A stretch of 64,000 nucleotides of DNA from an uncultured Helicobacteraceae bacterium (GTDB lineage: Bacteria; Campylobacterota; Campylobacteria; Campylobacterales; Helicobacteraceae): the NCBI GenBank assembly GCA_944323885.1, contig CALUUD010000002.1, forward strand, positions 595,308-659,307. Reading direction: 5' to 3'. Below are positions 1 to 64,000 of the stretch, piece by piece. Both the position numbers and the translations under genes were made by a program. Below the pieces are notes generated by a model. It made no database searches. It was given only the letters and a program-made list of their open reading frames with translations, and was not told the DNA's origin. Position 1 is the first letter of the stretch. Each line of letters starts with the position of its first letter.

Positions 1-1260
1 CATGCCTCTTAACCATTCATCAGCACAAAATCCAATCCAAACACCAATAATCCCAAGATTAAAATAAAAACACAATATATAACCAACAGGGAGGCTCACA
101 CCTAACATAAATATAACACCAACTACAAATGGAAACTTAGCATCACCACTAGCACGGAGTGAATTAACCATCACTATATTAAATGTTCTTCCTAATTCTA
201 AAATTATTGAAATACCAAACAAAGGAAGCATTATTTCTCTAAAAATAGACTCTACTCCAAGTTTATCCATAATAATATATTTACTAAAAAAAATCACTAG
301 AACAACACATAAAGTTGCAATAAGACTTAAATATAAGGCTACCCAAGTGTGTTTATATGCAATATGAACAAAACGAGCACCAACCAATTTGCCAATAATA
401 ATTTCATTTGCAAGACTTATTGCTTGTCCTGTGAGCATTATAAATAAAGAAATTTGAAAATATATTGTCTGGACGCTAGCATTTTCCTCACCAAGTGTAT
501 ATACAAAAGACAAAGCTATTGTGTATTGTATTATCCAGACTAAATTCTCCCCAGCAGAAAATGACCCGATATTTAACACCTTTTTTAAAACATCTTTTTG
601 AAGATTAAATAATTCTTTTATTATAATCTTTATTTTTAATTTAAAATACAAAACAAATATCAATATAAAAATAGCACAAATTCTGCCTATAATGGTAGAT
701 AAACCTACCCCCCATAACTCCCAATTAGTATAATTTAGTGTGTAATAATTTAAGCCAACGGATACAAAATTCATAATTAGTGAAGTAAATGTTACAAAAT
801 AAGCTAGATTATAAACTCTAACTATAGCAGCAAGAATCGTGCCTATGGCATCAAAAAATAAACATATTCCAAGCATATGTAAATATATTGATGCTTGTTC
901 AAATTGACCTTTTGGGACATTTAACATTGATAATAAAATATCTCCAAACAAAATAATTACTAATGCACATACGATACCAAGAATTGAATTTAAAAACAAA
1001 CTTTGATGCATTGCCTTATTTGCTAGATTATAATCTCTAGCACCAATAGCTTGTGCTATGACAACACTGCAACCAACACTAAGAAAACTAAATATTATTA
1101 TAAACAAGTCTAATATTTGATTTCCCGCACCCATTGAGCCAACAAGATAACTTGAATGCTTGGATACCATATAAGTATTAATCATCAATGAAAAATATCT
1201 CAAAAACATTTCAAAAAAAATTGGCACAGCAAGAGCCTTTAGAGACAATTGTCTTGACAT
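1..1260 (-). CDS. MATE-family multidrug/metabolite exporter, C-terminus outside window
   Basis: The frame is open for 420 codons from an ATG at 1260 to the window edge, so the last part of the protein is missing; the family is usually about 440-460 residues. The translation is almost entirely hydrophobic helices with short polar loops, beginning MSRQLSLKALAVPIFFEMF and containing the early GAGNQILDLF segment typical of MatE proteins, then a second half that repeats the layout (two MatE halves). MATE proteins export drugs, dyes or metabolites by Na+ or H+ antiport at the inner membrane. A good ribosome site (TAGGAGAT) lies 5 bases before the start. It is divergent from the glycosyltransferase at 1332; the substrate cannot be told from sequence. 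Confidence 0.88.
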   Translation of the reverse strand, partial: MSRQLSLKALAVPIFFEMFLRYFSLMINTYMVSKHSSYLVGSMGAGNQILDLFIIIFSFLSVGCSVVIAQAIGARDYNLANKAMHQSLFLNSILGIVCALVIILFGDILLSMLNVPKGQFEQASIYLHMLGICLFFDAIGTILAAIVRVYNLAYFVTFTSLIMNFVSVGLNYYTLNYTNWELWGVGLSTIIGRICAIFILIFVLYFKLKIKIIIKELFNLQKDVLKKVLNIGSFSAGENLVWIIQYTIALSFVYTLGEENASVQTIYFQISLFIMLTGQAISLANEIIIGKLVGARFVHIAYKHTWVALYLSLIATLCVVLVIFFSKYIIMDKLGVESIFREIMLPLFGISIILELGRTFNIVMVNSLRASGDAKFPFVVGVIFMLGVSLPVGYILCFYFNLGIIGVWIGFCADEWLRGM

Positions 1261-1331
1261 TAAATCTCCTAAATCAAGGTGAGGAATTAATTTTTGAAAG
1301 ATGAAAGTGGATTTTAACTAATCAATATAAA

Positions 1332-2210
1332 TTGAAAATTAATTTTATGCTAATATTTGCAAATTATTTTATATTGGTGGTGCGAGAGTTGAATTATATA
1401 AATTATAAAATATCTATTATTACTGCTACATTTAACTCACAAGCTACAATAAAGCAAACACTAGAATCTGTAATAGAACAAAATTACCAAAATATAGAAC
1501 ATATAATAATTGATGGCAAAAGCAGTGATAACACATTACAAATAGTAGAATCATATAGAGAATTATATAAATCAAAAAATATAGATTTAATAGTATCAAG
1601 CCAAAAAGATGAGGGCATATATGATGCATTTAATAGAGGAATTAAATTATCTAATGGTGACTTGATAGGATTCTTAAATTCTGATGATTTTTTTACACAT
1701 AAAAATATTTTAAATATTATTAACTGGGCCTTTAATAAACCTGTAAATAAAAAAATAGAATCAATTAGTGCAAATTTAGAGTATATAGATTCTAGATATC
1801 AAATAATAAGAAAACTTAAAGGCCGCAGTATTGATAAGGAAGGGTTCAAAAAAGGTTTTCATCCAGCACATCCAACATTTTATGTAAGAAAAGAAATATT
1901 TGAAAAATTTGGATGTTTTAATCTATCATATAAAATAGCAGGCGATTATGAATTAATGTTGCGTTTTATAGTAAAACATAACATAAATAATTTATATATA
2001 GATGATAATTTTGTAAAAATGAAAATAGGTGGCATATCAAATCAGAATCTAAAAAGCATATATAAAGCAAATTTAGAATGTTTTAGAGCGTGGAAAGAAA
2101 ATGATTTACATATATCACCATTGTTTATACTTGCAAAACCACTTAAAAAGGTAAAAGAAATCAATTTTATTAAATACATAAGATATATAATCTCTAAATG
2201 GAGTGGATAA
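1332..2210 (+). CDS. Family 2 glycosyltransferase (GT-A, WcaA/WcaE type)
   Basis: The GT2 core starts at residue 26 of this reading (KISIITATFN), followed by the nucleotide-sugar Asp region HIIIDGKSSDNT and DEGIYDAFNRG, then GDLIGFLNSDDFF, which supplies the DXD-like metal site; this order is typical of sugar transferases acting on lipid-linked glycans at the cytoplasmic membrane face. The start is uncertain: 1332 is TTG, 1347 is ATG, and GTG/TTG codons at 1377-1389 would place the core 6-10 residues from the N-terminus as in relatives, with a weak GGTGG ribosome site. It stands alone on the plus strand between a MATE exporter and an ankyrin gene, but lies close to the surface-glycan operon at 4.4-10.3 kb. 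Acceptor and donor are unknown. Confidence 0.85.
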   Translation: MKINFMLIFANYFILVVRELNYINYKISIITATFNSQATIKQTLESVIEQNYQNIEHIIIDGKSSDNTLQIVESYRELYKSKNIDLIVSSQKDEGIYDAFNRGIKLSNGDLIGFLNSDDFFTHKNILNIINWAFNKPVNKKIESISANLEYIDSRYQIIRKLKGRSIDKEGFKKGFHPAHPTFYVRKEIFEKFGCFNLSYKIAGDYELMLRFIVKHNINNLYIDDNFVKMKIGGISNQNLKSIYKANLECFRAWKENDLHISPLFILAKPLKKVKEINFIKYIRYIISKWSG

Positions 2211-2304
2211 ATTATTTTAAATAACCAAAGTCCAATTTAGACATTATTGATTACATAACAAAATCAAAATAAATAATATAGAGTTTAAATAATTAGCCAA
2301 AAGA

Positions 2305-2339
2305 TGATAAATCAAGATATTTATTCGATTGATTTATCA
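2305..2339. terminator. Hairpin between convergent genes
   Basis: A perfect 11-bp inverted repeat (TGATAAATCAA and its complement) with a 13-base loop lies between the convergent glycosyltransferase and ankyrin genes. No strong T-run follows on either strand, so it is only a likely bidirectional terminator. Confidence 0.45.
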
Positions 2340-2347
2340 ATATTGGT

Positions 2348-2827
2348 TTAGGATCTAGGTTTTACAAACTTATGCATGATGAAAAAACTAATTTTTTGAA
2401 AAAATGATAATTTTTTATTTGTATGTTTCATTAATAACTCAAAAATATCAGCTCTTCTAAACATTATTGCGCAATTAATTGGCGTAAGTCCCATTCCATT
2501 ATCCTCATTTGGATTTGCACCATATTGCAATAATAATTTAGCCATATCAAAATACCCTTTAAAAACAACACCAGCAAGTGGGGTTTGTGCTTTATCATTT
2601 TTCTTATCAACAGATGCGCCACTTTTTAATAACAATTCTGCTGCCTCAAGAGAGTTGTTATAAGCTGCTAACATTAATAAAGTATTACCTTTATGATTTG
2701 CTAAATTAACATTCAATCCATGATTGATTAATATTTTTAAAGATTCAACATCATTTTCTCTTGCAAAATCAAAGGCAGCTAAACATATTTCTTCTAATTT
2801 TTGTTGTTCTTGTATACTCATTTCCAT
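2348..2827 (-). CDS. Ankyrin-repeat protein, possible catalase accessory
   Basis: A 159-residue soluble protein without a signal peptide, made largely of three to four ankyrin repeats; typical repeat signatures such as GNTLLMLAAYNN, AAELLLKSGASVD, AKLLLQYGANPNE and GLTPINCAI are visible between about residues 40 and 135. Ankyrin repeats bind other proteins and have no catalytic role. It is divergent from catalase, with starts 160 bases apart. In Campylobacter jejuni the ankyrin protein Cj1386 next to katA is needed for haem loading of catalase, and ankyrin/catalase pairs also occur elsewhere (Pseudomonas AnkB). A similar helper role is inferred here from position only. The C-terminus is basic (KKLSFFQKISFFIMHKF). 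Confidence 0.85.
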   Translation of the reverse strand: MEMSIQEQQKLEEICLAAFDFARENDVESLKILINHGLNVNLANHKGNTLLMLAAYNNSLEAAELLLKSGASVDKKNDKAQTPLAGVVFKGYFDMAKLLLQYGANPNEDNGMGLTPINCAIMFRRADIFELLMKHTNKKLSFFQKISFFIMHKFVKPRS

Positions 2828-2900
2828 AGTAAAATCCTTATATTACAAAATATCAAATGAAGTAATTTTAACAGATTAAAATATTTTTATTCAATAAAAA

Positions 2901-2920
2901 AAATTATTAAATAATAATTT
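2901..2920. promoter_or_regulatory. Inverted repeat upstream of katA, possible operator
   Basis: AAATTATT and its exact complement are separated by 4 bases, 24 bases upstream of the katA -10-like element, where a Fur/PerR-type repressor could bind. DNA here is nearly pure A/T, so chance palindromes are common and the assignment is weak. Confidence 0.22.
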
Positions 2921-2943
2921 TTACTATTTATTATAAAAATTTA

Positions 2944-2952
2944 TGCAATAAT
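2944..2952 (+). promoter_or_regulatory. Extended -10-like element of katA
   Basis: TGCAATAAT fits an extended -10 (TGn followed by a 5/6 match to TATAAT) 34 bases before the katA ATG. No clear -35 is seen, as is usual for sigma-80 promoters of Helicobacter. Confidence 0.35.
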
Positions 2953-2986
2953 AATAGCCTCAATTAATCAAAAATGAGGAGAAATT

Positions 2987-4429
2987 ATGAGTAAAAAACT
3001 AACAACTGCTACAGGAACACCAATAGGTGACAATCAAAATTCAATTACAGCTGGCAAAAAGGGGCCTACACTTCTTCAAGATACTTGGCTACTAGAAAAA
3101 TTGGCACATTTTGATAGAGAGAGAATCCCAGAACGTGTAGTGCATGCTAAAGGGAGTGCAGCTTATGGCGAACTCACAATTACAAATGATATAACACAGT
3201 ATTCAAAAGCTAAAGTTTTTGAGAAAATAGGAAAAAAAACAAAAGCGTTTTTAAGATTTTCAACAGTAGCAGGTGAAAGGGGTGCAGCAGATGCAGAAAG
3301 AGATGTAAGAGGATTTGCACTAAAACTTTACACAGAAGAGGGAAATTGGGACATAGTTGGCAATAACACACCAGTATTTTTTATAAAAGATGCTATTAAA
3401 TTTCCAGATTTTATTCATACGCAAAAAAGAGATCCAAAAACAAACTTAAGAAGTGCTACAGCTGCATGGGATTTCTGGAGCTTACACCCAGAATCACTAC
3501 ATCAAGTGACAATACTTATGAGTGATAGAGGGATTCCAAGAAGTTATAGAGAAATGCATGGATTTGGAAGTCATACATATAGTTTTATAAATGCGAATGG
3601 TGAAAGATTTTGGGTTAAATTTCACTTCAAATCAATGCAAGGAATCCATAATCTCACAAATAAAGAAGCAGAAGAAATTATTGCTAAAGATAGAGAGTCT
3701 CATCAAAAAGATTTATTTGAAAATATAGAAAAAGGAAATTTTCCAAAATGGAGATTCTGTATCCAAGTAATGCCAGAAAAAGATGCAGAGACTTACAGAT
3801 TTAATCCATTTGATCTTACTAAGGTATGGAGTCATAAAGATTATCCACTTATTGAAGTAGGCATATTAGAATTAAATAAAAATCCAGAAAATTATTTTGC
3901 GGAAGTAGAACAAGCAGCATTTAATCCTGCAAATATAGTACCAGGAATTGGATATAGTCCTGATAAAATGCTACAAGGAAGACTATTTAGCTATGGTGAT
4001 ACACAAAGATATAGACTAGGAATAAATCATTCTCAATTACCAGTAAATGCAAGCATAGCTCCTGTAGCAAATACTCATAGGGATGGGTATATGCAAATGG
4101 GAAGATTTGGTGGAGAAAGAAACTATAACCCAAGCTATTATAATGATTACAATGAAGATATAAATGCAATAGAACCTCCATTGCATATAAAAGAAGGTGA
4201 TGTTATGATGAAATATGATCACAGAGAATATGAAGATGATTATTATGTGCAAGCAGGAGATTTATATCGCCTTATGAATGATTCACAAAAAGAAGCATTA
4301 TGTCAAAATATTAAAGAAGCAATGGATGGCGTACCAACAGAAATTCAAAAACGACAACTAGAACACTTTAAAAAAGCAGATCCAAATTATGGCAAGAGGG
4401 TGGCAGAATTATTAGGAATAAATATATAA
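2987..4429 (+). CDS. katA: Monofunctional haem catalase
   Basis: A 480-residue clade-3-type small-subunit catalase that converts hydrogen peroxide to water and oxygen. The distal haem residues are present: His53 in RVVHAKG and the Asn pair 126-127 in VGNNTPVFF; the proximal haem-ligand Tyr336 lies in [11 protein letters not shown]. The NADPH/haem pocket motif [13 protein letters not shown] is also intact. A strong ribosome site (GAGGAGA) precedes the ATG by 6 bases. There is no signal peptide. H. pylori KatA is about 505 residues; this protein lacks its basic lysine-rich tail. The gene is transcribed alone, divergent from the ankyrin gene, and ends in a terminator shared with the convergent fucosyltransferase. 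A peroxide-responsive operator is plausible but unproven. Confidence 0.97.
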
Positions 4430-4436
4430 AAAACAA

Positions 4437-4461
4437 GGGCAGCAATTAAAGTATGCTGCCC
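4437..4461. terminator. Bidirectional rho-independent terminator katA / glycan operon
   Basis: An 8-bp GC-rich perfect stem (GGGCAGCA / TGCTGCCC) with a 9-base loop. On the minus strand it is followed by TTGTTTTTT, a classical terminator for the glycan operon. The stop codon of the fucosyltransferase is in the loop and its last sense codons form one arm. Confidence 0.8.
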
Positions 4462-5369
4462 CATAGATGATCTATTATAATCCATTCCTTAGGAAAGACA
4501 TCTTTATTCTTATCGTATGCAAATCTATCTGGTGATATAACTATTTTATCACTATTTTTATTCATTATTGCAGACCAAAATGAAAAAGTAGAGTTGGCAA
4601 TTATCTGATGTTTACATGAGCTCATTAAGTAGAGTTCAAATGCTGGATTATTGTCATATATATCAACAATGGTATACTTTATAGAATAATTAATATTCTT
4701 AATAAAATATTTTTTTACAAAATGCATATCATTGCTAAATATAAAATAATGACAATCTTTTAAGTAAGAATTGACAATATTAATAGCACTATCATAATAT
4801 GCCTTACCCAATTTTACAAATCCATGCAAATTCATATAATCACCTCGTCTTATATGGATAGCTACTGAATTTGCTTTACTCTGTATTAAATCAAACATAG
4901 CAATATTTCTATTATCTAAATTATCAATCAATGTTAGATTTAAATCAATATTTTTAAAATATTGATAACTTGTAAAATAACCACTTATATAGGAATTATC
5001 TACAATATCTAACATATTCTCATCATAAACAATCTTAGAATTTTCAATTGGCATATATTTATTATCCAATAAACGCAATCCATTATAGAATGTTCTATAT
5101 GCAATAGCATTAATTATATACTTAATCTTACCCTCATAAGGTAATATTTTTATTTTATCAAGATTAGATAATGAAAGAATTGGCAATTCTATGTTAAATT
5201 TATTTAAAGATAACTCTCTTTTTTCATTGTGATCGCAATCAAATCCATACTTACTAAACCAAGAAGAATCTAATACAACATCATAATTATAACGATGTTT
5301 TAAGTATAAACCATAAGCATATATGCATAACTGGTTACCTAATCCGCCAACTAAACTAATTGCAACCAT
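4446..5369 (-). CDS. GT11 alpha-1,2-fucosyltransferase-like protein
   Basis: A 307-residue glycosyltransferase of family GT11. It starts with the family signature LVGGLGNQLCIYAYG, and carries the GDP-fucose binding motif VAIHIRRGDYMN in the middle, followed by IVDIYDNNPAFELYLMSSCKHQIIANSTFSFW-type motif II near the C-terminus. GT11 enzymes move fucose from GDP-fucose to galactose in alpha-1,2 linkage, as FutC does for Lewis-type antigens in H. pylori. It is the last gene of the wecB glycan operon, 6 bases after the previous gene. GDP-mannose, the GDP-fucose precursor, would come from ManC encoded at 16.7 kb. The exact linkage is inferred. Length is normal for the family. Confidence 0.88.
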   Translation of the reverse strand: MVAISLVGGLGNQLCIYAYGLYLKHRYNYDVVLDSSWFSKYGFDCDHNEKRELSLNKFNIELPILSLSNLDKIKILPYEGKIKYIINAIAYRTFYNGLRLLDNKYMPIENSKIVYDENMLDIVDNSYISGYFTSYQYFKNIDLNLTLIDNLDNRNIAMFDLIQSKANSVAIHIRRGDYMNLHGFVKLGKAYYDSAINIVNSYLKDCHYFIFSNDMHFVKKYFIKNINYSIKYTIVDIYDNNPAFELYLMSSCKHQIIANSTFSFWSAIMNKNSDKIVISPDRFAYDKNKDVFPKEWIIIDHLWGSIL

Positions 5370-5375
5370 ATAAAA

Positions 5376-7091
5376 CTATTTCCATATAAATAATTTTACA
5401 CGAGATTTTAATGAATCAAGCATTTCTTCATCTTTTATAAGTTTTCTTAAAATTTTCCTGCATATATAAATCAAATACCAATTAAAACTAAAGTTAACTT
5501 CTCTCATTCCATATTTATATTTTAAAATTTTTAAAGCTTGATTCATTTTATTTAAATTTGATATAGAAGTTGAAATAGAATTATCATCCTTACCATACTC
5601 CCCACCATTTACAGAACTAAAAAAATCTTTATTCTTATGTGGTGGAACAAAGGTGCTAATATTTAAATATTTTTTCAATGCAAATGATAGATAAGCATCT
5701 TCAGCTACATTATTTAATGCATAAAATTCATTTGAATTAATCCACATAGCACCTAAATAGTCTTTTTTTAAAAACCAGCTATGCCCTACAAAATCAACCT
5801 TGATTGTTTTTTTGTTATTCAATGCAAAAGGTGGATTACAATTCCAGCCAAAAGTGCGATGTGCCATATCAAATGGATACTTAGCAAGATCATTTGATAA
5901 TATCCCAATTCCACCATATAAGCCATCTCTTTTTAAGATCTCATTATGGCAATTTTCGAGCCAACGATGCGCTGGTATAGTATCGTCATCAAAAAAGCAA
6001 ACATAAGTACATTTTGCTAACAATCCACCTGCAAATCTTCCCCATACACCTGTATTGTAATTCACCATAATAATGTTATCAAATATAGATTCTATATCTT
6101 TTGGGATTTCACTAGTTACACAATGGTAATCTTTTTTGTTTGGTGTATCAACAAATAAAATGAGCTCTTTTGGTTTTAATGATTGTTTCAAAACAGCATT
6201 TACTTGTTCTTTTAATAAGTCACCACGCTTATATAATGTAAAAACAACACTTACATCACAATTGAAATTATCATACATATAACAATTTCTACTACCAAAT
6301 ATAGAATGCCTATCTTGATATGGTCTTGTTTGAGTATCTATATAATAGCTATCAATAGAACTGCCAAAATCGATGTATGTATTATATGGATTAAATAAAA
6401 ATAATTCTTTTATAATAGGAGAACTCATAGGTCCCGCACTAACTACAAATAATAAATCTCTACTATCTTTAAAATCATTCTTAATAGAATGTAACATATC
6501 TAAAGCGCGATTCTCCCAAAAATTAATACAATCATCATCAATTTCATAATGTTTTAAAATATTTAGATTTCCTATTTTTGCATCTTTTGCTCTATAATTT
6601 GCTATCAATATTGCATCTCTTTTTATAAGCTCAAATCTTGATCTGAATCTTTTAAAATTAGAATTTATCCATAAATTTGCAAATGTAATATTTTTTGACT
6701 TTATTCTACTTGTATACCAATAATAAGCCTCTTTATCACAACAAGGGCAAGAAATGGCATAATAAAAATTAGATTCCACAATATCAAGGGAGTTATAGAT
6801 ACTTTCACCTAGTTTTGATACATAACTTGGTGATGTCCATTTTTTTTCTTGAGATTCAACACTAATACCAAGCATTATAGCACGCTCGCCATCAGCATTT
6901 CTAACAAATGCAAAATTCTCATTATTTAATATTTTATTTATAAAATAATCAAACTCTTTATCTAATCTTTTTAGTTTGTGTTTTCTTATATATGGATTTA
7001 TTAATTTTGAAGTTAAATAAAAGTTGTAAATATGATTTATCAAAATATAAAAAAAACGAATCTTGTAGAGCTTTTTTATAATTTTTTTCAA
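5376..7091 (-). CDS. Two-domain protein: GT-D-like domain plus family 2-like glycosyltransferase
   Basis: A 571-residue protein with two apparent sugar-transferase domains. The N-terminal half (about residues 45-260) has FVRNADGE at 62-69, matching the FxRxGDGE signature of GT-D fold glycosyltransferases (DUF1792). The C-terminal half (from about residue 278) begins DVSVVFTLYKRGD like GT2 enzymes and has the metal-binding run FFDDDTIPAH with Asp368-370, followed by an Asn/Trp acceptor region. Such fused proteins would add two sugars in sequence to a growing glycan. It lies 12 bases after the phase-variable glycosyltransferase gene and 6 before the fucosyltransferase. Donors and acceptors are unknown; the GT-D call rests on the one motif plus size. 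Confidence 0.7.
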   Translation of the reverse strand: MKKIIKKLYKIRFFYILINHIYNFYLTSKLINPYIRKHKLKRLDKEFDYFINKILNNENFAFVRNADGERAIMLGISVESQEKKWTSPSYVSKLGESIYNSLDIVESNFYYAISCPCCDKEAYYWYTSRIKSKNITFANLWINSNFKRFRSRFELIKRDAILIANYRAKDAKIGNLNILKHYEIDDDCINFWENRALDMLHSIKNDFKDSRDLLFVVSAGPMSSPIIKELFLFNPYNTYIDFGSSIDSYYIDTQTRPYQDRHSIFGSRNCYMYDNFNCDVSVVFTLYKRGDLLKEQVNAVLKQSLKPKELILFVDTPNKKDYHCVTSEIPKDIESIFDNIIMVNYNTGVWGRFAGGLLAKCTYVCFFDDDTIPAHRWLENCHNEILKRDGLYGGIGILSNDLAKYPFDMAHRTFGWNCNPPFALNNKKTIKVDFVGHSWFLKKDYLGAMWINSNEFYALNNVAEDAYLSFALKKYLNISTFVPPHKNKDFFSSVNGGEYGKDDNSISTSISNLNKMNQALKILKYKYGMREVNFSFNWYLIYICRKILRKLIKDEEMLDSLKSRVKLFIWK

Positions 7092-7103
7092 TATAACTAC
7101 CTT

Positions 7104-8021
7104 TTAGGTGAATTTTGTAAGACATAAATATAAGATTCTACCTAAAATACCTCTAGATTTAAATCTTACCTTCCCTTTTGACCAATTGCTATTTAATATA
7201 TAACAAATATATTGGCTTTTTAGATTTGAAATATTATTTCCACTTAACCTATCTAAAATATATTCAGACTTTGTATGATAAATCTTAAAGAATGGCTCAA
7301 TTGAAACTTCTCTTATCAATGATATTTTTTGAAAATATGCACTATACCAAGTAAATTCAAATGGAGAAATTTCTAACAAATCAATAAAAGTAAGATTTCT
7401 TGGTTTCATAAAACTATCTCTAAAATCACATAATACTTTATATGAAAAAATTTGACTATTATGACATGTCCTTAATCTAGAATCTTTTACTTCCAAAAAA
7501 TCAAATATTTTTTTTATAAAATGAATTCTGTTTCTTGCAAAATCTATATAATAAGCCTTAGAGTGTAAATCTTTATCTTGAACAAGAGTTATATATGGGG
7601 TGGTATCATCATAAAAGAAATCACTAACCTTAAAATCTCTAATAAATATAGTGTCACTATCAATGCACAAATAATGCTCTGCAAACTTGTATTCAAAAAA
7701 AGCAAGTTTTGCAATTTCTTGATTCAAATATCCACTACTCAATCCACTTGTTCTTTTATTTTTTATCAAATATGGAAATGCAAAATCTGTATCTTGTATA
7801 ATTTTTATACATTCATCCTCAAATATTTTAAAATCACTAAAACTATTGCCATTTGGTATATCTAACAACCCCCCCCCATTTTGTGCATATATATTTTCAT
7901 TTTGAACAGCAACTACAAATGGAATCTTATCAATATTGTGTTTTTTAAAACTATCTATCATAGAAACAAAAGCTTTATAATCATTGCTATAAGTAATACA
8001 AAAGAAGCAAAACTTTTTCAT
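7104..8021 (-). CDS. Putative glycosyltransferase with DSD motif and phase-variable G9 tract
   Basis: A 305-residue protein resembling the DUF6492-type GT-A proteins: an N-terminal strand FCFFCITYSNDY, then the metal-site motif CIDSDTIFI with Asp121-Ser-Asp123. The C-terminal third contains aromatic acceptor-side motifs (SPFEFTWYSAYFQ) often seen in these proteins. On the coding strand nine consecutive G's encode Gly49-51; the gene reads through at this length, so the protein is ON in this sequence. Gain or loss of one G would frameshift it before the catalytic domain. It overlaps the preceding gene by 4 bases (ATGA coupling). Sugar specificity is not deducible. Confidence 0.72.
   Translation of the reverse strand: MKKFCFFCITYSNDYKAFVSMIDSFKKHNIDKIPFVVAVQNENIYAQNGGGLLDIPNGNSFSDFKIFEDECIKIIQDTDFAFPYLIKNKRTSGLSSGYLNQEIAKLAFFEYKFAEHYLCIDSDTIFIRDFKVSDFFYDDTTPYITLVQDKDLHSKAYYIDFARNRIHFIKKIFDFLEVKDSRLRTCHNSQIFSYKVLCDFRDSFMKPRNLTFIDLLEISPFEFTWYSAYFQKISLIREVSIEPFFKIYHTKSEYILDRLSGNNISNLKSQYICYILNSNWSKGKVRFKSRGILGRILYLCLTKFT
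7869..7877 (-). repeat. Homopolymeric G9 (coding strand) contingency tract
   Basis: Nine C's on the plus strand, i.e. nine G's in the coding strand of the DSD glycosyltransferase, in a genome where G/C runs over five are rare. Poly-G tracts in surface-glycan genes change length by slipped-strand mispairing in Helicobacter and Campylobacter. Confidence 0.9.
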
Positions 8022-9151
8022 TTAACTTCCTTAGATTTTAAAGATTCTATATAACTTTGTAGTAGAAATATAGAATCTTTATTTAATTTTTCATTTAGCA
8101 TAAGTAAGTTTGACTTTAAGCTATCATATATTTGAGTATTTATATTTTTAATTGCATACTTTAATGCATTATATAAATCATTATCAAAAAATATCGCATT
8201 ACTATTATCAAAACCAAAGCTAATTCCAAAATTATTATTAATCACAAATGGCAAATTATACATAAGGCTAAATTGTCTAAGACCGCTAGTACAATCCATT
8301 AAATAATGTTTATGTGCAAAATTATCAAAGATTCCAAGTGTATAATGTGGATTATATTCTTTTAGAATATTAAGCAATTCATCATTAGTTGGATTTTTAA
8401 AAAAAGATATATATTGTTCAAATTTTAAATCTCTAAAATCACTTCTTCCAATTAAAATAAATTTAAAATTTACAATACCATCATTTAAAAGTTTATCAAT
8501 AGTTTTATATAACTGCTTTCTAAAATTTCTATGATAGATTGGAAAACCTATACTAATAAATGTAGCAATATTATTTCTTTTAAATTTAATACCAACATTC
8601 TTTGAGCAAGAAATACCATTTAAATTAATTTTATTAAATTGCAAATCTCTAAGTGAAAAATAACGCTTTTCTTTATAATTTTTTATATCATTAAATTTAT
8701 AAATATCACTTATTGTATGATAAATACCTAATATTCCATATTTGCTTTTTATATTTACTAATTTTGGTATATGATGATTTAATTTTAGTGATAAAACCAT
8801 AGTGTTTAAAAATACAAAATCATAAGATTGTATCTTAGTAGATTGAAGTATAGACAAAATATCAGATAACTCCATTTTGATAGCATTATTATAATTAGCT
8901 TCTGCTCTTAGCATAATATCAACTTTATATCCAAGCATATTAAAATAATAAACAATAGAATCTATACATTCAAGATGAAAATTATTCATTTCTACAAGTA
9001 AAATATTGCCATTGGGAGTAAAATTTGAGCAAGTATCATTATTTATAGAATTTAAAAATAGCAGATCACTATTTAAATTCTTTTTATAATTAATAAAATA
9101 AAAAAATTTATTTCTTATAAAATAAAATAAATCAAATAAATAAATAATCAT
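8018..9151 (-). CDS. Putative GT-B glycosyltransferase of the glycan operon
   Basis: A 377-residue protein. After a membrane-associating, aromatic N-terminus (about residues 1-25) comes NILLVEMNNFHLECIDSIVYYF, similar to the first Rossmann half of GT-B enzymes. The C-terminal half has a Rossmann-like strand NFKFILIGRSDF, and then YTLGIFDNFAHKHYLMDCTSGLRQFSLMYNLPFVI, the place where GT-B enzymes bind the nucleotide sugar. I do not recognise a defined subfamily and no GPGTF-type EX7E motif is clear. It overlaps wecB and the following gene by 4 bases each, so its translation is coupled to both, which supports a role in the same surface glycan. Confidence 0.6.
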   Translation of the reverse strand: MIIYLFDLFYFIRNKFFYFINYKKNLNSDLLFLNSINNDTCSNFTPNGNILLVEMNNFHLECIDSIVYYFNMLGYKVDIMLRAEANYNNAIKMELSDILSILQSTKIQSYDFVFLNTMVLSLKLNHHIPKLVNIKSKYGILGIYHTISDIYKFNDIKNYKEKRYFSLRDLQFNKINLNGISCSKNVGIKFKRNNIATFISIGFPIYHRNFRKQLYKTIDKLLNDGIVNFKFILIGRSDFRDLKFEQYISFFKNPTNDELLNILKEYNPHYTLGIFDNFAHKHYLMDCTSGLRQFSLMYNLPFVINNNFGISFGFDNSNAIFFDNDLYNALKYAIKNINTQIYDSLKSNLLMLNEKLNKDSIFLLQSYIESLKSKEVK

Positions 9152-10281
9152 ATTTTCTTTATGAATTGCACAATCTTCTTAGCACTCTGTCCATCGCCAA
9201 ATACAAGTGGATTCTTAGGATTTGACATTTTTTTATATATCTTGTCATTATTAAATATTTCTAATACAGCATTAATAATCTTCTCTTTATTGGTACCAAC
9301 TAAGCGAAGTGTTTTACAAGAAAGCGCTTCTGTTCTTTCTGTGGTATTTCTAAGAATAAAAGTTGGTTTATGCAAATAAGTTGCCTCTTCTTGTATACCT
9401 CCACTATCTGTCAATATGATATAACTTTTATTCATTAAATAAACAAACTTTTCATAATTAAGAGGCTCTATCAAATGGATATTTGAAAGACCACCTAGAA
9501 TCTTTCTCATAGGAATTTGAATATTTGGATTTAAATGTAGAGGATATACTATATGTACATTTGGTAGATGCAAAGCTATTTGCTTAATTGCATTTGCTAT
9601 ATTTTCTATATCTATACCAAAACTTTCTCTTCTGTGTGCAGTAACCAAAATAAATTTAGTATTTGTTATACAAAATGAAAGATTAAGAGATGATAGAATA
9701 TCTTTCTCTAAGTCTCTATTTGATTTTATTTTTTCTAACATTAATTTCAAAGCATCAATTACACTATTGCCAACAATTTTTATATTTGATTTTTTAACTC
9801 CATCTAATATAAGATTATCATATGCCAGTTTAGTTGGAGCAAAGTGATATGTAGATAATCGTGTAGTTAATTGTCTATTTAACTCTTCAGGAAATGGATT
9901 ATATTTATCAAATGTTCTAAGACCTGCTTCAATATGGGCAATCTTTATTTTAAAATAGAACCCTGCAAGTGCAGCCATAAAAGTAGTTGTTGTATCACCA
10001 TGAACAAGTATTAAATCTGGGGCAAATTCTTCTAAAACTGGTTTTAATTTTGATAATACATTTATGCTTATACTAAATAAATCTTGAGATTCTTGCATAA
10101 TATTTAAATCATAATCAGGACATATATTAAATGTTTTTAAAACCTCATCAAGCATACTTCTATGCTGTGCTGTTATGCATATTTTTGTATTGATTGTTTT
10201 TTCTTTTTTGAGTGCTAATATAATTGAACAAAGTTTTATAGCCTCAGGTCTTGTTCCAAAAATTATTAATACTTTTTTCAT
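9148..10281 (-). CDS. wecB: UDP-N-acetylglucosamine 2-epimerase, non-hydrolysing
   Basis: A 377-residue cytoplasmic enzyme that interconverts UDP-GlcNAc and UDP-ManNAc. Family signatures are intact: FGTRPEAIKL at residues 8-17, HIEAGLRT with FPEELNRQLT, the UDP-binding TAHRRESFG, and DSGGIQEEATYLHKPTFILRNTTERTEA near the C-terminus. Size matches the family. It is the first gene of the minus-strand glycan operon (wecB, GT-B, DSD glycosyltransferase, GT-D/GT2, fucosyltransferase), so ManNAc or a derivative is probably a component of the glycan. The region upstream, shared with divergent msrB, is 90 bases of A/T-rich DNA. Confidence 0.95.
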   Translation of the reverse strand: MKKVLIIFGTRPEAIKLCSIILALKKEKTINTKICITAQHRSMLDEVLKTFNICPDYDLNIMQESQDLFSISINVLSKLKPVLEEFAPDLILVHGDTTTTFMAALAGFYFKIKIAHIEAGLRTFDKYNPFPEELNRQLTTRLSTYHFAPTKLAYDNLILDGVKKSNIKIVGNSVIDALKLMLEKIKSNRDLEKDILSSLNLSFCITNTKFILVTAHRRESFGIDIENIANAIKQIALHLPNVHIVYPLHLNPNIQIPMRKILGGLSNIHLIEPLNYEKFVYLMNKSYIILTDSGGIQEEATYLHKPTFILRNTTERTEALSCKTLRLVGTNKEKIINAVLEIFNNDKIYKKMSNPKNPLVFGDGQSAKKIVQFIKKI

Positions 10282-10371
10282 AGATTAAACTCTAAATTTT
10301 GAACTTATTTTAAATTATTTTGTGATTTAATTAATATCATTAAGGAAATATATCTAAAAAAGGTTGATAAT

Positions 10372-10782
10372 TTGAATAGCTTAAGCAAAGAAGAAGAAAT
10401 AGTAATAATACATAAAGGTACAGAAATGCCATTTAGTGGAGAATATAATGATTTTTTTAAAGATGGAATCTATATATGCAAACAATGCGAAACACCTCTT
10501 TATGATTCTAAAGATAAATTTTCATCTGGCTGTGGATGGCCAAGTTTTGATGATGAAATCAATGGTGCAATAATGAGAGAAATAGACAAAGATGGAATAA
10601 GAACTGAGATTATGTGTGCAAATTGTAAAGGACATTTGGGGCATGTATTTAAAGGAGAAGGATTTACCCCAAAAAATACTAGACATTGTGTAAATTCAAT
10701 TTCATTAATATTTGTTCCAAGGGATAAAATAAAACAACAAACGAGTCTAGAACAATATGAAAATGGACTTATAAAGAATTGA
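10372..10782 (+). CDS. msrB: Peptide methionine-R-sulfoxide reductase MsrB
   Basis: A 136-residue enzyme that repairs methionine-R-sulfoxide in proteins. The catalytic Cys106 lies in [11 protein letters not shown], where most relatives have RYC; the possible resolving Cys54 is in SSGCGWPSF; the zinc site is two CxxC pairs, Cys36/Cys39 and Cys82/Cys85. The start is TTG at 10372, 9 bases after AAAAAGG, with no ATG that keeps the N-terminal helix. H. pylori carries MsrA-MsrB as a fusion, whereas this is a stand-alone MsrB. There is no signal peptide, so it acts in the cytoplasm. The gene is monocistronic, divergent from wecB, and followed by a probable terminator. Confidence 0.95.
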
Positions 10783-10797
10783 ATTTTTAACAAAAAT

Positions 10798-10821
10798 ATA
10801 GGCTAAACCTTATACGCCTAT
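10798..10821 (+). terminator. Probable rho-independent terminator of msrB
   Basis: ATAGGC and its complement GCCTAT flank a 12-base loop and are followed by TTCTATTTTTTT, 16 bases after the msrB stop. The stem is short, so strength is uncertain. Confidence 0.55.
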
Positions 10822-10954
10822 TTCTATTTTTTTATAAACAAACTAGCATATTGCAACAATATTAAAACTTTATATTCAACAAACTAACAATTATTCTTAT
10901 CTTAAAATAAATTATATATATTATAAAATGCATAATATACAAATATATTTTTAT

Positions 10955-11410
10955 TTAGTATCTATTTTTTAGTGCTATTTGCATTTCTCTATCGAGAGTT
11001 TTCTGTTTTATACTCTCTCGTTTATCATATAATTTCTTACCCTGCACCAATGCTATCTCAACTTTTAATAAATTCTTTTTATTAAAGTATAAACTTAATG
11101 GAACAATAGTATATGTTTTTTGTGACACCAATGAGAATAGCTTATAAATTTCTTTCTTATGCAGCAATAACTTTCTTGGAGCTTTTTCATCTGGCTTAAA
11201 ATAAGTATTTGTAGTTTTTAAGTGTGAAATATGAGCATTAAATAAAAAAGCCTCATTTTTTACAATCCTTACAAAACTATCTTTAATATTTGCTTTTCTA
11301 GCTCGTAGCGCTTTTACTTCAGATCCGCTAAGAACAACACCAGCTTCAAACTTATCAATAATAAAATAATCAAACATAGCCTTTCTATTCGTAGCAACAA
11401 TATTTCTCAT
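10955..11410 (-). CDS. smpB: SsrA-binding protein SmpB
   Basis: A 151-residue RNA-binding protein that brings tmRNA to stalled ribosomes for trans-translation. It starts with RNIVATNRKAMFDYFI and has the SmpB core GVVLSGSEVKALRARKANIKDSF, plus the basic C-terminal tail KLYDKRESIKQKTLDREMQ that enters the mRNA channel. It is the last gene of the truB-csrA-ispE-smpB run, 7 bases after ispE, the same order as csrA-ispE-smpB in H. pylori. The tmRNA gene itself was not seen in the window. Confidence 0.97.
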   Translation of the reverse strand: MRNIVATNRKAMFDYFIIDKFEAGVVLSGSEVKALRARKANIKDSFVRIVKNEAFLFNAHISHLKTTNTYFKPDEKAPRKLLLHKKEIYKLFSLVSQKTYTIVPLSLYFNKKNLLKVEIALVQGKKLYDKRESIKQKTLDREMQIALKNRY

Positions 11411-11417
11411 ATTTACC

Positions 11418-12182
11418 TCACTTTAATCTAAAAAAGCTACTACCACTGCCGCTAAAAAAATATCCATCTTTGCTATATTCTAGCAGTTCTGGATAAAGCT
11501 TTAATGCAGGAGTGTATAAATCATTTAAAGCATTAATAGAAAAACTTTTAAGCAAATCTTTAGAATCTAATAAAATCATCTGCTTTGCAAGATTTATATC
11601 CAATGTATAGTTATTCTTAAACTCTGCAAAAACTGCATTTGTGTGAGCATTAATATTTGGAGTAATAATCTCAAATTCTAATATATCTTCTATATATTCC
11701 TCTACAATATCACCAATACCACTAACATTGGCACTTTTATAATCATATACAAAAAAACTAACATCAGCACCAACCTTTGATGCAATTTGACCTAAAGTTT
11801 GCACATCTAATCCAAGCTCTAATATTTCATTCATAGCAAGCAAATATACTCCTGCATTAGAACTACCACCACCAAGACCAGCAAAAATTGGTATTTTTTT
11901 ATCAATACTAATACTAAAAGATTCTAGATATTGAGATTTTTTTGTATCACCTAAATAAGACTGCAAGGCTAATTTTGCTTTAAATATAGTATTAGATTCT
12001 AAAGAGCATTTAAAATCACCATTTAACTTAAAAAAAGTAGAATCTTTAATCTCTAAAACATCAAAAAAACTATTTTCTATTTTTATATACCTAGATAATA
12101 TATCGCAATAACCATTACTTAAAAAACCAATAACTTTAAAAAAAATATTAATTTTTGGATAAGAGATATAGGTTTTAGTCAT
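11418..12182 (-). CDS. ispE: 4-diphosphocytidyl-2-C-methyl-D-erythritol kinase
   Basis: A 254-residue GHMP kinase of the MEP isoprenoid pathway; it phosphorylates CDP-methylerythritol at the 2-hydroxyl. The N-terminal substrate motif SYPKINIFFKVIG, the ATP-binding glycine-rich loop GLGGGSSNAG and the C-terminal FFSGSGSSFF motif are all present. It is somewhat shorter than E. coli IspE (283), as usual in Campylobacterota. It overlaps csrA by 8 bases. IspH of the same pathway is encoded at 45.6 kb. Confidence 0.95.
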   Translation of the reverse strand: MTKTYISYPKINIFFKVIGFLSNGYCDILSRYIKIENSFFDVLEIKDSTFFKLNGDFKCSLESNTIFKAKLALQSYLGDTKKSQYLESFSISIDKKIPIFAGLGGGSSNAGVYLLAMNEILELGLDVQTLGQIASKVGADVSFFVYDYKSANVSGIGDIVEEYIEDILEFEIITPNINAHTNAVFAEFKNNYTLDINLAKQMILLDSKDLLKSFSINALNDLYTPALKLYPELLEYSKDGYFFSGSGSSFFRLK

Positions 12183-12414
12183 CTTTATTTTTTAATATCT
12201 TTCTTATACTTACCAAACTATTATTCTCTATTTTATTTGATGCCTTAAAGTTTTCTCCAACAATAGCATCTTTTAATTCACCACGAAGAATAACTTTATC
12301 TTGTGGTGCTTCAAATCCAAGTTTTACTATACCATTTTGAATAGATATTATTTTTATACTTATATTTTCACCAATGATGACTTCCTCATTTATCTTTCTT
12401 GACAAAACTAGCAT
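12175..12414 (-). CDS. csrA: Translational regulator CsrA
   Basis: A 79-residue homodimeric RNA-binding protein that represses or protects mRNAs by binding GGA loops at ribosome sites. The conserved MLVLSRKINEEVIIG start and the RNA-contacting RGELKDAIVGE stretch (Arg44 region) are intact. In Helicobacter and Campylobacter CsrA influences motility and oxidative-stress genes; FliW, its usual antagonist here, is not in the window. Overlaps truB by 7 bases and ispE by 8, so the three are translationally coupled. Confidence 0.96.
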   Translation of the reverse strand: MLVLSRKINEEVIIGENISIKIISIQNGIVKLGFEAPQDKVILRGELKDAIVGENFKASNKIENNSLVSIRKILKNKDD

Positions 12415-13244
12415 TTATAATCCTGATTATTTAAAATATATTTTATTTGTCCAAAATCATCAAATTCAATTATAGAAAAAAAATCTTCAAATATAGCTAT
12501 ATATCTATGATTTTTAAGAATATTACTATCTTGTATATTTATAGCCTTCCCAAACTTAATATCATTTTTATACATATTTAAATCAATCCTAGTATAAGAT
12601 ATATAATCAAATGGATTAAGTTTTTTATAATTATCAAAAACAAATTTACCCTCACTCACTCTAACTAAATTAGACAATAAACCAAAAACACCTAATCTAT
12701 TTGCAATAATTTCTCCAATAGATCTAATATATGCACCCTTTGATACTGAAATTTTAAAGCTTAAGAAGGGGTGTGAATAATTTAATAATTCAATATCAAA
12801 TACTTCACTTGTAATATCTTGCAATATCACATCTTTATTATCTCTTGCAAGCTTATATGCTCTAGTTCCATTGATTTTTTTTGCACTAAATTTTGGTGGC
12901 TTATAAGTTATTACACCCTTTATAGAATCTAAAACTCTTAATATATCTATTAAATTAAATTCATTTACAATATCTACATTTACTATATTTTCTAGATCTA
13001 AACTCTTTGATCTTGCCCCAAGCCAAAGTGTAGCAATATAAGTCTTTTTTGATAAATCAAAATGATTTAGCAATCTTGTATATCTCCCACTTGCAACAAC
13101 CAATACACCACTTGCAAATGGATCTAAGATTCCACTATATCCTATTTTTTTTAGTTGAAATCTATGTTTTATTGACTGCAGAAAATGATTTGAACTTACA
13201 AAAATTGGCTTTCTTGCAACAAATAATCTATCTTGGTTATTCAA
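12408..13244 (-). CDS. truB: tRNA pseudouridine-55 synthase TruB
   Basis: A 278-residue enzyme that forms pseudouridine 55 in the T-loop of tRNAs. The catalytic Asp41 is in GYSGILDPFASGVL, and the KKTYIATLWLGARSKSLD and GAYIRSIGE motifs of the family follow. Overlaps the dapE 3' end by 8 bases and csrA by 7. The C-terminal PUA-like region is short, as in Campylobacterota relatives. Confidence 0.95.
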   Translation of the reverse strand: MNNQDRLFVARKPIFVSSNHFLQSIKHRFQLKKIGYSGILDPFASGVLVVASGRYTRLLNHFDLSKKTYIATLWLGARSKSLDLENIVNVDIVNEFNLIDILRVLDSIKGVITYKPPKFSAKKINGTRAYKLARDNKDVILQDITSEVFDIELLNYSHPFLSFKISVSKGAYIRSIGEIIANRLGVFGLLSNLVRVSEGKFVFDNYKKLNPFDYISYTRIDLNMYKNDIKFGKAINIQDSNILKNHRYIAIFEDFFSIIEFDDFGQIKYILNNQDYKC

Positions 13245-14361
13245 TAGAATTTTCCATTTGTTCTATAAAAACTTTAAAAATATCCCTTAACTTCAATATT
13301 TCATCAACCTTAGCATTTTCATTAATTGCATGAATGCTTTCATTTAATAAACCAAATTCTATGACATCTATGCCAAAATTGCTAAAATATCTAGCATCAC
13401 TCGTTCCGCCACCTGTATCAAGACTACAACAAATACCAGTAATATCTTTGATGGCATATCGTATAGATTCTATCAATATTTTAGAATCCGTAATAAATGG
13501 ATACGAACTTTGTTTTAATTCTAAAGAATAAGGCAAATTATTAAAAACAGAATCTAGATATTTTTTTAATGTGTCTTGTGTTGTTAAAGGATTATTTCTT
13601 ACATTAAACATAATCTCCAAATCATTTGGTGTAACATTAACCACTCCAATACCAGCAGAAATATTTGTTATCACTAATCTACTTGCTAAAAAATTATCAT
13701 CTCCATTATCAAGTAATACATTTGACAATCTTGGCAATATAGGGGTGATTAAATCTATTGGATTTATAAATTTATTTGGATATGCTACATGACCTTGTTT
13801 TCCTTGAATTTTTAATTTGCCATTGATAGACCCTCTTCTACCTATCTTTACTACATCACCTAATGTTTTATTTGATGTTGGTTCTGCAACAAGTGCAAAA
13901 TCTGGCAATAAATTGATATTTTTTAAATGTTCTAACATAATTTTTGTGCCATAGATTCCATCTCCTTCCTCATCGCTTGTAAGTAGAATAGATAAAATCC
14001 CGCTAAAATCTTTTATATTTTTAATAGCATATATAAAACTTGCTATTCCTCCCTTCATATCAGCAACACCGCGACTATAAATAATACCATTATCAATCAC
14101 ACCACCAAATGGATGATAATCCCATCCATTACCACTTGGAACAACATCTACATGACCACCAAAACAAAGATGAAATTTTGGCTTGTTATTTTTTGAAAAA
14201 TCCTTGTATAAAAAAATATTTTTAACTCCATTTTTATCTAAATAAATACTCTTAAAATCATCAAGCTCGTTTTTTACTAGATCAAAGATTCCACATTCAT
14301 TTGGAGTAATACTCTCTCTTTGTAAAATCTTTACTAAAAAATCTATAACACCATCTTGCAT
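13237..14361 (-). CDS. dapE: Succinyl-diaminopimelate desuccinylase
   Basis: A 374-residue di-zinc M20 hydrolase that releases L,L-diaminopimelate from its N-succinyl form, for lysine and peptidoglycan. The metal ligands and catalytic residues are seen in order: His70 in FGGHVDVVP, Asp101 in GVADMKGG, Glu131/132 in TSDEEGDG, Glu in LVAEPTS, and the C-terminal His in ESIHAINE. Internal GGGTSDARYF is typical of DapE. It is 2 bases after cmoA and overlaps truB by 8. Confidence 0.95.
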   Translation of the reverse strand: MQDGVIDFLVKILQRESITPNECGIFDLVKNELDDFKSIYLDKNGVKNIFLYKDFSKNNKPKFHLCFGGHVDVVPSGNGWDYHPFGGVIDNGIIYSRGVADMKGGIASFIYAIKNIKDFSGILSILLTSDEEGDGIYGTKIMLEHLKNINLLPDFALVAEPTSNKTLGDVVKIGRRGSINGKLKIQGKQGHVAYPNKFINPIDLITPILPRLSNVLLDNGDDNFLASRLVITNISAGIGVVNVTPNDLEIMFNVRNNPLTTQDTLKKYLDSVFNNLPYSLELKQSSYPFITDSKILIESIRYAIKDITGICCSLDTGGGTSDARYFSNFGIDVIEFGLLNESIHAINENAKVDEILKLRDIFKVFIEQMENSIE

Positions 14362-14363
14362 CT

Positions 14364-15074
14364 TTATTCCTTTATGGCTATAAATGTTGCAAAATTTGCA
14401 AAGCGAAAAATCATCTCAACACTATTAAAACCTACTTTTTTAAGCAATGCTATATTTTCTTCTTGTGTATATGGTATAAGTATATTTTCTAATGCTTCTC
14501 TTTTTTTACTTATCTCCATATTACTATAGCCTTGATCCCTCTTAAAATTATGATAAATATCTATTAATTCTTTATCTAGCCATTTATTATGAGATACAAG
14601 CTTCTCACTTAAGATAAAAATACCATTTTTTGGTAAAGAAGTGCATATCTTTGATAAAAGACATTCTCTATTAATAGGACGAATAAATTGAAGTGTATAA
14701 TTTGATATGATAACATCAAAATTAAAATTAAAATCTAAAATATCCATTTCTATGAATTCTATTTTTGCACCATAAGCTTTAGCTTTTGATCTTGCGATAT
14801 CTAGCATACTAGGAGAATTGTCAATACCAACCAAAGATACTCCACTAAGATTCTGACTTAATTCTAATAATAAATTTCCAGTAGAGCACCCGATATCACA
14901 TAATGAATCAATCTTTTTAGATTTTAATATTTGAGCTATCAAATTGATATTGTCACGATAATAAGGTATAGATCTTGAAGCCATATCATCAAATACAGCT
15001 GCAACCTCATCATTGAATGAAAATTTTTGTTTTAATTCTTTTTGAAAAATTTCATCAATATTATTTTTTTTCAT
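14364..15074 (-). CDS. cmoA: Carboxy-S-adenosyl-L-methionine synthase CmoA
   Basis: A 236-residue SAM-fold enzyme that makes carboxy-SAM from SAM and prephenate, the donor used by CmoB to form cmo5U34 in wobble positions of tRNA. The distinctive N-terminal FSFNDEVAAVFDDMASRSIPYY motif separates it from ordinary methyltransferases; the SAM loop is CDIGCSTGNLLLEL. Its partner CmoB is encoded at 62.6 kb, so both steps are present in this chromosome segment. Sits 2 bases after ribF and 2 before dapE. Confidence 0.93.
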   Translation of the reverse strand: MKKNNIDEIFQKELKQKFSFNDEVAAVFDDMASRSIPYYRDNINLIAQILKSKKIDSLCDIGCSTGNLLLELSQNLSGVSLVGIDNSPSMLDIARSKAKAYGAKIEFIEMDILDFNFNFDVIISNYTLQFIRPINRECLLSKICTSLPKNGIFILSEKLVSHNKWLDKELIDIYHNFKRDQGYSNMEISKKREALENILIPYTQEENIALLKKVGFNSVEMIFRFANFATFIAIKE

Positions 15075-15076
15075 AA

Positions 15077-15943
15077 TTACACTATTTGTGATAATTTTTG
15101 TGTTTCTAAAATATTTCTAGCTATATTGATATCACTACTAATTTGAGCTTTTAGTGATATTAAGTTATCAAATCGCATATTATCTCTAATTCTTTCTACA
15201 AAAAATACCTCAATAGTATCTGGAGTATTATGTATATTTTTATCAATAATATGTGTTTCAATTGCAAAACTATGATCTATACTTAGCCTATTCCCTAAAA
15301 ATGTAATAGATTTGAAAAAAATATCTTGTATTTTTACATACGATGCATATACCCCATCTTTTGGCAATATGTATTCATCAACATGTATATTTATCGTTGG
15401 AAATAACATTTCTTTACCAATACCTTGACCCTTTATCAATCTACCCTCTATTGAATAGAATCTACCAAGAAGTTGATTTGCTAAAGAAATGTCACCACTT
15501 AAAATATATTGTTTAATATATGATGAATGAATAGGAGTTCCATTTAAACTCATTTCATCAATAATAATAGTGTTAAAATTAGAAATATTTTGTATATCTG
15601 CGGCATTACAAGTCCTGTTTTTACCAAATTTAAAATCACTACCAACTACAATATACTCTAGATGTGGTAATTTAGACTTCAAAAAATATAAAAAATCTAC
15701 TCCACTTAAATTGTTAATTTCATTAAAATCAATATAATAAATATCATTTTTAATATAATGTTTGCGTTTAGAGTAAGGCACTATAAAACCATTAGTAATA
15801 TGAGGCATCTTTATCAATAATACTATTCCATTCTTATCTAGATTATTTAATATAGCCTTATGTGCAAGATGCATGCTATCAAATTTACCAATAGCAATAG
15901 ATGCTATATTAGCACTTTTTGATATTAATGAAAACTTCTTCAT
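15077..15943 (-). CDS. ribF: Bifunctional riboflavin kinase / FAD synthetase
   Basis: A 288-residue enzyme that makes FMN and then FAD. The N-terminal nucleotidyltransferase domain has IAIGKFDSMHLAHKAI (the family GxFDGxHxGH site, altered to SMHLAH), VGSDFKFGKNR, and IHSSYIKQYI. The C-terminal kinase domain starts at about residue 170 with GRLIKGQGIGKEMLFPTINI, where the PTxN motif is present. It overlaps tlyA by 35 bases, and starts with ATG behind a GAGGGGA ribosome site within the tlyA end. The tlyA-ribF pair is also adjacent in H. pylori. Confidence 0.93.
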   Translation of the reverse strand: MKKFSLISKSANIASIAIGKFDSMHLAHKAILNNLDKNGIVLLIKMPHITNGFIVPYSKRKHYIKNDIYYIDFNEINNLSGVDFLYFLKSKLPHLEYIVVGSDFKFGKNRTCNAADIQNISNFNTIIIDEMSLNGTPIHSSYIKQYILSGDISLANQLLGRFYSIEGRLIKGQGIGKEMLFPTINIHVDEYILPKDGVYASYVKIQDIFFKSITFLGNRLSIDHSFAIETHIIDKNIHNTPDTIEVFFVERIRDNMRFDNLISLKAQISSDINIARNILETQKLSQIV

Positions 15944-16616
15944 TCCCCTCTTTCCCTTTTAATGCAGAAGATTCTATATTTATGATTTCAAAACCATATT
16001 GTTTTATTAAAGATAATAAGCTAAACAATGCAGAATCTATTGCATCCTTTTGAGTTACTACACCTTTTTTATTTCGCTTAATATTTTTACCAACCTCAAA
16101 TTGTGGCTTAAATAATAAAAGTGCTTCACCATTTAGCAGCCTAAAAATGGAATCTAAAATATATTTAATAGATATAAAAGACACATCACATACTATAAAA
16201 TCAAATAAATCTTTACTTTTAAAATCTCTAATATCACAAGATTCAAACAGCTTAATTTTTGGATTATCTCTTAATGATGCATCTAATTGATCTCTTCCAA
16301 CATCAACACAAGTGATACTCTTTGCATTATATTTTAATAAAACTTGAGTAAAACCTCCCTTAGAACTTCCAATATCTAAAACATTCATACCTGTAAAATC
16401 TATATTATTATTTTTTATATAAGAATCTAATTTTTCACCAGCCCTACTTACAAATATTTCTTTTAATATTTCTACATTACAATCTTTATCAACTATAAAA
16501 CTAGGTTTTAAGACAATCTTTCCATCTACTTTTACAAAATTATTTTTAATTAATTCAATGGCTTTATTTCTACTTGAAACAAAATTATTAGCAACCAAAA
16601 AAATATCTAATCTCAT
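15909..16616 (-). CDS. tlyA: TlyA-type rRNA 2'-O-methyltransferase
   Basis: A 235-residue protein with an N-terminal S4 RNA-binding domain (MRLDIFLVANNFVSSRNKAIELI, about residues 1-60) and an FtsJ-like methyltransferase domain with the SAM motif VLDIGSSKGGFTQVLL. TlyA methylates ribose of rRNA cytidines (C1920 of 23S, and in long forms C1409 of 16S), which affects capreomycin sensitivity. Older annotation as haemolysin is probably indirect. A short type I form would act on 23S only; the typing is an inference from length. Located 60 bases after manC. Confidence 0.93.
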   Translation of the reverse strand: MRLDIFLVANNFVSSRNKAIELIKNNFVKVDGKIVLKPSFIVDKDCNVEILKEIFVSRAGEKLDSYIKNNNIDFTGMNVLDIGSSKGGFTQVLLKYNAKSITCVDVGRDQLDASLRDNPKIKLFESCDIRDFKSKDLFDFIVCDVSFISIKYILDSIFRLLNGEALLLFKPQFEVGKNIKRNKKGVVTQKDAIDSALFSLLSLIKQYGFEIINIESSALKGKEGNEEVFINIKKC

Positions 16617-16676
16617 TTAATATTGTAGTTTAGGTGTATAGCAAATATCATTATAGAGATTAATACATTAATTATT

Positions 16677-18047
16677 TTATTGTCTATTAAAGTCATCTTC
16701 TAATCTGACTATATCATCTTCACCTAGATATTCACCAACTTGAACTTCAATCATTATCAAATCAATTTTTCCAGGATTTTCCAACCTATGAATCTGCCCC
16801 ATTGGAATATAGGTACTTTCGTTTGCCTTTAAAAAAAATTCATTACCTCCAAGTGTGACAACTGCACTACCACTTACTACAATCCAATGTTCACTTCTAT
16901 GAAAATGCTTTTGTAAGCTTAAACGCTTCTTTGGTTTTACTACTATTTTTTTTATCTTATAATTTTGTGCATCAAGCAATACAGAATAGTTACCCCAAGG
17001 TCTATATGCCGTGCTATGAATCTGTGCAAGGGGGCTATTATTTGATTTTAAAATTTTTACTACATCTTTTATTTTTTGGCTTTCTCCAACCTTGCTAATA
17101 AGCAATGAATCTACAGTATCAACTACTATCAAATCATTTATTCCAACTGCAGCTGTAAGTTTATTTGAGATAATAAAGTTATTTGTAGAATCTATTGCTA
17201 TTAAATCAGAACTTGATGAATTATTGTTGTTATCTTTTGGATATTCATCCTTTAATGCATCAAAACTACCCAAGTCATTCCACTTAAAATCTGCCTTAAC
17301 AAGCTTTAGCTTTTTAGATTTTTCCATAATTGCATAATCAATGCTAATCTCCTCAATATTAATACAATCTTCTGCCTTTATTCTTAAAAAATTATCATAT
17401 TTAATAGCAGTATTTAATGCCTGCTTGCATTGATTTAGAAGCTCTGGCTTATAAATTTTAAACTCATCTATTAAAATACCTGCTTTAAAACAAAACATTC
17501 CGCTATTCCAATAGTAATTTCCATCATCTACATACTGCTTTGCTGTATCATTATCTGGTTTTTCAAAAAATTCTACACCATTTTTTCCATCTTTTATATA
17601 CCCATATCCTGTATTTGGAAATGTAGGTTTTATACCAAACACAGCTATATTACCTTTATCTGCTAAATCTTTTGCTTCCAATATTGCTTTATTGTATGAT
17701 TGTGTATTTTTAATTATATGATCACTTGGAAGAGCAAGTATTATATCATCATTATTTGCACTCAATGCTACAAACAACAATGCTGCAGCAGTATTCTTAG
17801 CAACACTCTCTAATATGTAATTAAATTCTTTATTTTTTGCATCAATTTTTCCTATTTCATCTAATGCTAAAAAATAATGTTTATCATTTGCTACAATAAA
17901 AAACTTATTACTAAAATCAATATTTCTTAAAATAGTTTGCTGAAATAGCGATTCATTTATTAATGATACAAATTGCTTTGGCATTAACTCTCTTGAAAGT
18001 GGCCAAAGTCTAGTTCCGCTTCCACCACATAAAACTGCTACAATCAT
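16677..18047 (-). CDS. manC: Mannose-1-phosphate guanylyltransferase / mannose-6-phosphate isomerase
   Basis: A 456-residue bifunctional enzyme. Residues 1 to about 290 form the GDP-mannose pyrophosphorylase: VAVLCGGSGTRLWPLSREL, the FGIKPTFPNTGYGYI and FEKPD motifs, and the NSGMF loop. From about residue 330 a cupin (RPWGNYSVLL, QKHFHRSEHW, HRLENPG) is the type II phosphomannose isomerase. It supplies GDP-mannose, the precursor of GDP-fucose for the fucosyltransferase at 4.4 kb, though GDP-fucose synthesis genes (gmd, wcaG) are not in the window. It lies between pyrB and tlyA with 73- and 60-base gaps. Confidence 0.95.
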   Translation of the reverse strand: MIVAVLCGGSGTRLWPLSRELMPKQFVSLINESLFQQTILRNIDFSNKFFIVANDKHYFLALDEIGKIDAKNKEFNYILESVAKNTAAALLFVALSANNDDIILALPSDHIIKNTQSYNKAILEAKDLADKGNIAVFGIKPTFPNTGYGYIKDGKNGVEFFEKPDNDTAKQYVDDGNYYWNSGMFCFKAGILIDEFKIYKPELLNQCKQALNTAIKYDNFLRIKAEDCINIEEISIDYAIMEKSKKLKLVKADFKWNDLGSFDALKDEYPKDNNNNSSSSDLIAIDSTNNFIISNKLTAAVGINDLIVVDTVDSLLISKVGESQKIKDVVKILKSNNSPLAQIHSTAYRPWGNYSVLLDAQNYKIKKIVVKPKKRLSLQKHFHRSEHWIVVSGSAVVTLGGNEFFLKANESTYIPMGQIHRLENPGKIDLIMIEVQVGEYLGEDDIVRLEDDFNRQ

Positions 18048-18120
18048 AAAAATCCTTGAAATATCAAATATCTTTTTAAGATTCTAATATTTTAAAATTA
18101 ATTTTATGCTGTAATTCTTA

Positions 18121-19020
18121 TTATTTTGCTAGATTTGCAAACTTATCTAAAACCGCCATTCTAACAAAAACACCATTTGATACTTGATCTAATACCTTAC
18201 ATCTACTATCTTTTAGCATTTCATCATCAATATCAATATTCCTATGAACTGGACCAGGGTGTAAAACTATAATATCTCTATCACCTATCAATTCTTTTGT
18301 AATACAAAATAATGAAGCATAATCTTTTAATGAACTATAAATTTGATAATTATGCCTTTCTGTCTGCGTCCTAAGACTCATAATAACATCACAATCATCA
18401 ATACAAGATTTTATATTGTCTACCTTTTTTAAATTATCACTCTCATTAAATAAACTTTGAAAGTGGGGTGGTGCAACTAAAGTTACTTTCATTCCAAGCC
18501 TTCTAAATAAATCTATTCCACTTGTTGCAACTCTAGAATTCATTATATCACCAACAATTGCAATTCTCTTGCCATTTAAATCACCAAAATGCAACTTCAT
18601 TGTCATAGCATCAAGTAAAGCTTGGGTAGGATGAGCATGTGCTCCATCTCCACCATTAATAATGGGGCAAGATACATATCTTGCAAGGTAATTACCAGCA
18701 CCAGCATCCCTATGTCTAATAATAATTGCATTTGGTTTCATAGCATTAATATTTGATGCGGTATCTGCTATTGTCTCACCCTTTGAAGTAGAACTCTTAT
18801 GGATATCTAGTCTAACAACTTTTGCACCAAGTCTTTTTGCTGCAATTTCAAAGCTGCTTAGAGTACGAGTAGAATTTTCAAAAAAAATAGTAATAATAAT
18901 TTTGCCTAACAAGGTTTGAGGCGTATTAATATCCTGCTTGTATTGTATTGCTTTATCTATGATTTCATTAATAGAATCTAAATTTAAATCTTGAGTTGTA
19001 ATTAGGTGTTGCAACATCAT
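18121..19020 (-). CDS. pyrB: Aspartate carbamoyltransferase catalytic subunit
   Basis: Pyrimidine synthesis step 2, joining carbamoyl phosphate to aspartate. Carbamoyl-phosphate motif [46 protein letters not shown] and the aspartate-loop HPGPVHRN are all present. The frame is open back to 19050, but ATG at 19020 (or the adjacent ATG at 19017) is chosen because TAAGGG lies just upstream and the family begins near the HLITTQDLN segment; it also leaves room for a divergent promoter towards the lipoprotein gene. No regulatory pyrI is present, as usual in this group. The H. pylori order pyrB-hypothetical-tlyA-ribF is partly kept. Confidence 0.95.
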
Positions 19021-19056
19021 AACCCTTAAACAAAAAGATGATAAAATCATACCAAA

Positions 19057-19563
19057 ATGCTAATTAAAAGAGTTTTGAATTTGAAAAATATTTTTATTAT
19101 ATTATGCTTTTTATTTAGTGGATGTGGTATATACAATAAAAGCTTTAAACCAGAAGTATTGGTAGAAAAAAAAATGTTATCAAGCAGAAAAGACGAGATA
19201 ATAAAAGATGATAAAGTTATTATGGTTGTTATTGCAACATATCTAAATAATGTAAATCCAGATGTCTATAATACTAGAGAATATTTTTTAATTGAAGTCT
19301 TTAGCGAAATAGACATACCATTTTTAGACTATGCAAGATTTAGCATAACAAGTAGTGAAAAATTTTTATGGGCTAGAGAATTATATAGAGATGAATTCGA
19401 TGATATTATCAATGTATCAAATAAATGGAGCAAATTATTTTTAATATCATTTAATGATATTGATGAATATGATAAAAAAAATTTAAAACTACATTTGCAC
19501 ATCGATAACATTGGTGATATGGATTTTGATTTTACATACAAGGTGCTAGAAATGCAATTATGA
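19057..19563 (+). CDS. Putative lipoprotein of unknown function
   Basis: A 168-residue protein with an N-terminal signal anchor (about residues 10-22) ending in the lipobox FSGC, so it should be lipid-modified at Cys23 and held in the outer or inner membrane facing the periplasm. The mature part is acidic/aromatic with predicted beta strands ([30 protein letters not shown]) and no motif I recognise. It is divergent from pyrB; H. pylori has a hypothetical gene beside pyrB and tlyA, which may be the equivalent. Function unknown. Confidence 0.8.
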
Positions 19564-19599
19564 ATAAATCATATATAGATATGAGATAAAATATTTGAT

Positions 19600-20472
19600 T
19601 TACATTTCACTATCATCATATGGATCAAGGTGCACTAGAATGATCCATTTATATTTATCTGTTAATTTTTCTATATTGCTTTCTATGTTATTTGATATTG
19701 CATGAGCATCAAACAAAGAAATAGAATTATCAAACACTAGGTGGTATGATAAAAAAATTGTATTTCCGCTTATTCTGCTTTTTAAGTCATGATAACTTGT
19801 AATTTCAGTATTGTTATCTAAAATATCTGTGATTTTTTTAAACAACTCATCATCAATTGCTCTATCAAGCAACATAAAAAAACCATTTTTTACAATTTTA
19901 AGTGCATTAAAGCAAATATAGATTCCAAGTAGTCCACCAACAATGCTATCAAACTCTTCAAATCCACTAAATTTAACAATAATAAGTGAAATAATAATTA
20001 ACACATTACTTAATAAATCTGTTTTATAATGCAGTACTTCAGTTTGGAGTATTAAGTTATTATTTTTATTTAGAGATATTTTTAAGTATAGCACTATAAT
20101 AGCTGTTAAAATAATAGAAACAATCATCACAAACAAGCTTTGATTGATATTTGTAACGCCTTCATTATTAACAAATTTTAAAATTGATTGGTATATTATA
20201 TATAATCCAGAAATAAATATAAAAAGACCTTCAAAAAATGATGCAAATCCTTCTAATTTTCCAAATCCATAATTAAAATATCTATTTGATGGAGATTCAA
20301 TTTTTTTAATAGCAAAAAAATTTAGCAATGAAAATAAAACATCAAATAATGAATCAAGCGCTGAAGCAAGAACAACAACAGAACCACTAAAAATACCAAC
20401 AACAAGTTTTAATAAAGCCAATATAAATGCAATGAAACTAACAATTAATATTGTATGTTTTATTGCTAGCAA
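19600..20472 (-). CDS. Cation diffusion facilitator (FieF/YiiP-like metal exporter)
   Basis: A 290-residue CDF protein of the inner membrane that exports divalent metals (Fe2+, Zn2+ or Mn2+) against protons. About six transmembrane helices fill residues 1-200. The transport site is visible: Asp40 and Asp44 in helix II (ALDSLFD) and His148 and Asp152 in helix V (HYKTDLLSN), the D-D-H-D set associated with Zn/Fe. A cytoplasmic C-terminal domain follows from about residue 205 (DILDNNTEITSYHDLKSR). The end HLDPYDDSEM is typical. It is last in the flhA-led run, one base after the antiporter. Confidence 0.9.
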   Translation of the reverse strand: MLAIKHTILIVSFIAFILALLKLVVGIFSGSVVVLASALDSLFDVLFSLLNFFAIKKIESPSNRYFNYGFGKLEGFASFFEGLFIFISGLYIIYQSILKFVNNEGVTNINQSLFVMIVSIILTAIIVLYLKISLNKNNNLILQTEVLHYKTDLLSNVLIIISLIIVKFSGFEEFDSIVGGLLGIYICFNALKIVKNGFFMLLDRAIDDELFKKITDILDNNTEITSYHDLKSRISGNTIFLSYHLVFDNSISLFDAHAISNNIESNIEKLTDKYKWIILVHLDPYDDSEM

Positions 20473-20473
20473 T

Positions 20474-21646
20474 TTACATATCCTTTACTTTAGAATCTTC
20501 TGTAAAATGTAATATTATTTTAATAATAATCATAAATAATACAGCCTCAAGCATAGCACTTAATACAAAAGAGTAATACTGCTCTTTTTGTAATGCACCA
20601 ATATTTAATCCAAGAGTTGCCGTAGCAACAAGAAATGTAAGAGGCATTGCATCACTTAGGGCAAATAAAAATACTCCATTTGCTTTTTTAAAGAATGATC
20701 CAAATACAATGCTTGCTGCAATAATTCTAATTACAATCATAATAAAACATATTTGTAATGCGTGTAAAACGATACTCATATCAGTAATAATCAACTTAAC
20801 ATCAAGTGTTGTTCCTATATAAACAAAAAATAAAGGTATTAAAAAACCAAAACCAAAATCATTTAATTTATGATGCAATTCTTTTTTATATTTAAAAAAA
20901 CTAGATATTATAAGTCCTGATAAAAATGCTCCTAATGCTGGCTCTATATGTAATAATGAAACAATTACAACTAAGATTAAAAATAGCATCATACTATATC
21001 TTATATCTTGATTTGATTTGCTTGAATCTGGTATTAAAAGAAGTCTTAAATCAGGAAACCACCAAAAAATGATACTAAATATTTGAAATATAACAATCAT
21101 AATTATTAAAAATATAATTAAAATTCCAAGAGATTTATATAATTCATAACCAATACCAAAAGAGTAATATCCATTTAAAAGAACAAGCATTAAAATGCTT
21201 ACTAATTCACCTATAATGCCTATCTTTAAACACAAATTCAGCCAATCATACTGCTTACCATAATCTTGTATAAGAACCATAATCATACCAAGTGACATAA
21301 CAGGAAAAGCAACTATATAAATCACTGATAAATCAAGGAGCAAGATAGCAATAAAAGCAACAGAATAAAGGATAAAAAAATACATGGCAACTTGTTTTAA
21401 AAAACTTTTTCCCATTGCCTTAAAACTTTTTAAATCAACCTCCATTCCAGCTAAAAACATTAAAAATAAAAATCCAATATGAGCTACTTCTTGCACAGCA
21501 TGAGATTCTATGATGACACCAGTATTTATAGCTAATGCACCAAGCAAGATCTCTACTACAACAACTGGAATTTTAATTAGATTATTTATCATTGGTGCAA
21601 CAAAAACAAGCACAGATATAACAGCAAAAAATATTAAATCTTGCAT
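20474..21646 (-). CDS. Kef-type CPA2 cation:proton antiporter
   Basis: A 390-residue inner-membrane protein with about 11-12 hydrophobic helices. The first half shows the CPA2 pattern IPVVVVEILLGALAINTG and AHIGFLFLMFLAGMEVDLKSF, and later EPALGAFLSGLIISSFF with FGFGFLIPLFFVYIGTTLD, the Na+/H+ exchanger domain. It stops before any TrkA-N (NAD-binding) domain, so it is the membrane part only. Likely exchanges K+ or Na+ for H+. It overlaps purN by one base and the CDF gene starts right behind it, so pH/metal homeostasis genes are co-transcribed. Confidence 0.88.
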   Translation of the reverse strand: MQDLIFFAVISVLVFVAPMINNLIKIPVVVVEILLGALAINTGVIIESHAVQEVAHIGFLFLMFLAGMEVDLKSFKAMGKSFLKQVAMYFFILYSVAFIAILLLDLSVIYIVAFPVMSLGMIMVLIQDYGKQYDWLNLCLKIGIIGELVSILMLVLLNGYYSFGIGYELYKSLGILIIFLIIMIVIFQIFSIIFWWFPDLRLLLIPDSSKSNQDIRYSMMLFLILVVIVSLLHIEPALGAFLSGLIISSFFKYKKELHHKLNDFGFGFLIPLFFVYIGTTLDVKLIITDMSIVLHALQICFIMIVIRIIAASIVFGSFFKKANGVFLFALSDAMPLTFLVATATLGLNIGALQKEQYYSFVLSAMLEAVLFMIIIKIILHFTEDSKVKDM

Positions 21647-22212
21647 TACAGAAGCACCTTCAAAATAGCCTTTGGATAGATTTCATACTCTAAATTATGG
21701 ATTCTATTTTTAAATGATTCTAACTCCTCCCCATCAATTTTTTTTATAGTATCTTGATCTATTAACTCCCCAGAATCAAGCTCACTGCTAACGTAATGCA
21801 CACTCACTCCAGCGACCTTCATATTGCTTTGATAAGATTCTACAATTGCATTGGCACCTTTAAATAATGGCAATATAGATGGATGTATATTAATAGTAGT
21901 GTATGCATCTATAAACCTATCGCTTAAAACTCTCATAAATCCAGCTAAAACAACCAAATCTATATTATATGGACTTAATATATCTAGTAGTTTTAAATCA
22001 TAATTTTCTTTATTATCTTTACTTGACAATACTTCACATTTTAGGCCAATATTCTCACATCTAGTTATTCCATAAGCATTTTTTCTACTACTTATAGCTA
22101 TCTTAAAATCAATTTTACAATTATCAAAAACTTTATTGTGTAGCTTTAAATAAAGATTCTCTAAATTGCTTCCATTTCCACTAAATAAAACAGCAAGATT
22201 TTTTGTAATCAT
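21646..22212 (-). CDS. purN: Phosphoribosylglycinamide formyltransferase
   Basis: A 188-residue purine-pathway enzyme (GAR transformylase 1) using 10-formyl-THF. The glycine loop LFSGNGSNLENL, the catalytic Asn-His pair in INIHPSILPLFKG and the Asp in SVHYVSSELDSGELIDQ are all intact. It overlaps the small protein gene upstream by one base (TAATG) and the antiporter downstream by one base. Confidence 0.95.
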   Translation of the reverse strand: MITKNLAVLFSGNGSNLENLYLKLHNKVFDNCKIDFKIAISSRKNAYGITRCENIGLKCEVLSSKDNKENYDLKLLDILSPYNIDLVVLAGFMRVLSDRFIDAYTTINIHPSILPLFKGANAIVESYQSNMKVAGVSVHYVSSELDSGELIDQDTIKKIDGEELESFKNRIHNLEYEIYPKAILKVLL

Positions 22213-22433
22213 TATTTATAAAACAACTCCCCTCTTGTCTTTTTTAAACTCATAATAACTTTACATATTGCTTTATAATCATATTCTTCATCATCGCTTA
22301 TATTATTTATAGCGTCTTCATATGCTTTAAGTGCATCTTGCATAGAATCATCCTTTACACCAGCTATACTAAGTGCTGCCATTAAAATGGTAATAATTTC
22401 ATCTAGCAGCTCATTATTATCTATCTTATCCAT
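22212..22433 (-). CDS. Small acidic protein of unknown function
   Basis: A 73-residue protein, predicted all-helical and acidic in the middle (DSMQDALKAYEDAINNISDDEEYDYK), with no signal peptide and no motif I recognise. I accept it as real because its start overlaps the DHH phosphoesterase end by 8 bases and its stop overlaps the purN start (TAATG), which is what translational coupling looks like, and because codon use matches its neighbours. Function unknown. Confidence 0.7.
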   Translation of the reverse strand: MDKIDNNELLDEIITILMAALSIAGVKDDSMQDALKAYEDAINNISDDEEYDYKAICKVIMSLKKTRGELFYK

Positions 22434-23499
22434 TCAATTCTTCCTTTGAACTAATAAAATTTACTACTTGCTCTTTTGCTTCATCATATAAAAATGTTTC
22501 TTTAAATCCATCAAATTTGCCGCCTGATGCATTTTTATGCCCACCACCACCAAAAAGCTCTTTTGACATCATACTAACATCGCAATTACCACTTGCACGA
22601 ATCGAAACATTTCCTCTAACACCAATGTCCATAAAAAAATCAAATTCACTATTTTCTTTTAAAAATAAATTTGCAAGAATAGATATTCCGCCAATACCAT
22701 ATGTAAGAATCCCTCTCTTATCTTTGTAAAAAATAATATATTGTTCTTTATTCTTACTTAACAACTCTACCTGTTTGATAGATAATATTTCTTCCATTGT
22801 TTGAGAATATATATCACCACCAAGAATTGTTTTTTTAAATAAGAAAATATTATTATCTAAATTTACACTTGAATTAATACAAAGCTTATTATTAGAATCT
22901 AATAAATATTTTTTTGCTTCATAAAGCATATTAAATTTAAAAACCCTATCATAATCATCAAACATAAATCTAGTAAATTCTCTACTTTGAGCAATCATTC
23001 CAAGTGCAACTTTGCCAAAATCAAATGCAAAACCATCCTCTCTCCAAGTATCAGCAGAATTAATCATCTCTACAAAAGGCTCAAGCCAAGAACTTTTTTT
23101 ATCATCTAGACCATATTCTCTTTTTAATATATTAAATGTTATTTTTGAAGCACAAATACTAGAATCTAAATGATACCATTCAAAATTACTAGCACAATCT
23201 TTGCCGCTTATATGGTGGTCTAATAATTTTAATTTAATATTTTTATTTGACATATTCAAAATATTTACTTCATCTTGAAGAAACTTGGCTTCATTTAAAT
23301 TTAAATTTAGATCAGTAATTAGTATTAAAAAATTACTACCAGAGTCTTTTTTGATATTATCAAGTATATTTTGCAATCTTACCTCGACCTCTTTTCCATA
23401 ATTTGCATTATAAAATCTAATATCATCAAATATTTCCTTAGCGACTAATTGCGCTCCATAACCATCTAGATCTATATGTGATAGATGATGAACTTGCAT
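22426..23499 (-). CDS. DHH-family phosphoesterase
   Basis: A 357-residue DHH/DHHA1 protein. Metal-binding motifs are HIDLDGYGA near the start, TDLNL, and LLDHHISG with the namesake DHH, while the C-terminal DHHA1 domain ends with FGGGGHKNASGG, which binds substrate phosphate. Relatives are nano-RNases, pAp phosphatases or cyclic-dinucleotide hydrolases; which of these is not decidable here. It follows flhA by 17 bases; H. pylori has a phosphatase gene in the same place after rpsO/flhA. Confidence 0.88.
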   Translation of the reverse strand: MQVHHLSHIDLDGYGAQLVAKEIFDDIRFYNANYGKEVEVRLQNILDNIKKDSGSNFLILITDLNLNLNEAKFLQDEVNILNMSNKNIKLKLLDHHISGKDCASNFEWYHLDSSICASKITFNILKREYGLDDKKSSWLEPFVEMINSADTWREDGFAFDFGKVALGMIAQSREFTRFMFDDYDRVFKFNMLYEAKKYLLDSNNKLCINSSVNLDNNIFLFKKTILGGDIYSQTMEEILSIKQVELLSKNKEQYIIFYKDKRGILTYGIGGISILANLFLKENSEFDFFMDIGVRGNVSIRASGNCDVSMMSKELFGGGGHKNASGGKFDGFKETFLYDEAKEQVVNFISSKEELNG

Positions 23500-23516
23500 T
23501 ATTATCCTTTAAACAT

Positions 23517-25736
23517 TTAGTTAAATTTTAATTCTAGATTTCCTAGAATCTCGCATTTTGCATTACTACTTATTTCACTATGCCCTATTACCTTAATAGC
23601 TAAAGCATTGCTCTCCATTTCTTTTGCTAATGCTCTACGCAATGTAGTGCTAACAAGCAATATTGGAACAATATGCAAGCTTTGAGCTTTTGTTATAGCT
23701 GCATCGACTGCATTTCTTAAAACCTGTGTTTCACCTATACTTAGTATAAGCTTCTTTCCATAAGGTTGCATATCTTTTAATTTTGATAACAAATAATCTT
23801 CACTTTCTTGCGGCATTATAAAAAGCTTTACAATACCATCATCATCCTTTAACATATCTGTAATAACTCTAGCTAAAGCACTTCTTACATAATCCATGAT
23901 AATAGGCACACTATTTTGCGCTCCTGGCGCCACCTCTACAATAGTCTCAAGTATTGTTAGCATATCTTTTATTGGTATTTCATCGTGCAACAATTCCTTT
24001 AATACTTGATGAACAACACCAAGTGGAATTTTTTCACTATCTGCAACAAGACTTGGAAAATCATCCTTTAGTCGATCTATTAAGTTTTTTACATCTTGTC
24101 TTGTTAATATTTCTTCAGCATAATATTTAATAATTTGTGAGATATGCACACTTATAATATGAGCAGAATCTACAACCGTATAACCTGCTATTGTAGCATC
24201 ATCTTTATCTTTTTTTTCTATCCAAAGACCATCCATGTTAAGCGCTGGATCTTTTGCTTTTATACCTTCTATTTCTGTTATTTCCATGCCTGTTGAGTTA
24301 ATAGCAAGAAATTTATCTGGCATAACCTCACCCTGTCCTACACTAACACCTTTTAGAAGTATTTCATAACCATTTGGTGAAAAATCATAACTTGGATTTG
24401 CCTTTATTCTTATATGAGGGACAATAAAACCATATATTTGAGCTATATTCTCTCTTACACCACGAATCCTCTCAATCAAAGGACTATCTGGATGTTCTGC
24501 TAATTTTGTCAAGCCATATCCAAGAGATAATTGCAATACATTAATCTTTAACTTATCATTCAAACTTGCTTGTTCTTTAAGCCTTATTTGTTCCTCTAAT
24601 TCCCTTATACTTTTTGCGCTTCTTGGTTCTTTTATTGGTTCTTTTGGCATCTGTTTTATCTGTGGCTTTAAATCAATATCCATTCTCTTAAATAGCCATT
24701 TTTTTGTATTTGTAAATATATTATCATTACCTTGAGTGCTAAGTAAATAACTCATTAAAAGAAATATAAAGCCAACAAATCCTAAAGAAAAACTTGGTAA
24801 ACCTGGTATTAAAGCAAAAAACAATAAAATTCCACCAACAATAAGTAATATCTTACTATTACCTAAAAGTTGAGTAACGACACCAGAGGCAAAGTCTTTT
24901 TCTTCGCTTTTTGTAGCTCTAGTAATAACTATACCTGTGGCAGTAGAAACTATCAATGCTGGAATTTGACTAACTAAACCATCGCCAATTGTTAATATTG
25001 TAAATGTACTTGCACTATCTGCAATAGACATACCATATCCAAAAGCACCTATTAAAAAACCACCTATAATATTTACAAAAGTAATAATAATACCAGCAAT
25101 TGCATCACCTTTTACAAACTTTGAAGCACCATCCATAGAACCATAAAAATCAGCCTCTTGAACTAAAATCTCTCGTCTTTTTTGTGCTTCTTCCTTATCT
25201 ATTAGCCCTGAGTTTAAGTCAGCATCAATTGCCATTTGTTTACCAGGCATAGCCTCTAAAGTAAATCTAGCTTGCACTTCTGCAACCCTGGTTGAACCAT
25301 TTGTTATAACTAAATAATTAACAATTACAAGAATAAAAAATACAATAATGCCTATCACATAATTTCCACCAACGACAAAATTCCCAAATGCACTTATGAT
25401 CTCACTTACATTTTCTACACCTTCATGCCCTTTACTAAGTATCATTCTAGTAGTTGCTACATTAAGTGCAAGTCTAAATAAAGTTACCATAAGTAATAAT
25501 GTAGGAAATGCTGAAAAATCTGTAGGCTTGGAAATATATAACCCTATTAGTATAATTAAAACAGATAGTGCTATAGATATAGTTAAAAATAAATCAAGTA
25601 AATAGCTAGGCAATGGGATAACAATAATTGCTAAAATTGCCATAATAAAAAATACTACAATCAAATCTTTAGAAGCAAAAATACTTTTAAAGATGGGAGC
25701 AATTATATTTAGCATCTGCCATCTACCCTTTGCCAT
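23517..25736 (-). CDS. flhA: Flagellar export gate protein FlhA
   Basis: A 739-residue component of the flagellar type III export apparatus. About eight transmembrane helices occupy residues 15-330, including the conserved FHIPEP-like region (RLALNVATTRMILSKG; EAMPGKQMAIDADLNSGLID), followed by a large cytoplasmic domain from about residue 340 that binds chaperone-substrate complexes (PSLVADSEKIPLGVVHQVLKELL). The ATG at 25736 has GGAG 6 bases upstream; a second ATG eight codons later is possible. It is divergent from rpsO and leads the DHH-small protein-purN-antiporter-CDF run. Needed for flagellar assembly and, in Helicobacter, for expression of later flagellar genes. Confidence 0.97.
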   Translation of the reverse strand: MAKGRWQMLNIIAPIFKSIFASKDLIVVFFIMAILAIIVIPLPSYLLDLFLTISIALSVLIILIGLYISKPTDFSAFPTLLLMVTLFRLALNVATTRMILSKGHEGVENVSEIISAFGNFVVGGNYVIGIIVFFILVIVNYLVITNGSTRVAEVQARFTLEAMPGKQMAIDADLNSGLIDKEEAQKRREILVQEADFYGSMDGASKFVKGDAIAGIIITFVNIIGGFLIGAFGYGMSIADSASTFTILTIGDGLVSQIPALIVSTATGIVITRATKSEEKDFASGVVTQLLGNSKILLIVGGILLFFALIPGLPSFSLGFVGFIFLLMSYLLSTQGNDNIFTNTKKWLFKRMDIDLKPQIKQMPKEPIKEPRSAKSIRELEEQIRLKEQASLNDKLKINVLQLSLGYGLTKLAEHPDSPLIERIRGVRENIAQIYGFIVPHIRIKANPSYDFSPNGYEILLKGVSVGQGEVMPDKFLAINSTGMEITEIEGIKAKDPALNMDGLWIEKKDKDDATIAGYTVVDSAHIISVHISQIIKYYAEEILTRQDVKNLIDRLKDDFPSLVADSEKIPLGVVHQVLKELLHDEIPIKDMLTILETIVEVAPGAQNSVPIIMDYVRSALARVITDMLKDDDGIVKLFIMPQESEDYLLSKLKDMQPYGKKLILSIGETQVLRNAVDAAITKAQSLHIVPILLVSTTLRRALAKEMESNALAIKVIGHSEISSNAKCEILGNLELKFN

Positions 25737-25797
25737 CTATACTCCATAATTATTATTCAAATTGAAGTCGCGATTTTAACAACTTTGAATTAAATCT

Positions 25798-25827
25798 TTG
25801 CTTTTTTAATTCATTTTATAGTAGAAT
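25798..25827 (+). promoter_or_regulatory. Possible promoter of rpsO
   Basis: TTGCTT and TAGAAT are separated by 18 bases, ending 41 bases before the rpsO ATG. The -35 match is only partial. Confidence 0.4.
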
Positions 25828-25867
25828 TATCACTTTCAAATTTTATACCAAATCAGGAGAAGGTCAT

Positions 25868-26140
25868 ATGGCTTTGGATTCGGCGAAGAAACAAGAAATC
25901 ATTTCTAAATTTGCAAGAAAAGAAAATGATACTGGTTCAAGTGAAATTCAAATAGCTTTGCTCACACAGAGAATCTCAAATCTAACAGAACATCTAAAAG
26001 TGAACAAAAAGGATCACTCAAGCAGACTTGGGATGCTAAAATTAGTAGGACAGAGAAGAAGCTTATTAAAATATCTAAAAAGAACTCAATACGATAGATA
26101 TATAAAGCTTATAAAAGAGCTAAATCTAAAAGATAAGTAA
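25868..26140 (+). CDS. rpsO: 30S ribosomal protein S15
   Basis: A 90-residue primary 16S-binding protein of the platform. Typical features are [26 protein letters not shown] and [33 protein letters not shown] precedes the ATG. Monocistronic and divergent from flhA, the same arrangement as in H. pylori. Confidence 0.98.
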
Positions 26141-26156
26141 GCATAAAGCTTACTTA
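26134..26156 (+). terminator. Hairpin at the end of rpsO
   Basis: A perfect 9-bp inverted repeat (TAAGTAAGC / GCTTACTTA) with a 5-base loop overlaps the rpsO stop codon. No T-run follows directly, so it may be an mRNA-end stabiliser rather than an intrinsic terminator. Confidence 0.5.
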
Positions 26157-26289
26157 ACAAGTTAGAGATATCTTATTGAAGGATACTTTCAATTTATTTA
26201 ACCTACTTAGTTTTTTATAAAAAAATGATGATTTAGTAAATAAAATTTAGTATATATAATTATGAAATAAATGCCAACATGCAAAAACC

Positions 26290-27155
26290 ATGAGCAAGTA
26301 GTGGGTAAATTTACTTAATATTGATTTTAAAGATTGTAAAAATATAATTAAATTTGATGAGTTAATAAATAAAATTAGCAATACAGCATATAAAAGGTAG
26401 TATTGGTTTTTCGTGTGATTATAAGTTGTATATTCTGAGCTATTTTGATTACAAATATCAAGAATAAATAACAAAAGATACATATTTAAAACTATCAAAG
26501 CATAACACTTTGTAATCAAACATAGATATTACCCAAAGAGTATATTGAATTATTACTATTAGTTAAGTATAGAAATACTATCTACCAAAAGAATAATATG
26601 ATAAGTGTTAGTAGGAACTATTAATAATGCATTATTTAGAAACATAAAAAAACCATATAAACGCTTCTTATTCATATACACATATTTAAAATCAAAGATT
26701 CTTCAAAAATTTTATCCAACTAAAGAATATTTTTATTCTTTAGTTTATGATAATAACATAGTTACTAAATGATACGAAGAAATTATCACTAGAATGCTCT
26801 ATGCTGTAATACACCATGATTATATGGATTTTTTATTTATACTTCAGTAAATATTAAGGTTGTATTAAGATGCATATTGGGTAAAAAATAATAAAAAATA
26901 CAAGAATACAAAAGAATATAAAACCTTGGAGAATTTACTAGATAAAATAAAAGAAAATAATCTTGTAGAAAGAGATACTATAGAATAATTAAGGCTATTA
27001 TTTTGCAAAACAGGTTTTAATATTAGAAATAAAATATCATATATAAGATTATCATATAACTAATTAATGAATATCACATCTTGGCAGATTATATGTGGTT
27101 CTTTTTAGCAAATTTCTTTATAAACAATAAATATTATTTCATACAAAATATCTAA
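26290..27155 (+). pseudogene. Decayed protein-coding gene, DUF4209-like C-terminus
   Basis: This fills most of the only long gene-free stretch (26141-27184). Reading one plus-strand frame gives protein-like segments broken by stops, including TAG 26299, TAG 26560, TGA 26599, TGA 26770, TAA 26848, TAA 26866, TAA 26986 and TAA 27061. Between them are coherent pieces: YPTKEYFYSLVYDNNIVTK, YEEIITRMLYAVIHHDYMDF, TLENLLDKIKENNLVERD and LRLLFCKTGFNIRNKISY. A frameshift near 27065 leads to ILADYMWFFLANFFINN, ending at a stop at 27153. The LRxLL..GFNIRNKI and ADYxWFF pattern resembles the C-terminus of DUF4209 proteins, seen in defence-linked accessory genes; this family call is tentative. The stretch before 26527 is the least certain. 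Confidence 0.55.
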
Positions 27156-27184
27156 GGTTATACAAAAATAAAAAATTAGATTAA

Positions 27185-27261
27185 TGGTGTCAAGAGAGAG
27201 ACTTGAACTCTCGACCTCCGGCTTATGAGACCAGCGCTCTAACCAGCTGAGCTACCTTGAC
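27185..27261 (-). tRNA. tRNA-Met (CAT anticodon)
   Basis: A full cloverleaf folds on the minus strand: acceptor GTCAAGG pairs with TCTTGAC, D-stem GCTC/GAGC, anticodon stem CTGGT/GCCGG with loop CTCATAA (anticodon CAT), T-stem GAGAG/CTCTC with loop TTCAAGT, and CCA is encoded. Position 1-72 is a normal G-C pair, so it is not the initiator; elongator Met is most likely, although a lysidine-modified tRNA-Ile2 also has a CAT anticodon. Confidence 0.93.
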
Positions 27262-27329
27262 TCAAAATACACTATAGAAAGAAACCCGTAAGATTAAAGG
27301 TATAATTCTACTTTAAGCAGTATTAAAAG

Positions 27330-28433
27330 TCAATTAGTTTCTAATACTTTCAATAAACTATTTGACACAAATTCTGCATCTTTTAAAGTCATTTTTTGAT
27401 GACAAGGGATACTAATTTCACTTTTATAAAAATTCTCGATACTATCTATTGCTTGATAAGAATTTTTATATAAATTAAATTGATATATAGGCTTATAATG
27501 CACCTGAACACCTATACCTAAAGACAATAAATCTCTAAATATCTCTTCCTTATTACACCACAAATTTCTATTTAATAAAATAGGATATAAATGATATGTA
27601 GATTTTATATATTCTTTTACTTTTATTGTGTTAAAGTATAAATTATCTTTGAAAACATCATCATAAAATCGTGCTATCTGATTTCGCTTTTCAATAAAAC
27701 TATCAAGTTTTTTTAGCTGAGATATACCAAGTGCACATGCTACATCACTCAATCTAAAATTATACCCAACAAAATCTAATTGACTATCCCAGAGACAAGT
27801 TTTTTTAATACCATGTGAACGAAATAATTTAGCTTTAATGTAAGATTCTTCATTATTTGTAACAATAGCGCCACCTTCAATAGTAGTAATTGGCTTTAAT
27901 GCATGAAAACTAAAAATAGTCATATCTGCAAAATTACCAATTTTTTTGCCCTTGTATTCACCACCAAATGAATGTGAGCTATCTGATACAAAATAGAGGT
28001 TATTTTCTCTACAAATATCTAATATCTCATCTATATCTACACTATTTCCAGCAAAATCTACACTAACAATAGCTTTGATATTATCATTTTCATTTAGTAT
28101 TTTTTTTATACATTTAACATCTATATTACCATTGTTATTGCAACCACAAAATACAGGTGTTATATTATTTTCAAGCATCATATTTGATGTAGCACAAAAT
28201 GTAAGTGGTGTCGTTATAGCCTTAAATCCATCGATAGATAGAATTTTATAGGCGATATTTAAAGCAGATGTAGCAGAGTTGAACACGACTGCAAACCTTA
28301 CTCCTAAATATTCTGCGATCTTTTTTTCAAAAGATTCAACAAGCATGCCTTGCGTTACATACTCACCTTTTAAAGCTGATACAACAGAATCTACATCATC
28401 ATCATCTATAAATTGAGTACTATAAGGTATCAT
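27330..28433 (-). CDS. pseC: UDP-4-amino-4,6-dideoxy-N-acetyl-beta-L-altrosamine transaminase PseC
   Basis: A 367-residue PLP aminotransferase, second step in CMP-pseudaminic acid synthesis for flagellin O-glycosylation. The DegT/DnrJ/EryC1 features are clear: FNSATSALNIAYK, SVDFAGNSVDIDEI, SDSSHSFGGEYKGKKIG, and the PLP lysine in FSFHALKPITTIEGGAIVTN; QVHYKPIYQFNLY and EISIPCHQKMTL near the end match H. pylori PseC closely in my memory. It overlaps the 185-residue protein upstream by 4 bases. The order pseC, hypothetical, accC, accB, divergent dcd resembles H. pylori. Other pse genes are not in the window. Confidence 0.95.
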   Translation of the reverse strand: MIPYSTQFIDDDDVDSVVSALKGEYVTQGMLVESFEKKIAEYLGVRFAVVFNSATSALNIAYKILSIDGFKAITTPLTFCATSNMMLENNITPVFCGCNNNGNIDVKCIKKILNENDNIKAIVSVDFAGNSVDIDEILDICRENNLYFVSDSSHSFGGEYKGKKIGNFADMTIFSFHALKPITTIEGGAIVTNNEESYIKAKLFRSHGIKKTCLWDSQLDFVGYNFRLSDVACALGISQLKKLDSFIEKRNQIARFYDDVFKDNLYFNTIKVKEYIKSTYHLYPILLNRNLWCNKEEIFRDLLSLGIGVQVHYKPIYQFNLYKNSYQAIDSIENFYKSEISIPCHQKMTLKDAEFVSNSLLKVLETN

Positions 28434-28987
28434 AAAAGTAAAGAATCTATTTTAGAAGCAAGTGATGATATATTATGAGATTTAGCAAACATTGATGCAT
28501 TAGATACTAAAAAGTCTTTATCAAACATACTTTCACCAATTTTTGTAGACTCATTTTTTAGTTCTCTAAGAGTATCTTCTATAATTTTATTTTGAATTTT
28601 TAGTGATTTTTTAAAAATTGAAATATCGCCATCATTATCTGGAATAATATCTAAGATTCTATTTGCATCAAAAATAATATTTCCATTATCATCTTTTATA
28701 ATCTGACTTTGTGTAAATATCTGTCTATTAAATAATTTTGCATCGGATAATTTTGACAATATCTCTGTCAAAGAATTACTATTTAATACATCATTGATAG
28801 TTTGACTTGCTATCTGCAGTATTCCTATATTATTATTCAACTCTCTTGTTTTAATAGTTGAATAACCATTATCTATATACTCATTATCAAAATCTAAATT
28901 TTGTTTTGAAGTAGAAATATTTTTATCTAAAACTTGCTTAGAATCCAATGCAATCAAATTTGTGGTATTTTTAGAATTTATTCTCAT
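28430..28987 (-). CDS. Hypothetical protein, possibly flagellar (FliS co-chaperone-like)
   Basis: A 185-residue soluble, mostly helical protein with no signal peptide. An N-terminal disordered region (residues 1-45) is followed by NNNIGILQIASQTINDVL and SLTEILSKLSDAKLFNRQIF, then DANRILDIIPDNDGDISIFKKSL. The pattern faintly recalls the H. pylori HP1076-type flagellar FliS co-chaperone proteins, but I cannot confirm it. The 4-base overlap with pseC, a flagellin glycosylation gene, makes a flagellar role plausible. It begins 30 bases after accC. Confidence 0.6.
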   Translation of the reverse strand: MRINSKNTTNLIALDSKQVLDKNISTSKQNLDFDNEYIDNGYSTIKTRELNNNIGILQIASQTINDVLNSNSLTEILSKLSDAKLFNRQIFTQSQIIKDDNGNIIFDANRILDIIPDNDGDISIFKKSLKIQNKIIEDTLRELKNESTKIGESMFDKDFLVSNASMFAKSHNISSLASKIDSLLL

Positions 28988-29017
28988 AAATTACCTTAGT
29001 AAATAGTTTACTATAAA

Positions 29018-30376
29018 CTAAAGCATTTTTTGTTCCAAATATTTAGTATGTATCCTTGACTTTTGAAAATCTTCATTATCCATTATATTTATATGAAATG
29101 GAATAGTAGTTTTAATACCTTCAACTTTAAACTCTTTTAATGCTCTCCTCATTCTAGCGATAGCCTTTGGTCTATCCTCTGCCCAAACAATAAGCTTACC
29201 AATCATAGAATCATAAAACATAGGCACACTATATCCGGCATAAACATGTGTATCCATTCTTACATTTCCACCACCAGGTGGTATCCAAGCAGTAATCTTT
29301 CCAGGACATGGATAAAATTTTTCTGGGTCTTCTGCTGTAATTCTGCATTCTATAGAATGACCCTTAAAGATAATAGAATCTTGACTAGGCAATTCATCAC
29401 CTTCTGCTATTTTTATCATAAGCTCTATTAAATCAAGACTGCTAACCATCTCACTTACGGTATGCTCTACTTGAAGCCTTGTATTCATTTCCATAAAATA
29501 AAAATCTGTTTTATTTTCATCAAGTAAAAATTCAAATGTACCAGCACCTTCATATTTAATATATTTTGCAGCTTTTACTGCAGTCTGTAGCAATTTTTTT
29601 CTCACTTCCTCACTTAAAACAACTGCTGGAGATTCTTCTATCAATTTCTGCTGTCTTCTTTGCAAAGAACAATCTCTCTCTCCAATATGTAATACATTAC
29701 CATGTTTATCAGCAATAACTTGAACTTCAATATGTTTTGGATTTTTTATAAACTTCTCTATATATATAGATCCATCACCAAAAGCACTAACTGCCTCAGA
29801 TTCGGCTGCAAGAAATGAATTTTTAAAATTTTCTATATTTTCAACTATTCTCATACCTCTACCACCGCCTCCAGCAGCGGCTTTAATAATCACAGGAAAA
29901 CCTATTTTTTCTGCTATTTTCTCAGCTTCTTTCACATCTCTAACAACACCATCACTACCATCAATCACAGGAATACCAGCTTCTTTCATTACATCTTTTG
30001 CTTTACTTTTATCACTCATTAATGCCATAATACTTTGACTTGGTCCAATAAAAGTTACATTATGATTTTCACAAATCTCAACAAAGTTTTGATTCTCACT
30101 TAAAAAACCATAACCTGGAAATATAGCATCAATTTTAAATAAGTCAACAACAGTAATAATAGCTGGAATATTTAAGTAACTATCACTTGATTTTGGTCCA
30201 CCTATGCAAACCTTAATATCAGCAATATCTAGATAATGCACATCTTTATCTGCAGTAGAATAAATAACAACCGCTTCCTTACCCATATCTTGTATAGTTC
30301 TAATAGCCCTCAAGGCTATCTCACCACGATTGACAATTAAAATTCTCTTAATTTCTTTTTTAATAGTTTTATTCAT
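29018..30376 (-). CDS. accC: Biotin carboxylase subunit of acetyl-CoA carboxylase
   Basis: A 452-residue ATP-grasp enzyme that carboxylates biotin on AccB, the first step of fatty-acid synthesis. KRILIVNRGEIALRAIRT, the ATP loop AAAGGGGRGMRIVE, FLEFL-type active-site stretch (FYFMEMNTRLQVEHTVSEM) and HSIECRITAEDPE are all present. It starts directly after accB with no gap. Confidence 0.97.
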   Translation of the reverse strand: MNKTIKKEIKRILIVNRGEIALRAIRTIQDMGKEAVVIYSTADKDVHYLDIADIKVCIGGPKSSDSYLNIPAIITVVDLFKIDAIFPGYGFLSENQNFVEICENHNVTFIGPSQSIMALMSDKSKAKDVMKEAGIPVIDGSDGVVRDVKEAEKIAEKIGFPVIIKAAAGGGGRGMRIVENIENFKNSFLAAESEAVSAFGDGSIYIEKFIKNPKHIEVQVIADKHGNVLHIGERDCSLQRRQQKLIEESPAVVLSEEVRKKLLQTAVKAAKYIKYEGAGTFEFLLDENKTDFYFMEMNTRLQVEHTVSEMVSSLDLIELMIKIAEGDELPSQDSIIFKGHSIECRITAEDPEKFYPCPGKITAWIPPGGGNVRMDTHVYAGYSVPMFYDSMIGKLIVWAEDRPKAIARMRRALKEFKVEGIKTTIPFHINIMDNEDFQKSRIHTKYLEQKML

Positions 30377-30853
30377 TTACATCTTCTCAACTACAAATAA
30401 TTCACTACTAAATTCTACGCCCTGTGCATCAGATGGAATAATGTCTATTATTTTGCAGTCAAATTCCGCTTCGATTTCATTCATTATCTTCATAGCTTCA
30501 ATAATTGCTATTGTTTGACCTTTTTTTACTTTATCACCAATATTAACATAAGGAGCAGAATCTGGAGATGGCGCCCTATAAAATGTGCCAACCATAGGTG
30601 ATGTAATGACTTCCCTATTTGCACTTACCTCAGATACTCCAGATTGCATGGATTGTGAAACAGATATTGTGTCTAGATTAGTTTGTATACTTGGCACAGA
30701 AACCTGCTGGAAACTATTTTCAGAAACATCCTTTTGTTGTTTGATATTACCTTTTTCAAGAGAAATCTCAAAACCATCATTAATAATTTTTAATTTTGTA
30801 GAACCAGAGTTGTCAAACATTTCGAGTAATTTTTTTATTTCTTGTATATTCAT
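30377..30853 (-). CDS. accB: Biotin carboxyl carrier protein of acetyl-CoA carboxylase
   Basis: A 158-residue protein with a helical N-terminal region, a Ser/Gln-rich linker (about residues 45-80) and the C-terminal biotinyl domain. Lys122 in EAMKIMNE is the biotinylation site; SPMVGTFYRAPSPDSAPYV is the conserved domain start. First gene of accB-accC; divergent from dcd. Confidence 0.96.
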   Translation of the reverse strand: MNIQEIKKLLEMFDNSGSTKLKIINDGFEISLEKGNIKQQKDVSENSFQQVSVPSIQTNLDTISVSQSMQSGVSEVSANREVITSPMVGTFYRAPSPDSAPYVNIGDKVKKGQTIAIIEAMKIMNEIEAEFDCKIIDIIPSDAQGVEFSSELFVVEKM

Positions 30854-30917
30854 TATTAAACCTTTAAATATAAAATTTTATTTAAATCAAAGCATAGAAA
30901 ACAAGTAATCAATTTTG

Positions 30918-30923
30918 TATAAT
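30918..30923 (+). promoter_or_regulatory. -10 element of dcd
   Basis: A perfect TATAAT in the context TTTTGTATAATAG, 31 bases before the chosen dcd ATG, within the accB-dcd divergent region. Confidence 0.6.
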
Positions 30924-30953
30924 AGCATAAAATTAATGAAAGGCTTATTTTAT

Positions 30954-31511
30954 ATGGGTTTAAAATCTGATAACTGGATAAAGAAAATGTCTGCACAACA
31001 AGATATGATTTCTCCATTTGTAGAAAATCAACTAAGAAAAGGGGTAATTAGTTATGGTGTAAGCAGCTATGGGTATGATATTCGTGTAGCTAATGAATAT
31101 CAAATTTTTACAAATATAAACTCTACTATAGTTGACCCTAAAGATTTTAATACAAACAATGTGGTTCACTATACAGGTGATGTTTGCATAATTCCTCCAA
31201 ATTCATTTGCACTTGCTAGGACGATAGAATATTTTAAGATTCCAAGAAATGTATTAGCAATATGTCTTGGAAAAAGTACATACGCAAGGTGCGGAATAAT
31301 AGTAAATGTAACACCATTTGAACCAGAATTTGAAGGCCATATTACAATTGAAATATCAAATACAACTCCATTACCCGCAAAAATATATTCAAACGAAGGG
31401 ATTGCTCAAGTATTATTTTTAGAAGGTGATAATCAATGTGATATAAGTTATAAAGATAGAAATGGTAAATATCAAAAACAGACAGGTATTACATTACCAA
31501 AGGTAATGTAA
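30954..31511 (+). CDS. dcd: dCTP deaminase
   Basis: A 185-residue enzyme that deaminates dCTP to dUTP for thymidylate synthesis. [15 protein letters not shown], the active-site region [34 protein letters not shown] and [11 protein letters not shown] are intact; all match the trimeric Dcd/dUTPase fold. The ATG at 30954 (MGLKSDNW) matches the family start; an ATG at 30936 and an upstream TTG keep the frame, but the latter overlaps the promoter. Confidence 0.96.
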
Positions 31512-31544
31512 TATATAACACATAAAGTTTTAATATCTTATGTA

Positions 31545-31898
31545 TTATTTTACAAATTCAATTATGGCCATAGGTGCAGCATCACCTCTTCTAATAATAG
31601 TTCTATGTATTGATGTATAACCGCCATTCCTCTGTGCATATCTAGGAGCAATCTCTGTAATTAACTTTTTTGTAGCTATTTTATCTTGTAATTTTGCAAA
31701 TACTTGTCTATGAGAATTACTATCACCAACCTTTGCTTGAGTAATCAATTTTTCAACAAAAGATTGCAATTCTTTAGATTTAAACAATCCTGTTTGTATC
31801 TTTTCATATTTTATTAATGAAATTGAAAGATTTCTCAACAATGCTTTTCTATGAGATGAAGTTCTCCCAAGCTTTCTATAATCATTACCATGTCTCAT
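31545..31898 (-). CDS. rplQ: 50S ribosomal protein L17
   Basis: 117 residues; [25 protein letters not shown] start and [25 protein letters not shown] end are standard. Last gene of the S10-spc-alpha operon, 16 bases after rpoA; L17 lies near the peptide tunnel exit. Confidence 0.98.
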
Positions 31899-31914
31899 AT
31901 AAAATTCCTTAATT

Positions 31915-32907
31915 TTATTTATTAAATTTTTTAATAAGAAGTTCTCTAATATTATTTGGTATCTTTGCGCCTACTTGATAACCTATCTCCTTTAATTTCT
32001 CTGTTATCTCATCGTAAGATCTCTTTCCTAAATTTTTAATATTCTTCAATTCATTCTCTTCCATTAAAACTAACTCACCAATATACTTTAATCCCATCTT
32101 ATCAAAGCAGTTAGAACATCTAGCACTAAGATTTAAGCTATCTATCTTTTGAAATAATATCTTTGCTTCACTTGGTTCTTCTTCAATACTTTTAGTAGAT
32201 GTATCCATAATATTTAACTCTTGACTAAAAATACTCATTTGTTTATACATTACAGATATGGAATATTTAAATGCCTCTATTGCAGTAATTCTTCCATCAG
32301 TCTCTATATCAAATACAACCTTTTCAAATGTAGGATCATCTTTTACAAGAACATTCTCTATGTCATATGTAATCTTTTTAACTGGAGTAAAATATGCATC
32401 AATTGGTATAAAAGAGTCCAATATTGTTCCTCTTATGTCTTCACTAGATACATATCCTATACCTTTGTTAATAATGATAGAAAAATCAATTCTAACATCG
32501 TCATTTATAGTAGAAATATAAACTTCTGGATTGACAACATCAACCTTGTCAGTTTTTAAATCAGCACCAGTTAAAATTTTTTCCCCAGTAAAAGTATAAT
32601 TTACAATAAGACTTGTCTCATCTTGATCTCTTAGTTTGAACTGTAATTTTCGTAGATTTATAATAAACAGAGAAACATCTTCTGTCATACCTTTTATAGA
32701 GTCAAACTCATGAGACACACCGTCTATTTTTATACCAACTACAGAGTAACCAACTGAACTAGACATTAATAATCGCCTAATAGGATGAGCTAAAGTTATT
32801 CCATAACCAGTCTCAAATGGATATGCAGAAATCCTTGCTCTATTTGGACTTATTTGTTCCACATCTATATTTGTAGGAACAAAAGGAAATGTTTTAATAG
32901 TTTTCAT
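31915..32907 (-). CDS. rpoA: RNA polymerase alpha subunit
   Basis: 330 residues. The N-terminal domain (about 1-230; [33 protein letters not shown]) dimerises and assembles beta/beta'. The C-terminal domain (about 250-330; [40 protein letters not shown]) binds UP elements and activators. Two Cys (SARCSNCF) replace residues usually hydrophilic in the CTD. Confidence 0.98.
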
Positions 32908-32925
32908 ACAAATACCACCTAACTA

Positions 32926-33552
32926 TTATTTAGAATATAACTCAACGATAAGTCGCTCTTCTACAGGAATTAGAACCTCATCCCTATTTGGCAACCTTGT
33001 AAAAATACCAAATAATTTATTTTCATCAACATCAACCCATGGAACAATCCCAGTTTGTTTTGTTAATTCTAAAGATCTAACAATTTGCTTATTATTAACA
33101 CTCTTTTCTCTAATACTAATCTTCTGACCAATACTAACAACAAATGAAGGTATATTCACTTTCTTACCATCAACTAAAATATGACCATGTGTAACTAACT
33201 GCCTAGCAAACCTTCTCGTCGATGCAAAACCCATTCTATACACTACATTGTCCAATCTTTGTTCTAATAACTTAATAAGATTCTCACCTGTGTTACCTTC
33301 TATTCTATGAGCCTCATTGAATATGGATTTAAATTGCTTCTCTGAAACGCCATACATAAATTTAGCCTTTTGCTTCTCTCTTAACTGAAGACCATATTCT
33401 GATATTTTACCACCATTTTGTCCATGTTGACCAGGTCCATATTTACGTGAATTTAAAGCACATTTTCCAGCAAGCCTTCTTTCTCCCTTCATATCAAGAC
33501 TTACACCAAATCGTCTCTCAATTTTCTCTACAGGTCCAATATATCGTGCCAT
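32926..33552 (-). CDS. rpsD: 30S ribosomal protein S4
   Basis: 208 residues with the S4 RNA-binding domain ([34 protein letters not shown]). Primary 16S-binding protein; translational regulator of the alpha operon in E. coli. The N-terminus lacks the zinc cysteines of C+ forms. Located between rpsK and rpoA. Confidence 0.98.
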
Positions 33553-33561
33553 TTATTCTCC

Positions 33562-33963
33562 TTAAACTCTTCTTCTTTTAGGTGGTCTACAACCATTATG
33601 TGGTAACGGTGTCACATCTTTTAACCATAACACCCTAATACCATCTACAGATCCAACACTTTTTATTGCGGTTTCCCTGCCACTGCCAGGTCCTTGAACT
33701 TTAATGCCAACTTCTTTAATTCCACATTCTTTTGCTTTTAACAAAGCAGATTCTACAGACTGTTGAGCAGCATATGGGGTTGATTTTTTAGAACCTTTAA
33801 ACCCAAGTGCACCTGCTGTACTCCAACACAAAACATTGCCCATCTCATCAGTAACAGTTACAGAAGTATTATTAAAAGTAGCAGATATATGGACAATACC
33901 CCTAGCTATATTTTTTTTTGTAGTCTTTTTTCTTGTATTAATTTTTGTATTATTCTTAGCCAT
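33562..33963 (-). CDS. rpsK: 30S ribosomal protein S11
   Basis: 133 residues; [49 protein letters not shown] and the C-terminal [10 protein letters not shown] are typical. An A9 run in the coding strand encodes part of the lysine-rich N-terminus (near codons 14-17). Lies 9 bases after rpsM and 10 before rpsD. Confidence 0.98.
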
Positions 33964-33971
33964 TATTACTC

Positions 33972-34334
33972 CTACTTACTGCCTATTGTTTTCTTTTTAC
34001 CTTTTCTGGTTCTGGCATTATTTTTTGTTGTTTGACCACGAACCGGAAGTCCTTTTCTATGTCTAATACCTCTATAACTTCCAACTTCCATCAATGCTTT
34101 AATATCCATAGTAACTTTCTTACGCAAATCACCCTCAACAATATAGCATTCCTGAATCTTTTTTGATATTGAAGATACTTCATCTTCGCTGAGATCATTA
34201 ACTCGCTTGTCAAAAGAAATATTTACAGCATTTAGGATATCTCTTGATGTTTTTAACCCTATGCCATATATATATGTAAGAGCATACTCTACTCTCTTCT
34301 TTTTTGGCAAATCTACACCAGCAATTCTAGCCAT
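33972..34334 (-). CDS. rpsM: 30S ribosomal protein S13
   Basis: 120 residues; [25 protein letters not shown] and [25 protein letters not shown] are diagnostic. Forms the head-to-50S bridge. Follows rpmJ by 4 bases. Confidence 0.98.
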
Positions 34335-34338
34335 AATT

Positions 34339-34452
34339 TTATCCTTGTCTTTGTTTATGTTTTGGAGTTACACATATCACACGAATAACACCTTTTCTTT
34401 TTATTATCTTACATTTATCACACATTTTCTTTACAGATGGTCGAACTTTCAT
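34339..34452 (-). CDS. rpmJ: 50S ribosomal protein L36
   Basis: A 37-residue zinc-ribbon protein, read directly from the minus strand: [20 protein letters not shown], then [13 protein letters not shown]. Cys11, Cys14, Cys27 and His32 are the zinc ligands. Too short for common ORF cut-offs. It lies between infA and rpsM as in other bacteria. Confidence 0.97.
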
Positions 34453-34547
34453 TGTTTCTCCTTAAAAATAATTTTACAAATTTGTGAAATTAAGTGAAAA
34501 TCTAAGAATCATAAAAGTTTATATTATATAAATTACTACTTTAAAGA

Positions 34548-34871
34548 TTACTTATAAATTTCATTTAACCTTAACTGCATATCTATTAATTCCTGATCTT
34601 TTTGGATATCCTCTGTTTTATACCTAAGAGTAATCCTGCCCTTGTCTATACTATATGGTGTCAATTCTAATTTAACTATATCCCCAGTTAATATTCTGAT
34701 ATAATGCATTCTTAACTTACCAGCTATATGGCACAATACAATATGTCCATTTTCAAGACCTACCCTAAATGTAGCATTAGGTAGTACTTCTATAACTTTA
34801 CCATATATTTCAATTACATCATCCTTGACTTTTTTCTTTTTGATATCTTTTTCATATTTATCTTTTGCCAA
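34548..34871 (-). CDS. infA: Translation initiation factor IF-1, extended at both ends
   Basis: The S1-like core is unmistakable ([54 protein letters not shown]). The start is a TTG at 34871, giving [16 protein letters not shown] before DDV; GAGGAG lies 9 bases upstream inside the map stop region. Compared with the normal 72 residues there are about 13 extra residues near the N-terminus (lysine-rich) and about 22 beyond RYK at the C-terminus ([22 protein letters not shown] spans them, predicted helix), total 107. IF-1 sits in the A site during initiation, so both extensions would contact the ribosome or IF-2/IF-3. It overlaps map by no coding base pair beyond the stop region: map ends at 34876. 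Confidence 0.93.
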
Positions 34872-34875
34872 AAAA

Positions 34876-35631
34876 TTACTCCTCTGATAAAATAATTGCT
34901 CTATTATCAATAATTGCAATAGTATGCTCATAATGACTACCATTTAAACCATCTTCGGATACAACAGACCAATTATCTTTTAAAATTTTATAATTACCAC
35001 TTCTATTACAAATCATTGGCTCTATGCAAAAAACCATACCATTTTTAATTTTTGGTCCCTGTATTGGATCTGTATCTATATAATTTGGTATTTCTGGTTC
35101 TTCATGTGGTCTTCTACCTATACCATGCCCACAAAATCCACGAAGCGGGGTATATCCATTTGATAAAATAAAATCCTGTATTAAAAAACTAAGCTGTTTA
35201 AATCTTAATCCTGGTCTAATATTATCTATAGCATATAAAAGAGCATCTTTTGAACACTGAATTAACTTTTCATCCTCTTTAGAAATTTCTCCTATGCCAA
35301 ATGTAATAGCAGCATCACCATACCAACCATTACATTCAACTCCAATATCCACACCTAAAATATCACCATTCTGCAATTTATATGAACTTGGAATCCCATG
35401 AATTATAACTTGATTAACAGACAAACATATAGATTTTGGGAATCCATATAAACCTTTAAATGATGGTTTTGCGTTACAACTAATAATAAAATCATTTGCT
35501 ATTAAATCAAGCTCTTCTAGAGTAATTCCTACTTTAGCACTTGCACGAACCTTATTCAAAGCTTTAGCTACTATACTGCTTGAATATCTTAAAGATTCTA
35601 TCTCTTTAAGATTTCTTATTGGTATAGACAT
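34876..35631 (-). CDS. map: Methionine aminopeptidase type I
   Basis: A 251-residue metalloprotease that removes N-terminal Met. Metal ligands are in order: [17 protein letters not shown] (two Asp), [16 protein letters not shown] (His), FCIEPMI (Glu) and the last Glu in HYEHTIAI. Its start overlaps the secY stop by one base. Confidence 0.97.
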
Positions 35632-36890
35632 TACAAACCTGTAGCACTTAGTGTTTGGTATTTATTCATATAAATTTGCGCTTCAATTCTTCGCATAGTA
35701 TCAATAGCAACTTGAACAACAATCAAAACAGCTGTACCACCAAAAATAAATGGTACACCTACACTTTTTAATACAATCCAAGGAATAGTAGATATAGAAG
35801 CCAAATACAACGCACCCCAAAAAGTAAGATTACTTGCCGTTGTGTTCAAAAAGTTTGAAGTTCCTTCACCTGGCCTAAGACCTGGAATAAAACCACCTTG
35901 TCTTTTTAAATTCTCAGATATATCTTTAGAATTAAAAACAATAGAAGAATAAAAAAATGCAAAAAACATCACCAAGAAAAACATAATAATGTTATATGCA
36001 CTACCATTTGGATTTAAAAAATCTGCAATTGCAAGCATGGTACTATTTGATGAAGCTTGCAAAAGTGTAGATGGAAAAATTAATACAGCTGATGCAAAAA
36101 TAGGTGGTATTACACCACTTAAGTTTAATTTAATTGGTATATAATTCATAATTCTTTTATTTTGATTTTGCATAATAATTTTCCTTGCATAGCTTACTGG
36201 AATTCTACGTTCTGCAAGTTCAACATATATAATAATAAATATAGTAGCAAGTATAACTAATACAATTAAAATCAATACTAATAAATTTATCTCTCCAGTA
36301 TTAACAAGTTCAAATGTACTACCTATGGCAGATGGAATACCTGCAACAATCCCAGCAAAAATAATCAAGCTAATTCCATTTCCAACACCCTTTTGTGTTA
36401 TCTGTTCACCTATCCACATAAGCATCATTGTACCAGCTAACATAGAGAATACAGAGATAACAATAAAAATGTTCATATCAATTAAAATAGCATTACCATA
36501 ATTGCCCTCTAGTGTTTTTAATCCTATGGAAACACTTACAGCCTGAATAATGGTAATTACTATTGTTGCATATCTAATGATTTGCATGTATTTTTGCATA
36601 CCATCACGCTCTTTTTTCATTTTAGCAAGATTTGGAAATGTAGCAGCAAGGAGTTCCATTACAATTGATGCAGTAATATATGGCATAATACCAAGAGAAA
36701 TAATACTAAGTCTTTCTACTGCTTGTCCACTAAACATATTAAATAACCCTAGTGCATTTCCTGAGTTAGAATCAAAAAACTTTTTTATTACCTCTACATC
36801 AACTCCAGGTATTGGCACATATGCTAATACTCGGTAAGCAAATAGAAAAACTAGAGTGATAAGTATTTTATTTATTATAGTTTTATTCAT
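35631..36890 (-). CDS. secY: Protein translocase channel subunit SecY
   Basis: A 419-residue inner-membrane protein with about ten helices. The plug region, GLFNMFSGQAVERLSIISLGIMPYITASIVMELL, and RQGGFIPGLRPGEGTSNFLN near the C-terminal half are conserved. Second-strand neighbours are rplO (upstream, 3-base gap) and map. Confidence 0.98.
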   Translation of the reverse strand: MNKTIINKILITLVFLFAYRVLAYVPIPGVDVEVIKKFFDSNSGNALGLFNMFSGQAVERLSIISLGIMPYITASIVMELLAATFPNLAKMKKERDGMQKYMQIIRYATIVITIIQAVSVSIGLKTLEGNYGNAILIDMNIFIVISVFSMLAGTMMLMWIGEQITQKGVGNGISLIIFAGIVAGIPSAIGSTFELVNTGEINLLVLILIVLVILATIFIIIYVELAERRIPVSYARKIIMQNQNKRIMNYIPIKLNLSGVIPPIFASAVLIFPSTLLQASSNSTMLAIADFLNPNGSAYNIIMFFLVMFFAFFYSSIVFNSKDISENLKRQGGFIPGLRPGEGTSNFLNTTASNLTFWGALYLASISTIPWIVLKSVGVPFIFGGTAVLIVVQVAIDTMRRIEAQIYMNKYQTLSATGL

Positions 36891-36893
36891 CGA

Positions 36894-37292
36894 CTATTTT
36901 CCACTAACAGTGATGTTGTCATCTCTAATTTTTGATGCAATATTTTTTACATTCTTACCTATCAACTTAATCTTATTTGTTTGAGATGGGTACTTATGAA
37001 CGCTTCTTATTGATAATTTAGTAATTTCATCAAGAGTGGCAATTTTTGTAATTTTATCTACATTTATTACATAAGGCTTTACAACTCTACTCTTAAATCC
37101 AATTTTTGGAAGTCTTCTTTGTAAAGGCTGTTGACCACCTTCAAAGCCTATTTTCTGACTATAACCACTTCTAGCAGTTTGTCCTTTACCACCTCTTGTA
37201 GAAGTTTTTCCCATACCACTACCTTGACCACGACCAACTCTCTTAATAGATCTAACACTATTTTTAGCCGGCTTAATATTCTCTAATGCCAT
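36894..37292 (-). CDS. rplO: 50S ribosomal protein L15
   Basis: 132 residues; the glycine-rich [21 protein letters not shown] and [17 protein letters not shown] are diagnostic. It directly follows rpsE; there is no rpmD (L30) between them, as usual in Campylobacterota. Confidence 0.98.
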
Positions 37293-37316
37293 TTTATTTC
37301 CTTATTAAACTTAATT

Positions 37317-37757
37317 TTATGCCTTAATTCTACTCAAAGCATCTACTGTAGCACGAACTACATTGTAAGGATTGCTAGAACCAAGTGACTTTGTTAGTAT
37401 GTCTTTAATGCCTGCAAGTTCTATTACAGGTCTAGCACTGCCTCCTGCAATAACCCCAGTACCCTCACTTGCCGGTCTAAGGAGTATTCTGCTTGCATTA
37501 TATTTATGCTCTATATCATGAGCAATAGTAGTCCCCTTGATATTTACCTGAACTATGTTTTTAAAAGCATCATCAATAGCTTTTTTAATTGCATCTGGAA
37601 CTTCTTTTGCCTTACCTAGTCCAAATCCAACAAGACCATTCTTATTACCAACTACAACAAGAGCATTAAACCGAAATCTTCTACCACCCTTAACAACTTT
37701 AGTTACTCTACCAATATTAACAACAACTTCCTTAAACTCTTCTCTATTAATTTCCAT
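37317..37757 (-). CDS. rpsE: 30S ribosomal protein S5
   Basis: 146 residues; [28 protein letters not shown] and [25 protein letters not shown] are the two conserved blocks. Decoding-fidelity protein next to S4. 18 bases after rplR. Confidence 0.98.
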
Positions 37758-37775
37758 TATACAATAATCCTTTTT

Positions 37776-38132
37776 TTATAAAGATATACCATTTACTCTA
37801 AGAGAATCTGCAAAACTAGCAACTACCCCGTGATACAAGTATCCATTTCTATCGAAAACAACATGTGATATATTTGCATCTTTAAGACTTTTTGCAAAGT
37901 GCTCTGCTATTAATTTCACATTTTCGATATTATTAGATAAACCTAATTTTTTACCATCTACACTAGCAACCGTAACACCCCTAGTATCATCAATTGCTTG
38001 AGCATAGAAATATTTATTTGATCTAAATATGCTTACTCTAGGCTTTTTAGAACTTCCAAAGATTTTACTCCTAACTCTAGCTTTTCTCTTTAATTTAAGC
38101 TTCTTTTTTAATTTTAAAGTATTACTTAACAT
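37776..38132 (-). CDS. rplR: 50S ribosomal protein L18
   Basis: 118 residues; basic N-terminus, PRVSIFRSNKYFYAQAIDD and AEHFAKSLKDANISHVVFDRNGYLYHG are typical. Binds 5S rRNA with L5 and L25. Confidence 0.97.
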   Translation of the reverse strand: MLSNTLKLKKKLKLKRKARVRSKIFGSSKKPRVSIFRSNKYFYAQAIDDTRGVTVASVDGKKLGLSNNIENVKLIAEHFAKSLKDANISHVVFDRNGYLYHGVVASFADSLRVNGISL

Positions 38133-38154
38133 CTAACCAACCTCATTTATTAAT

Positions 38155-38694
38155 CTACTTCTTAGCAGTTTTACCAGCTTTACGTATTATAACCTCATCA
38201 ACATATTTTATACCTTTACCTTTATATGGCTCAGGAGATCTAAATGACCTAATTTCAGAAGCAACCTGACCGATTTGCTGTTTATCCACACCTTTTAATG
38301 TCAAAATATTTTTATCCAAAGTTATTTCAATACCATTTGGTATATCATAATTAATTGGATGAGAATATCCTAAAGAAAGTTCTAAGACATTACCTTTTAC
38401 AGATGCTTTATATCCAACACCATTAATCTCTAATTGTTTTGTAAAACCATTTGTTAAACCAATCACAATATTATTTGCTAAAGCTCTATATGTACCCCAG
38501 AATGCCTTCGCCTTAAGACCTTGAGATTCCTTTAATCCAAATAATAAAACTCCATCGTTAAGACTTATTTCAACCCTATTATGAGTTTCCAATTCTTTCT
38601 GTATCTTAGTATTCTTAAAAATAAGCTTAGTACCCTCTAAAGATACATCTAACCCTTTTGGAATAACTATTGCTTGTTTACCAATTCGTGACAT
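38155..38694 (-). CDS. rplF: 50S ribosomal protein L6
   Basis: 179 residues in two alpha-beta domains; [15 protein letters not shown] start and the C-terminal [24 protein letters not shown] are diagnostic. Located between rpsH and rplR. Confidence 0.98.
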
Positions 38695-38703
38695 AACAAT
38701 CTC

Positions 38704-39099
38704 CTACCATATACTACATAAAGCTTCGCCGCCTACATTATTTTTATAGGCTTCATCATTCGAAATCACACCTTTTGAAGTGCTTACGACAATAGTTCCA
38801 TAACCATTTTTAAATCTTTTCAATTCTGTTCTACTTTTATAAACTCTTCTTCCAGGTTTGCTAATTCTTGTAACTTCACTTATTAAAGATCTTCCTTTTT
38901 CATCATAACCAAGCATTACTGTGATACTCTGTTTGTTATCTTTGGAGTTAACTCTAAAATCTTTAATAAACCCTTTAGCCTTAAATACTTCTAAAATTGA
39001 TACAACTATCTTTGCATAATAAAGATCAGTATACTCTAATTTCCGCATAGAAGCATTTCTGATTCTAGTAATTGAATCTGCAATTATATCATTTACCAT
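38704..39099 (-). CDS. rpsH: 30S ribosomal protein S8
   Basis: 131 residues; [20 protein letters not shown] start and [29 protein letters not shown] end are typical. Primary 16S binder and repressor of the spc operon in E. coli. Confidence 0.98.
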
Positions 39100-39109
39100 A
39101 AGTTTCCCC

Positions 39110-39295
39110 TTACCAACTAGACTTTCTAAGACCAGGAACTAAACCTTCATTACCCATCTTTCTTAAACATACTCTACATAAATTAAAATCTCTATAAACA
39201 GAATGCGGACGACCACAGACCTGACATCTTGAATATGATCTTGAACTAAATTTTGCTTTTCTTGCATTCTTTGCAATCATCGATTTTTTCGCCAT
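39110..39295 (-). CDS. rpsN: 30S ribosomal protein S14, zinc-binding (type Z)
   Basis: 61 residues; the zinc ribbon is [20 protein letters not shown], two CxxC pairs, followed by the conserved [11 protein letters not shown] end. The short C+ form replaces the longer zinc-free S14. It starts one base after rplE ends. Confidence 0.98.
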
Positions 39296-39841
39296 TTACT
39301 TTCCTTTCCCAAAAGGCAAACCAAGAAATTCTAATAATTTAAAAGCTTCTTTATCACTATTTGTAGAGGTTACTATAGTAATATTCATACCATGAGTAAC
39401 CATAATATCGTCATAAACAACTTCAGGAAACACAAGCTGCTCCTTAAGTCCAAAATTGTAATTACCTCTACCATCAAAACCATTTCTAGGGATACCTCTA
39501 AAATCTTTAACTCTTGGCAAAGAAATTACAATTAGTTTCTCTAAAAAGTTATACATCTTTTTGCCCCTAAGAGTAACTTTTACACCCATCAAGGCACCCT
39601 CTCTCATTTTAAATCCAGCAACAGATTTTTTTGCTTTGGTGATTACAGCTTTTTGTCCAGCTATTAAAGAAATTGTATCTGCTATATTTTGCATAATTTT
39701 TGCTTCTTTTGAATAGTCACCAGCTCCAACACTTATCACAATTTTTTCAAGTTTTGGAATAAGCATAGGATTTTTTATATCAAACTCTTTTGATAATTTA
39801 TCTCTTACTTCATTTAAATATAATTCCTTCAACTGATACAT
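39296..39841 (-). CDS. rplE: 50S ribosomal protein L5
   Basis: 181 residues; [42 protein letters not shown] and [21 protein letters not shown] are family blocks. Binds 5S rRNA. The MREG motif replaces the more common IREG. Confidence 0.98.
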
Positions 39842-39852
39842 CTTAAACCTTT

Positions 39853-40071
39853 CTACAACTTTTTAACATTTGATATATGGATTGGCTTTTCTTTATTTAT
39901 AAAACCACCTTTAGGATTACTATCACTTGGTTTAACTGATTTTTTTACTATGTTGCAACCTTCTACAATAACCTTAGAATCCTTAGGAAGCACTTTTAAA
40001 ACCTTTCCACTCTTTCCCTTATCATCACCAGCAATAATGGTAACAATATCATCTCTTTTAATTTTAGCCAT
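39853..40071 (-). CDS. rplX: 50S ribosomal protein L24
   Basis: 72 residues from the ATG at 40071, which overlaps the rplN stop (TGATG-type coupling); one TTG codon upstream keeps the frame. The KOW motif ([26 protein letters not shown]) is intact. Confidence 0.97.
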
Positions 40072-40439
40072 CAAAGCACCTCCGGAGCAAGTGATACTAT
40101 TTTCATAAAATTAGCATATCTCACCTCTCTGCCAACTGGTCCAAAAATTCTAGTACCTATTGGTTCCTTCTTTGCATCTAAAATAACAGCTGCATTATCA
40201 TCAAATCTAATTAGAGAGCCATTTTCTCTATGTATTTCTTTCTTTGTTCTTACTATAACAGCCTTCACTACATCACCTTTTTTGACCTTACCATTAGGAA
40301 TAGCCTTTTTAACAGATGCAACAACCACATCACCAACACTAGCATATCTTCTATGGCTACCACCTAGAATCTTAATACACATCAACTCTTTTGCACCACT
40401 ATTATCAGCAACATTCATTCTAGTGAAACTCTGTATCAT
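40071..40439 (-). CDS. rplN: 50S ribosomal protein L14
   Basis: 122 residues from the ATG at 40439, which overlaps the rpsQ stop. [27 protein letters not shown] start and [23 protein letters not shown] end are standard. Confidence 0.98.
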
Positions 40440-40705
40440 CAATCAACTCCTGCAGTTATTGTCTTATTTAGTTTAAAAGACTTATTTTTAGATATAGGCT
40501 TACATTCAATTGCTTCAACTACATCACCTATATTACAAGAATTATTTTCATCATGAATTATATACTTTTTAAATCTCTTTACAATTTTTCTGTATTTTGG
40601 GTGGACAACCTTCCTCTCAACTAATATACTAAAACTCTTATTGCCACTCTTTTTAACTACCTTGCCTTGAATAATTCTTTTATGTTTTTGCTCTTTATTC
40701 ATCAT
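40439..40705 (-). CDS. rpsQ: 30S ribosomal protein S17
   Basis: 88 residues; [39 protein letters not shown] is the OB-fold RNA-binding core. Start ATG overlaps the rpmC stop; two adjacent ATGs are possible. Confidence 0.97.
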
Positions 40706-40923
40706 TAACCTCTTTTTGCCGATATAGCAGTATTAATTCTTGCTATTTCTTTTCTTACTGCAGAAATCTCACAATAATTAGTAAGTTGCATTGTTTTAAG
40801 CTGTAACTTTAATTCAAATAATTTCAATTTCTTATCTTTCAGCATATTTTGCAACTCTTGTATATCTTTGTCTTTAATATCACTAAACTTTATCATATCA
40901 GTAGATTTCATTTTCACTCTCAC
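40705..40923 (-). CDS. rpmC: 50S ribosomal protein L29
   Basis: Up to 72 residues; helical hairpin with [18 protein letters not shown] and [26 protein letters not shown]. The frame opens at a GTG at 40923 inside the rplP 3' end; an ATG at 40911 (behind GAGAG) gives 68 residues and is as likely. Start not settled. Confidence 0.94.
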
Positions 40924-41323
40924 TAGTTATAATTTTTGTTTTAAATGGGAGCTTGCTTTGTGCTAACGCCAAAGCTTCTCTAGCTAAAGATTCCTCTACA
41001 CCAACCATCTCATAGATAATCCTTCCTGGTTTAATATTCATAACCCATTTATCAACAGCACCCTTACCTTTACCCATCCTTGTTTCTAATGGTTTAGCAG
41101 TAATTGGCTTATCTGGAAAAACACGAATCCAAACTTTACCAGACCTCTTGATATGTCTTGTCATCGCAATTCTAGCCGCTTCAATTTGTCTTGAATCTAT
41201 TCTTCCAGCTTCTATTGCTTTGATAGCAATATCACCAAAAGCTATTTTATTACCACGAGTAGCTTTTCCTCTATTGCGACCTTTCATTTGTTTTCTATAT
41301 TTAGTTTTCTTTGGCATTAACAT
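40898..41323 (-). CDS. rplP: 50S ribosomal protein L16
   Basis: 141 residues from the first ATG, 9 bases after GGGAGG at the rpsC end. [19 protein letters not shown] start, [20 protein letters not shown] and [24 protein letters not shown] are diagnostic. Organises the A-site and 23S helix 38 region. Confidence 0.98.
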
Positions 41324-41326
41324 AAT

Positions 41327-42034
41327 TTATTGCCTCCCTCGTTTTTTACTAGCTTTAACATCTGCTTTCGCATCAGAAGATTCTTTTTTATCAACTTGAA
41401 TCCCTTTATGTAAAACTTCGCCTTTAAAAATCCAAACTTTTACACCAATAATTCCAAAAGTTGTCTTAGCCTCAGCAAAACCATAGTCAATCTTAGCTCT
41501 TAATGTATGAAGAGGCACCCTACCCTCCATATACCACTCTGTTCTAGCCATTTCAGCACCAGCAAGTCGTCCAGAAACTTTTACCTTAATGCCTTTTGCA
41601 CCAGATTTCATAGCTGTCTGCATAACTTTTTTCATAGCACGCCTAAATGCAACTCTTCTTTCTAGTTGCATAGCAACATTTTCAGCCGCCAATTGGGCAT
41701 TAGCTTGAGGTCTTTTTACTTCCTTTATATTTATTGCTACATCTTTTTTTACTAATTTTTTTAAACTTTCTTTAATTTTTTCTATATCTGCACCCTTTTT
41801 ACCAATAATCACTCCAGGGCGAGCTGCAACAACAGTAATTTTAATTTTTTTAGTTGTTCTTTCAATAATTGTTTCACTAATTCCAGCATAATACAATTCA
41901 TTCTTAACAAAATTACGAATCTTGTAATCTTCACCTATATTAGATGCAGTTACTTTTTGAGAAGGAAACCATCTAGATATCCAATTTCTATTAATACCTA
42001 ATCTAAGACCTATTGGATTAACTTTTTGACCCAT
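41327..42034 (-). CDS. rpsC: 30S ribosomal protein S3
   Basis: 235 residues; [22 protein letters not shown] start, the KH domain [20 protein letters not shown], and [26 protein letters not shown] Lys/Ser/Asp-rich tail of about 20 residues ends the protein. Confidence 0.98.
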
Positions 42035-42035
42035 A

Positions 42036-42386
42036 TTACTTTACCTTACCTTTTTTAACTTTATCTTCTTTTGCCTCAGAAACTTCAACTATTACATGTG
42101 AAGTAGGCTTTCTTATTGGAGCACCTCTCCCTCTAGCCTTTGGCGTCATTCTTCTAAGAACTGGACCCGCATCAACCCTACAAGATTTAATAATTACATT
42201 TTGTGCATCGTAATTTCCATTAGCAATAGCAGATGCTATAACCTTATAAATTACTTTTGCTGCTTTATTGGGAGTAAATTCTAAAGTAGCTAGTGCCAAT
42301 TCAGCATTCATCCCTTGAATCTCTCTTGCAATTAATCTAGCTTTTGTAGGTGATAATCTAATATACCTTAATATTGCTCTACTCAT
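42036..42386 (-). CDS. rplV: 50S ribosomal protein L22
   Basis: 116 residues from ATG 42386, which lies 8 bases after AAGAGG; three codons further upstream (GTG) touch the ribosome site and are rejected. [21 protein letters not shown] and [29 protein letters not shown] (macrolide-loop region) are conserved. It lines the exit tunnel. Confidence 0.97.
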
Positions 42387-42403
42387 CAAATTCACCTCTT
42401 AAA

Positions 42404-42685
42404 TTATTTACCAATCTTTTTTTGAACAGAACCTTTGTGTCCTTTAAATGTTCTAGTAAGAGCAAACTCTCCCAATTTATAACCAACATGAGATTCTGTT
42501 ATATATACAGGAATAAAAACCCTTCCATTATGAACATTAAAAGTAAGTCCTATCATCTCTGGAATAATAGTGCTTCTTCTTGACCAAGTTTTAATAGGTT
42601 TATTATCTTTATTTTCTTTTGCTTTTAAAACTTTTTTTGTTAAATAATCATCAGTAAAAGGACCTTTTTTAATTGACCTAGCCAT
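42404..42685 (-). CDS. rpsS: 30S ribosomal protein S19
   Basis: 93 residues; [20 protein letters not shown] start and [24 protein letters not shown] are standard. Forms the head complex with S13. Confidence 0.98.
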
Positions 42686-42694
42686 TTATATTCC

Positions 42695-43522
42695 TTATTT
42701 TTTTCTTCTTGAAATAATCAATCTATCACTAGACTTTTTTCGTCTTGTCTTATAACCTTTAGCTGGAGTACCCCAAGGCGATACGGGATGCCCACTTGAA
42801 CCAGTTTTACCTTCTCCACCACCATGAGGGTGATCGATAGGATTCATAGCAGAACCTCTTGTTTGAGGCCTAATACCCATGTGCCTAGCTCTACCTGCCT
42901 TACCAATAGATATATTCATATAATCTTCATTTCCTATACTTCCTATAGTAGCCCTGCATTCTTCTAAAATATATCTCATCTCCCCGCTTGGCATTTTAAT
43001 AATTGAATACTTGCCTTCTCTCCCCATTAGTTGAGCACTTGCGCCAGCACTTCTTACTAGCTGACCACCTGCACCTGGATGAAGTTCAATATTATGAATT
43101 ATAGTACCAATTGGAATAGCTCTTAACTTCATAGAATATCCAATTTTAACATCTATGCCCTCATCAGCAGATAAAATTCTATCTCCAACATTAAGACCAT
43201 TTGGTTGCAATATATATCTTTTTTCACCATCTACATAAGCAATAAGTGCAATACGACAATTTCTAAATGGATCGTATTCTATAGCTTTTACAACACCTTC
43301 TATATTTAGCTTATTGCGTTTAAAGTCAATAATTCTATATAACTTTTTTGCTCCGCCTTCTTTGTGTCTAGAAGTAATTCTTCCATTATTATTCCTTCCA
43401 GCAGTAACTTTTAATTTAACCAATAATGACCTAACACTCGCTTTAGAAGTGATATCCCTAGAACTAAGACCAGACATAAACCGCCTACTTGGCGTATATG
43501 GTTTGTAAGTTTTAATAGCCAT
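42695..43522 (-). CDS. rplB: 50S ribosomal protein L2
   Basis: 275 residues; [16 protein letters not shown] start, [22 protein letters not shown] and [35 protein letters not shown] with the conserved HPHGGGEG loop near the peptidyl-transferase centre. Confidence 0.98.
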
Positions 43523-43532
43523 TCATAAATCC

Positions 43533-43814
43533 TTATGATCTTAAAGATTCTATCTTAGCACCTTCAGGTACTTTGACATAAAATTTTTTAAAGTCGCTTC
43601 TATTACCTTCCACACCTCTAAACCTCTTTGTTTTACCTTGTTGATTAAGAGAATTGATTCTAAGTGGTGTAAAACCAAAGTATTTAATACAAATACTTTT
43701 TAATTGATTTTTGGTAACTCTTTGTGATGTTTGAAAAACTATAATCCCATTTTCCTGCTGATTTAAGGATTTCTCTGTATACATTATTGTTTTAATATCT
43801 GTTATATCTGCCAT
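43533..43814 (-). CDS. rplW: 50S ribosomal protein L23
   Basis: 93 residues; [34 protein letters not shown] is typical. Docking site for trigger factor and SRP at the tunnel exit. Coupled to rplD (stop/start overlap of one base). Confidence 0.97.
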
Positions 43815-44437
43815 TATTGACCCCTTGAATTATTTACCAAATTATCAAACACAGCTTTTTCACACACTACAGCTCTAAATACAGCTATTAAATAAGCATT
43901 TACTTCATTTTCTTCTACAACGTAACAATCTTTTAGATTTCTAAATGCAAGAAATGTATTATCATTAATACTTTTAACAATAAATAATATACTTTTTTCA
44001 TCTAATTTCTTATATACAGAAAATGCATCCTTTGTCTTGCCACTAGTAATATTAATAGAATCTGTTACATATAGCTTACCTAAAGATGCTTTCTGATTAA
44101 TTGCATATTCTAACGCTAATCTTTTTTGTTTTTTATTAATTTTTATATTGTAATTTCTATTATTTTGGGGACCATGTGCAACACCGCCACCAACAAATAC
44201 AGGTGATGTAATACTTCCTGCTCTTGCTCTTCCACCACCTTTTTGACTCCATGGCTTCTTACCGCCACCACTTACTTCGCCTCTATTTTTTGCTTTTGCA
44301 GTATTATTTCTTAATGAAGCTAAATATGACTTAACATATAAATATAAGTTATGCTCTTTTACTTCTGCATATTTCTCAGGAAGAAGCATATCTGATTTTT
44401 TTTCAAATTGCTCATTCAATAAAATTACTTTACTCAT
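43814..44437 (-). CDS. rplD: 50S ribosomal protein L4
   Basis: 207 residues; the tunnel loop [38 protein letters not shown] is conserved. E. coli L4 also represses the S10 operon; whether this occurs here cannot be seen. Overlaps rplC by 4 bases. Confidence 0.98.
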
Positions 44438-45012
44438 TTTACAACCTTTATCCTTCCATAAATTCCATTATAACCTGGAACTGAACCCTTTAACACCAAT
44501 ACTGAATTAGTCTTATCAAATGATATTATTTCATTTTGTGTAGTAACAAGTTCATTACCATAATGACCAGACATTTTTTTACCCTTTTGAACCCTTCCTG
44601 GCCATTCCCTATTACCTATTGAACCTGGGGCTCTATGAAATCTAGAACCATGTGCCGCTGGACCACCTTGAAAATTCCACCTTTTTACAACACCAGAAAA
44701 ACCTCTACCTTTTGTATTTAGTGAAACTTTAACCTTTTTTGCACTCTCTAATATACTTAAATCCAAATTACCGATTTCAGTATTAGCCACACTAATTGTC
44801 GCAAAGTTATTAAATTCTTTTGTTATATTATATTTCTTTTGTTGTCCTAAAATTGGCTTATTAATAAACTTGCCTTTCTTATATGCAACAATTGCCTTAC
44901 CATTATCAAGCAACTCACATACTTTTGTATCAATTATTTTAAGCAGAGTAACAGCTATACTACTTGTACCTACCGTCCTACTCATACCTATCTTTTCTAC
45001 CAAAAATTCCAT
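44434..45012 (-). CDS. rplC: 50S ribosomal protein L3
   Basis: 192 residues; [33 protein letters not shown] and [14 protein letters not shown] are the conserved core reaching toward the peptidyl-transferase centre. Gln in FQGGPAAHG (the PrmB site in other bacteria) is present. Confidence 0.98.
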
Positions 45013-45032
45013 ATAGTCATTCCCTCACAAAC

Positions 45033-45341
45033 TTAATTTATAAATGTAACTTCTACTTCTACTTCTGGCGCTAGATCAAGCCCCATTAAACTATCAACAG
45101 TTTCTGGAGTAGCAGACATAATATCAATTATCCTACTATGAATTCTCATTTCAAATTGCTCTCTAGAATCTTTATTAATGTGTGGTGATCGTAAAACTGT
45201 ATATTTTCTCTTTCTTGTAGGCAATGGAACTGGTCCAACTATCTCAGAACCTGTTCTTTTTGCTGTTTCAACAATAGATAAAACCGATCTATCTAGAACT
45301 CTATGGTCATAAGCCTTTAGCTTGAGTCTCATTTTTTCCAT
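45033..45341 (-). CDS. rpsJ: 30S ribosomal protein S10
   Basis: 102 residues from ATG 45341 ([20 protein letters not shown]), which has AAGGA 10 bases upstream; the frame stays open 16 codons further but that part lies in the leader. [26 protein letters not shown] is diagnostic. First gene of the ribosomal operon, about 70 bases after the predicted transcription start. Confidence 0.97.
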
Positions 45342-45416
45342 TTTTATTATTTCCTTGTCTAAGTATATAGAACGCATAAGACAGAACACTGCCTATAGTT
45401 TTAAAATGAAGGTAAA

Positions 45417-45445
45417 ATTCTATAACAAACAGCAAGGTTAGTCAA
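45417..45445 (-). promoter_or_regulatory. Sigma-70-type promoter of the S10-spc-alpha operon
   Basis: On the minus strand TTGACT and TAGAAT are separated by exactly 17 bases, 5/6 matches to both consensus hexamers. The predicted start is near 45410, leaving a leader of about 70 bases before rpsJ. It is the best promoter match I noticed in the window. Confidence 0.75.
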
Positions 45446-45473
45446 TACTTTTTACTATAAATAGGGAAATATA

Positions 45474-45512
45474 ATATATTTTATTTCCTTATAAAAAGGA
45501 AATAAAATATAT
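45474..45512. terminator. Long perfect hairpin between ispH and the S10 operon
   Basis: A 17-bp perfect inverted repeat with a 5-base loop (centre TTATTTCCTT / AAGGAAATAA). On the minus strand it lies 55 bases past the ispH stop and about 30 bases upstream of the S10 -35. It probably ends the pheS-pheT-aroA-ispH transcript, although no strong T-run follows. Confidence 0.6.
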
Positions 45513-45566
45513 AAAAACACTACAAATTAAATTCAATAAAAAATAAAAATATCAATCATTATAATG

Positions 45567-46391
45567 TTATAATTCTTTTATTCTGTTCTCTACATTATCA
45601 ATAATCCAACCAGGAGTAGATGCACCAGCAGTAATACCGCAAACCTTCTTGTCTAAAAACCAATTTTCTTGCAATTCATTTTCATCTTCAACACAATAAC
45701 TATCTTTACAATAATTAAGTGAAATTTGTAAAAGTTGCTTTGTGTTTGAGCTTTGTTTTCCACCAACCACAATAACAATATCACATTCTTTAGCTAACTG
45801 CTTTACAGCTTCTTGATTTTCGAAAGTAGCATTACATATAGTATTAAATACACGCACTTCAGGACTTATTTCTATCAAATAGTTTGCAATTTCTAAAAAT
45901 TTTGATAAATTCTTTGTTGTTTGCGAAACTAATGCAATTTTATTTCTAACAATATTAGAATCAATACTTTCTTTATCCAAAACCACTTGATATGGACTGG
46001 AACAATAACTTGCAACACCTTTTACTTCTGGATGATCTTTATCACCAAAAATAATGATATTATAGCCTTCATTACTCATCTGTTCACAAATTTTTTGTGG
46101 CTTAGTAACAAAAGGACAAGTAGCATCAATAATGTGAGTATTTATTTGTTTTAATTTTTCTAAATCATTTTTTTGGATACCATGTGTTCTAATAATAACA
46201 TTAGAATCTTCTTTTATATTATCTAAATTTGTCTCTACATTTACATTAAAATTTATCTTCAATCTATCAATTTCTTTTTGATTATGTATTAATGGACCAA
46301 TTGTAACTGCATTTTTATTTTGTTCAGCAAGCCTTATTGCTCTCTTTACACCAAAACAAAATCCATACTTTTCTGCTCTTTTAATTTGCAT
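45567..46391 (-). CDS. ispH: 4-hydroxy-3-methylbut-2-enyl diphosphate reductase
   Basis: A 274-residue iron-sulfur enzyme, last step of the MEP isoprenoid pathway. The three cluster cysteines are Cys12 in YGFCFGVKRA, one in DATCPFVTKPQ and one in NTICNATFENQ; TTKNLSKF and GGKQSSNTKQL are substrate-binding. The frame opens at 46478, but ATG 46391 (behind AAAGG) matches the family start exactly. Follows aroA by 17 bases. Confidence 0.97.
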   Translation of the reverse strand: MQIKRAEKYGFCFGVKRAIRLAEQNKNAVTIGPLIHNQKEIDRLKINFNVNVETNLDNIKEDSNVIIRTHGIQKNDLEKLKQINTHIIDATCPFVTKPQKICEQMSNEGYNIIIFGDKDHPEVKGVASYCSSPYQVVLDKESIDSNIVRNKIALVSQTTKNLSKFLEIANYLIEISPEVRVFNTICNATFENQEAVKQLAKECDIVIVVGGKQSSNTKQLLQISLNYCKDSYCVEDENELQENWFLDKKVCGITAGASTPGWIIDNVENRIKEL

Positions 46392-46408
46392 AATCAACCA
46401 ACCTTTAT

Positions 46409-47740
46409 TTAATAATTTTTTACTTCTGTAATATTTTTTATAATATCTAAAAAGTTTGGAAATGATACATCTATACAATCAGAATCTACAATATTTACAC
46501 CATATAAAATTCCAAGTATTGCAAAACTCATAGCAATTCTATGATCTCCATAGCTATTTATGGATATAGTTTTATCTATTATATTTATACCACCATCAAT
46601 AATAAATCCATCATCTAATTCTTCACATTTAACTCCAAATAACCTAAGACCTTCTAATGTTGTCTTTATCCTATCGCTCTCTTTAAAGCGCAATTCTCCT
46701 GCATTTATAACTTTACTAACACCATTTGCACATGCAAAAGCAATAGCTAGAGCTGGAATTTCATCTATAAGCCATGATATATTAGAATCTATAGTAATTG
46801 CATTTAGTTTATTATTTTGCACAACAATATCACCTATATTTTCATATTGGCTACTTTTAACTTCTATACTAATATTAACACCCATTTTTTGCAATATATA
46901 AAATGCCTCAATTCTAGTTGGATTTAATAAAATATTCTTTAATACAATTTTTGCACCTTTTGATATAGCAGCAAGGACTGCAAAATAAAATGCACTTGAA
47001 GGGTCAGATGGGATTGTAATATCAAGAAAATTTAAAGGTGTTTTATCTGAATATATGGTTATTTCATCATTACTAATATCTATATTTGCACCCATTCCAA
47101 GCAATATATTTTCACTATGATCTCTACTTTTTGAAATTTCACTAAACTTGCTTACACCTTCTATCTGTATTGCAGATAGAAGCAATGCACTTTTTACTTG
47201 TGCTGATGATATGCCACTAAAGTATTCAAATGGTTTTAATAGCGAACCATTAATACAAACTGGAGCAAATGCATTATTACATCTTGAGGTAATATTAGCA
47301 CCAATACTGACCAAAGGCTTGATTACTCGATCCATTGGTCTAGAATTCAAATATTTATCTCCACTTAATATAAATTGCCCTTTATTTGGTGCTAATAAAC
47401 CCATATAAAGCCTCATTGCTGTTCCTGCATTACCACAGTAAAGAATATCTGTTGGCTCATTTATGCCATTTTTTGGATCTAAATACATCTCCTTACTATT
47501 TTTAATAGATTCAATATCATTTATATTGCCATTAGAATCTACCACATCTAATCCAAGTTGAATAGCTATCTTTAGCGTATTAAGAGTATCTTCGCCAAAT
47601 AAATAATTTGCAATTCTACTTTTTTTGTTACTAAGAAAGGAAAATATAACACTTCTATGGGATATAGATTTATCTGCAGCAATAGAATCTATACATAAAT
47701 CTAAAATGCATGAAGAAGGTGAAATCTCCGTATTTCTCAT
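46409..47740 (-). CDS. aroA: 5-enolpyruvylshikimate-3-phosphate synthase
   Basis: A 443-residue shikimate-pathway enzyme. KSISHRSVIFSFLSNKKS, LYCGNAGTAMRLYMGLLA (PEP/glyphosate site), GDKYLNSRPMDRVIKPL, SKSRDHSENILLGMGA and RFKESDRIKTTLEGLRLFG are in order. The active-site loop has LYCGNAGTAMR with Ala at the residue after the Gly, as in class I-like forms. Overlaps pheT by 4 bases. Confidence 0.96.
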   Translation of the reverse strand: MRNTEISPSSCILDLCIDSIAADKSISHRSVIFSFLSNKKSRIANYLFGEDTLNTLKIAIQLGLDVVDSNGNINDIESIKNSKEMYLDPKNGINEPTDILYCGNAGTAMRLYMGLLAPNKGQFILSGDKYLNSRPMDRVIKPLVSIGANITSRCNNAFAPVCINGSLLKPFEYFSGISSAQVKSALLLSAIQIEGVSKFSEISKSRDHSENILLGMGANIDISNDEITIYSDKTPLNFLDITIPSDPSSAFYFAVLAAISKGAKIVLKNILLNPTRIEAFYILQKMGVNISIEVKSSQYENIGDIVVQNNKLNAITIDSNISWLIDEIPALAIAFACANGVSKVINAGELRFKESDRIKTTLEGLRLFGVKCEELDDGFIIDGGINIIDKTISINSYGDHRIAMSFAILGILYGVNIVDSDCIDVSFPNFLDIIKNITEVKNY

Positions 47741-50088
47741 CTAAGTTCAGCTCCAAACTTATCAAACAGTACTTTAACTATATTGTCGATTTTTAATTCA
47801 TCTTCACTTAATGTTTTATCCAATGATTGAAATACAATTCTAAAACTTAAACTAATTTTATCTCCAAAATCATCATTCTTATATACATCAAGAGGAATAA
47901 TAGATTTAATATTTTCAAATTTTTTACTTAAAATTTCTTCTTTTATCTTAGAAAACTCTATATTTTTATCAACCAAAACTGTAATATCTCTTTGCGATGA
48001 TTGAAATTTAGAAAACTCTTTAAATTCTATAATATTGCTAACATTTAACAACTTATCAAAATAAATTTCACATATAAAAGTATCTTCACTAATATCAAGC
48101 CTGTTTGCAATAAATGGATTTATTTTGCCCATCAAGCCTATTTTGATTCCATTTTTTATAATTTTTGCACATATGTTTTTATGATAAAGCACATTTGCAT
48201 TAGTTGATTCTAATAAAAAACTGCCAATAATATCTCCTATAGTATATGCAAAACTATGAAAATTCCATAATTCACCCTTTGGATTTGGATATGCAGGATC
48301 TACTTTATTGCCACTTACAACAAAGGCCAAAGATTGCGATTCTATTCGTTTTGAATTATAAATGCTACCCATTTCAAATAATCTAATTGATGTGTAACCA
48401 TAATTTTTATTTCTTAAGACACTATCAAGCATAGCAGGCAATAAAGAACTTCGCAATGTATCTAAATCACTATTAATTGGATTTGTTATTTCAAGATTAT
48501 CATCTAATACATCATATCCATAAGATTGTAAAATTTCTTTTTTATAAAATATATAATGCAAACATTCAAAAAATCTATTTGCAGTTGCCTTATTAGCAAT
48601 AAATCGTTTGAACTTATATAAATTATAATTAATGTCAATATTCCTAAATTGTATAAAATTTTGTGGAATAGATACAACCTTATCAATACCTCTAAGTCTT
48701 AATATCTCCTCTGCAACATCTTGTAGACTATGTATATCTTGCCTGTATAAAGGTGGATTTAAAGCAATAAAACTATCATCTGCAGCAGAATTAATAACAA
48801 ATCCAATCTTTTTTAACAAATCTGTAATTTCTTCATGCTTTATATCATTTCCTATTATTCTACTAATATCATCAAAGCTGCAATCAATTCTAACAGGGGA
48901 ATAATCTTGAATAACATCCTGGGATGATGAGTAAATCACACTATCTGACATATCACTTAAAAGATTGCATAAAAATTCTACACCCTCTTTTACAAGGGGA
49001 GAACTTCCCCTCTTGCTTAAATATAATATTTTTGAGTCAATATTAATCTTATTGTCAAACACAATCTCTGATATGTGAGTTGCAGGGATGAAGCTAGATT
49101 CAAAAACAACAAGAGTAGAATCTTGATTTGCAATACTTTTTTTATTACTATCAATACCAATATCATACAACTTCTCATCACCGCAATATACACTCTCAAT
49201 TCCTCTAGAATCCTTTTTAATGCTTATATGAATTTTTTTATTTTCATTTGAAAGTTCACTATCATAACTATCAAACTTATAAGCATTAACTATCACACCT
49301 GTCATATACATAGCAAATTCTAGTAAATTTTGTAATGCATCATCCTTTAGATTATCACAAATTGCAAGTGAAATTTGTGTAGCTATGTCAACATACAATT
49401 TATCCAATTTTGCAACTTTGTAGCAAAGCGATGATTGTATGGAACTATCAAATGAAATATGCAATATTCTACCTATACCTGGAGTAATCTCACTTTTTAA
49501 TTCTCTTTCTTTGTTTGCATAAAATTTAAGATTAAGTGCTGCAGATAAATCTCGTGCAATACCTATCAAACTAAACCAATCACCCCTATTTGGAGTAACA
49601 CTAACTTCAAAAATAATATCATTAAATAAATCATATTTGCAAAGTTCCTTGCCAAGCTCTAATTCACCTATACTAGAATCTAGAACCAAAATTCCATCAT
49701 TTATCTTTGGCATCCCAATCTCTAAACTAGAACATATCATACCATGACTATCTACACCCCTTAAGGTACTTTTTTTGATTTCTAGCTTATCAAGCTTTGC
49801 ACCAATTAAAGCAACGGGAACAAATTGATCCTTTGCTACATTTTTAGCTCCACATACAATCTGAAGAATTTCAGATCCTATATCTACTTTACAAATATTT
49901 AATTTATCTGCATCTGGATGTTTTATCTTTTCAATAACATACCCAACAACAACCTTATTTGGAACTCTTAATATTTGTCTATTCTCAACTTCTAAACCTA
50001 TATCATTTAATGTCTTACAAAGTGTTTCATTGTCTATATGAGAAATATCAATAAATTTAGATATTAAACTTCTGCTAAATTTCATCAA
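47737..50088 (-). CDS. pheT: Phenylalanyl-tRNA synthetase beta subunit
   Basis: 783 residues: N-terminal EMAP/tRNA-binding fold ([16 protein letters not shown]), B3/B4 editing region, B5 domain (about 390-470), catalytic-like core, and a C-terminal ferredoxin-fold anticodon-binding domain ([21 protein letters not shown]). Works as an alpha2-beta2 tetramer with PheS, whose gene overlaps by 4 bases. Confidence 0.97.
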
Positions 50089-51083
50089 AATTGCTCCAGT
50101 AATCTTAAATCTGTTTCAAAAAATGATCTTAGATCATTTACACCATATAAAAGCATAGCAAAACGCTCTACTCCTAATCCAAATGCATAACCACTAACAT
50201 CTTTTAAGCCAACTGCTTTAAATACATTATCATCTACAACACCACAACCTAAAACTTCAAGCCAGCCGGTATTTGAACAAACCCTGCAACCTAAACCATT
50301 ACAAAATATACAGCTAATATCTACTTCTGCACTTGGCTCTGTGAATGGGAAAAAACTAGAGCGAAATCTAACCTTAATATCTCCAAACATATATGTAAGA
50401 AAATCTTCTAAAATGTATTTTAAATTTGCAAAATTAATCTCTTTGCTATTATCTACAACAAGACCTTCTACTTGATGAAACATCGGAGAATGTGTCATAT
50501 CATAGTCTCTTCTAAATACAGCACCAGGGCTAATTATTCTAATTGGCAACTTTTCTTCTTCCATTGTTCTAATTTGGACAGGAGAAGTATGTGGTCTAAG
50601 CAACATGCCATCATTAAAATAAAATGTATCTTGCATATCTCTTGCAGGATGAAATTTTGGTAAATTCAATGCTTCAAAACTATGAAAATCATCTTCTACA
50701 AGCGGTCCATACTTTAAAGAAAAATTCATACCAACAAAATAATCAATAATTCTATCAAATGTAATATTTATGGGATGACCATATGTTGGAGACAAAACGG
50801 AATTAAATAAGCTAACATCTATCTTTTGAGATTCTATTTTTTGATTAAACTCAAACTCTTCAAGCTCGTTTTTTTTTGTAGTCAATAAAGATTCTATATT
50901 CTGCTTTACTTTGTTTAACTCTTTTGCCAATTGTTTTTTTTCATCATCAGCAATATTCTTTAAAGCGCTAAATTCGCTTGTAAGCAACCCTTTTTTACCA
51001 AAAACCTTTAGACGCAATGCTTCTAAATCTCTAATTTGTTTACATTGAGTTATTTCTTGCAATATATTACTTACCCATTCCAA
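50085..51083 (-). CDS. pheS: Phenylalanyl-tRNA synthetase alpha subunit
   Basis: A 332-residue class II synthetase subunit: N-terminal coiled coil (about residues 40-95), then motif 2 [44 protein letters not shown] and motif 3 [22 protein letters not shown] cysteine-rich [24 protein letters not shown] insert near 260-285 is typical of Campylobacterota-type PheS. First gene of pheS-pheT-aroA-ispH. Confidence 0.97.
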
Positions 51084-51257
51084 AATATAATACCTTTAAT
51101 TTATTTTAATCTTATTATAGTTTGTAATTGTATTGAATTTTTTTAAATTTATAGATTTTATTTTAAAGTTTTAATGTTTCGATCCAATTTAAATATTGTT
51201 TTAAAACTATTAAAAATATATAATTGCTAGTTTTATAAAATTAATAGCAAATTACTC

Positions 51258-51263
51258 TATAAT
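51258..51263 (+). promoter_or_regulatory. -10 element for the secreted protein/OMP pair
   Basis: A perfect TATAAT 18 bases before the ATG at 51281, followed by AAGGA. The 197-base gap behind pheS otherwise shows only A/T-rich DNA. No clear -35. Confidence 0.4.
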
Positions 51264-51280
51264 AAGGATTTCTTAATATA

Positions 51281-51883
51281 ATGAAATATAGTGTTTTTAA
51301 GATTGTTATAACAATAACAATAATAATCAATCTTTCGTATGCATTCAATTTTGATTTTGTAGATGCTAGAAAAAAGGGGTATAGTGATACAGAAATATTA
51401 GACTATGTATCAAAGAATTTTAATCAATACGATATAGCAAGTGTAAGACAAGCCGGACTTAGTGATACAGAAATAGTTGATTTCTTCATTCAAAAAGATT
51501 CTGTAAATTCACAGTTAGCAAACTTAACAAGAGGGAGCTTTAAAAAAATTCAACCAAGCAAGATTAAAGTATACCCTGAAGAAATATCTTCACGACTTGC
51601 ACTTGGATGTATGGTTTATACAGGAAGAATGAGACAGCAGGATGGATGGAGTCATATAGCAAAATTAACAGATTTTGCAATTGCAATATACACAGCTGCA
51701 TATCTCAAAGAGGCAAATTATTTTGACATCAATAATAGCGAGGGCGTAAGCCTAAAGGATATATGCGTTGCTTGGATTGACAAACTAAAAACACAAGAAG
51801 AAATAAATAAATTATATGCATTATCGCTAGTAAATGAAATAAATAAATTAGTAAAGCAAAAAAAATCACTTATTTTAGACTAA
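51281..51883 (+). CDS. Secreted protein with tandem GYSDTEI-type motifs, unknown function
   Basis: A 200-residue protein with a Sec signal peptide (about residues 1-22, ending SYA). Two copies of a short helical unit follow: ARKKGYSDTEILDYVSK and VRQAGLSDTEIVDFFIQ, about 24 residues apart. Such AxxxGYSxxEI units occur in many bacterial and phage proteins as helical capping motifs. The rest (about 95-200) is helical with one Cys and no motif I know. It is 50 bases upstream of the His-rich outer-membrane protein on the same strand, so a shared function in the envelope is possible but unproven. Confidence 0.75.
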   Translation: MKYSVFKIVITITIIINLSYAFNFDFVDARKKGYSDTEILDYVSKNFNQYDIASVRQAGLSDTEIVDFFIQKDSVNSQLANLTRGSFKKIQPSKIKVYPEEISSRLALGCMVYTGRMRQQDGWSHIAKLTDFAIAIYTAAYLKEANYFDINNSEGVSLKDICVAWIDKLKTQEEINKLYALSLVNEINKLVKQKKSLILD

Positions 51884-51933
51884 ATCCATCTACTCATAAA
51901 AGAAAATTTATATACACTATAAGGAGAAATGTA

Positions 51934-53271
51934 TTGAAACATGTAATACTTAGTATCATTGCATTAGTAATGTTAAATGCAAATGAACTGAAACCAAATG
52001 ATAACAATGAAAGACAAAATAAGCCACAAGAAGAGAACGAAACAGAATTGCAACCCATACTTTCACCATTAAAACTGTTATTAGAAGATGATAGACAAGA
52101 AGAAAAAGCAGAATCAAACACGCACGCCCATTCACATAATCATAGCCATGATGAAGTAAAGCAATATGACTTCTATGGACACATTGGAGTCTTTAATAAA
52201 ACAAACCTTGGAAAGACAAGAGATAATTACAATAATTTTAGTGCATCCATTGGGCTTGGATATAATATACAAGATATATTATTTTTTGAACTAGGCGTAT
52301 ATGCTGCTACGCCTCTTTATGAATATCCAAAATATAATGCAACAGACAATTATATAAATAAAAAATTCCTTACAAATACAGCATATATAAAATATGTTAC
52401 AGATAACTTTTTTAATATTCAAGCTGGAAGATACCATGAAGATAGAGATTGGCTTAGACATTACATACAGGGTGTAGGTGTTGATATACAATACGGCAAC
52501 TTCAAGATATGGGCAAACTGGGTTGATGAACAGGCTCATGCAAATAGAGAACATATAACAGATTTTGATGTATATAAAAATGCCTATGATGATGAATTTT
52601 TGTGGGCAGGTGGATTAGTATTAGATGCACCATTTCTTACCATATCACCATATTATTATGCTATGAATAACTTTTTCTGGAGTGTAGGTGGAAAACTAGA
52701 ATCTGCCCTAAAAAATAACAACGGTTGGGGATATAATACAATACTGCACTATGTTTATTTAAAATCTAAAATAAGCAATATTGACAATAATCATTCACAT
52801 GATCACTCACATTCTAATTTAAATGGAGATAGTCATATAGTTTGGCTTGATCAAGAAATTAAATATTCATTTGATAATGGCTCTATAATGTTTGGTGGGG
52901 GTTATATACAAGTATGGAAATCGTATTTTGAGTTATCAAGTATAGGAAATATGTCAAGATTTGAGACACATAGTCACAATGAATATAATGTAATAGAACC
53001 AGGTGGAATTGATAGTGGCATCAATACATCAAATATGTTTAATGCAAATACAAAAACTTTCTATGGTTTTGTTGGCACAGAGATAAAAGATGTTGCATTA
53101 ATGGTACTTGGAAGAAATTCTAAAGGAGATAGCATAAGACAAGATGCCTACTCATTAGGCTTTAGGTGGAATATAATGCTTGGAGTTAGCATAGGTGGAA
53201 TAGGGACATATATGATAGAAAACAAGAAAAACTTAAGCTTTGTAAAGGGTTATATAGAATTTAAAATTTAG
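51934..53271 (+). CDS. Histidine-rich outer-membrane beta-barrel (Hof-like)
   Basis: A 445-residue protein with a signal peptide (about 1-17), then a Pro/Glu/Asn-rich linker, a His cluster (His64, 66, 68, 70, 72 in THAHSHNHSHDE), and a barrel of alternating aromatic/polar strands to the end. A second His cluster (His287, 289, 291, 293) and a third (His346, 348) lie in predicted loops. The strand pattern FNIQAGRYHEDRDWLRHYIQGV recalls Helicobacter outer membrane proteins of the Hof type. Three loops of HxH repeats suggest binding of nickel, zinc or similar metal at the surface or periplasmic side. It starts with TTG at 51934 behind AAGGAG. No TonB-box plug domain is visible, so it is porin-like rather than a TonB-dependent receptor. 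Confidence 0.78.
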   Translation: MKHVILSIIALVMLNANELKPNDNNERQNKPQEENETELQPILSPLKLLLEDDRQEEKAESNTHAHSHNHSHDEVKQYDFYGHIGVFNKTNLGKTRDNYNNFSASIGLGYNIQDILFFELGVYAATPLYEYPKYNATDNYINKKFLTNTAYIKYVTDNFFNIQAGRYHEDRDWLRHYIQGVGVDIQYGNFKIWANWVDEQAHANREHITDFDVYKNAYDDEFLWAGGLVLDAPFLTISPYYYAMNNFFWSVGGKLESALKNNNGWGYNTILHYVYLKSKISNIDNNHSHDHSHSNLNGDSHIVWLDQEIKYSFDNGSIMFGGGYIQVWKSYFELSSIGNMSRFETHSHNEYNVIEPGGIDSGINTSNMFNANTKTFYGFVGTEIKDVALMVLGRNSKGDSIRQDAYSLGFRWNIMLGVSIGGIGTYMIENKKNLSFVKGYIEFKI

Positions 53272-53273
53272 CA

Positions 53274-53301
53274 TTTTATGGTGAAGTTTCTCACTATAAA
53301 A
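53274..53301 (+). terminator. Terminator hairpin after the His-rich OMP gene
   Basis: An 11-bp stem with one G-T pair (TTTTATGGTGA / TCACTATAAAA) and a 6-base loop begins 2 bases after the stop codon; an ACATTTTTTAT stretch follows 10 bases later. Confidence 0.55.
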
Positions 53302-53440
53302 TTAAATTAACATTTTTTATACTCTAGTAAGTATATCGATGTTACGGATTTATAATAGTTTTATTAATACAGAAATCTAAAAAAGCATGATTTATATGAA
53401 ATAATAAATACTATATTTCATATTAAATGAAAAATTATTG

Positions 53441-54265
53441 TTAATATTGCAAATAATATTTTACATAGATCTTAAGTTTAGTTTTAGTAGTTGGGCGAGG
53501 GTAATCTTTGTATGCTATTTGTATGACAGTAAGTGTATTTTTATCAAGTATCATAGATTTTGTTTCTTGTATAATTTTTAAATCACTAATATTACCATTT
53601 GGATATAAATAAAATTCAACAGCGTTTGTTCCTTGCTGTCCTAAATACCCAGCATCTGGTGGATAACCTCTTCTGCTTAAATGATATTGAGTAATGCGAC
53701 CTATGTCTCGTAAATTATTTATAATAAAGTCTTGCTCAGCATCACCATAATCTCCCAATTCATCCCCATATAATTGTATTATTTCATCTTGCATATCTCT
53801 TGGTAATGATTGAAGTTTTCTAGATATGCTAGTAGACATAGTATCTTTGGCAGTTTGAGCTGTATTAATAGAATCTAAAGGGTTAAACAGCTTTAGATTT
53901 GATAAATCATATGAATCATGTTGAGAAGTTGGAGGTGGTGCAATATCTTTTGGAGTATCTTCAATATTTATATGATTTGTTGTTTTTGATGAAGGTGATG
54001 GTTTTTTTTGCAAAGAAGATGGTGTATCATTTTGATGCATTGATGAATTAGTTGTTTTAGGATGCATAATTGGAGTATTTTCTTTTAGCATACTATCTTT
54101 TTTTGCTATATCTCCACCACGCTTAAATGCAAGCTTAACTTTTTTATTATTATCTATGTCTTGTTTATCTATTTTAGAGATAAAACTATAAAACAAAATA
54201 CCAATAATAATATGCACTAAAACAGAAATGATAAAAAAAACTAAATAGTACCTAACCTTATTCAT
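53441..54265 (-). CDS. TonB-like energy-transducer protein
   Basis: A 274-residue protein with one N-terminal membrane helix (about residues 6-30), a Ser/Thr/Pro/Lys-rich periplasmic spacer (about 50-115; KPSPSS, PPPTSQ) and a C-terminal TonB-like domain from about 190 (HLSRRGYPPDAGYLGQQG, VEFYLYPNGNISDLKIIQETK, KLKIYVKYYLQY). TonB passes proton-motive energy to outer-membrane receptors; no exbB/exbD is nearby. It overlaps the fliO gene by 8 bases, as the last gene of the run, which recalls the H. pylori block around HP0582-HP0585. Confidence 0.85.
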   Translation of the reverse strand: MNKVRYYLVFFIISVLVHIIIGILFYSFISKIDKQDIDNNKKVKLAFKRGGDIAKKDSMLKENTPIMHPKTTNSSMHQNDTPSSLQKKPSPSSKTTNHINIEDTPKDIAPPPTSQHDSYDLSNLKLFNPLDSINTAQTAKDTMSTSISRKLQSLPRDMQDEIIQLYGDELGDYGDAEQDFIINNLRDIGRITQYHLSRRGYPPDAGYLGQQGTNAVEFYLYPNGNISDLKIIQETKSMILDKNTLTVIQIAYKDYPRPTTKTKLKIYVKYYLQY

Positions 54266-55157
54266 CTTTATAGTCTTTAAGAATAAATGGTAGCTGTATC
54301 TCTTTTTTCTCTAATATCTTTTTAAAATCTATATCATTAGTATCACCAAATTCATCATTGCTAATGCGATCAATTAAAAAACTATTATGTTGACCAATGA
54401 ACATTAAATATTTATAATCTTTACTATTGATGATAATAATTTTATTATTTTGATCTATATTTATAACATTACCAATATCAATACTAGAAATACTATAATC
54501 ATCCATATTATTAAACAAATTTTCATTACTTGTATATTTTTGTTTTACTTTATTATTATTTTTAAAATATGAAAATTCATAATTAGCTTTAATTTTAATT
54601 TGTCTCTTTATAATAATTAGTGCTATTAACAATACAGACAATACTAAAATAACAGATACATATCTCCATGTTTCAAGCTCTAATGGTGACTTTGGGGTAA
54701 TATAATTATTACTTTTATCTGTATTGGATTTTATTGCACTAATTGCCCCTTCTAATGAGGATGTTGTAGATGTTGCATTGGTAATTAAGCTAGATGAAAT
54801 ACTTGTATTTTTTGTAACAATAATTTTTAAGATTCTATTTGAATTCAAAACATCAACTTTATAATTCATTGCAAAGTTATTTGTAGCAAAAATAATATAC
54901 AAATCATCTAGCTTTTGAAAAATTTCAACTTGCTTGATCAAATTTGTATTTTGCATCACTTTTTTATGATTAAATTGCACATCTTTTAATATTACGGCAC
55001 CAAATGTATCGGTATCTTCTCTTGAAACTTTACTATTAAATGCAGAATCCAATAAAAAAATAATTTCTATTTTATTAGATTCTGATGATATATGAAAATC
55101 TTTTATGCTTAAAGCAAATAATAATAATGGGGAAAATATACATATCAATAATCGCAT
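54258..55157 (-). CDS. fliO: Probable FliO flagellar export protein
   Basis: A 299-residue protein with a signal peptide (about 1-16), a periplasmic part, one membrane helix near residues 168-190 (YVSVILVLSVLLIALIIIK), and a cytoplasmic domain with the FliO-like strand pattern SIDIGNVINIDQNNKIIIINSKDYKYLMFIGQHNSFLID. FliO helps assemble the FliP ring of the flagellar export gate. In H. pylori HP0583 next to fliN has been described as FliO; this gene has the same topology and place. Large N-terminal periplasmic region distinguishes it from the short E. coli protein. Confidence 0.75.
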   Translation of the reverse strand: MRLLICIFSPLLLFALSIKDFHISSESNKIEIIFLLDSAFNSKVSREDTDTFGAVILKDVQFNHKKVMQNTNLIKQVEIFQKLDDLYIIFATNNFAMNYKVDVLNSNRILKIIVTKNTSISSSLITNATSTTSSLEGAISAIKSNTDKSNNYITPKSPLELETWRYVSVILVLSVLLIALIIIKRQIKIKANYEFSYFKNNNKVKQKYTSNENLFNNMDDYSISSIDIGNVINIDQNNKIIIINSKDYKYLMFIGQHNSFLIDRISNDEFGDTNDIDFKKILEKKEIQLPFILKDYKDE

Positions 55158-55168
55158 ACTACTAGAAT

Positions 55169-55522
55169 TTATGATTTATCTTTTGTTAAATAATAAATTA
55201 TTGCATTAGAATCCAAAATTTCATTTATCCTAATTGCAAGACTTTTTTCATACACCATAACCTCGCCCTTGCCAATTATTCTATCATTTACAAAAACTTC
55301 AACACTCTCACCTGCTGGTTTCTGCAAGTCTATAACAGTACCCTTGTCAAATTTTAAAATCTCTGCAATTGTAACTTTTGTGCTGCCAAGCTCAGACTTA
55401 AAGGTTATATCCATATCAAGAAGTCCAGAATAACTCTCCATCATATCTTGAAGATATTTTGCTAATTCAATATCTTTTGGATTATGAACCAATCTATCAT
55501 CTAAGATATCATCTTTAGCCAT
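55169..55522 (-). CDS. fliN: Flagellar motor switch protein FliN
   Basis: A 117-residue C-ring protein. The SpoA domain fills residues 35-110: LLDMDITFKSELGSTKVTIAEILKFDKGTVIDLQKPAGESVEVFVNDRIIGKGEVMV. Together with FliM and FliG it controls rotation direction. 15 bases after the CheX-like gene, 11 before fliO. Confidence 0.93.
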   Translation of the reverse strand: MAKDDILDDRLVHNPKDIELAKYLQDMMESYSGLLDMDITFKSELGSTKVTIAEILKFDKGTVIDLQKPAGESVEVFVNDRIIGKGEVMVYEKSLAIRINEILDSNAIIYYLTKDKS

Positions 55523-55537
55523 AATACTCCTCCAAAA

Positions 55538-55927
55538 TCAAATCTCATATACACTACATCTCATGTTGCCACTTCTATATCCAATACATTTGCTATAATT
55601 TAAAACCATCTTATTTCCTATAAATTCTGGAATACCAAGCTTTAGTATATTTCCACTTTCTTCATATAAAACCTTTACTTTACCAATAATCATATTAGAT
55701 ATTTCCTTTGCAATATCAATCAAAATTTCGTCACTTGGATCATTCTCAAGCAAAAAATCCTTAGCAAACTGCATAAGAAGTGGCTTATTGCAAACAATAA
55801 AGAAAGTTTTAGAATCTAGCATAATTTTTGATATAAATGACTTTTTTAAAGGATATTTATCTATGACCATAGGAATATTCATTGTATTTTTTATTGTAAA
55901 TAAAAGCGCATCCTGCAATATCTCCAT
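55538..55927 (-). CDS. CheX-like protein (CheC/CheX/FliY fold)
   Basis: A 129-residue protein. The central helix DEILIDIAKEISNMIIGKVKVLYEE contains the ExxN pattern (EISN) of the CheX/CheC phosphatase active site, and the N-terminal half MDSKTFFIVCNKPLLMQFAKDFL suits the same fold. CheX dephosphorylates CheY-P or a related regulator. Location just upstream of fliN supports a chemotaxis or switch role. Only one ExxN helix is seen, as in CheX. The family call is by motif and size. Confidence 0.65.
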   Translation of the reverse strand: MEILQDALLFTIKNTMNIPMVIDKYPLKKSFISKIMLDSKTFFIVCNKPLLMQFAKDFLLENDPSDEILIDIAKEISNMIIGKVKVLYEESGNILKLGIPEFIGNKMVLNYSKCIGYRSGNMRCSVYEI

Positions 55928-55945
55928 TATAATGGCCCTTAAAAA

Positions 55946-56581
55946 TTATTTCTTTAATTTAGAATTATAAATGCAATAATCATAAACAAAGCATTCATAG
56001 CATTGTGGCTTTAATGCTTTACAAATATACCTACCAAATAATACAAAACCTTGATGCAAAATATGTCTATTATGTTTGAATATCTTATTTAGATCTTTTT
56101 CTGTTTCTTCTACATTTTTTGCCTTGCTTAACCCTAAGCGATGAGAAACTCTAAATACATGGGTATCAACAGCCATAAGATTTTCATTGTTATATTCTAG
56201 CAAAACAACATTTGCAGTCTTTTGACCTACACCTGATAGTGTTTTTAACTGATCTCTATCAAGCGGAATCTTGCCACCAAATTCATTCATAACTTGATTT
56301 GCAAGATTTATAATATTTTTTGATTTATTGTTAAAAAACGAGCAGGTAGAAATTAGAGCTTTAACATCATCAATAGAAGCTTTTGACAAAGATTGTATAT
56401 CTGGATATTTTTTAAACAAAGATGGGGTTATCATATTTACCCGTTTATCAGTGCATTGTGCAGATAAAATAACACAAATCAATAATTCGTATAAATTTTT
56501 ATATTTCAATTCTGTCTTTGCATTCCTATATCTTTGGACAAATATGGATTCTATGTTTTTATATCTATCTTTCTTTGTCAA
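55946..56581 (-). CDS. nth: Endonuclease III (DNA glycosylase/AP lyase)
   Basis: A 211-residue base-excision repair enzyme for oxidised pyrimidines. Hairpin-helix-hairpin LKTLSGVGQKTANVVLLE with its catalytic Lys, the Asp in AVDTHVFRVSHRLGL, and the [4Fe-4S] ligands CKALKPQCYECFVYDYC (C-x6-C-x2-C-x5-C) are intact. It starts with TTG at 56581, 10 bases after AAGGAG in the feoA-like end. Adjacent to fliN in H. pylori too. Confidence 0.96.
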   Translation of the reverse strand: MTKKDRYKNIESIFVQRYRNAKTELKYKNLYELLICVILSAQCTDKRVNMITPSLFKKYPDIQSLSKASIDDVKALISTCSFFNNKSKNIINLANQVMNEFGGKIPLDRDQLKTLSGVGQKTANVVLLEYNNENLMAVDTHVFRVSHRLGLSKAKNVEETEKDLNKIFKHNRHILHQGFVLFGRYICKALKPQCYECFVYDYCIYNSKLKK

Positions 56582-56582
56582 A

Positions 56583-56819
56583 TTAAATAAGCTCCTTAAT
56601 GCTTACCTCTTTTGCCTCTGTCATACGTAAGGCTATTCTAGTATTATTAGCCATAATAGCAATTGTAGCTCTATCAATCGACTTTTCAAGTAAACTCGCA
56701 TGAGCACCCTCGCAAATACCTAACGCTACAAACCGCTCCCTTAAAATATCATTATTTGTATTAATCTTATTGATTTGATAGGTTTTATTATGTTTCATAT
56801 CTGCTAGAGTCATAATCAA
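56583..56819 (-). CDS. FeoA-domain protein
   Basis: A 78-residue SH3-like protein: MTLADMKHNKTYQINKI, RFVALGICEGAHASLLEKSIDRATIAIMANNTRIALRMTEAKEV covers the whole FeoA fold. FeoA domains support FeoB-mediated ferrous iron uptake or act in DtxR regulators. No feoB is beside it, so its partner is unknown. A T9 run lies just upstream (56823-56831). Confidence 0.88.
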   Translation of the reverse strand: MIMTLADMKHNKTYQINKINTNNDILRERFVALGICEGAHASLLEKSIDRATIAIMANNTRIALRMTEAKEVSIKELI

Positions 56820-56870
56820 TCCTTTTTTTTTAAAATAAAAATAAGAATAGTTATTATACTACCAAAAAAT

Positions 56871-58088
56871 CTATTTTACATCATCATCAAAATTTACAAA
56901 AATTCCATCTTGTATCTTGTATAAATTGATATTATACATAACTTGATTACTACTAAAAGACTCCATAAAATATCTATCAAATTTATTTGACATATCATGC
57001 AGGAATAAATCCATGCCTAATGCTGTCGAATAATTAACCCAATCATATTGAAGATCACTTGATAATAACATTCCATACTCAATCAATTTTTGTTCTGTTT
57101 TACTAATTGAATTTGCAATTACCACATTGCTTACATCATTGCCTCTTGTAAGTGATAACAAGGCTGGATTGTAGTTAACTTGTGTTGACAAGATTCTATA
57201 TGGCTTTTTTCTAGAAACATCAAGCTGTGAAAGAATTAGTCCTGACTTTACAACTGGAGTATTTAAAAATATATTACTATCAAGCAATATATCCTTACTT
57301 TTTTCAATACTATCTGAAAAATTTGCAGCTATTTTATTTGTAATAGTCTGCTCTAAAAATACATTTGGCTCAAATGACTTTACAATATCTCCAAGAGTGC
57401 TACCAAGTATACTGTCATCATTGTAGCTTATTATTGCACTATCTGCATTTATTTTAGTCATTAAAATATCCATCTGTGCTTTATAATCAATACCACCAAA
57501 TACTATATTTGATTTTGTTTTTATATCTTTATTTGTCATTGTTGGAATATAAACTGGTATATTAATAGCATCTATAACATTTATAGATTCTTTATTAAAC
57601 AATATAGCAATCACAAAATGAAAGCGTTCATTATTAATCTCATCTACACTATTTTTTAATGAATCGTATCCTTCATCAAAACTATCAAAAATCTTAAATC
57701 TAAAATCAATATCTCTTGAAAATAAATATGCAAGAATTGTATCAATAGTTGTTGCTGAATATTTACCAATAATTTTTTTTGGCATAAGAAGTGCAACTTC
57801 CAAACTCTTTCCAAGTGGATTAAATCTAAGCTTATAATAAATACCTATTTCTCTTGAATATACCTCCATCAAACTATGCAGCTCATCATCTTCTATAAGA
57901 CTTTTATTAAATCTAGCAACAAATGAAAAAAGTTTTTTATTATCACTTAAATAAAATAAACATTTATCATCGCAAAATTCTGGATTAATATCTATCAATT
58001 CAATACTAGCAGGGGGAATATCTGAGAAAATATTATCTGCTGCATATAAAAAAAATGGAAATAAAAACAATAATAATTTAATTTTCAT
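56871..58088 (-). CDS. Periplasmic protein of unknown function, periplasmic-binding-like
   Basis: A 405-residue protein with a signal peptide (about 1-16, ending YAA). It has a Cys pair near the start (FCDDKCLFY). Alternating alpha/beta segments such as HFVIAILFNKESINVI, INIPVYIPTMTNKD, SNIVFGGIDYKAQMDILMTKI and ADSAIISYND look like a type I periplasmic binding or LpoA-like fold. I cannot name the family. Neighbours are the FeoA-like gene and the glycosylase-fold gene. Confidence 0.7.
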   Translation of the reverse strand: MKIKLLLFLFPFFLYAADNIFSDIPPASIELIDINPEFCDDKCLFYLSDNKKLFSFVARFNKSLIEDDELHSLMEVYSREIGIYYKLRFNPLGKSLEVALLMPKKIIGKYSATTIDTILAYLFSRDIDFRFKIFDSFDEGYDSLKNSVDEINNERFHFVIAILFNKESINVIDAINIPVYIPTMTNKDIKTKSNIVFGGIDYKAQMDILMTKINADSAIISYNDDSILGSTLGDIVKSFEPNVFLEQTITNKIAANFSDSIEKSKDILLDSNIFLNTPVVKSGLILSQLDVSRKKPYRILSTQVNYNPALLSLTRGNDVSNVVIANSISKTEQKLIEYGMLLSSDLQYDWVNYSTALGMDLFLHDMSNKFDRYFMESFSSNQVMYNINLYKIQDGIFVNFDDDVK

Positions 58089-58116
58089 TTATAAGCCTTA
58101 TTGTAATATATATTGT

Positions 58117-58746
58117 TTATGTATTTAAAAATTCCCTTGCCATCTTAAAATCATCAAATGCAAGAGGTTTTAATGATGAATTTTTTAACAAATCATTAAT
58201 TGCATATGTTACTATAAAATTCTTTTCTTTGTTTAAAAGATTTTTGCTTTTTAAGATTCTACATCTAAGATTTTCTACCTTATCATCTGTATTCAAAACA
58301 CATCTCGCTACATCTTCACCAAATAAGATGATTAATTTTGGATCTATGATGTTTATTTGTGATTTTAAATATTCTCTACATACATACATACACTTATCAT
58401 CAATATTTATATTAACGCTACATTTAATTATGGAAAACAAGCTATAAGAATTGATATTGAATATATTGTTTGAAATATTTTTTATCATAGTTTCGCTAGC
58501 ACTAAATGGGAGTATAGGTTTTAGCGTAATAAAAACAATACCATATTTTAAACCATTTATACCAGGAAACTTATCTTTAGAATATTTTGATAGATCACAC
58601 AAATTGCAATCTTTTATCATTACATCTATATTGCTTGATTTTAATACAATATCCTTCTTTTCATCTAAATCTATATTTTCACAATATTGCTCACCTATCA
58701 ATCTTCTAATATATAGTTGTTTTAACAAAAATACTTTAGTTAACAT
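58117..58746 (-). CDS. Diverged uracil-DNA-glycosylase-fold protein
   Basis: A 209-residue protein resembling family 4 uracil-DNA glycosylases: a CNLC pair (Cys47, Cys50), PFSASETMIKNI in the place of PFVGxAGxxL, IKCSVN (Cys109) and a fourth Cys at 119 or 123, then INIIDPKLIILFGEDVARCVL and a final TYAIND in the place of the T+HPA motif. Family 4 enzymes use four cysteines for a 4Fe-4S cluster. The usual GEAPGxxE catalytic motif reads FITLKPI here, so activity is doubtful. It could be a structural relative with another task. Confidence 0.6.
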   Translation of the reverse strand: MLTKVFLLKQLYIRRLIGEQYCENIDLDEKKDIVLKSSNIDVMIKDCNLCDLSKYSKDKFPGINGLKYGIVFITLKPILPFSASETMIKNISNNIFNINSYSLFSIIKCSVNINIDDKCMYVCREYLKSQINIIDPKLIILFGEDVARCVLNTDDKVENLRCRILKSKNLLNKEKNFIVTYAINDLLKNSSLKPLAFDDFKMAREFLNT

Positions 58747-58752
58747 AATGAT

Positions 58753-59220
58753 CTAGTTGATATAATTATTTTTCTTTAAGCAAGCAAAAAATACTTTGCT
58801 ATCCACATTAGAATCTAAACTTGAAAAATCTAAAACCATAGAATTTGATTTTGTATACATAGTCTTAGCTTCTATGTATTTTTTAATAATAAAACAATTT
58901 TCAAAAATTCTATTGCCCACATAAGCACTATAAAATCCATTTACAATTTCTAGTCTTATCAAATCTTCTCTAAAATTTATAAATTTGTTTGTATGATAAT
59001 AATAATTTAGATTTTCACCAACTACTATTTTACTATCTTTTGTTATTATACTTTTATTTAATTGCTTATAAGATTTATCATCTACCATTTTTACATATAA
59101 TGTGCCATCTTTAACAAAAAAATCATTGTGATTTAGATGATATATATTATCCACTTCAAAATCAAAATCAAGTCCATGTAAAAACAATAAAACAAAAAAT
59201 ACACCAAAGATAAATTTCAT
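58753..59220 (-). CDS. Secreted small protein of unknown function
   Basis: A 155-residue protein with a clear signal peptide (about residues 1-16). The mature part is rich in Tyr, Phe and Asn and looks beta-rich (IYHLNHNDFFVKDGTLYVKMVDDK; LEIVNGFYSAYVGNRIF), with two late Cys (ENCFIIKKY, FFACLKKN) that could pair. No family recognised. First gene of the minus-strand run; divergent from der. Confidence 0.7.
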   Translation of the reverse strand: MKFIFGVFFVLLFLHGLDFDFEVDNIYHLNHNDFFVKDGTLYVKMVDDKSYKQLNKSIITKDSKIVVGENLNYYYHTNKFINFREDLIRLEIVNGFYSAYVGNRIFENCFIIKKYIEAKTMYTKSNSMVLDFSSLDSNVDSKVFFACLKKNNYIN

Positions 59221-59243
59221 ATATAACCAAGTAGCAAATGTTT

Positions 59244-59252
59244 TGGTATGAT
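59244..59252 (+). promoter_or_regulatory. Extended -10 element of der
   Basis: TGGTATGAT fits TGn plus a 5/6 match to TATAAT, 34 bases before the der ATG, in the 66-base divergent region. No -35 match. Confidence 0.5.
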
Positions 59253-59286
59253 TCTAAATAATTTTAGATAAAGACAAAGTAAAAGA

Positions 59287-60633
59287 ATGAATAAAATCAT
59301 AATATTAGGCAAACCAAATGTAGGGAAAAGCTCATTGTTTAATTGCTTTTTCAAAGAAAGAATTGCAATTACTTCTGATATAAGTGGAACAACAAGGGAT
59401 ATCAATATAAAACCAATAACCATAAATAATGTAGAAGCATTATTATGTGATACAGCAGGGATAGTAGAAAAAGAGGAAGGCATATTTATTAATATAAAAC
59501 AAAAGGTTCTATCTTTTGTAAGCAATGATGATATAGTCCTATATGTAATTGATGGTGGTGAAATAATTGATGATTATGATGTAAAACTTTTTAGAAAATT
59601 TAAAAATGCCATATTGATTATAAATAAAATTGATAAAAAAAAATATGGATTATATGAATGGGAATATGGAATCTTTGGTGCAACAAAAATATTTTTTATT
59701 TCTACAATGCATAACAAGGGTTTGCACAACTTAAGAGAATTTATTTCACAAAGACTAAATAATAATATCAATAAAATTCAAGAAATTATAGAAGGTTTTA
59801 ATAATGAAACACAAGGTTCTAGTGAGATAATTAATATAGGCATAATTGGCAGAGTAAATGTAGGAAAAAGTTCCATACTAAATGCTCTATTAGACAAAGA
59901 AAGATCTGTCGTAAGCAATATAGCAGGAACTACAATAGATCCTGTAGATGACAAAATAGAATATAAAAATAAGATTTTAAATTTCGTTGATACAGCAGGA
60001 ATAAGACAAAGATCAAAAATTGAAGGTATAGAAAAATATGCTCTAGATAGAACAAAAAAGATTCTAGAAAAAAGTAATATAGTATTACTAATCCTTGATA
60101 GTTCAGCACCTTTTGTAGATCTAGATGAAAAAATAAGCGGACTTAGTGATAAGTATCATCTAGGGATTATTATCATACTAAATAAATGGGATATAAGATA
60201 TGCAGAATTTAAAGAAATAGAAAAAGAGTTAAAAAGAAAGTTTGCCTATCTAAGCTACGCACCAATAATAACGGTAAGCGCTATCAATAAAAGGCATATA
60301 CAAGACATTAAAGAAATGATATTAGAAGTTCATCAAAATTACAATAGAAGGATCCCAACATCATTACTTAACACAACTATAAAAAATGCAACAATAAAAC
60401 ATCCAATACCTAGCGATAAAGGAAAGATGGTAAAGATTTACTATTCAACACAAATACAAAGCGCACCTCCGGAAATAGCTTTGATTATGAACAAACCTCA
60501 ATCTTTGCATTTTAGCTATAAAAGATATTTAATAAATTATCTAAGAAAAACTTTTAATTTCAAAGGAAGCCCAATTTTAATTAGCCCCAAATCAAAATCA
60601 TCAAAAATAGATAATGAAGAAATAGAATCTTAA
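59287..60633 (+). CDS. der: Ribosome assembly GTPase Der (EngA)
   Basis: A 448-residue protein with two GTPase domains in tandem: first P-loop GKPNVGKSS at residues 8-16 with DTAGI, second GRVNVGKSS from 188 with DTAGIRQRS, NKWD, and a C-terminal KH-like domain (from about 345). Der acts in 50S subunit maturation. It leads a plus-strand run with bioD, ccoG, cmoB and a thioesterase; the gap to bioD is 8 bases. Confidence 0.97.
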   Translation: MNKIIILGKPNVGKSSLFNCFFKERIAITSDISGTTRDINIKPITINNVEALLCDTAGIVEKEEGIFINIKQKVLSFVSNDDIVLYVIDGGEIIDDYDVKLFRKFKNAILIINKIDKKKYGLYEWEYGIFGATKIFFISTMHNKGLHNLREFISQRLNNNINKIQEIIEGFNNETQGSSEIINIGIIGRVNVGKSSILNALLDKERSVVSNIAGTTIDPVDDKIEYKNKILNFVDTAGIRQRSKIEGIEKYALDRTKKILEKSNIVLLILDSSAPFVDLDEKISGLSDKYHLGIIIILNKWDIRYAEFKEIEKELKRKFAYLSYAPIITVSAINKRHIQDIKEMILEVHQNYNRRIPTSLLNTTIKNATIKHPIPSDKGKMVKIYYSTQIQSAPPEIALIMNKPQSLHFSYKRYLINYLRKTFNFKGSPILISPKSKSSKIDNEEIES

Positions 60634-60641
60634 TAAATATT

Positions 60642-61262
60642 ATGAAGATATTTATAAGTGGCACAAATACAAATGTTGGTAAAACATTTATTACAAATAA
60701 AATTGCAATGAATCTTATAAATAAAGGAATAAAAATTGGCATCTCAAAACCAATTGAAACTGGAGTAATTGATATACCACTTGATGCTATGTTGCATCTA
60801 AAAACACAAAATATTAAATGCAATATTAATGATATTTGTTTCTACCAATTTTCACTTCCTGCTTCTCCATTTGTCGCAGATAAAGAAAATATCATTGATG
60901 TACAAAGAATAAAAATAAACCTAAATAAGCTAGAGAAAAAATGTGATATTTTACTAATTGAAGGGGCGGGTGGCTTATTTGTTCCAATAAAAAAAGATTA
61001 TTTTATGATTGATTTAATAAAGGAATTAAATACATTTTGTTTTATAGTAAGCGATTCTAAACTTGGATGTATTAATAATTTAATTAGTTCAAGAAAAATA
61101 TTAGGTCAGTATAATATAAATTTTAAAAGTATAGTAAATATATTTAATGATGATTTTATGAAAACTAGCTATCCATTTGTAAAAACTCTGGATAATAATT
61201 TTATATATCAATTTCAAGAAAAAGAGATAATAGAATTTATTTTACAATTATTAAATTTTTAA
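60642..61262 (+). CDS. bioD: Dethiobiotin synthetase
   Basis: A 206-residue ATP-dependent carboxylase-like enzyme making dethiobiotin from DAPA. The P-loop GTNTNVGKT is at residues 7-15, KPIETG and the LLIEGAGGLFVPI motif follow. Biotin is the cofactor on AccB at 30.4 kb. Other bio genes are not in the window. Confidence 0.95.
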   Translation: MKIFISGTNTNVGKTFITNKIAMNLINKGIKIGISKPIETGVIDIPLDAMLHLKTQNIKCNINDICFYQFSLPASPFVADKENIIDVQRIKINLNKLEKKCDILLIEGAGGLFVPIKKDYFMIDLIKELNTFCFIVSDSKLGCINNLISSRKILGQYNINFKSIVNIFNDDFMKTSYPFVKTLDNNFIYQFQEKEIIEFILQLLNF

Positions 61263-61315
61263 GCATATCTATACAATAATCCTAAAAATATTGATGGGAA
61301 ATAAAGGGTATTAGA

Positions 61316-62656
61316 ATGAAAGACTTGAATATTTATTTTAGACAAAAACGCTACATCATGTATTGTATAACAACAATTATTATCATGGGATTACCATTTA
61401 TAACAATAAATGATAATCAAATTTTCTTACTGTCATTTGACAAAAAACAACTTCATATACTTGGTATAGTATTTGATATGCAAGAGTTGTATTTAATGCC
61501 ATTTTTACTAATTATGCTATTTGTTGGTATATTTCTTCTTACAACACTAGCAGGTCGTGCTTGGTGCGGATGGGCATGCCCCCATACAATCTTTAGAGTA
61601 ATATATAGAGATATAATTGAAACAAAAATATTACAACTAAGAAAGTCTATTGATAATAAACAAAAAAATCCTGATTTAAGTTTATGGCAAAATAAAATTA
61701 AAAAAGTTATTGGGGTTATTATTTGGGCTTGTTTATCATTTTTAGCAGCATCAAATTTTTTATTATACTTTGTTCCTCCAAGTGACTTTTTTAATTACCT
61801 TGCAGATTATAATAATCATAAGATATTACTAGGATTTATAATTGCAATAGCAACATTTCTCACATTGGAAATTATTTTTGTACAGGAAAATTTTTGCATA
61901 TACGTGTGTCCATATTGCAGGGTTCAATCAGTGCTATATGACAATGATACAAAAACTGTAATGTATGATATCAATCGTGGTTCAAAAGTATATGATGAAA
62001 ATGGTGTTGCATTAAATAAAAAAGAAATCAGTGGCGAATGTATAGATTGTCAAAAATGTGTAAGAGTATGCCCAACTCACATTGATATAAGAAAAGGCCT
62101 TCAACTTGAATGTATTAACTGCCTTGAATGCGCAGATGCGTGCAGTAGTGTTATGGGAAAATTAAACAGAATATCACTTGTTAGATGGAGTAGTGCAAAT
62201 AGTATAAAGACAAACTCTAATATAAAGTATTTTAGAGGTAAGACAATAGGATACATACTAGTCTTGATAGTTGCATTATCAATTGCAATATTTTTATCAC
62301 TTAATAAATCAACAATGCTACTTAATATAAATCGATCTTCAGAAGCATATAAGATTCTAGAAAATGGTGAAATAGAAAATCATTATCTAATGCTGTTTCA
62401 AAATACAGACAATAAAGCTCATAAATTTTATTTTAGAATCACGGATAATGATAATATAAAAATTAGACAACCAAAAGAAGAATTTGAAATAAAGGCAGGT
62501 GGAAAAATAAGAAAAAGAGTGTATCTATACACATTAGAAAATTATAATACAGAATCTAGTGACAAAATTGTCCCAATTACTATTGAAGCATACGCAACTG
62601 ATGACAACAATATAAAAATCACAAAAAAGAGCATCTTTGTATATCCACAAAAATAG
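61316..62656 (+). CDS. ccoG: Cytochrome c oxidase accessory protein CcoG (FixG/RdxA type)
   Basis: A 446-residue inner-membrane protein used in cbb3 oxidase maturation (copper reduction). Helices lie near residues 15-35, 55-75, 135-160, 175-195 and 310-330. Cys motifs include AWCGWACPHT, CVCPYC-type FCIYVCPYCRVQS, and two ferredoxin-like clusters: C242-x2-C-x2-C-x3-CP and ECINCLECADACS. A C-terminal Ig-like domain follows. The cbb3 genes are elsewhere. 53 bases after bioD with AAAGGG before the ATG. Confidence 0.95.
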   Translation: MKDLNIYFRQKRYIMYCITTIIIMGLPFITINDNQIFLLSFDKKQLHILGIVFDMQELYLMPFLLIMLFVGIFLLTTLAGRAWCGWACPHTIFRVIYRDIIETKILQLRKSIDNKQKNPDLSLWQNKIKKVIGVIIWACLSFLAASNFLLYFVPPSDFFNYLADYNNHKILLGFIIAIATFLTLEIIFVQENFCIYVCPYCRVQSVLYDNDTKTVMYDINRGSKVYDENGVALNKKEISGECIDCQKCVRVCPTHIDIRKGLQLECINCLECADACSSVMGKLNRISLVRWSSANSIKTNSNIKYFRGKTIGYILVLIVALSIAIFLSLNKSTMLLNINRSSEAYKILENGEIENHYLMLFQNTDNKAHKFYFRITDNDNIKIRQPKEEFEIKAGGKIRKRVYLYTLENYNTESSDKIVPITIEAYATDDNNIKITKKSIFVYPQK

Positions 62657-63518
62657 AAAAATCATTAAACAAAAATTGGAAGCAAAAAATATTGCTCCAA
62701 TTAGACATATAGTAGATTCTATGCCTAAAGAATCTTGCAATATTATATTAAATGACACTATAACAATAGAAGCAAATAATACAAATAATAACGAAATAAT
62801 AGATATAGCATACAAACTAAAGCCATGGCGAAAAGGTCCATTTTATATATTTGATACTTTAATTGATAGCGAATGGAATAGCTCAATAAAATACAATATA
62901 ATTAAAAACCATCTTAATATAAGTAATAAAATAGTGGCAGACATAGGTTGTAATAATGGGTATTATATGTTTAGAATGCTTGAGCTAAATCCAAAAAAAA
63001 TAATTGGATTTGATCCTAGTGCCCATTGTTTAAATCAATTTAATTTTATCAATCATTTTATAAATAGCAATATACAATTTGAACTATTAGGCATTGAAGA
63101 TCTAGCATATTATGATATAAAATTTGACACTATCTTATGCCTTGGTGTGTTATACCACAGAACAAACCCTATTGATTGTATAAAAATATTAAAACAAGCA
63201 CTAAATAAAAATGGAGAGCTAATACTAGATTGTCTTATTATAGATTCTAATGATCCAATAGTATTAAGTCCTATGAGATATGCAAAAATGAAAAATGCAT
63301 ATTTCATACCTAGTGTTAGTGCATTGCAAAATTGGCTAATAAGAGGTGGATTTAGTGATATACAAATTATTGCTGCAAAAAAAACTAACTTAAACGAACA
63401 AAGAAAAACAGATTGGATAAATGGGGAAAGTCTTGATAATTTTTTAGATAAAAATGATCCATCAAAAACAATAGAAGGATATCAAGCTCCAAATAGAATA
63501 TATATTAAAGCAAAGTAA
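62637..63518 (+). CDS. cmoB: tRNA U34 carboxymethyltransferase CmoB
   Basis: A 293-residue enzyme that transfers the carboxymethyl group of carboxy-SAM to ho5U34 in tRNA. The substrate motif KLKPWRKGPFYIFDTLIDSEWNS, the SAM loop VADIGCNNGYYMFRML, LCLGVLYHRTNPID and the C-terminal TEKRxTDW-like NEQRKTDWINGESLDNFLD are clear. It starts with TTG at 62637, overlapping ccoG by 20 bases; no ATG fits before the N-terminal helix. E. coli CmoB is about 323 residues; the N-terminus is shorter here. CmoA is at 14.4 kb. Confidence 0.93.
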   Translation: MYIHKNRKIIKQKLEAKNIAPIRHIVDSMPKESCNIILNDTITIEANNTNNNEIIDIAYKLKPWRKGPFYIFDTLIDSEWNSSIKYNIIKNHLNISNKIVADIGCNNGYYMFRMLELNPKKIIGFDPSAHCLNQFNFINHFINSNIQFELLGIEDLAYYDIKFDTILCLGVLYHRTNPIDCIKILKQALNKNGELILDCLIIDSNDPIVLSPMRYAKMKNAYFIPSVSALQNWLIRGGFSDIQIIAAKKTNLNEQRKTDWINGESLDNFLDKNDPSKTIEGYQAPNRIYIKAK

Positions 63519-63528
63519 GGAGTTATAT

Positions 63529-63963
63529 ATGGATAATGATGAGTTGTTTGAGAATAATGATGAATTAAAAATATGTAAAAAAATAAATAGAGATTTATGT
63601 GGTGAGATCATAAAACTATCTAAAAATAAAGCTGAGATTAGATTTACCCCTACAGAATCTATGATCACAGATGATAATTTACTAATTCACCATGGGTTTA
63701 TATTTTCATCAGCTTCATTTTGTGCTATGGCTGCAGTGAATGAACCAAACTCAATGATAATATATTCAGAGACAAAGTTTTTATCACCAATAGAGCTAAA
63801 TGGTGAAATAATATTCAAATCTCACGCATTACAAAATGGAGCAAAAAAGCGCGAAGTAATAGTTGAGGGCTTCTTGTATAACATAAAAGTATTTGATGCT
63901 ATATTTCATGTTATTATTTTTGATAAAAGTATGTTTAAAATAGATTTCAAAAATCTTAATTAA
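63529..63963 (+). CDS. Hotdog-fold thioesterase (PaaI-like)
   Basis: A 144-residue protein of the hotdog fold: GEIIKLSKNKAEIRFTPTESMITDDNLLIHHGFIFSSASFCAMAAVNEP has the long central helix and His59-region catalytic area; VFDAIFHVIIFDKS ends the barrel. Likely acyl-CoA or acyl-ACP thioesterase. H. pylori has a thioesterase-like gene right after the CmoB gene, so the position is conserved. Substrate unknown. 10 bases after cmoB. Confidence 0.82.
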   Translation: MDNDELFENNDELKICKKINRDLCGEIIKLSKNKAEIRFTPTESMITDDNLLIHHGFIFSSASFCAMAAVNEPNSMIIYSETKFLSPIELNGEIIFKSHALQNGAKKREVIVEGFLYNIKVFDAIFHVIIFDKSMFKIDFKNLN

Positions 63964-64000
63964 TGCAACTAATCACATTAAAACAATTATTAATAAAAGC

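Follow-up and report, generated by a model that had tools for sequence, protein, structure and literature searches.

Does the run of nine guanines inside a surface-glycan gene of this 64-kb window (the whole stretch of DNA analysed) act as a switch? The original prediction described a G9 contingency tract encoding Gly49-51 of a glycosyltransferase, ahead of the DSD motif at residues 121-123, and called it the longest G/C homopolymer of the window. The sequence bears out this description: positions 7869-7877 of the + strand are nine consecutive C's (C9), corresponding to G9 on the - strand, which is read as GGG GGG GGG (codons 49-51, Gly49-51) in the 305-aa ORF 8021..7104(-). No other G/C run in the window exceeds six nucleotides, the second-longest being a C6 at 708-713. 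Runs of at least nine appeared in 0/100 Markov simulations of order 1 and order 2, and in 5/100 simulations with an order-3 model, which was trained on the tract itself. The claim that gain or loss of one base truncates the protein before the DSD motif also agrees with the products predicted for the successive tract lengths (G8, 52 aa; G9, 305 aa; G10, 59 aa; G11, 53 aa; G12, 306 aa): the full-length frame is open at G9 and G12, and every frameshifted form (G8, G10, G11) ends before DSD. With G9 in frame, the gene is ON in the present assembly. The coordinates of the tract and its surrounding genes are given in Table 1.

Table 1 Features of the tract-bearing operon in the 64-kb window, with the evidence for each.
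Feature	Position	Strand	Basis
G9 tract, predicted slippage switch	7869..7877	-	tract sequence, frame consequences, simulations
DUF6492-like putative glycosyltransferase, 305 aa, ON at G9/G12	7104..8021	-	Pfam DUF6492, DSD motif
DSD motif, residues 121-123, downstream of the tract	7653..7661	-	invariant in three aligned orthologs
wecB-type UDP-GlcNAc 2-epimerase, operon gene 1	9148..10281	-	TIGR00236 448 bits, synteny
377-aa gene without family match, operon-conserved, 4-nt overlap with each neighbour	8018..9151	-	synteny
571-aa protein, GT2 domain at the C-terminus	5376..7091	-	PF00535 31.2 bits, synteny
GT11 (alpha-1,2-fucosyltransferase-type) gene, no tract in the window copy	4446..5369	-	PF01531 78.2 bits

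The tract gene is presumed to encode a putative glycosyltransferase, on the basis of a sub-threshold Pfam match, the DSD motif and the operon setting. The 305-aa protein scores 22.4 bits against Pfam DUF6492, just below the cut-off of 22.9, and the three aligned orthologs all match DUF6492 too. With three orthologs included, structure prediction reached a mean pLDDT of 42.8, which is poor, and a GT-A fold is only presumed. Searching the PDB by sequence with the tract protein returned a single weak, irrelevant match and no relevant relative; no relatives of the gene were found in viral contigs, plasmids or PHROGs, and none of the papers searched names DUF6492.

The tract lies inside a five-gene glycan operon, as had been proposed: wecB, the 377-aa gene, the DUF6492-like gene, the GT2-domain gene and the GT11 gene lie in the same direction, separated by 4-nt overlaps or short gaps. 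An identical gene order, adjoining msrB, is present in two relatives, Helicobacter sp. 16-1353 (stretch L028) and a Helicobacteraceae MAG (L029), whose sequences match genomes G001 and G004; the first four operon genes keep the same order in stretch L097 of genome G002. The GT11 gene carries tracts of its own in these relatives: in L028 and L029 a G9 splits it (open lengths 8 and 11), and in G002 it terminates in a G9 where the window counterpart has only a run of four. The switch-bearing pathway step thus differs between species. The operon contains one internal switch in the window and two each in two relatives.

Several further differences between these operons were observed. The wecB gene is broken by a premature stop in G002 (L097 3793-4923) and is intact in the window, L028 and L029. 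The operon genes of the larger-genome relatives (L028 2111-10486, L029 2564-9463), compared with window 4446-10782, contain extra DS/ES-rich low-complexity coding inserts, some of which harbour poly-G tracts; msrB of L028 also has such an insert, and the tract gene is 389 and 463 aa long in the relatives versus 305 aa in the window. AGATTC/GAATCT words are 2-3x denser in the L028/L029 regions than in the window; a hexamer scan by Markov ratio did not single out AGATTC-type words.

Across overlapping sets of 5 genus, 121 family and 397 phylum genomes, the tract gene turned up only in four species, all of one genus. An exact G9 is present in 4/4 orthologs, within the linker that precedes the DSD part. 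The residues around it are AQN-GGG-LLD in the window, DRN-GGG-QNL in L031/L097, VSN-GGG-QKK in L028 and QMV-GGG-RSD in L029; the flanks do not align across orthologs, linker length varies between about 20 and about 200 residues, and the codon phase differs in L029 (gtG GGG GGG GGt). The run is conserved without its codons or its context, which argues for maintenance of the run at the DNA level, or for its regain at the same place. These features make it improbable that a flexible Gly-Gly-Gly linker is kept for the sake of the protein, slippage being incidental and the gene in practice constitutively on. Such a linker would fit the open frame of all four orthologs, in which G9 encodes GGG; against it, GGG is the rarest glycine codon in the long ORFs of the window (8%) and yet stands three times in succession, neither the neighbouring residues nor, in L029, the codon phase is kept, and other runs of such length in this genome frequently break the frame or fall between genes.

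The length variation expected among relatives was not seen at this locus (G9 in 4/4 species, one genome per species), and a constant length in relatives is, taken formally, the outcome that the original prediction had named as speaking against it. This invariance counts for less because G9 is both the modal length in these genomes and the in-frame length in all four species; it lowers the case for demonstrated switching, not that for a switch-like build.

The tract belongs to a genome-wide set. The genome containing the window (1.45 Mb, 4 contigs) has 14 tracts of at least G7 and 12 of at least G8, namely nine G9, three G10 and zero G8. Since none is found at G8 and the mode is at 9, they are not the tail of chance runs. 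Their lengths resemble the published Campylobacter distribution (53% G9, 26% G10; PMC6321876). Among the genes involved are a GT2 glycosyltransferase that the tract splits and leaves out of frame (L003), a 503-aa ORF at a tract with the nearby ATG out of frame (L001), an in-frame FkbM-domain methyltransferase (L018), an epimerase (L020) and a formyltransferase-domain protein (L009) with the tract at the gene end, and an out-of-frame SAM methyltransferase (L024); the tracts of L005 and L007, outside any long forward ORF, appear to be intergenic. These mixed in-frame and out-of-frame states are the pattern of contingency loci. One orthologous methyltransferase tract varies in length (G9 in this genome, G10 in G002, G11 in G001); its open length is 10 in all three, and it is in frame only in G002. 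Within the sampled stretches of G001 and G002 (about 364 kb and 164 kb, picked for holding tracts, so that tract density there does not represent the genome average), 36 of the 79 tracts flanked on both sides by long ORFs were in frame. At the family level, all 120 genomes searched contained tracts of at least G8, up to a maximum of 251 per genome; with 12, this genome is among the poorest of its family, and near-complete congeners have 69-142.

Two other arrangements of tracts were observed. Intergenic G8/G9 tracts in G001 (L075, L080, L082, L083) and in the genome of the window (L005) are followed immediately by a TAGAAT/TAAAAT-like box and have a TTTAAG- or TTAAGC-like stretch upstream; they are possibly promoters with a slipping spacer. 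In clusters of sugar-modification-type genes (L074 in G001:C12; L009, L012 and L015 at C2:267-273 kb of the genome of the window) each gene has a G9/G10 tract near its 3' end, and orthologous tracts are of unequal length (G10 against G9); slippage there could join or separate adjacent reading frames.

The dinucleotide AT precedes 50-55% of tracts of at least G8 genus-wide (55-56% in the G001/G002 stretches, L066-L097), versus 10-17% for G3 and G4 and 10% for G5-6, the shorter classes that are numerous. The bias is present in 5/5 genomes of the genus, many other genera of the family showing about 10-20%. The triplet on the 3' side depends on tract length (AAT after G10; CAG, TAG or TAT after G9). 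At the window tract the preceding AT forms an ATG (aATGGGGG), and at G10 it lies in an open frame of 258 aa, so that translation might restart there and yield an alternative form minus the first 48 residues. This reading, in whose favour AT stands before 55-56% of long tracts in G001 and G002 and before 10-16% of the well-sampled shorter classes, is very unlikely: no Shine-Dalgarno-like sequence is visible just upstream, the missing segment contains the conserved first beta-alpha-beta part, and among out-of-frame tracts preceded by AT the ATG enters the downstream frame in only 7/26, about the one third expected by chance. The AT bias is lineage-specific, and the data lend no support to its use as a restart codon.

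A chance run or an assembly error in an AT-rich genome is scarcely credible, even with the error-prone homopolymer lengths of some sequencing technologies and the few order-3 simulations that reached nine, as separate assemblies of four species all have G9 at the same place with the frame open, and the genome has G9/G10 runs yet zero G8.

Mismatch repair appears weak in the genus. There was no MutL match in 5/5 genus genomes, and for MutS1 only weak, sub-cut-off partial matches to ORFs of 737-753 aa, probably MutS2, were obtained; control genomes matched. Weak mismatch repair is common in hosts of contingency loci and not strictly defining of them. C. jejuni has no functional mismatch repair, and such tracts undergo 1e-4 to 1.6e-3 indels per division there (PMC8355987).

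Taken together, the G9 is very probably a contingency locus that would switch by strand slippage, of the standard Campylobacter/Helicobacter type; it is ON in the assembly, and switching is predicted from the sequence. This contingency reading, advanced in the original prediction, is supported by the genome-wide tract set, the conserved site, the out-of-frame siblings, the methyltransferase tract of unequal length, the split GT11 genes and the lack of MutL and of a MutS1 above the cut-off; the constant length at the locus stands against it. A homopolymer of at least eight G lies within the frame, such tracts are over-represented relative to chance and form a genome-wide set (12 tracts, all G9/G10), and length varies among relatives at sibling tracts and not at this one. 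The polymerase would slip on the G run during replication, adding or losing one G, and the slips would probably persist at high frequency, given no MutL and a MutS1 below the cut-off. G9 or G12 would keep the DUF6492-like frame open (ON), and G8, G10 or G11 would stop translation after 52-59 residues, before DSD (OFF). As the tract gene is third in a glycan operon, the OFF cell would display a surface glycan lacking the sugar added by this gene, possibly together with later sugars. The tract with its frame effects, its conservation, the operon, the out-of-frame siblings and the missing MutL match are observed; we infer how often the tract slips in this species, what the enzyme does, and which glycan is made and how the cell gains from it.

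A broader reading is offered tentatively, and we consider it rather unlikely: the poly-G switches of this genus may be persistent insertable linkers, the run being kept while its coding surroundings turn over, so that the set of switches in a glycan pathway would change more quickly in evolution than the enzymes of that pathway. The run, usually preceded by AT, would remain as its surroundings change from a short linker to about 200 DS-rich low-complexity residues, and tracts would appear and vanish at different points of neighbouring genes within one operon.

Phase-variable fucosyltransferases, for instance futC, are present in Helicobacter pylori. The locus described here is like them in the predicted frame switching of a surface-glycan transferase, and the operon holds a GT11 gene that is split by poly-G in two relatives; unlike in futC, it is the DUF6492-like gene, rather than GT11, that bears the window tract, and there is no evidence for Lewis antigens here. 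The reptile-Helicobacter genome paper mentions neither phase variation nor homopolymers. The likeness to the Campylobacter 'phasome' (PMC6321876) extends to the G9/G10 modal lengths, tracts that mostly fall within ORFs and have their G's on the coding strand, the presumed frame switching, the mixed ON/OFF states and the lack of functional mismatch repair; unlike the phasome, the tract is found in a genus-private DUF6492-like transferase of a Helicobacteraceae operon, in a genome with few tracts for its family. The locus extends the known poly-G contingency genes to a little-studied Helicobacter-type lineage and to a transferase that is genus-private and uncharacterised. The four orthologs, in which G9 is kept despite changed flanks and codon phase, provide clean comparative evidence for a maintained DNA run, and operons with one versus two switches form a natural series for asking which glycan step is given the switch.
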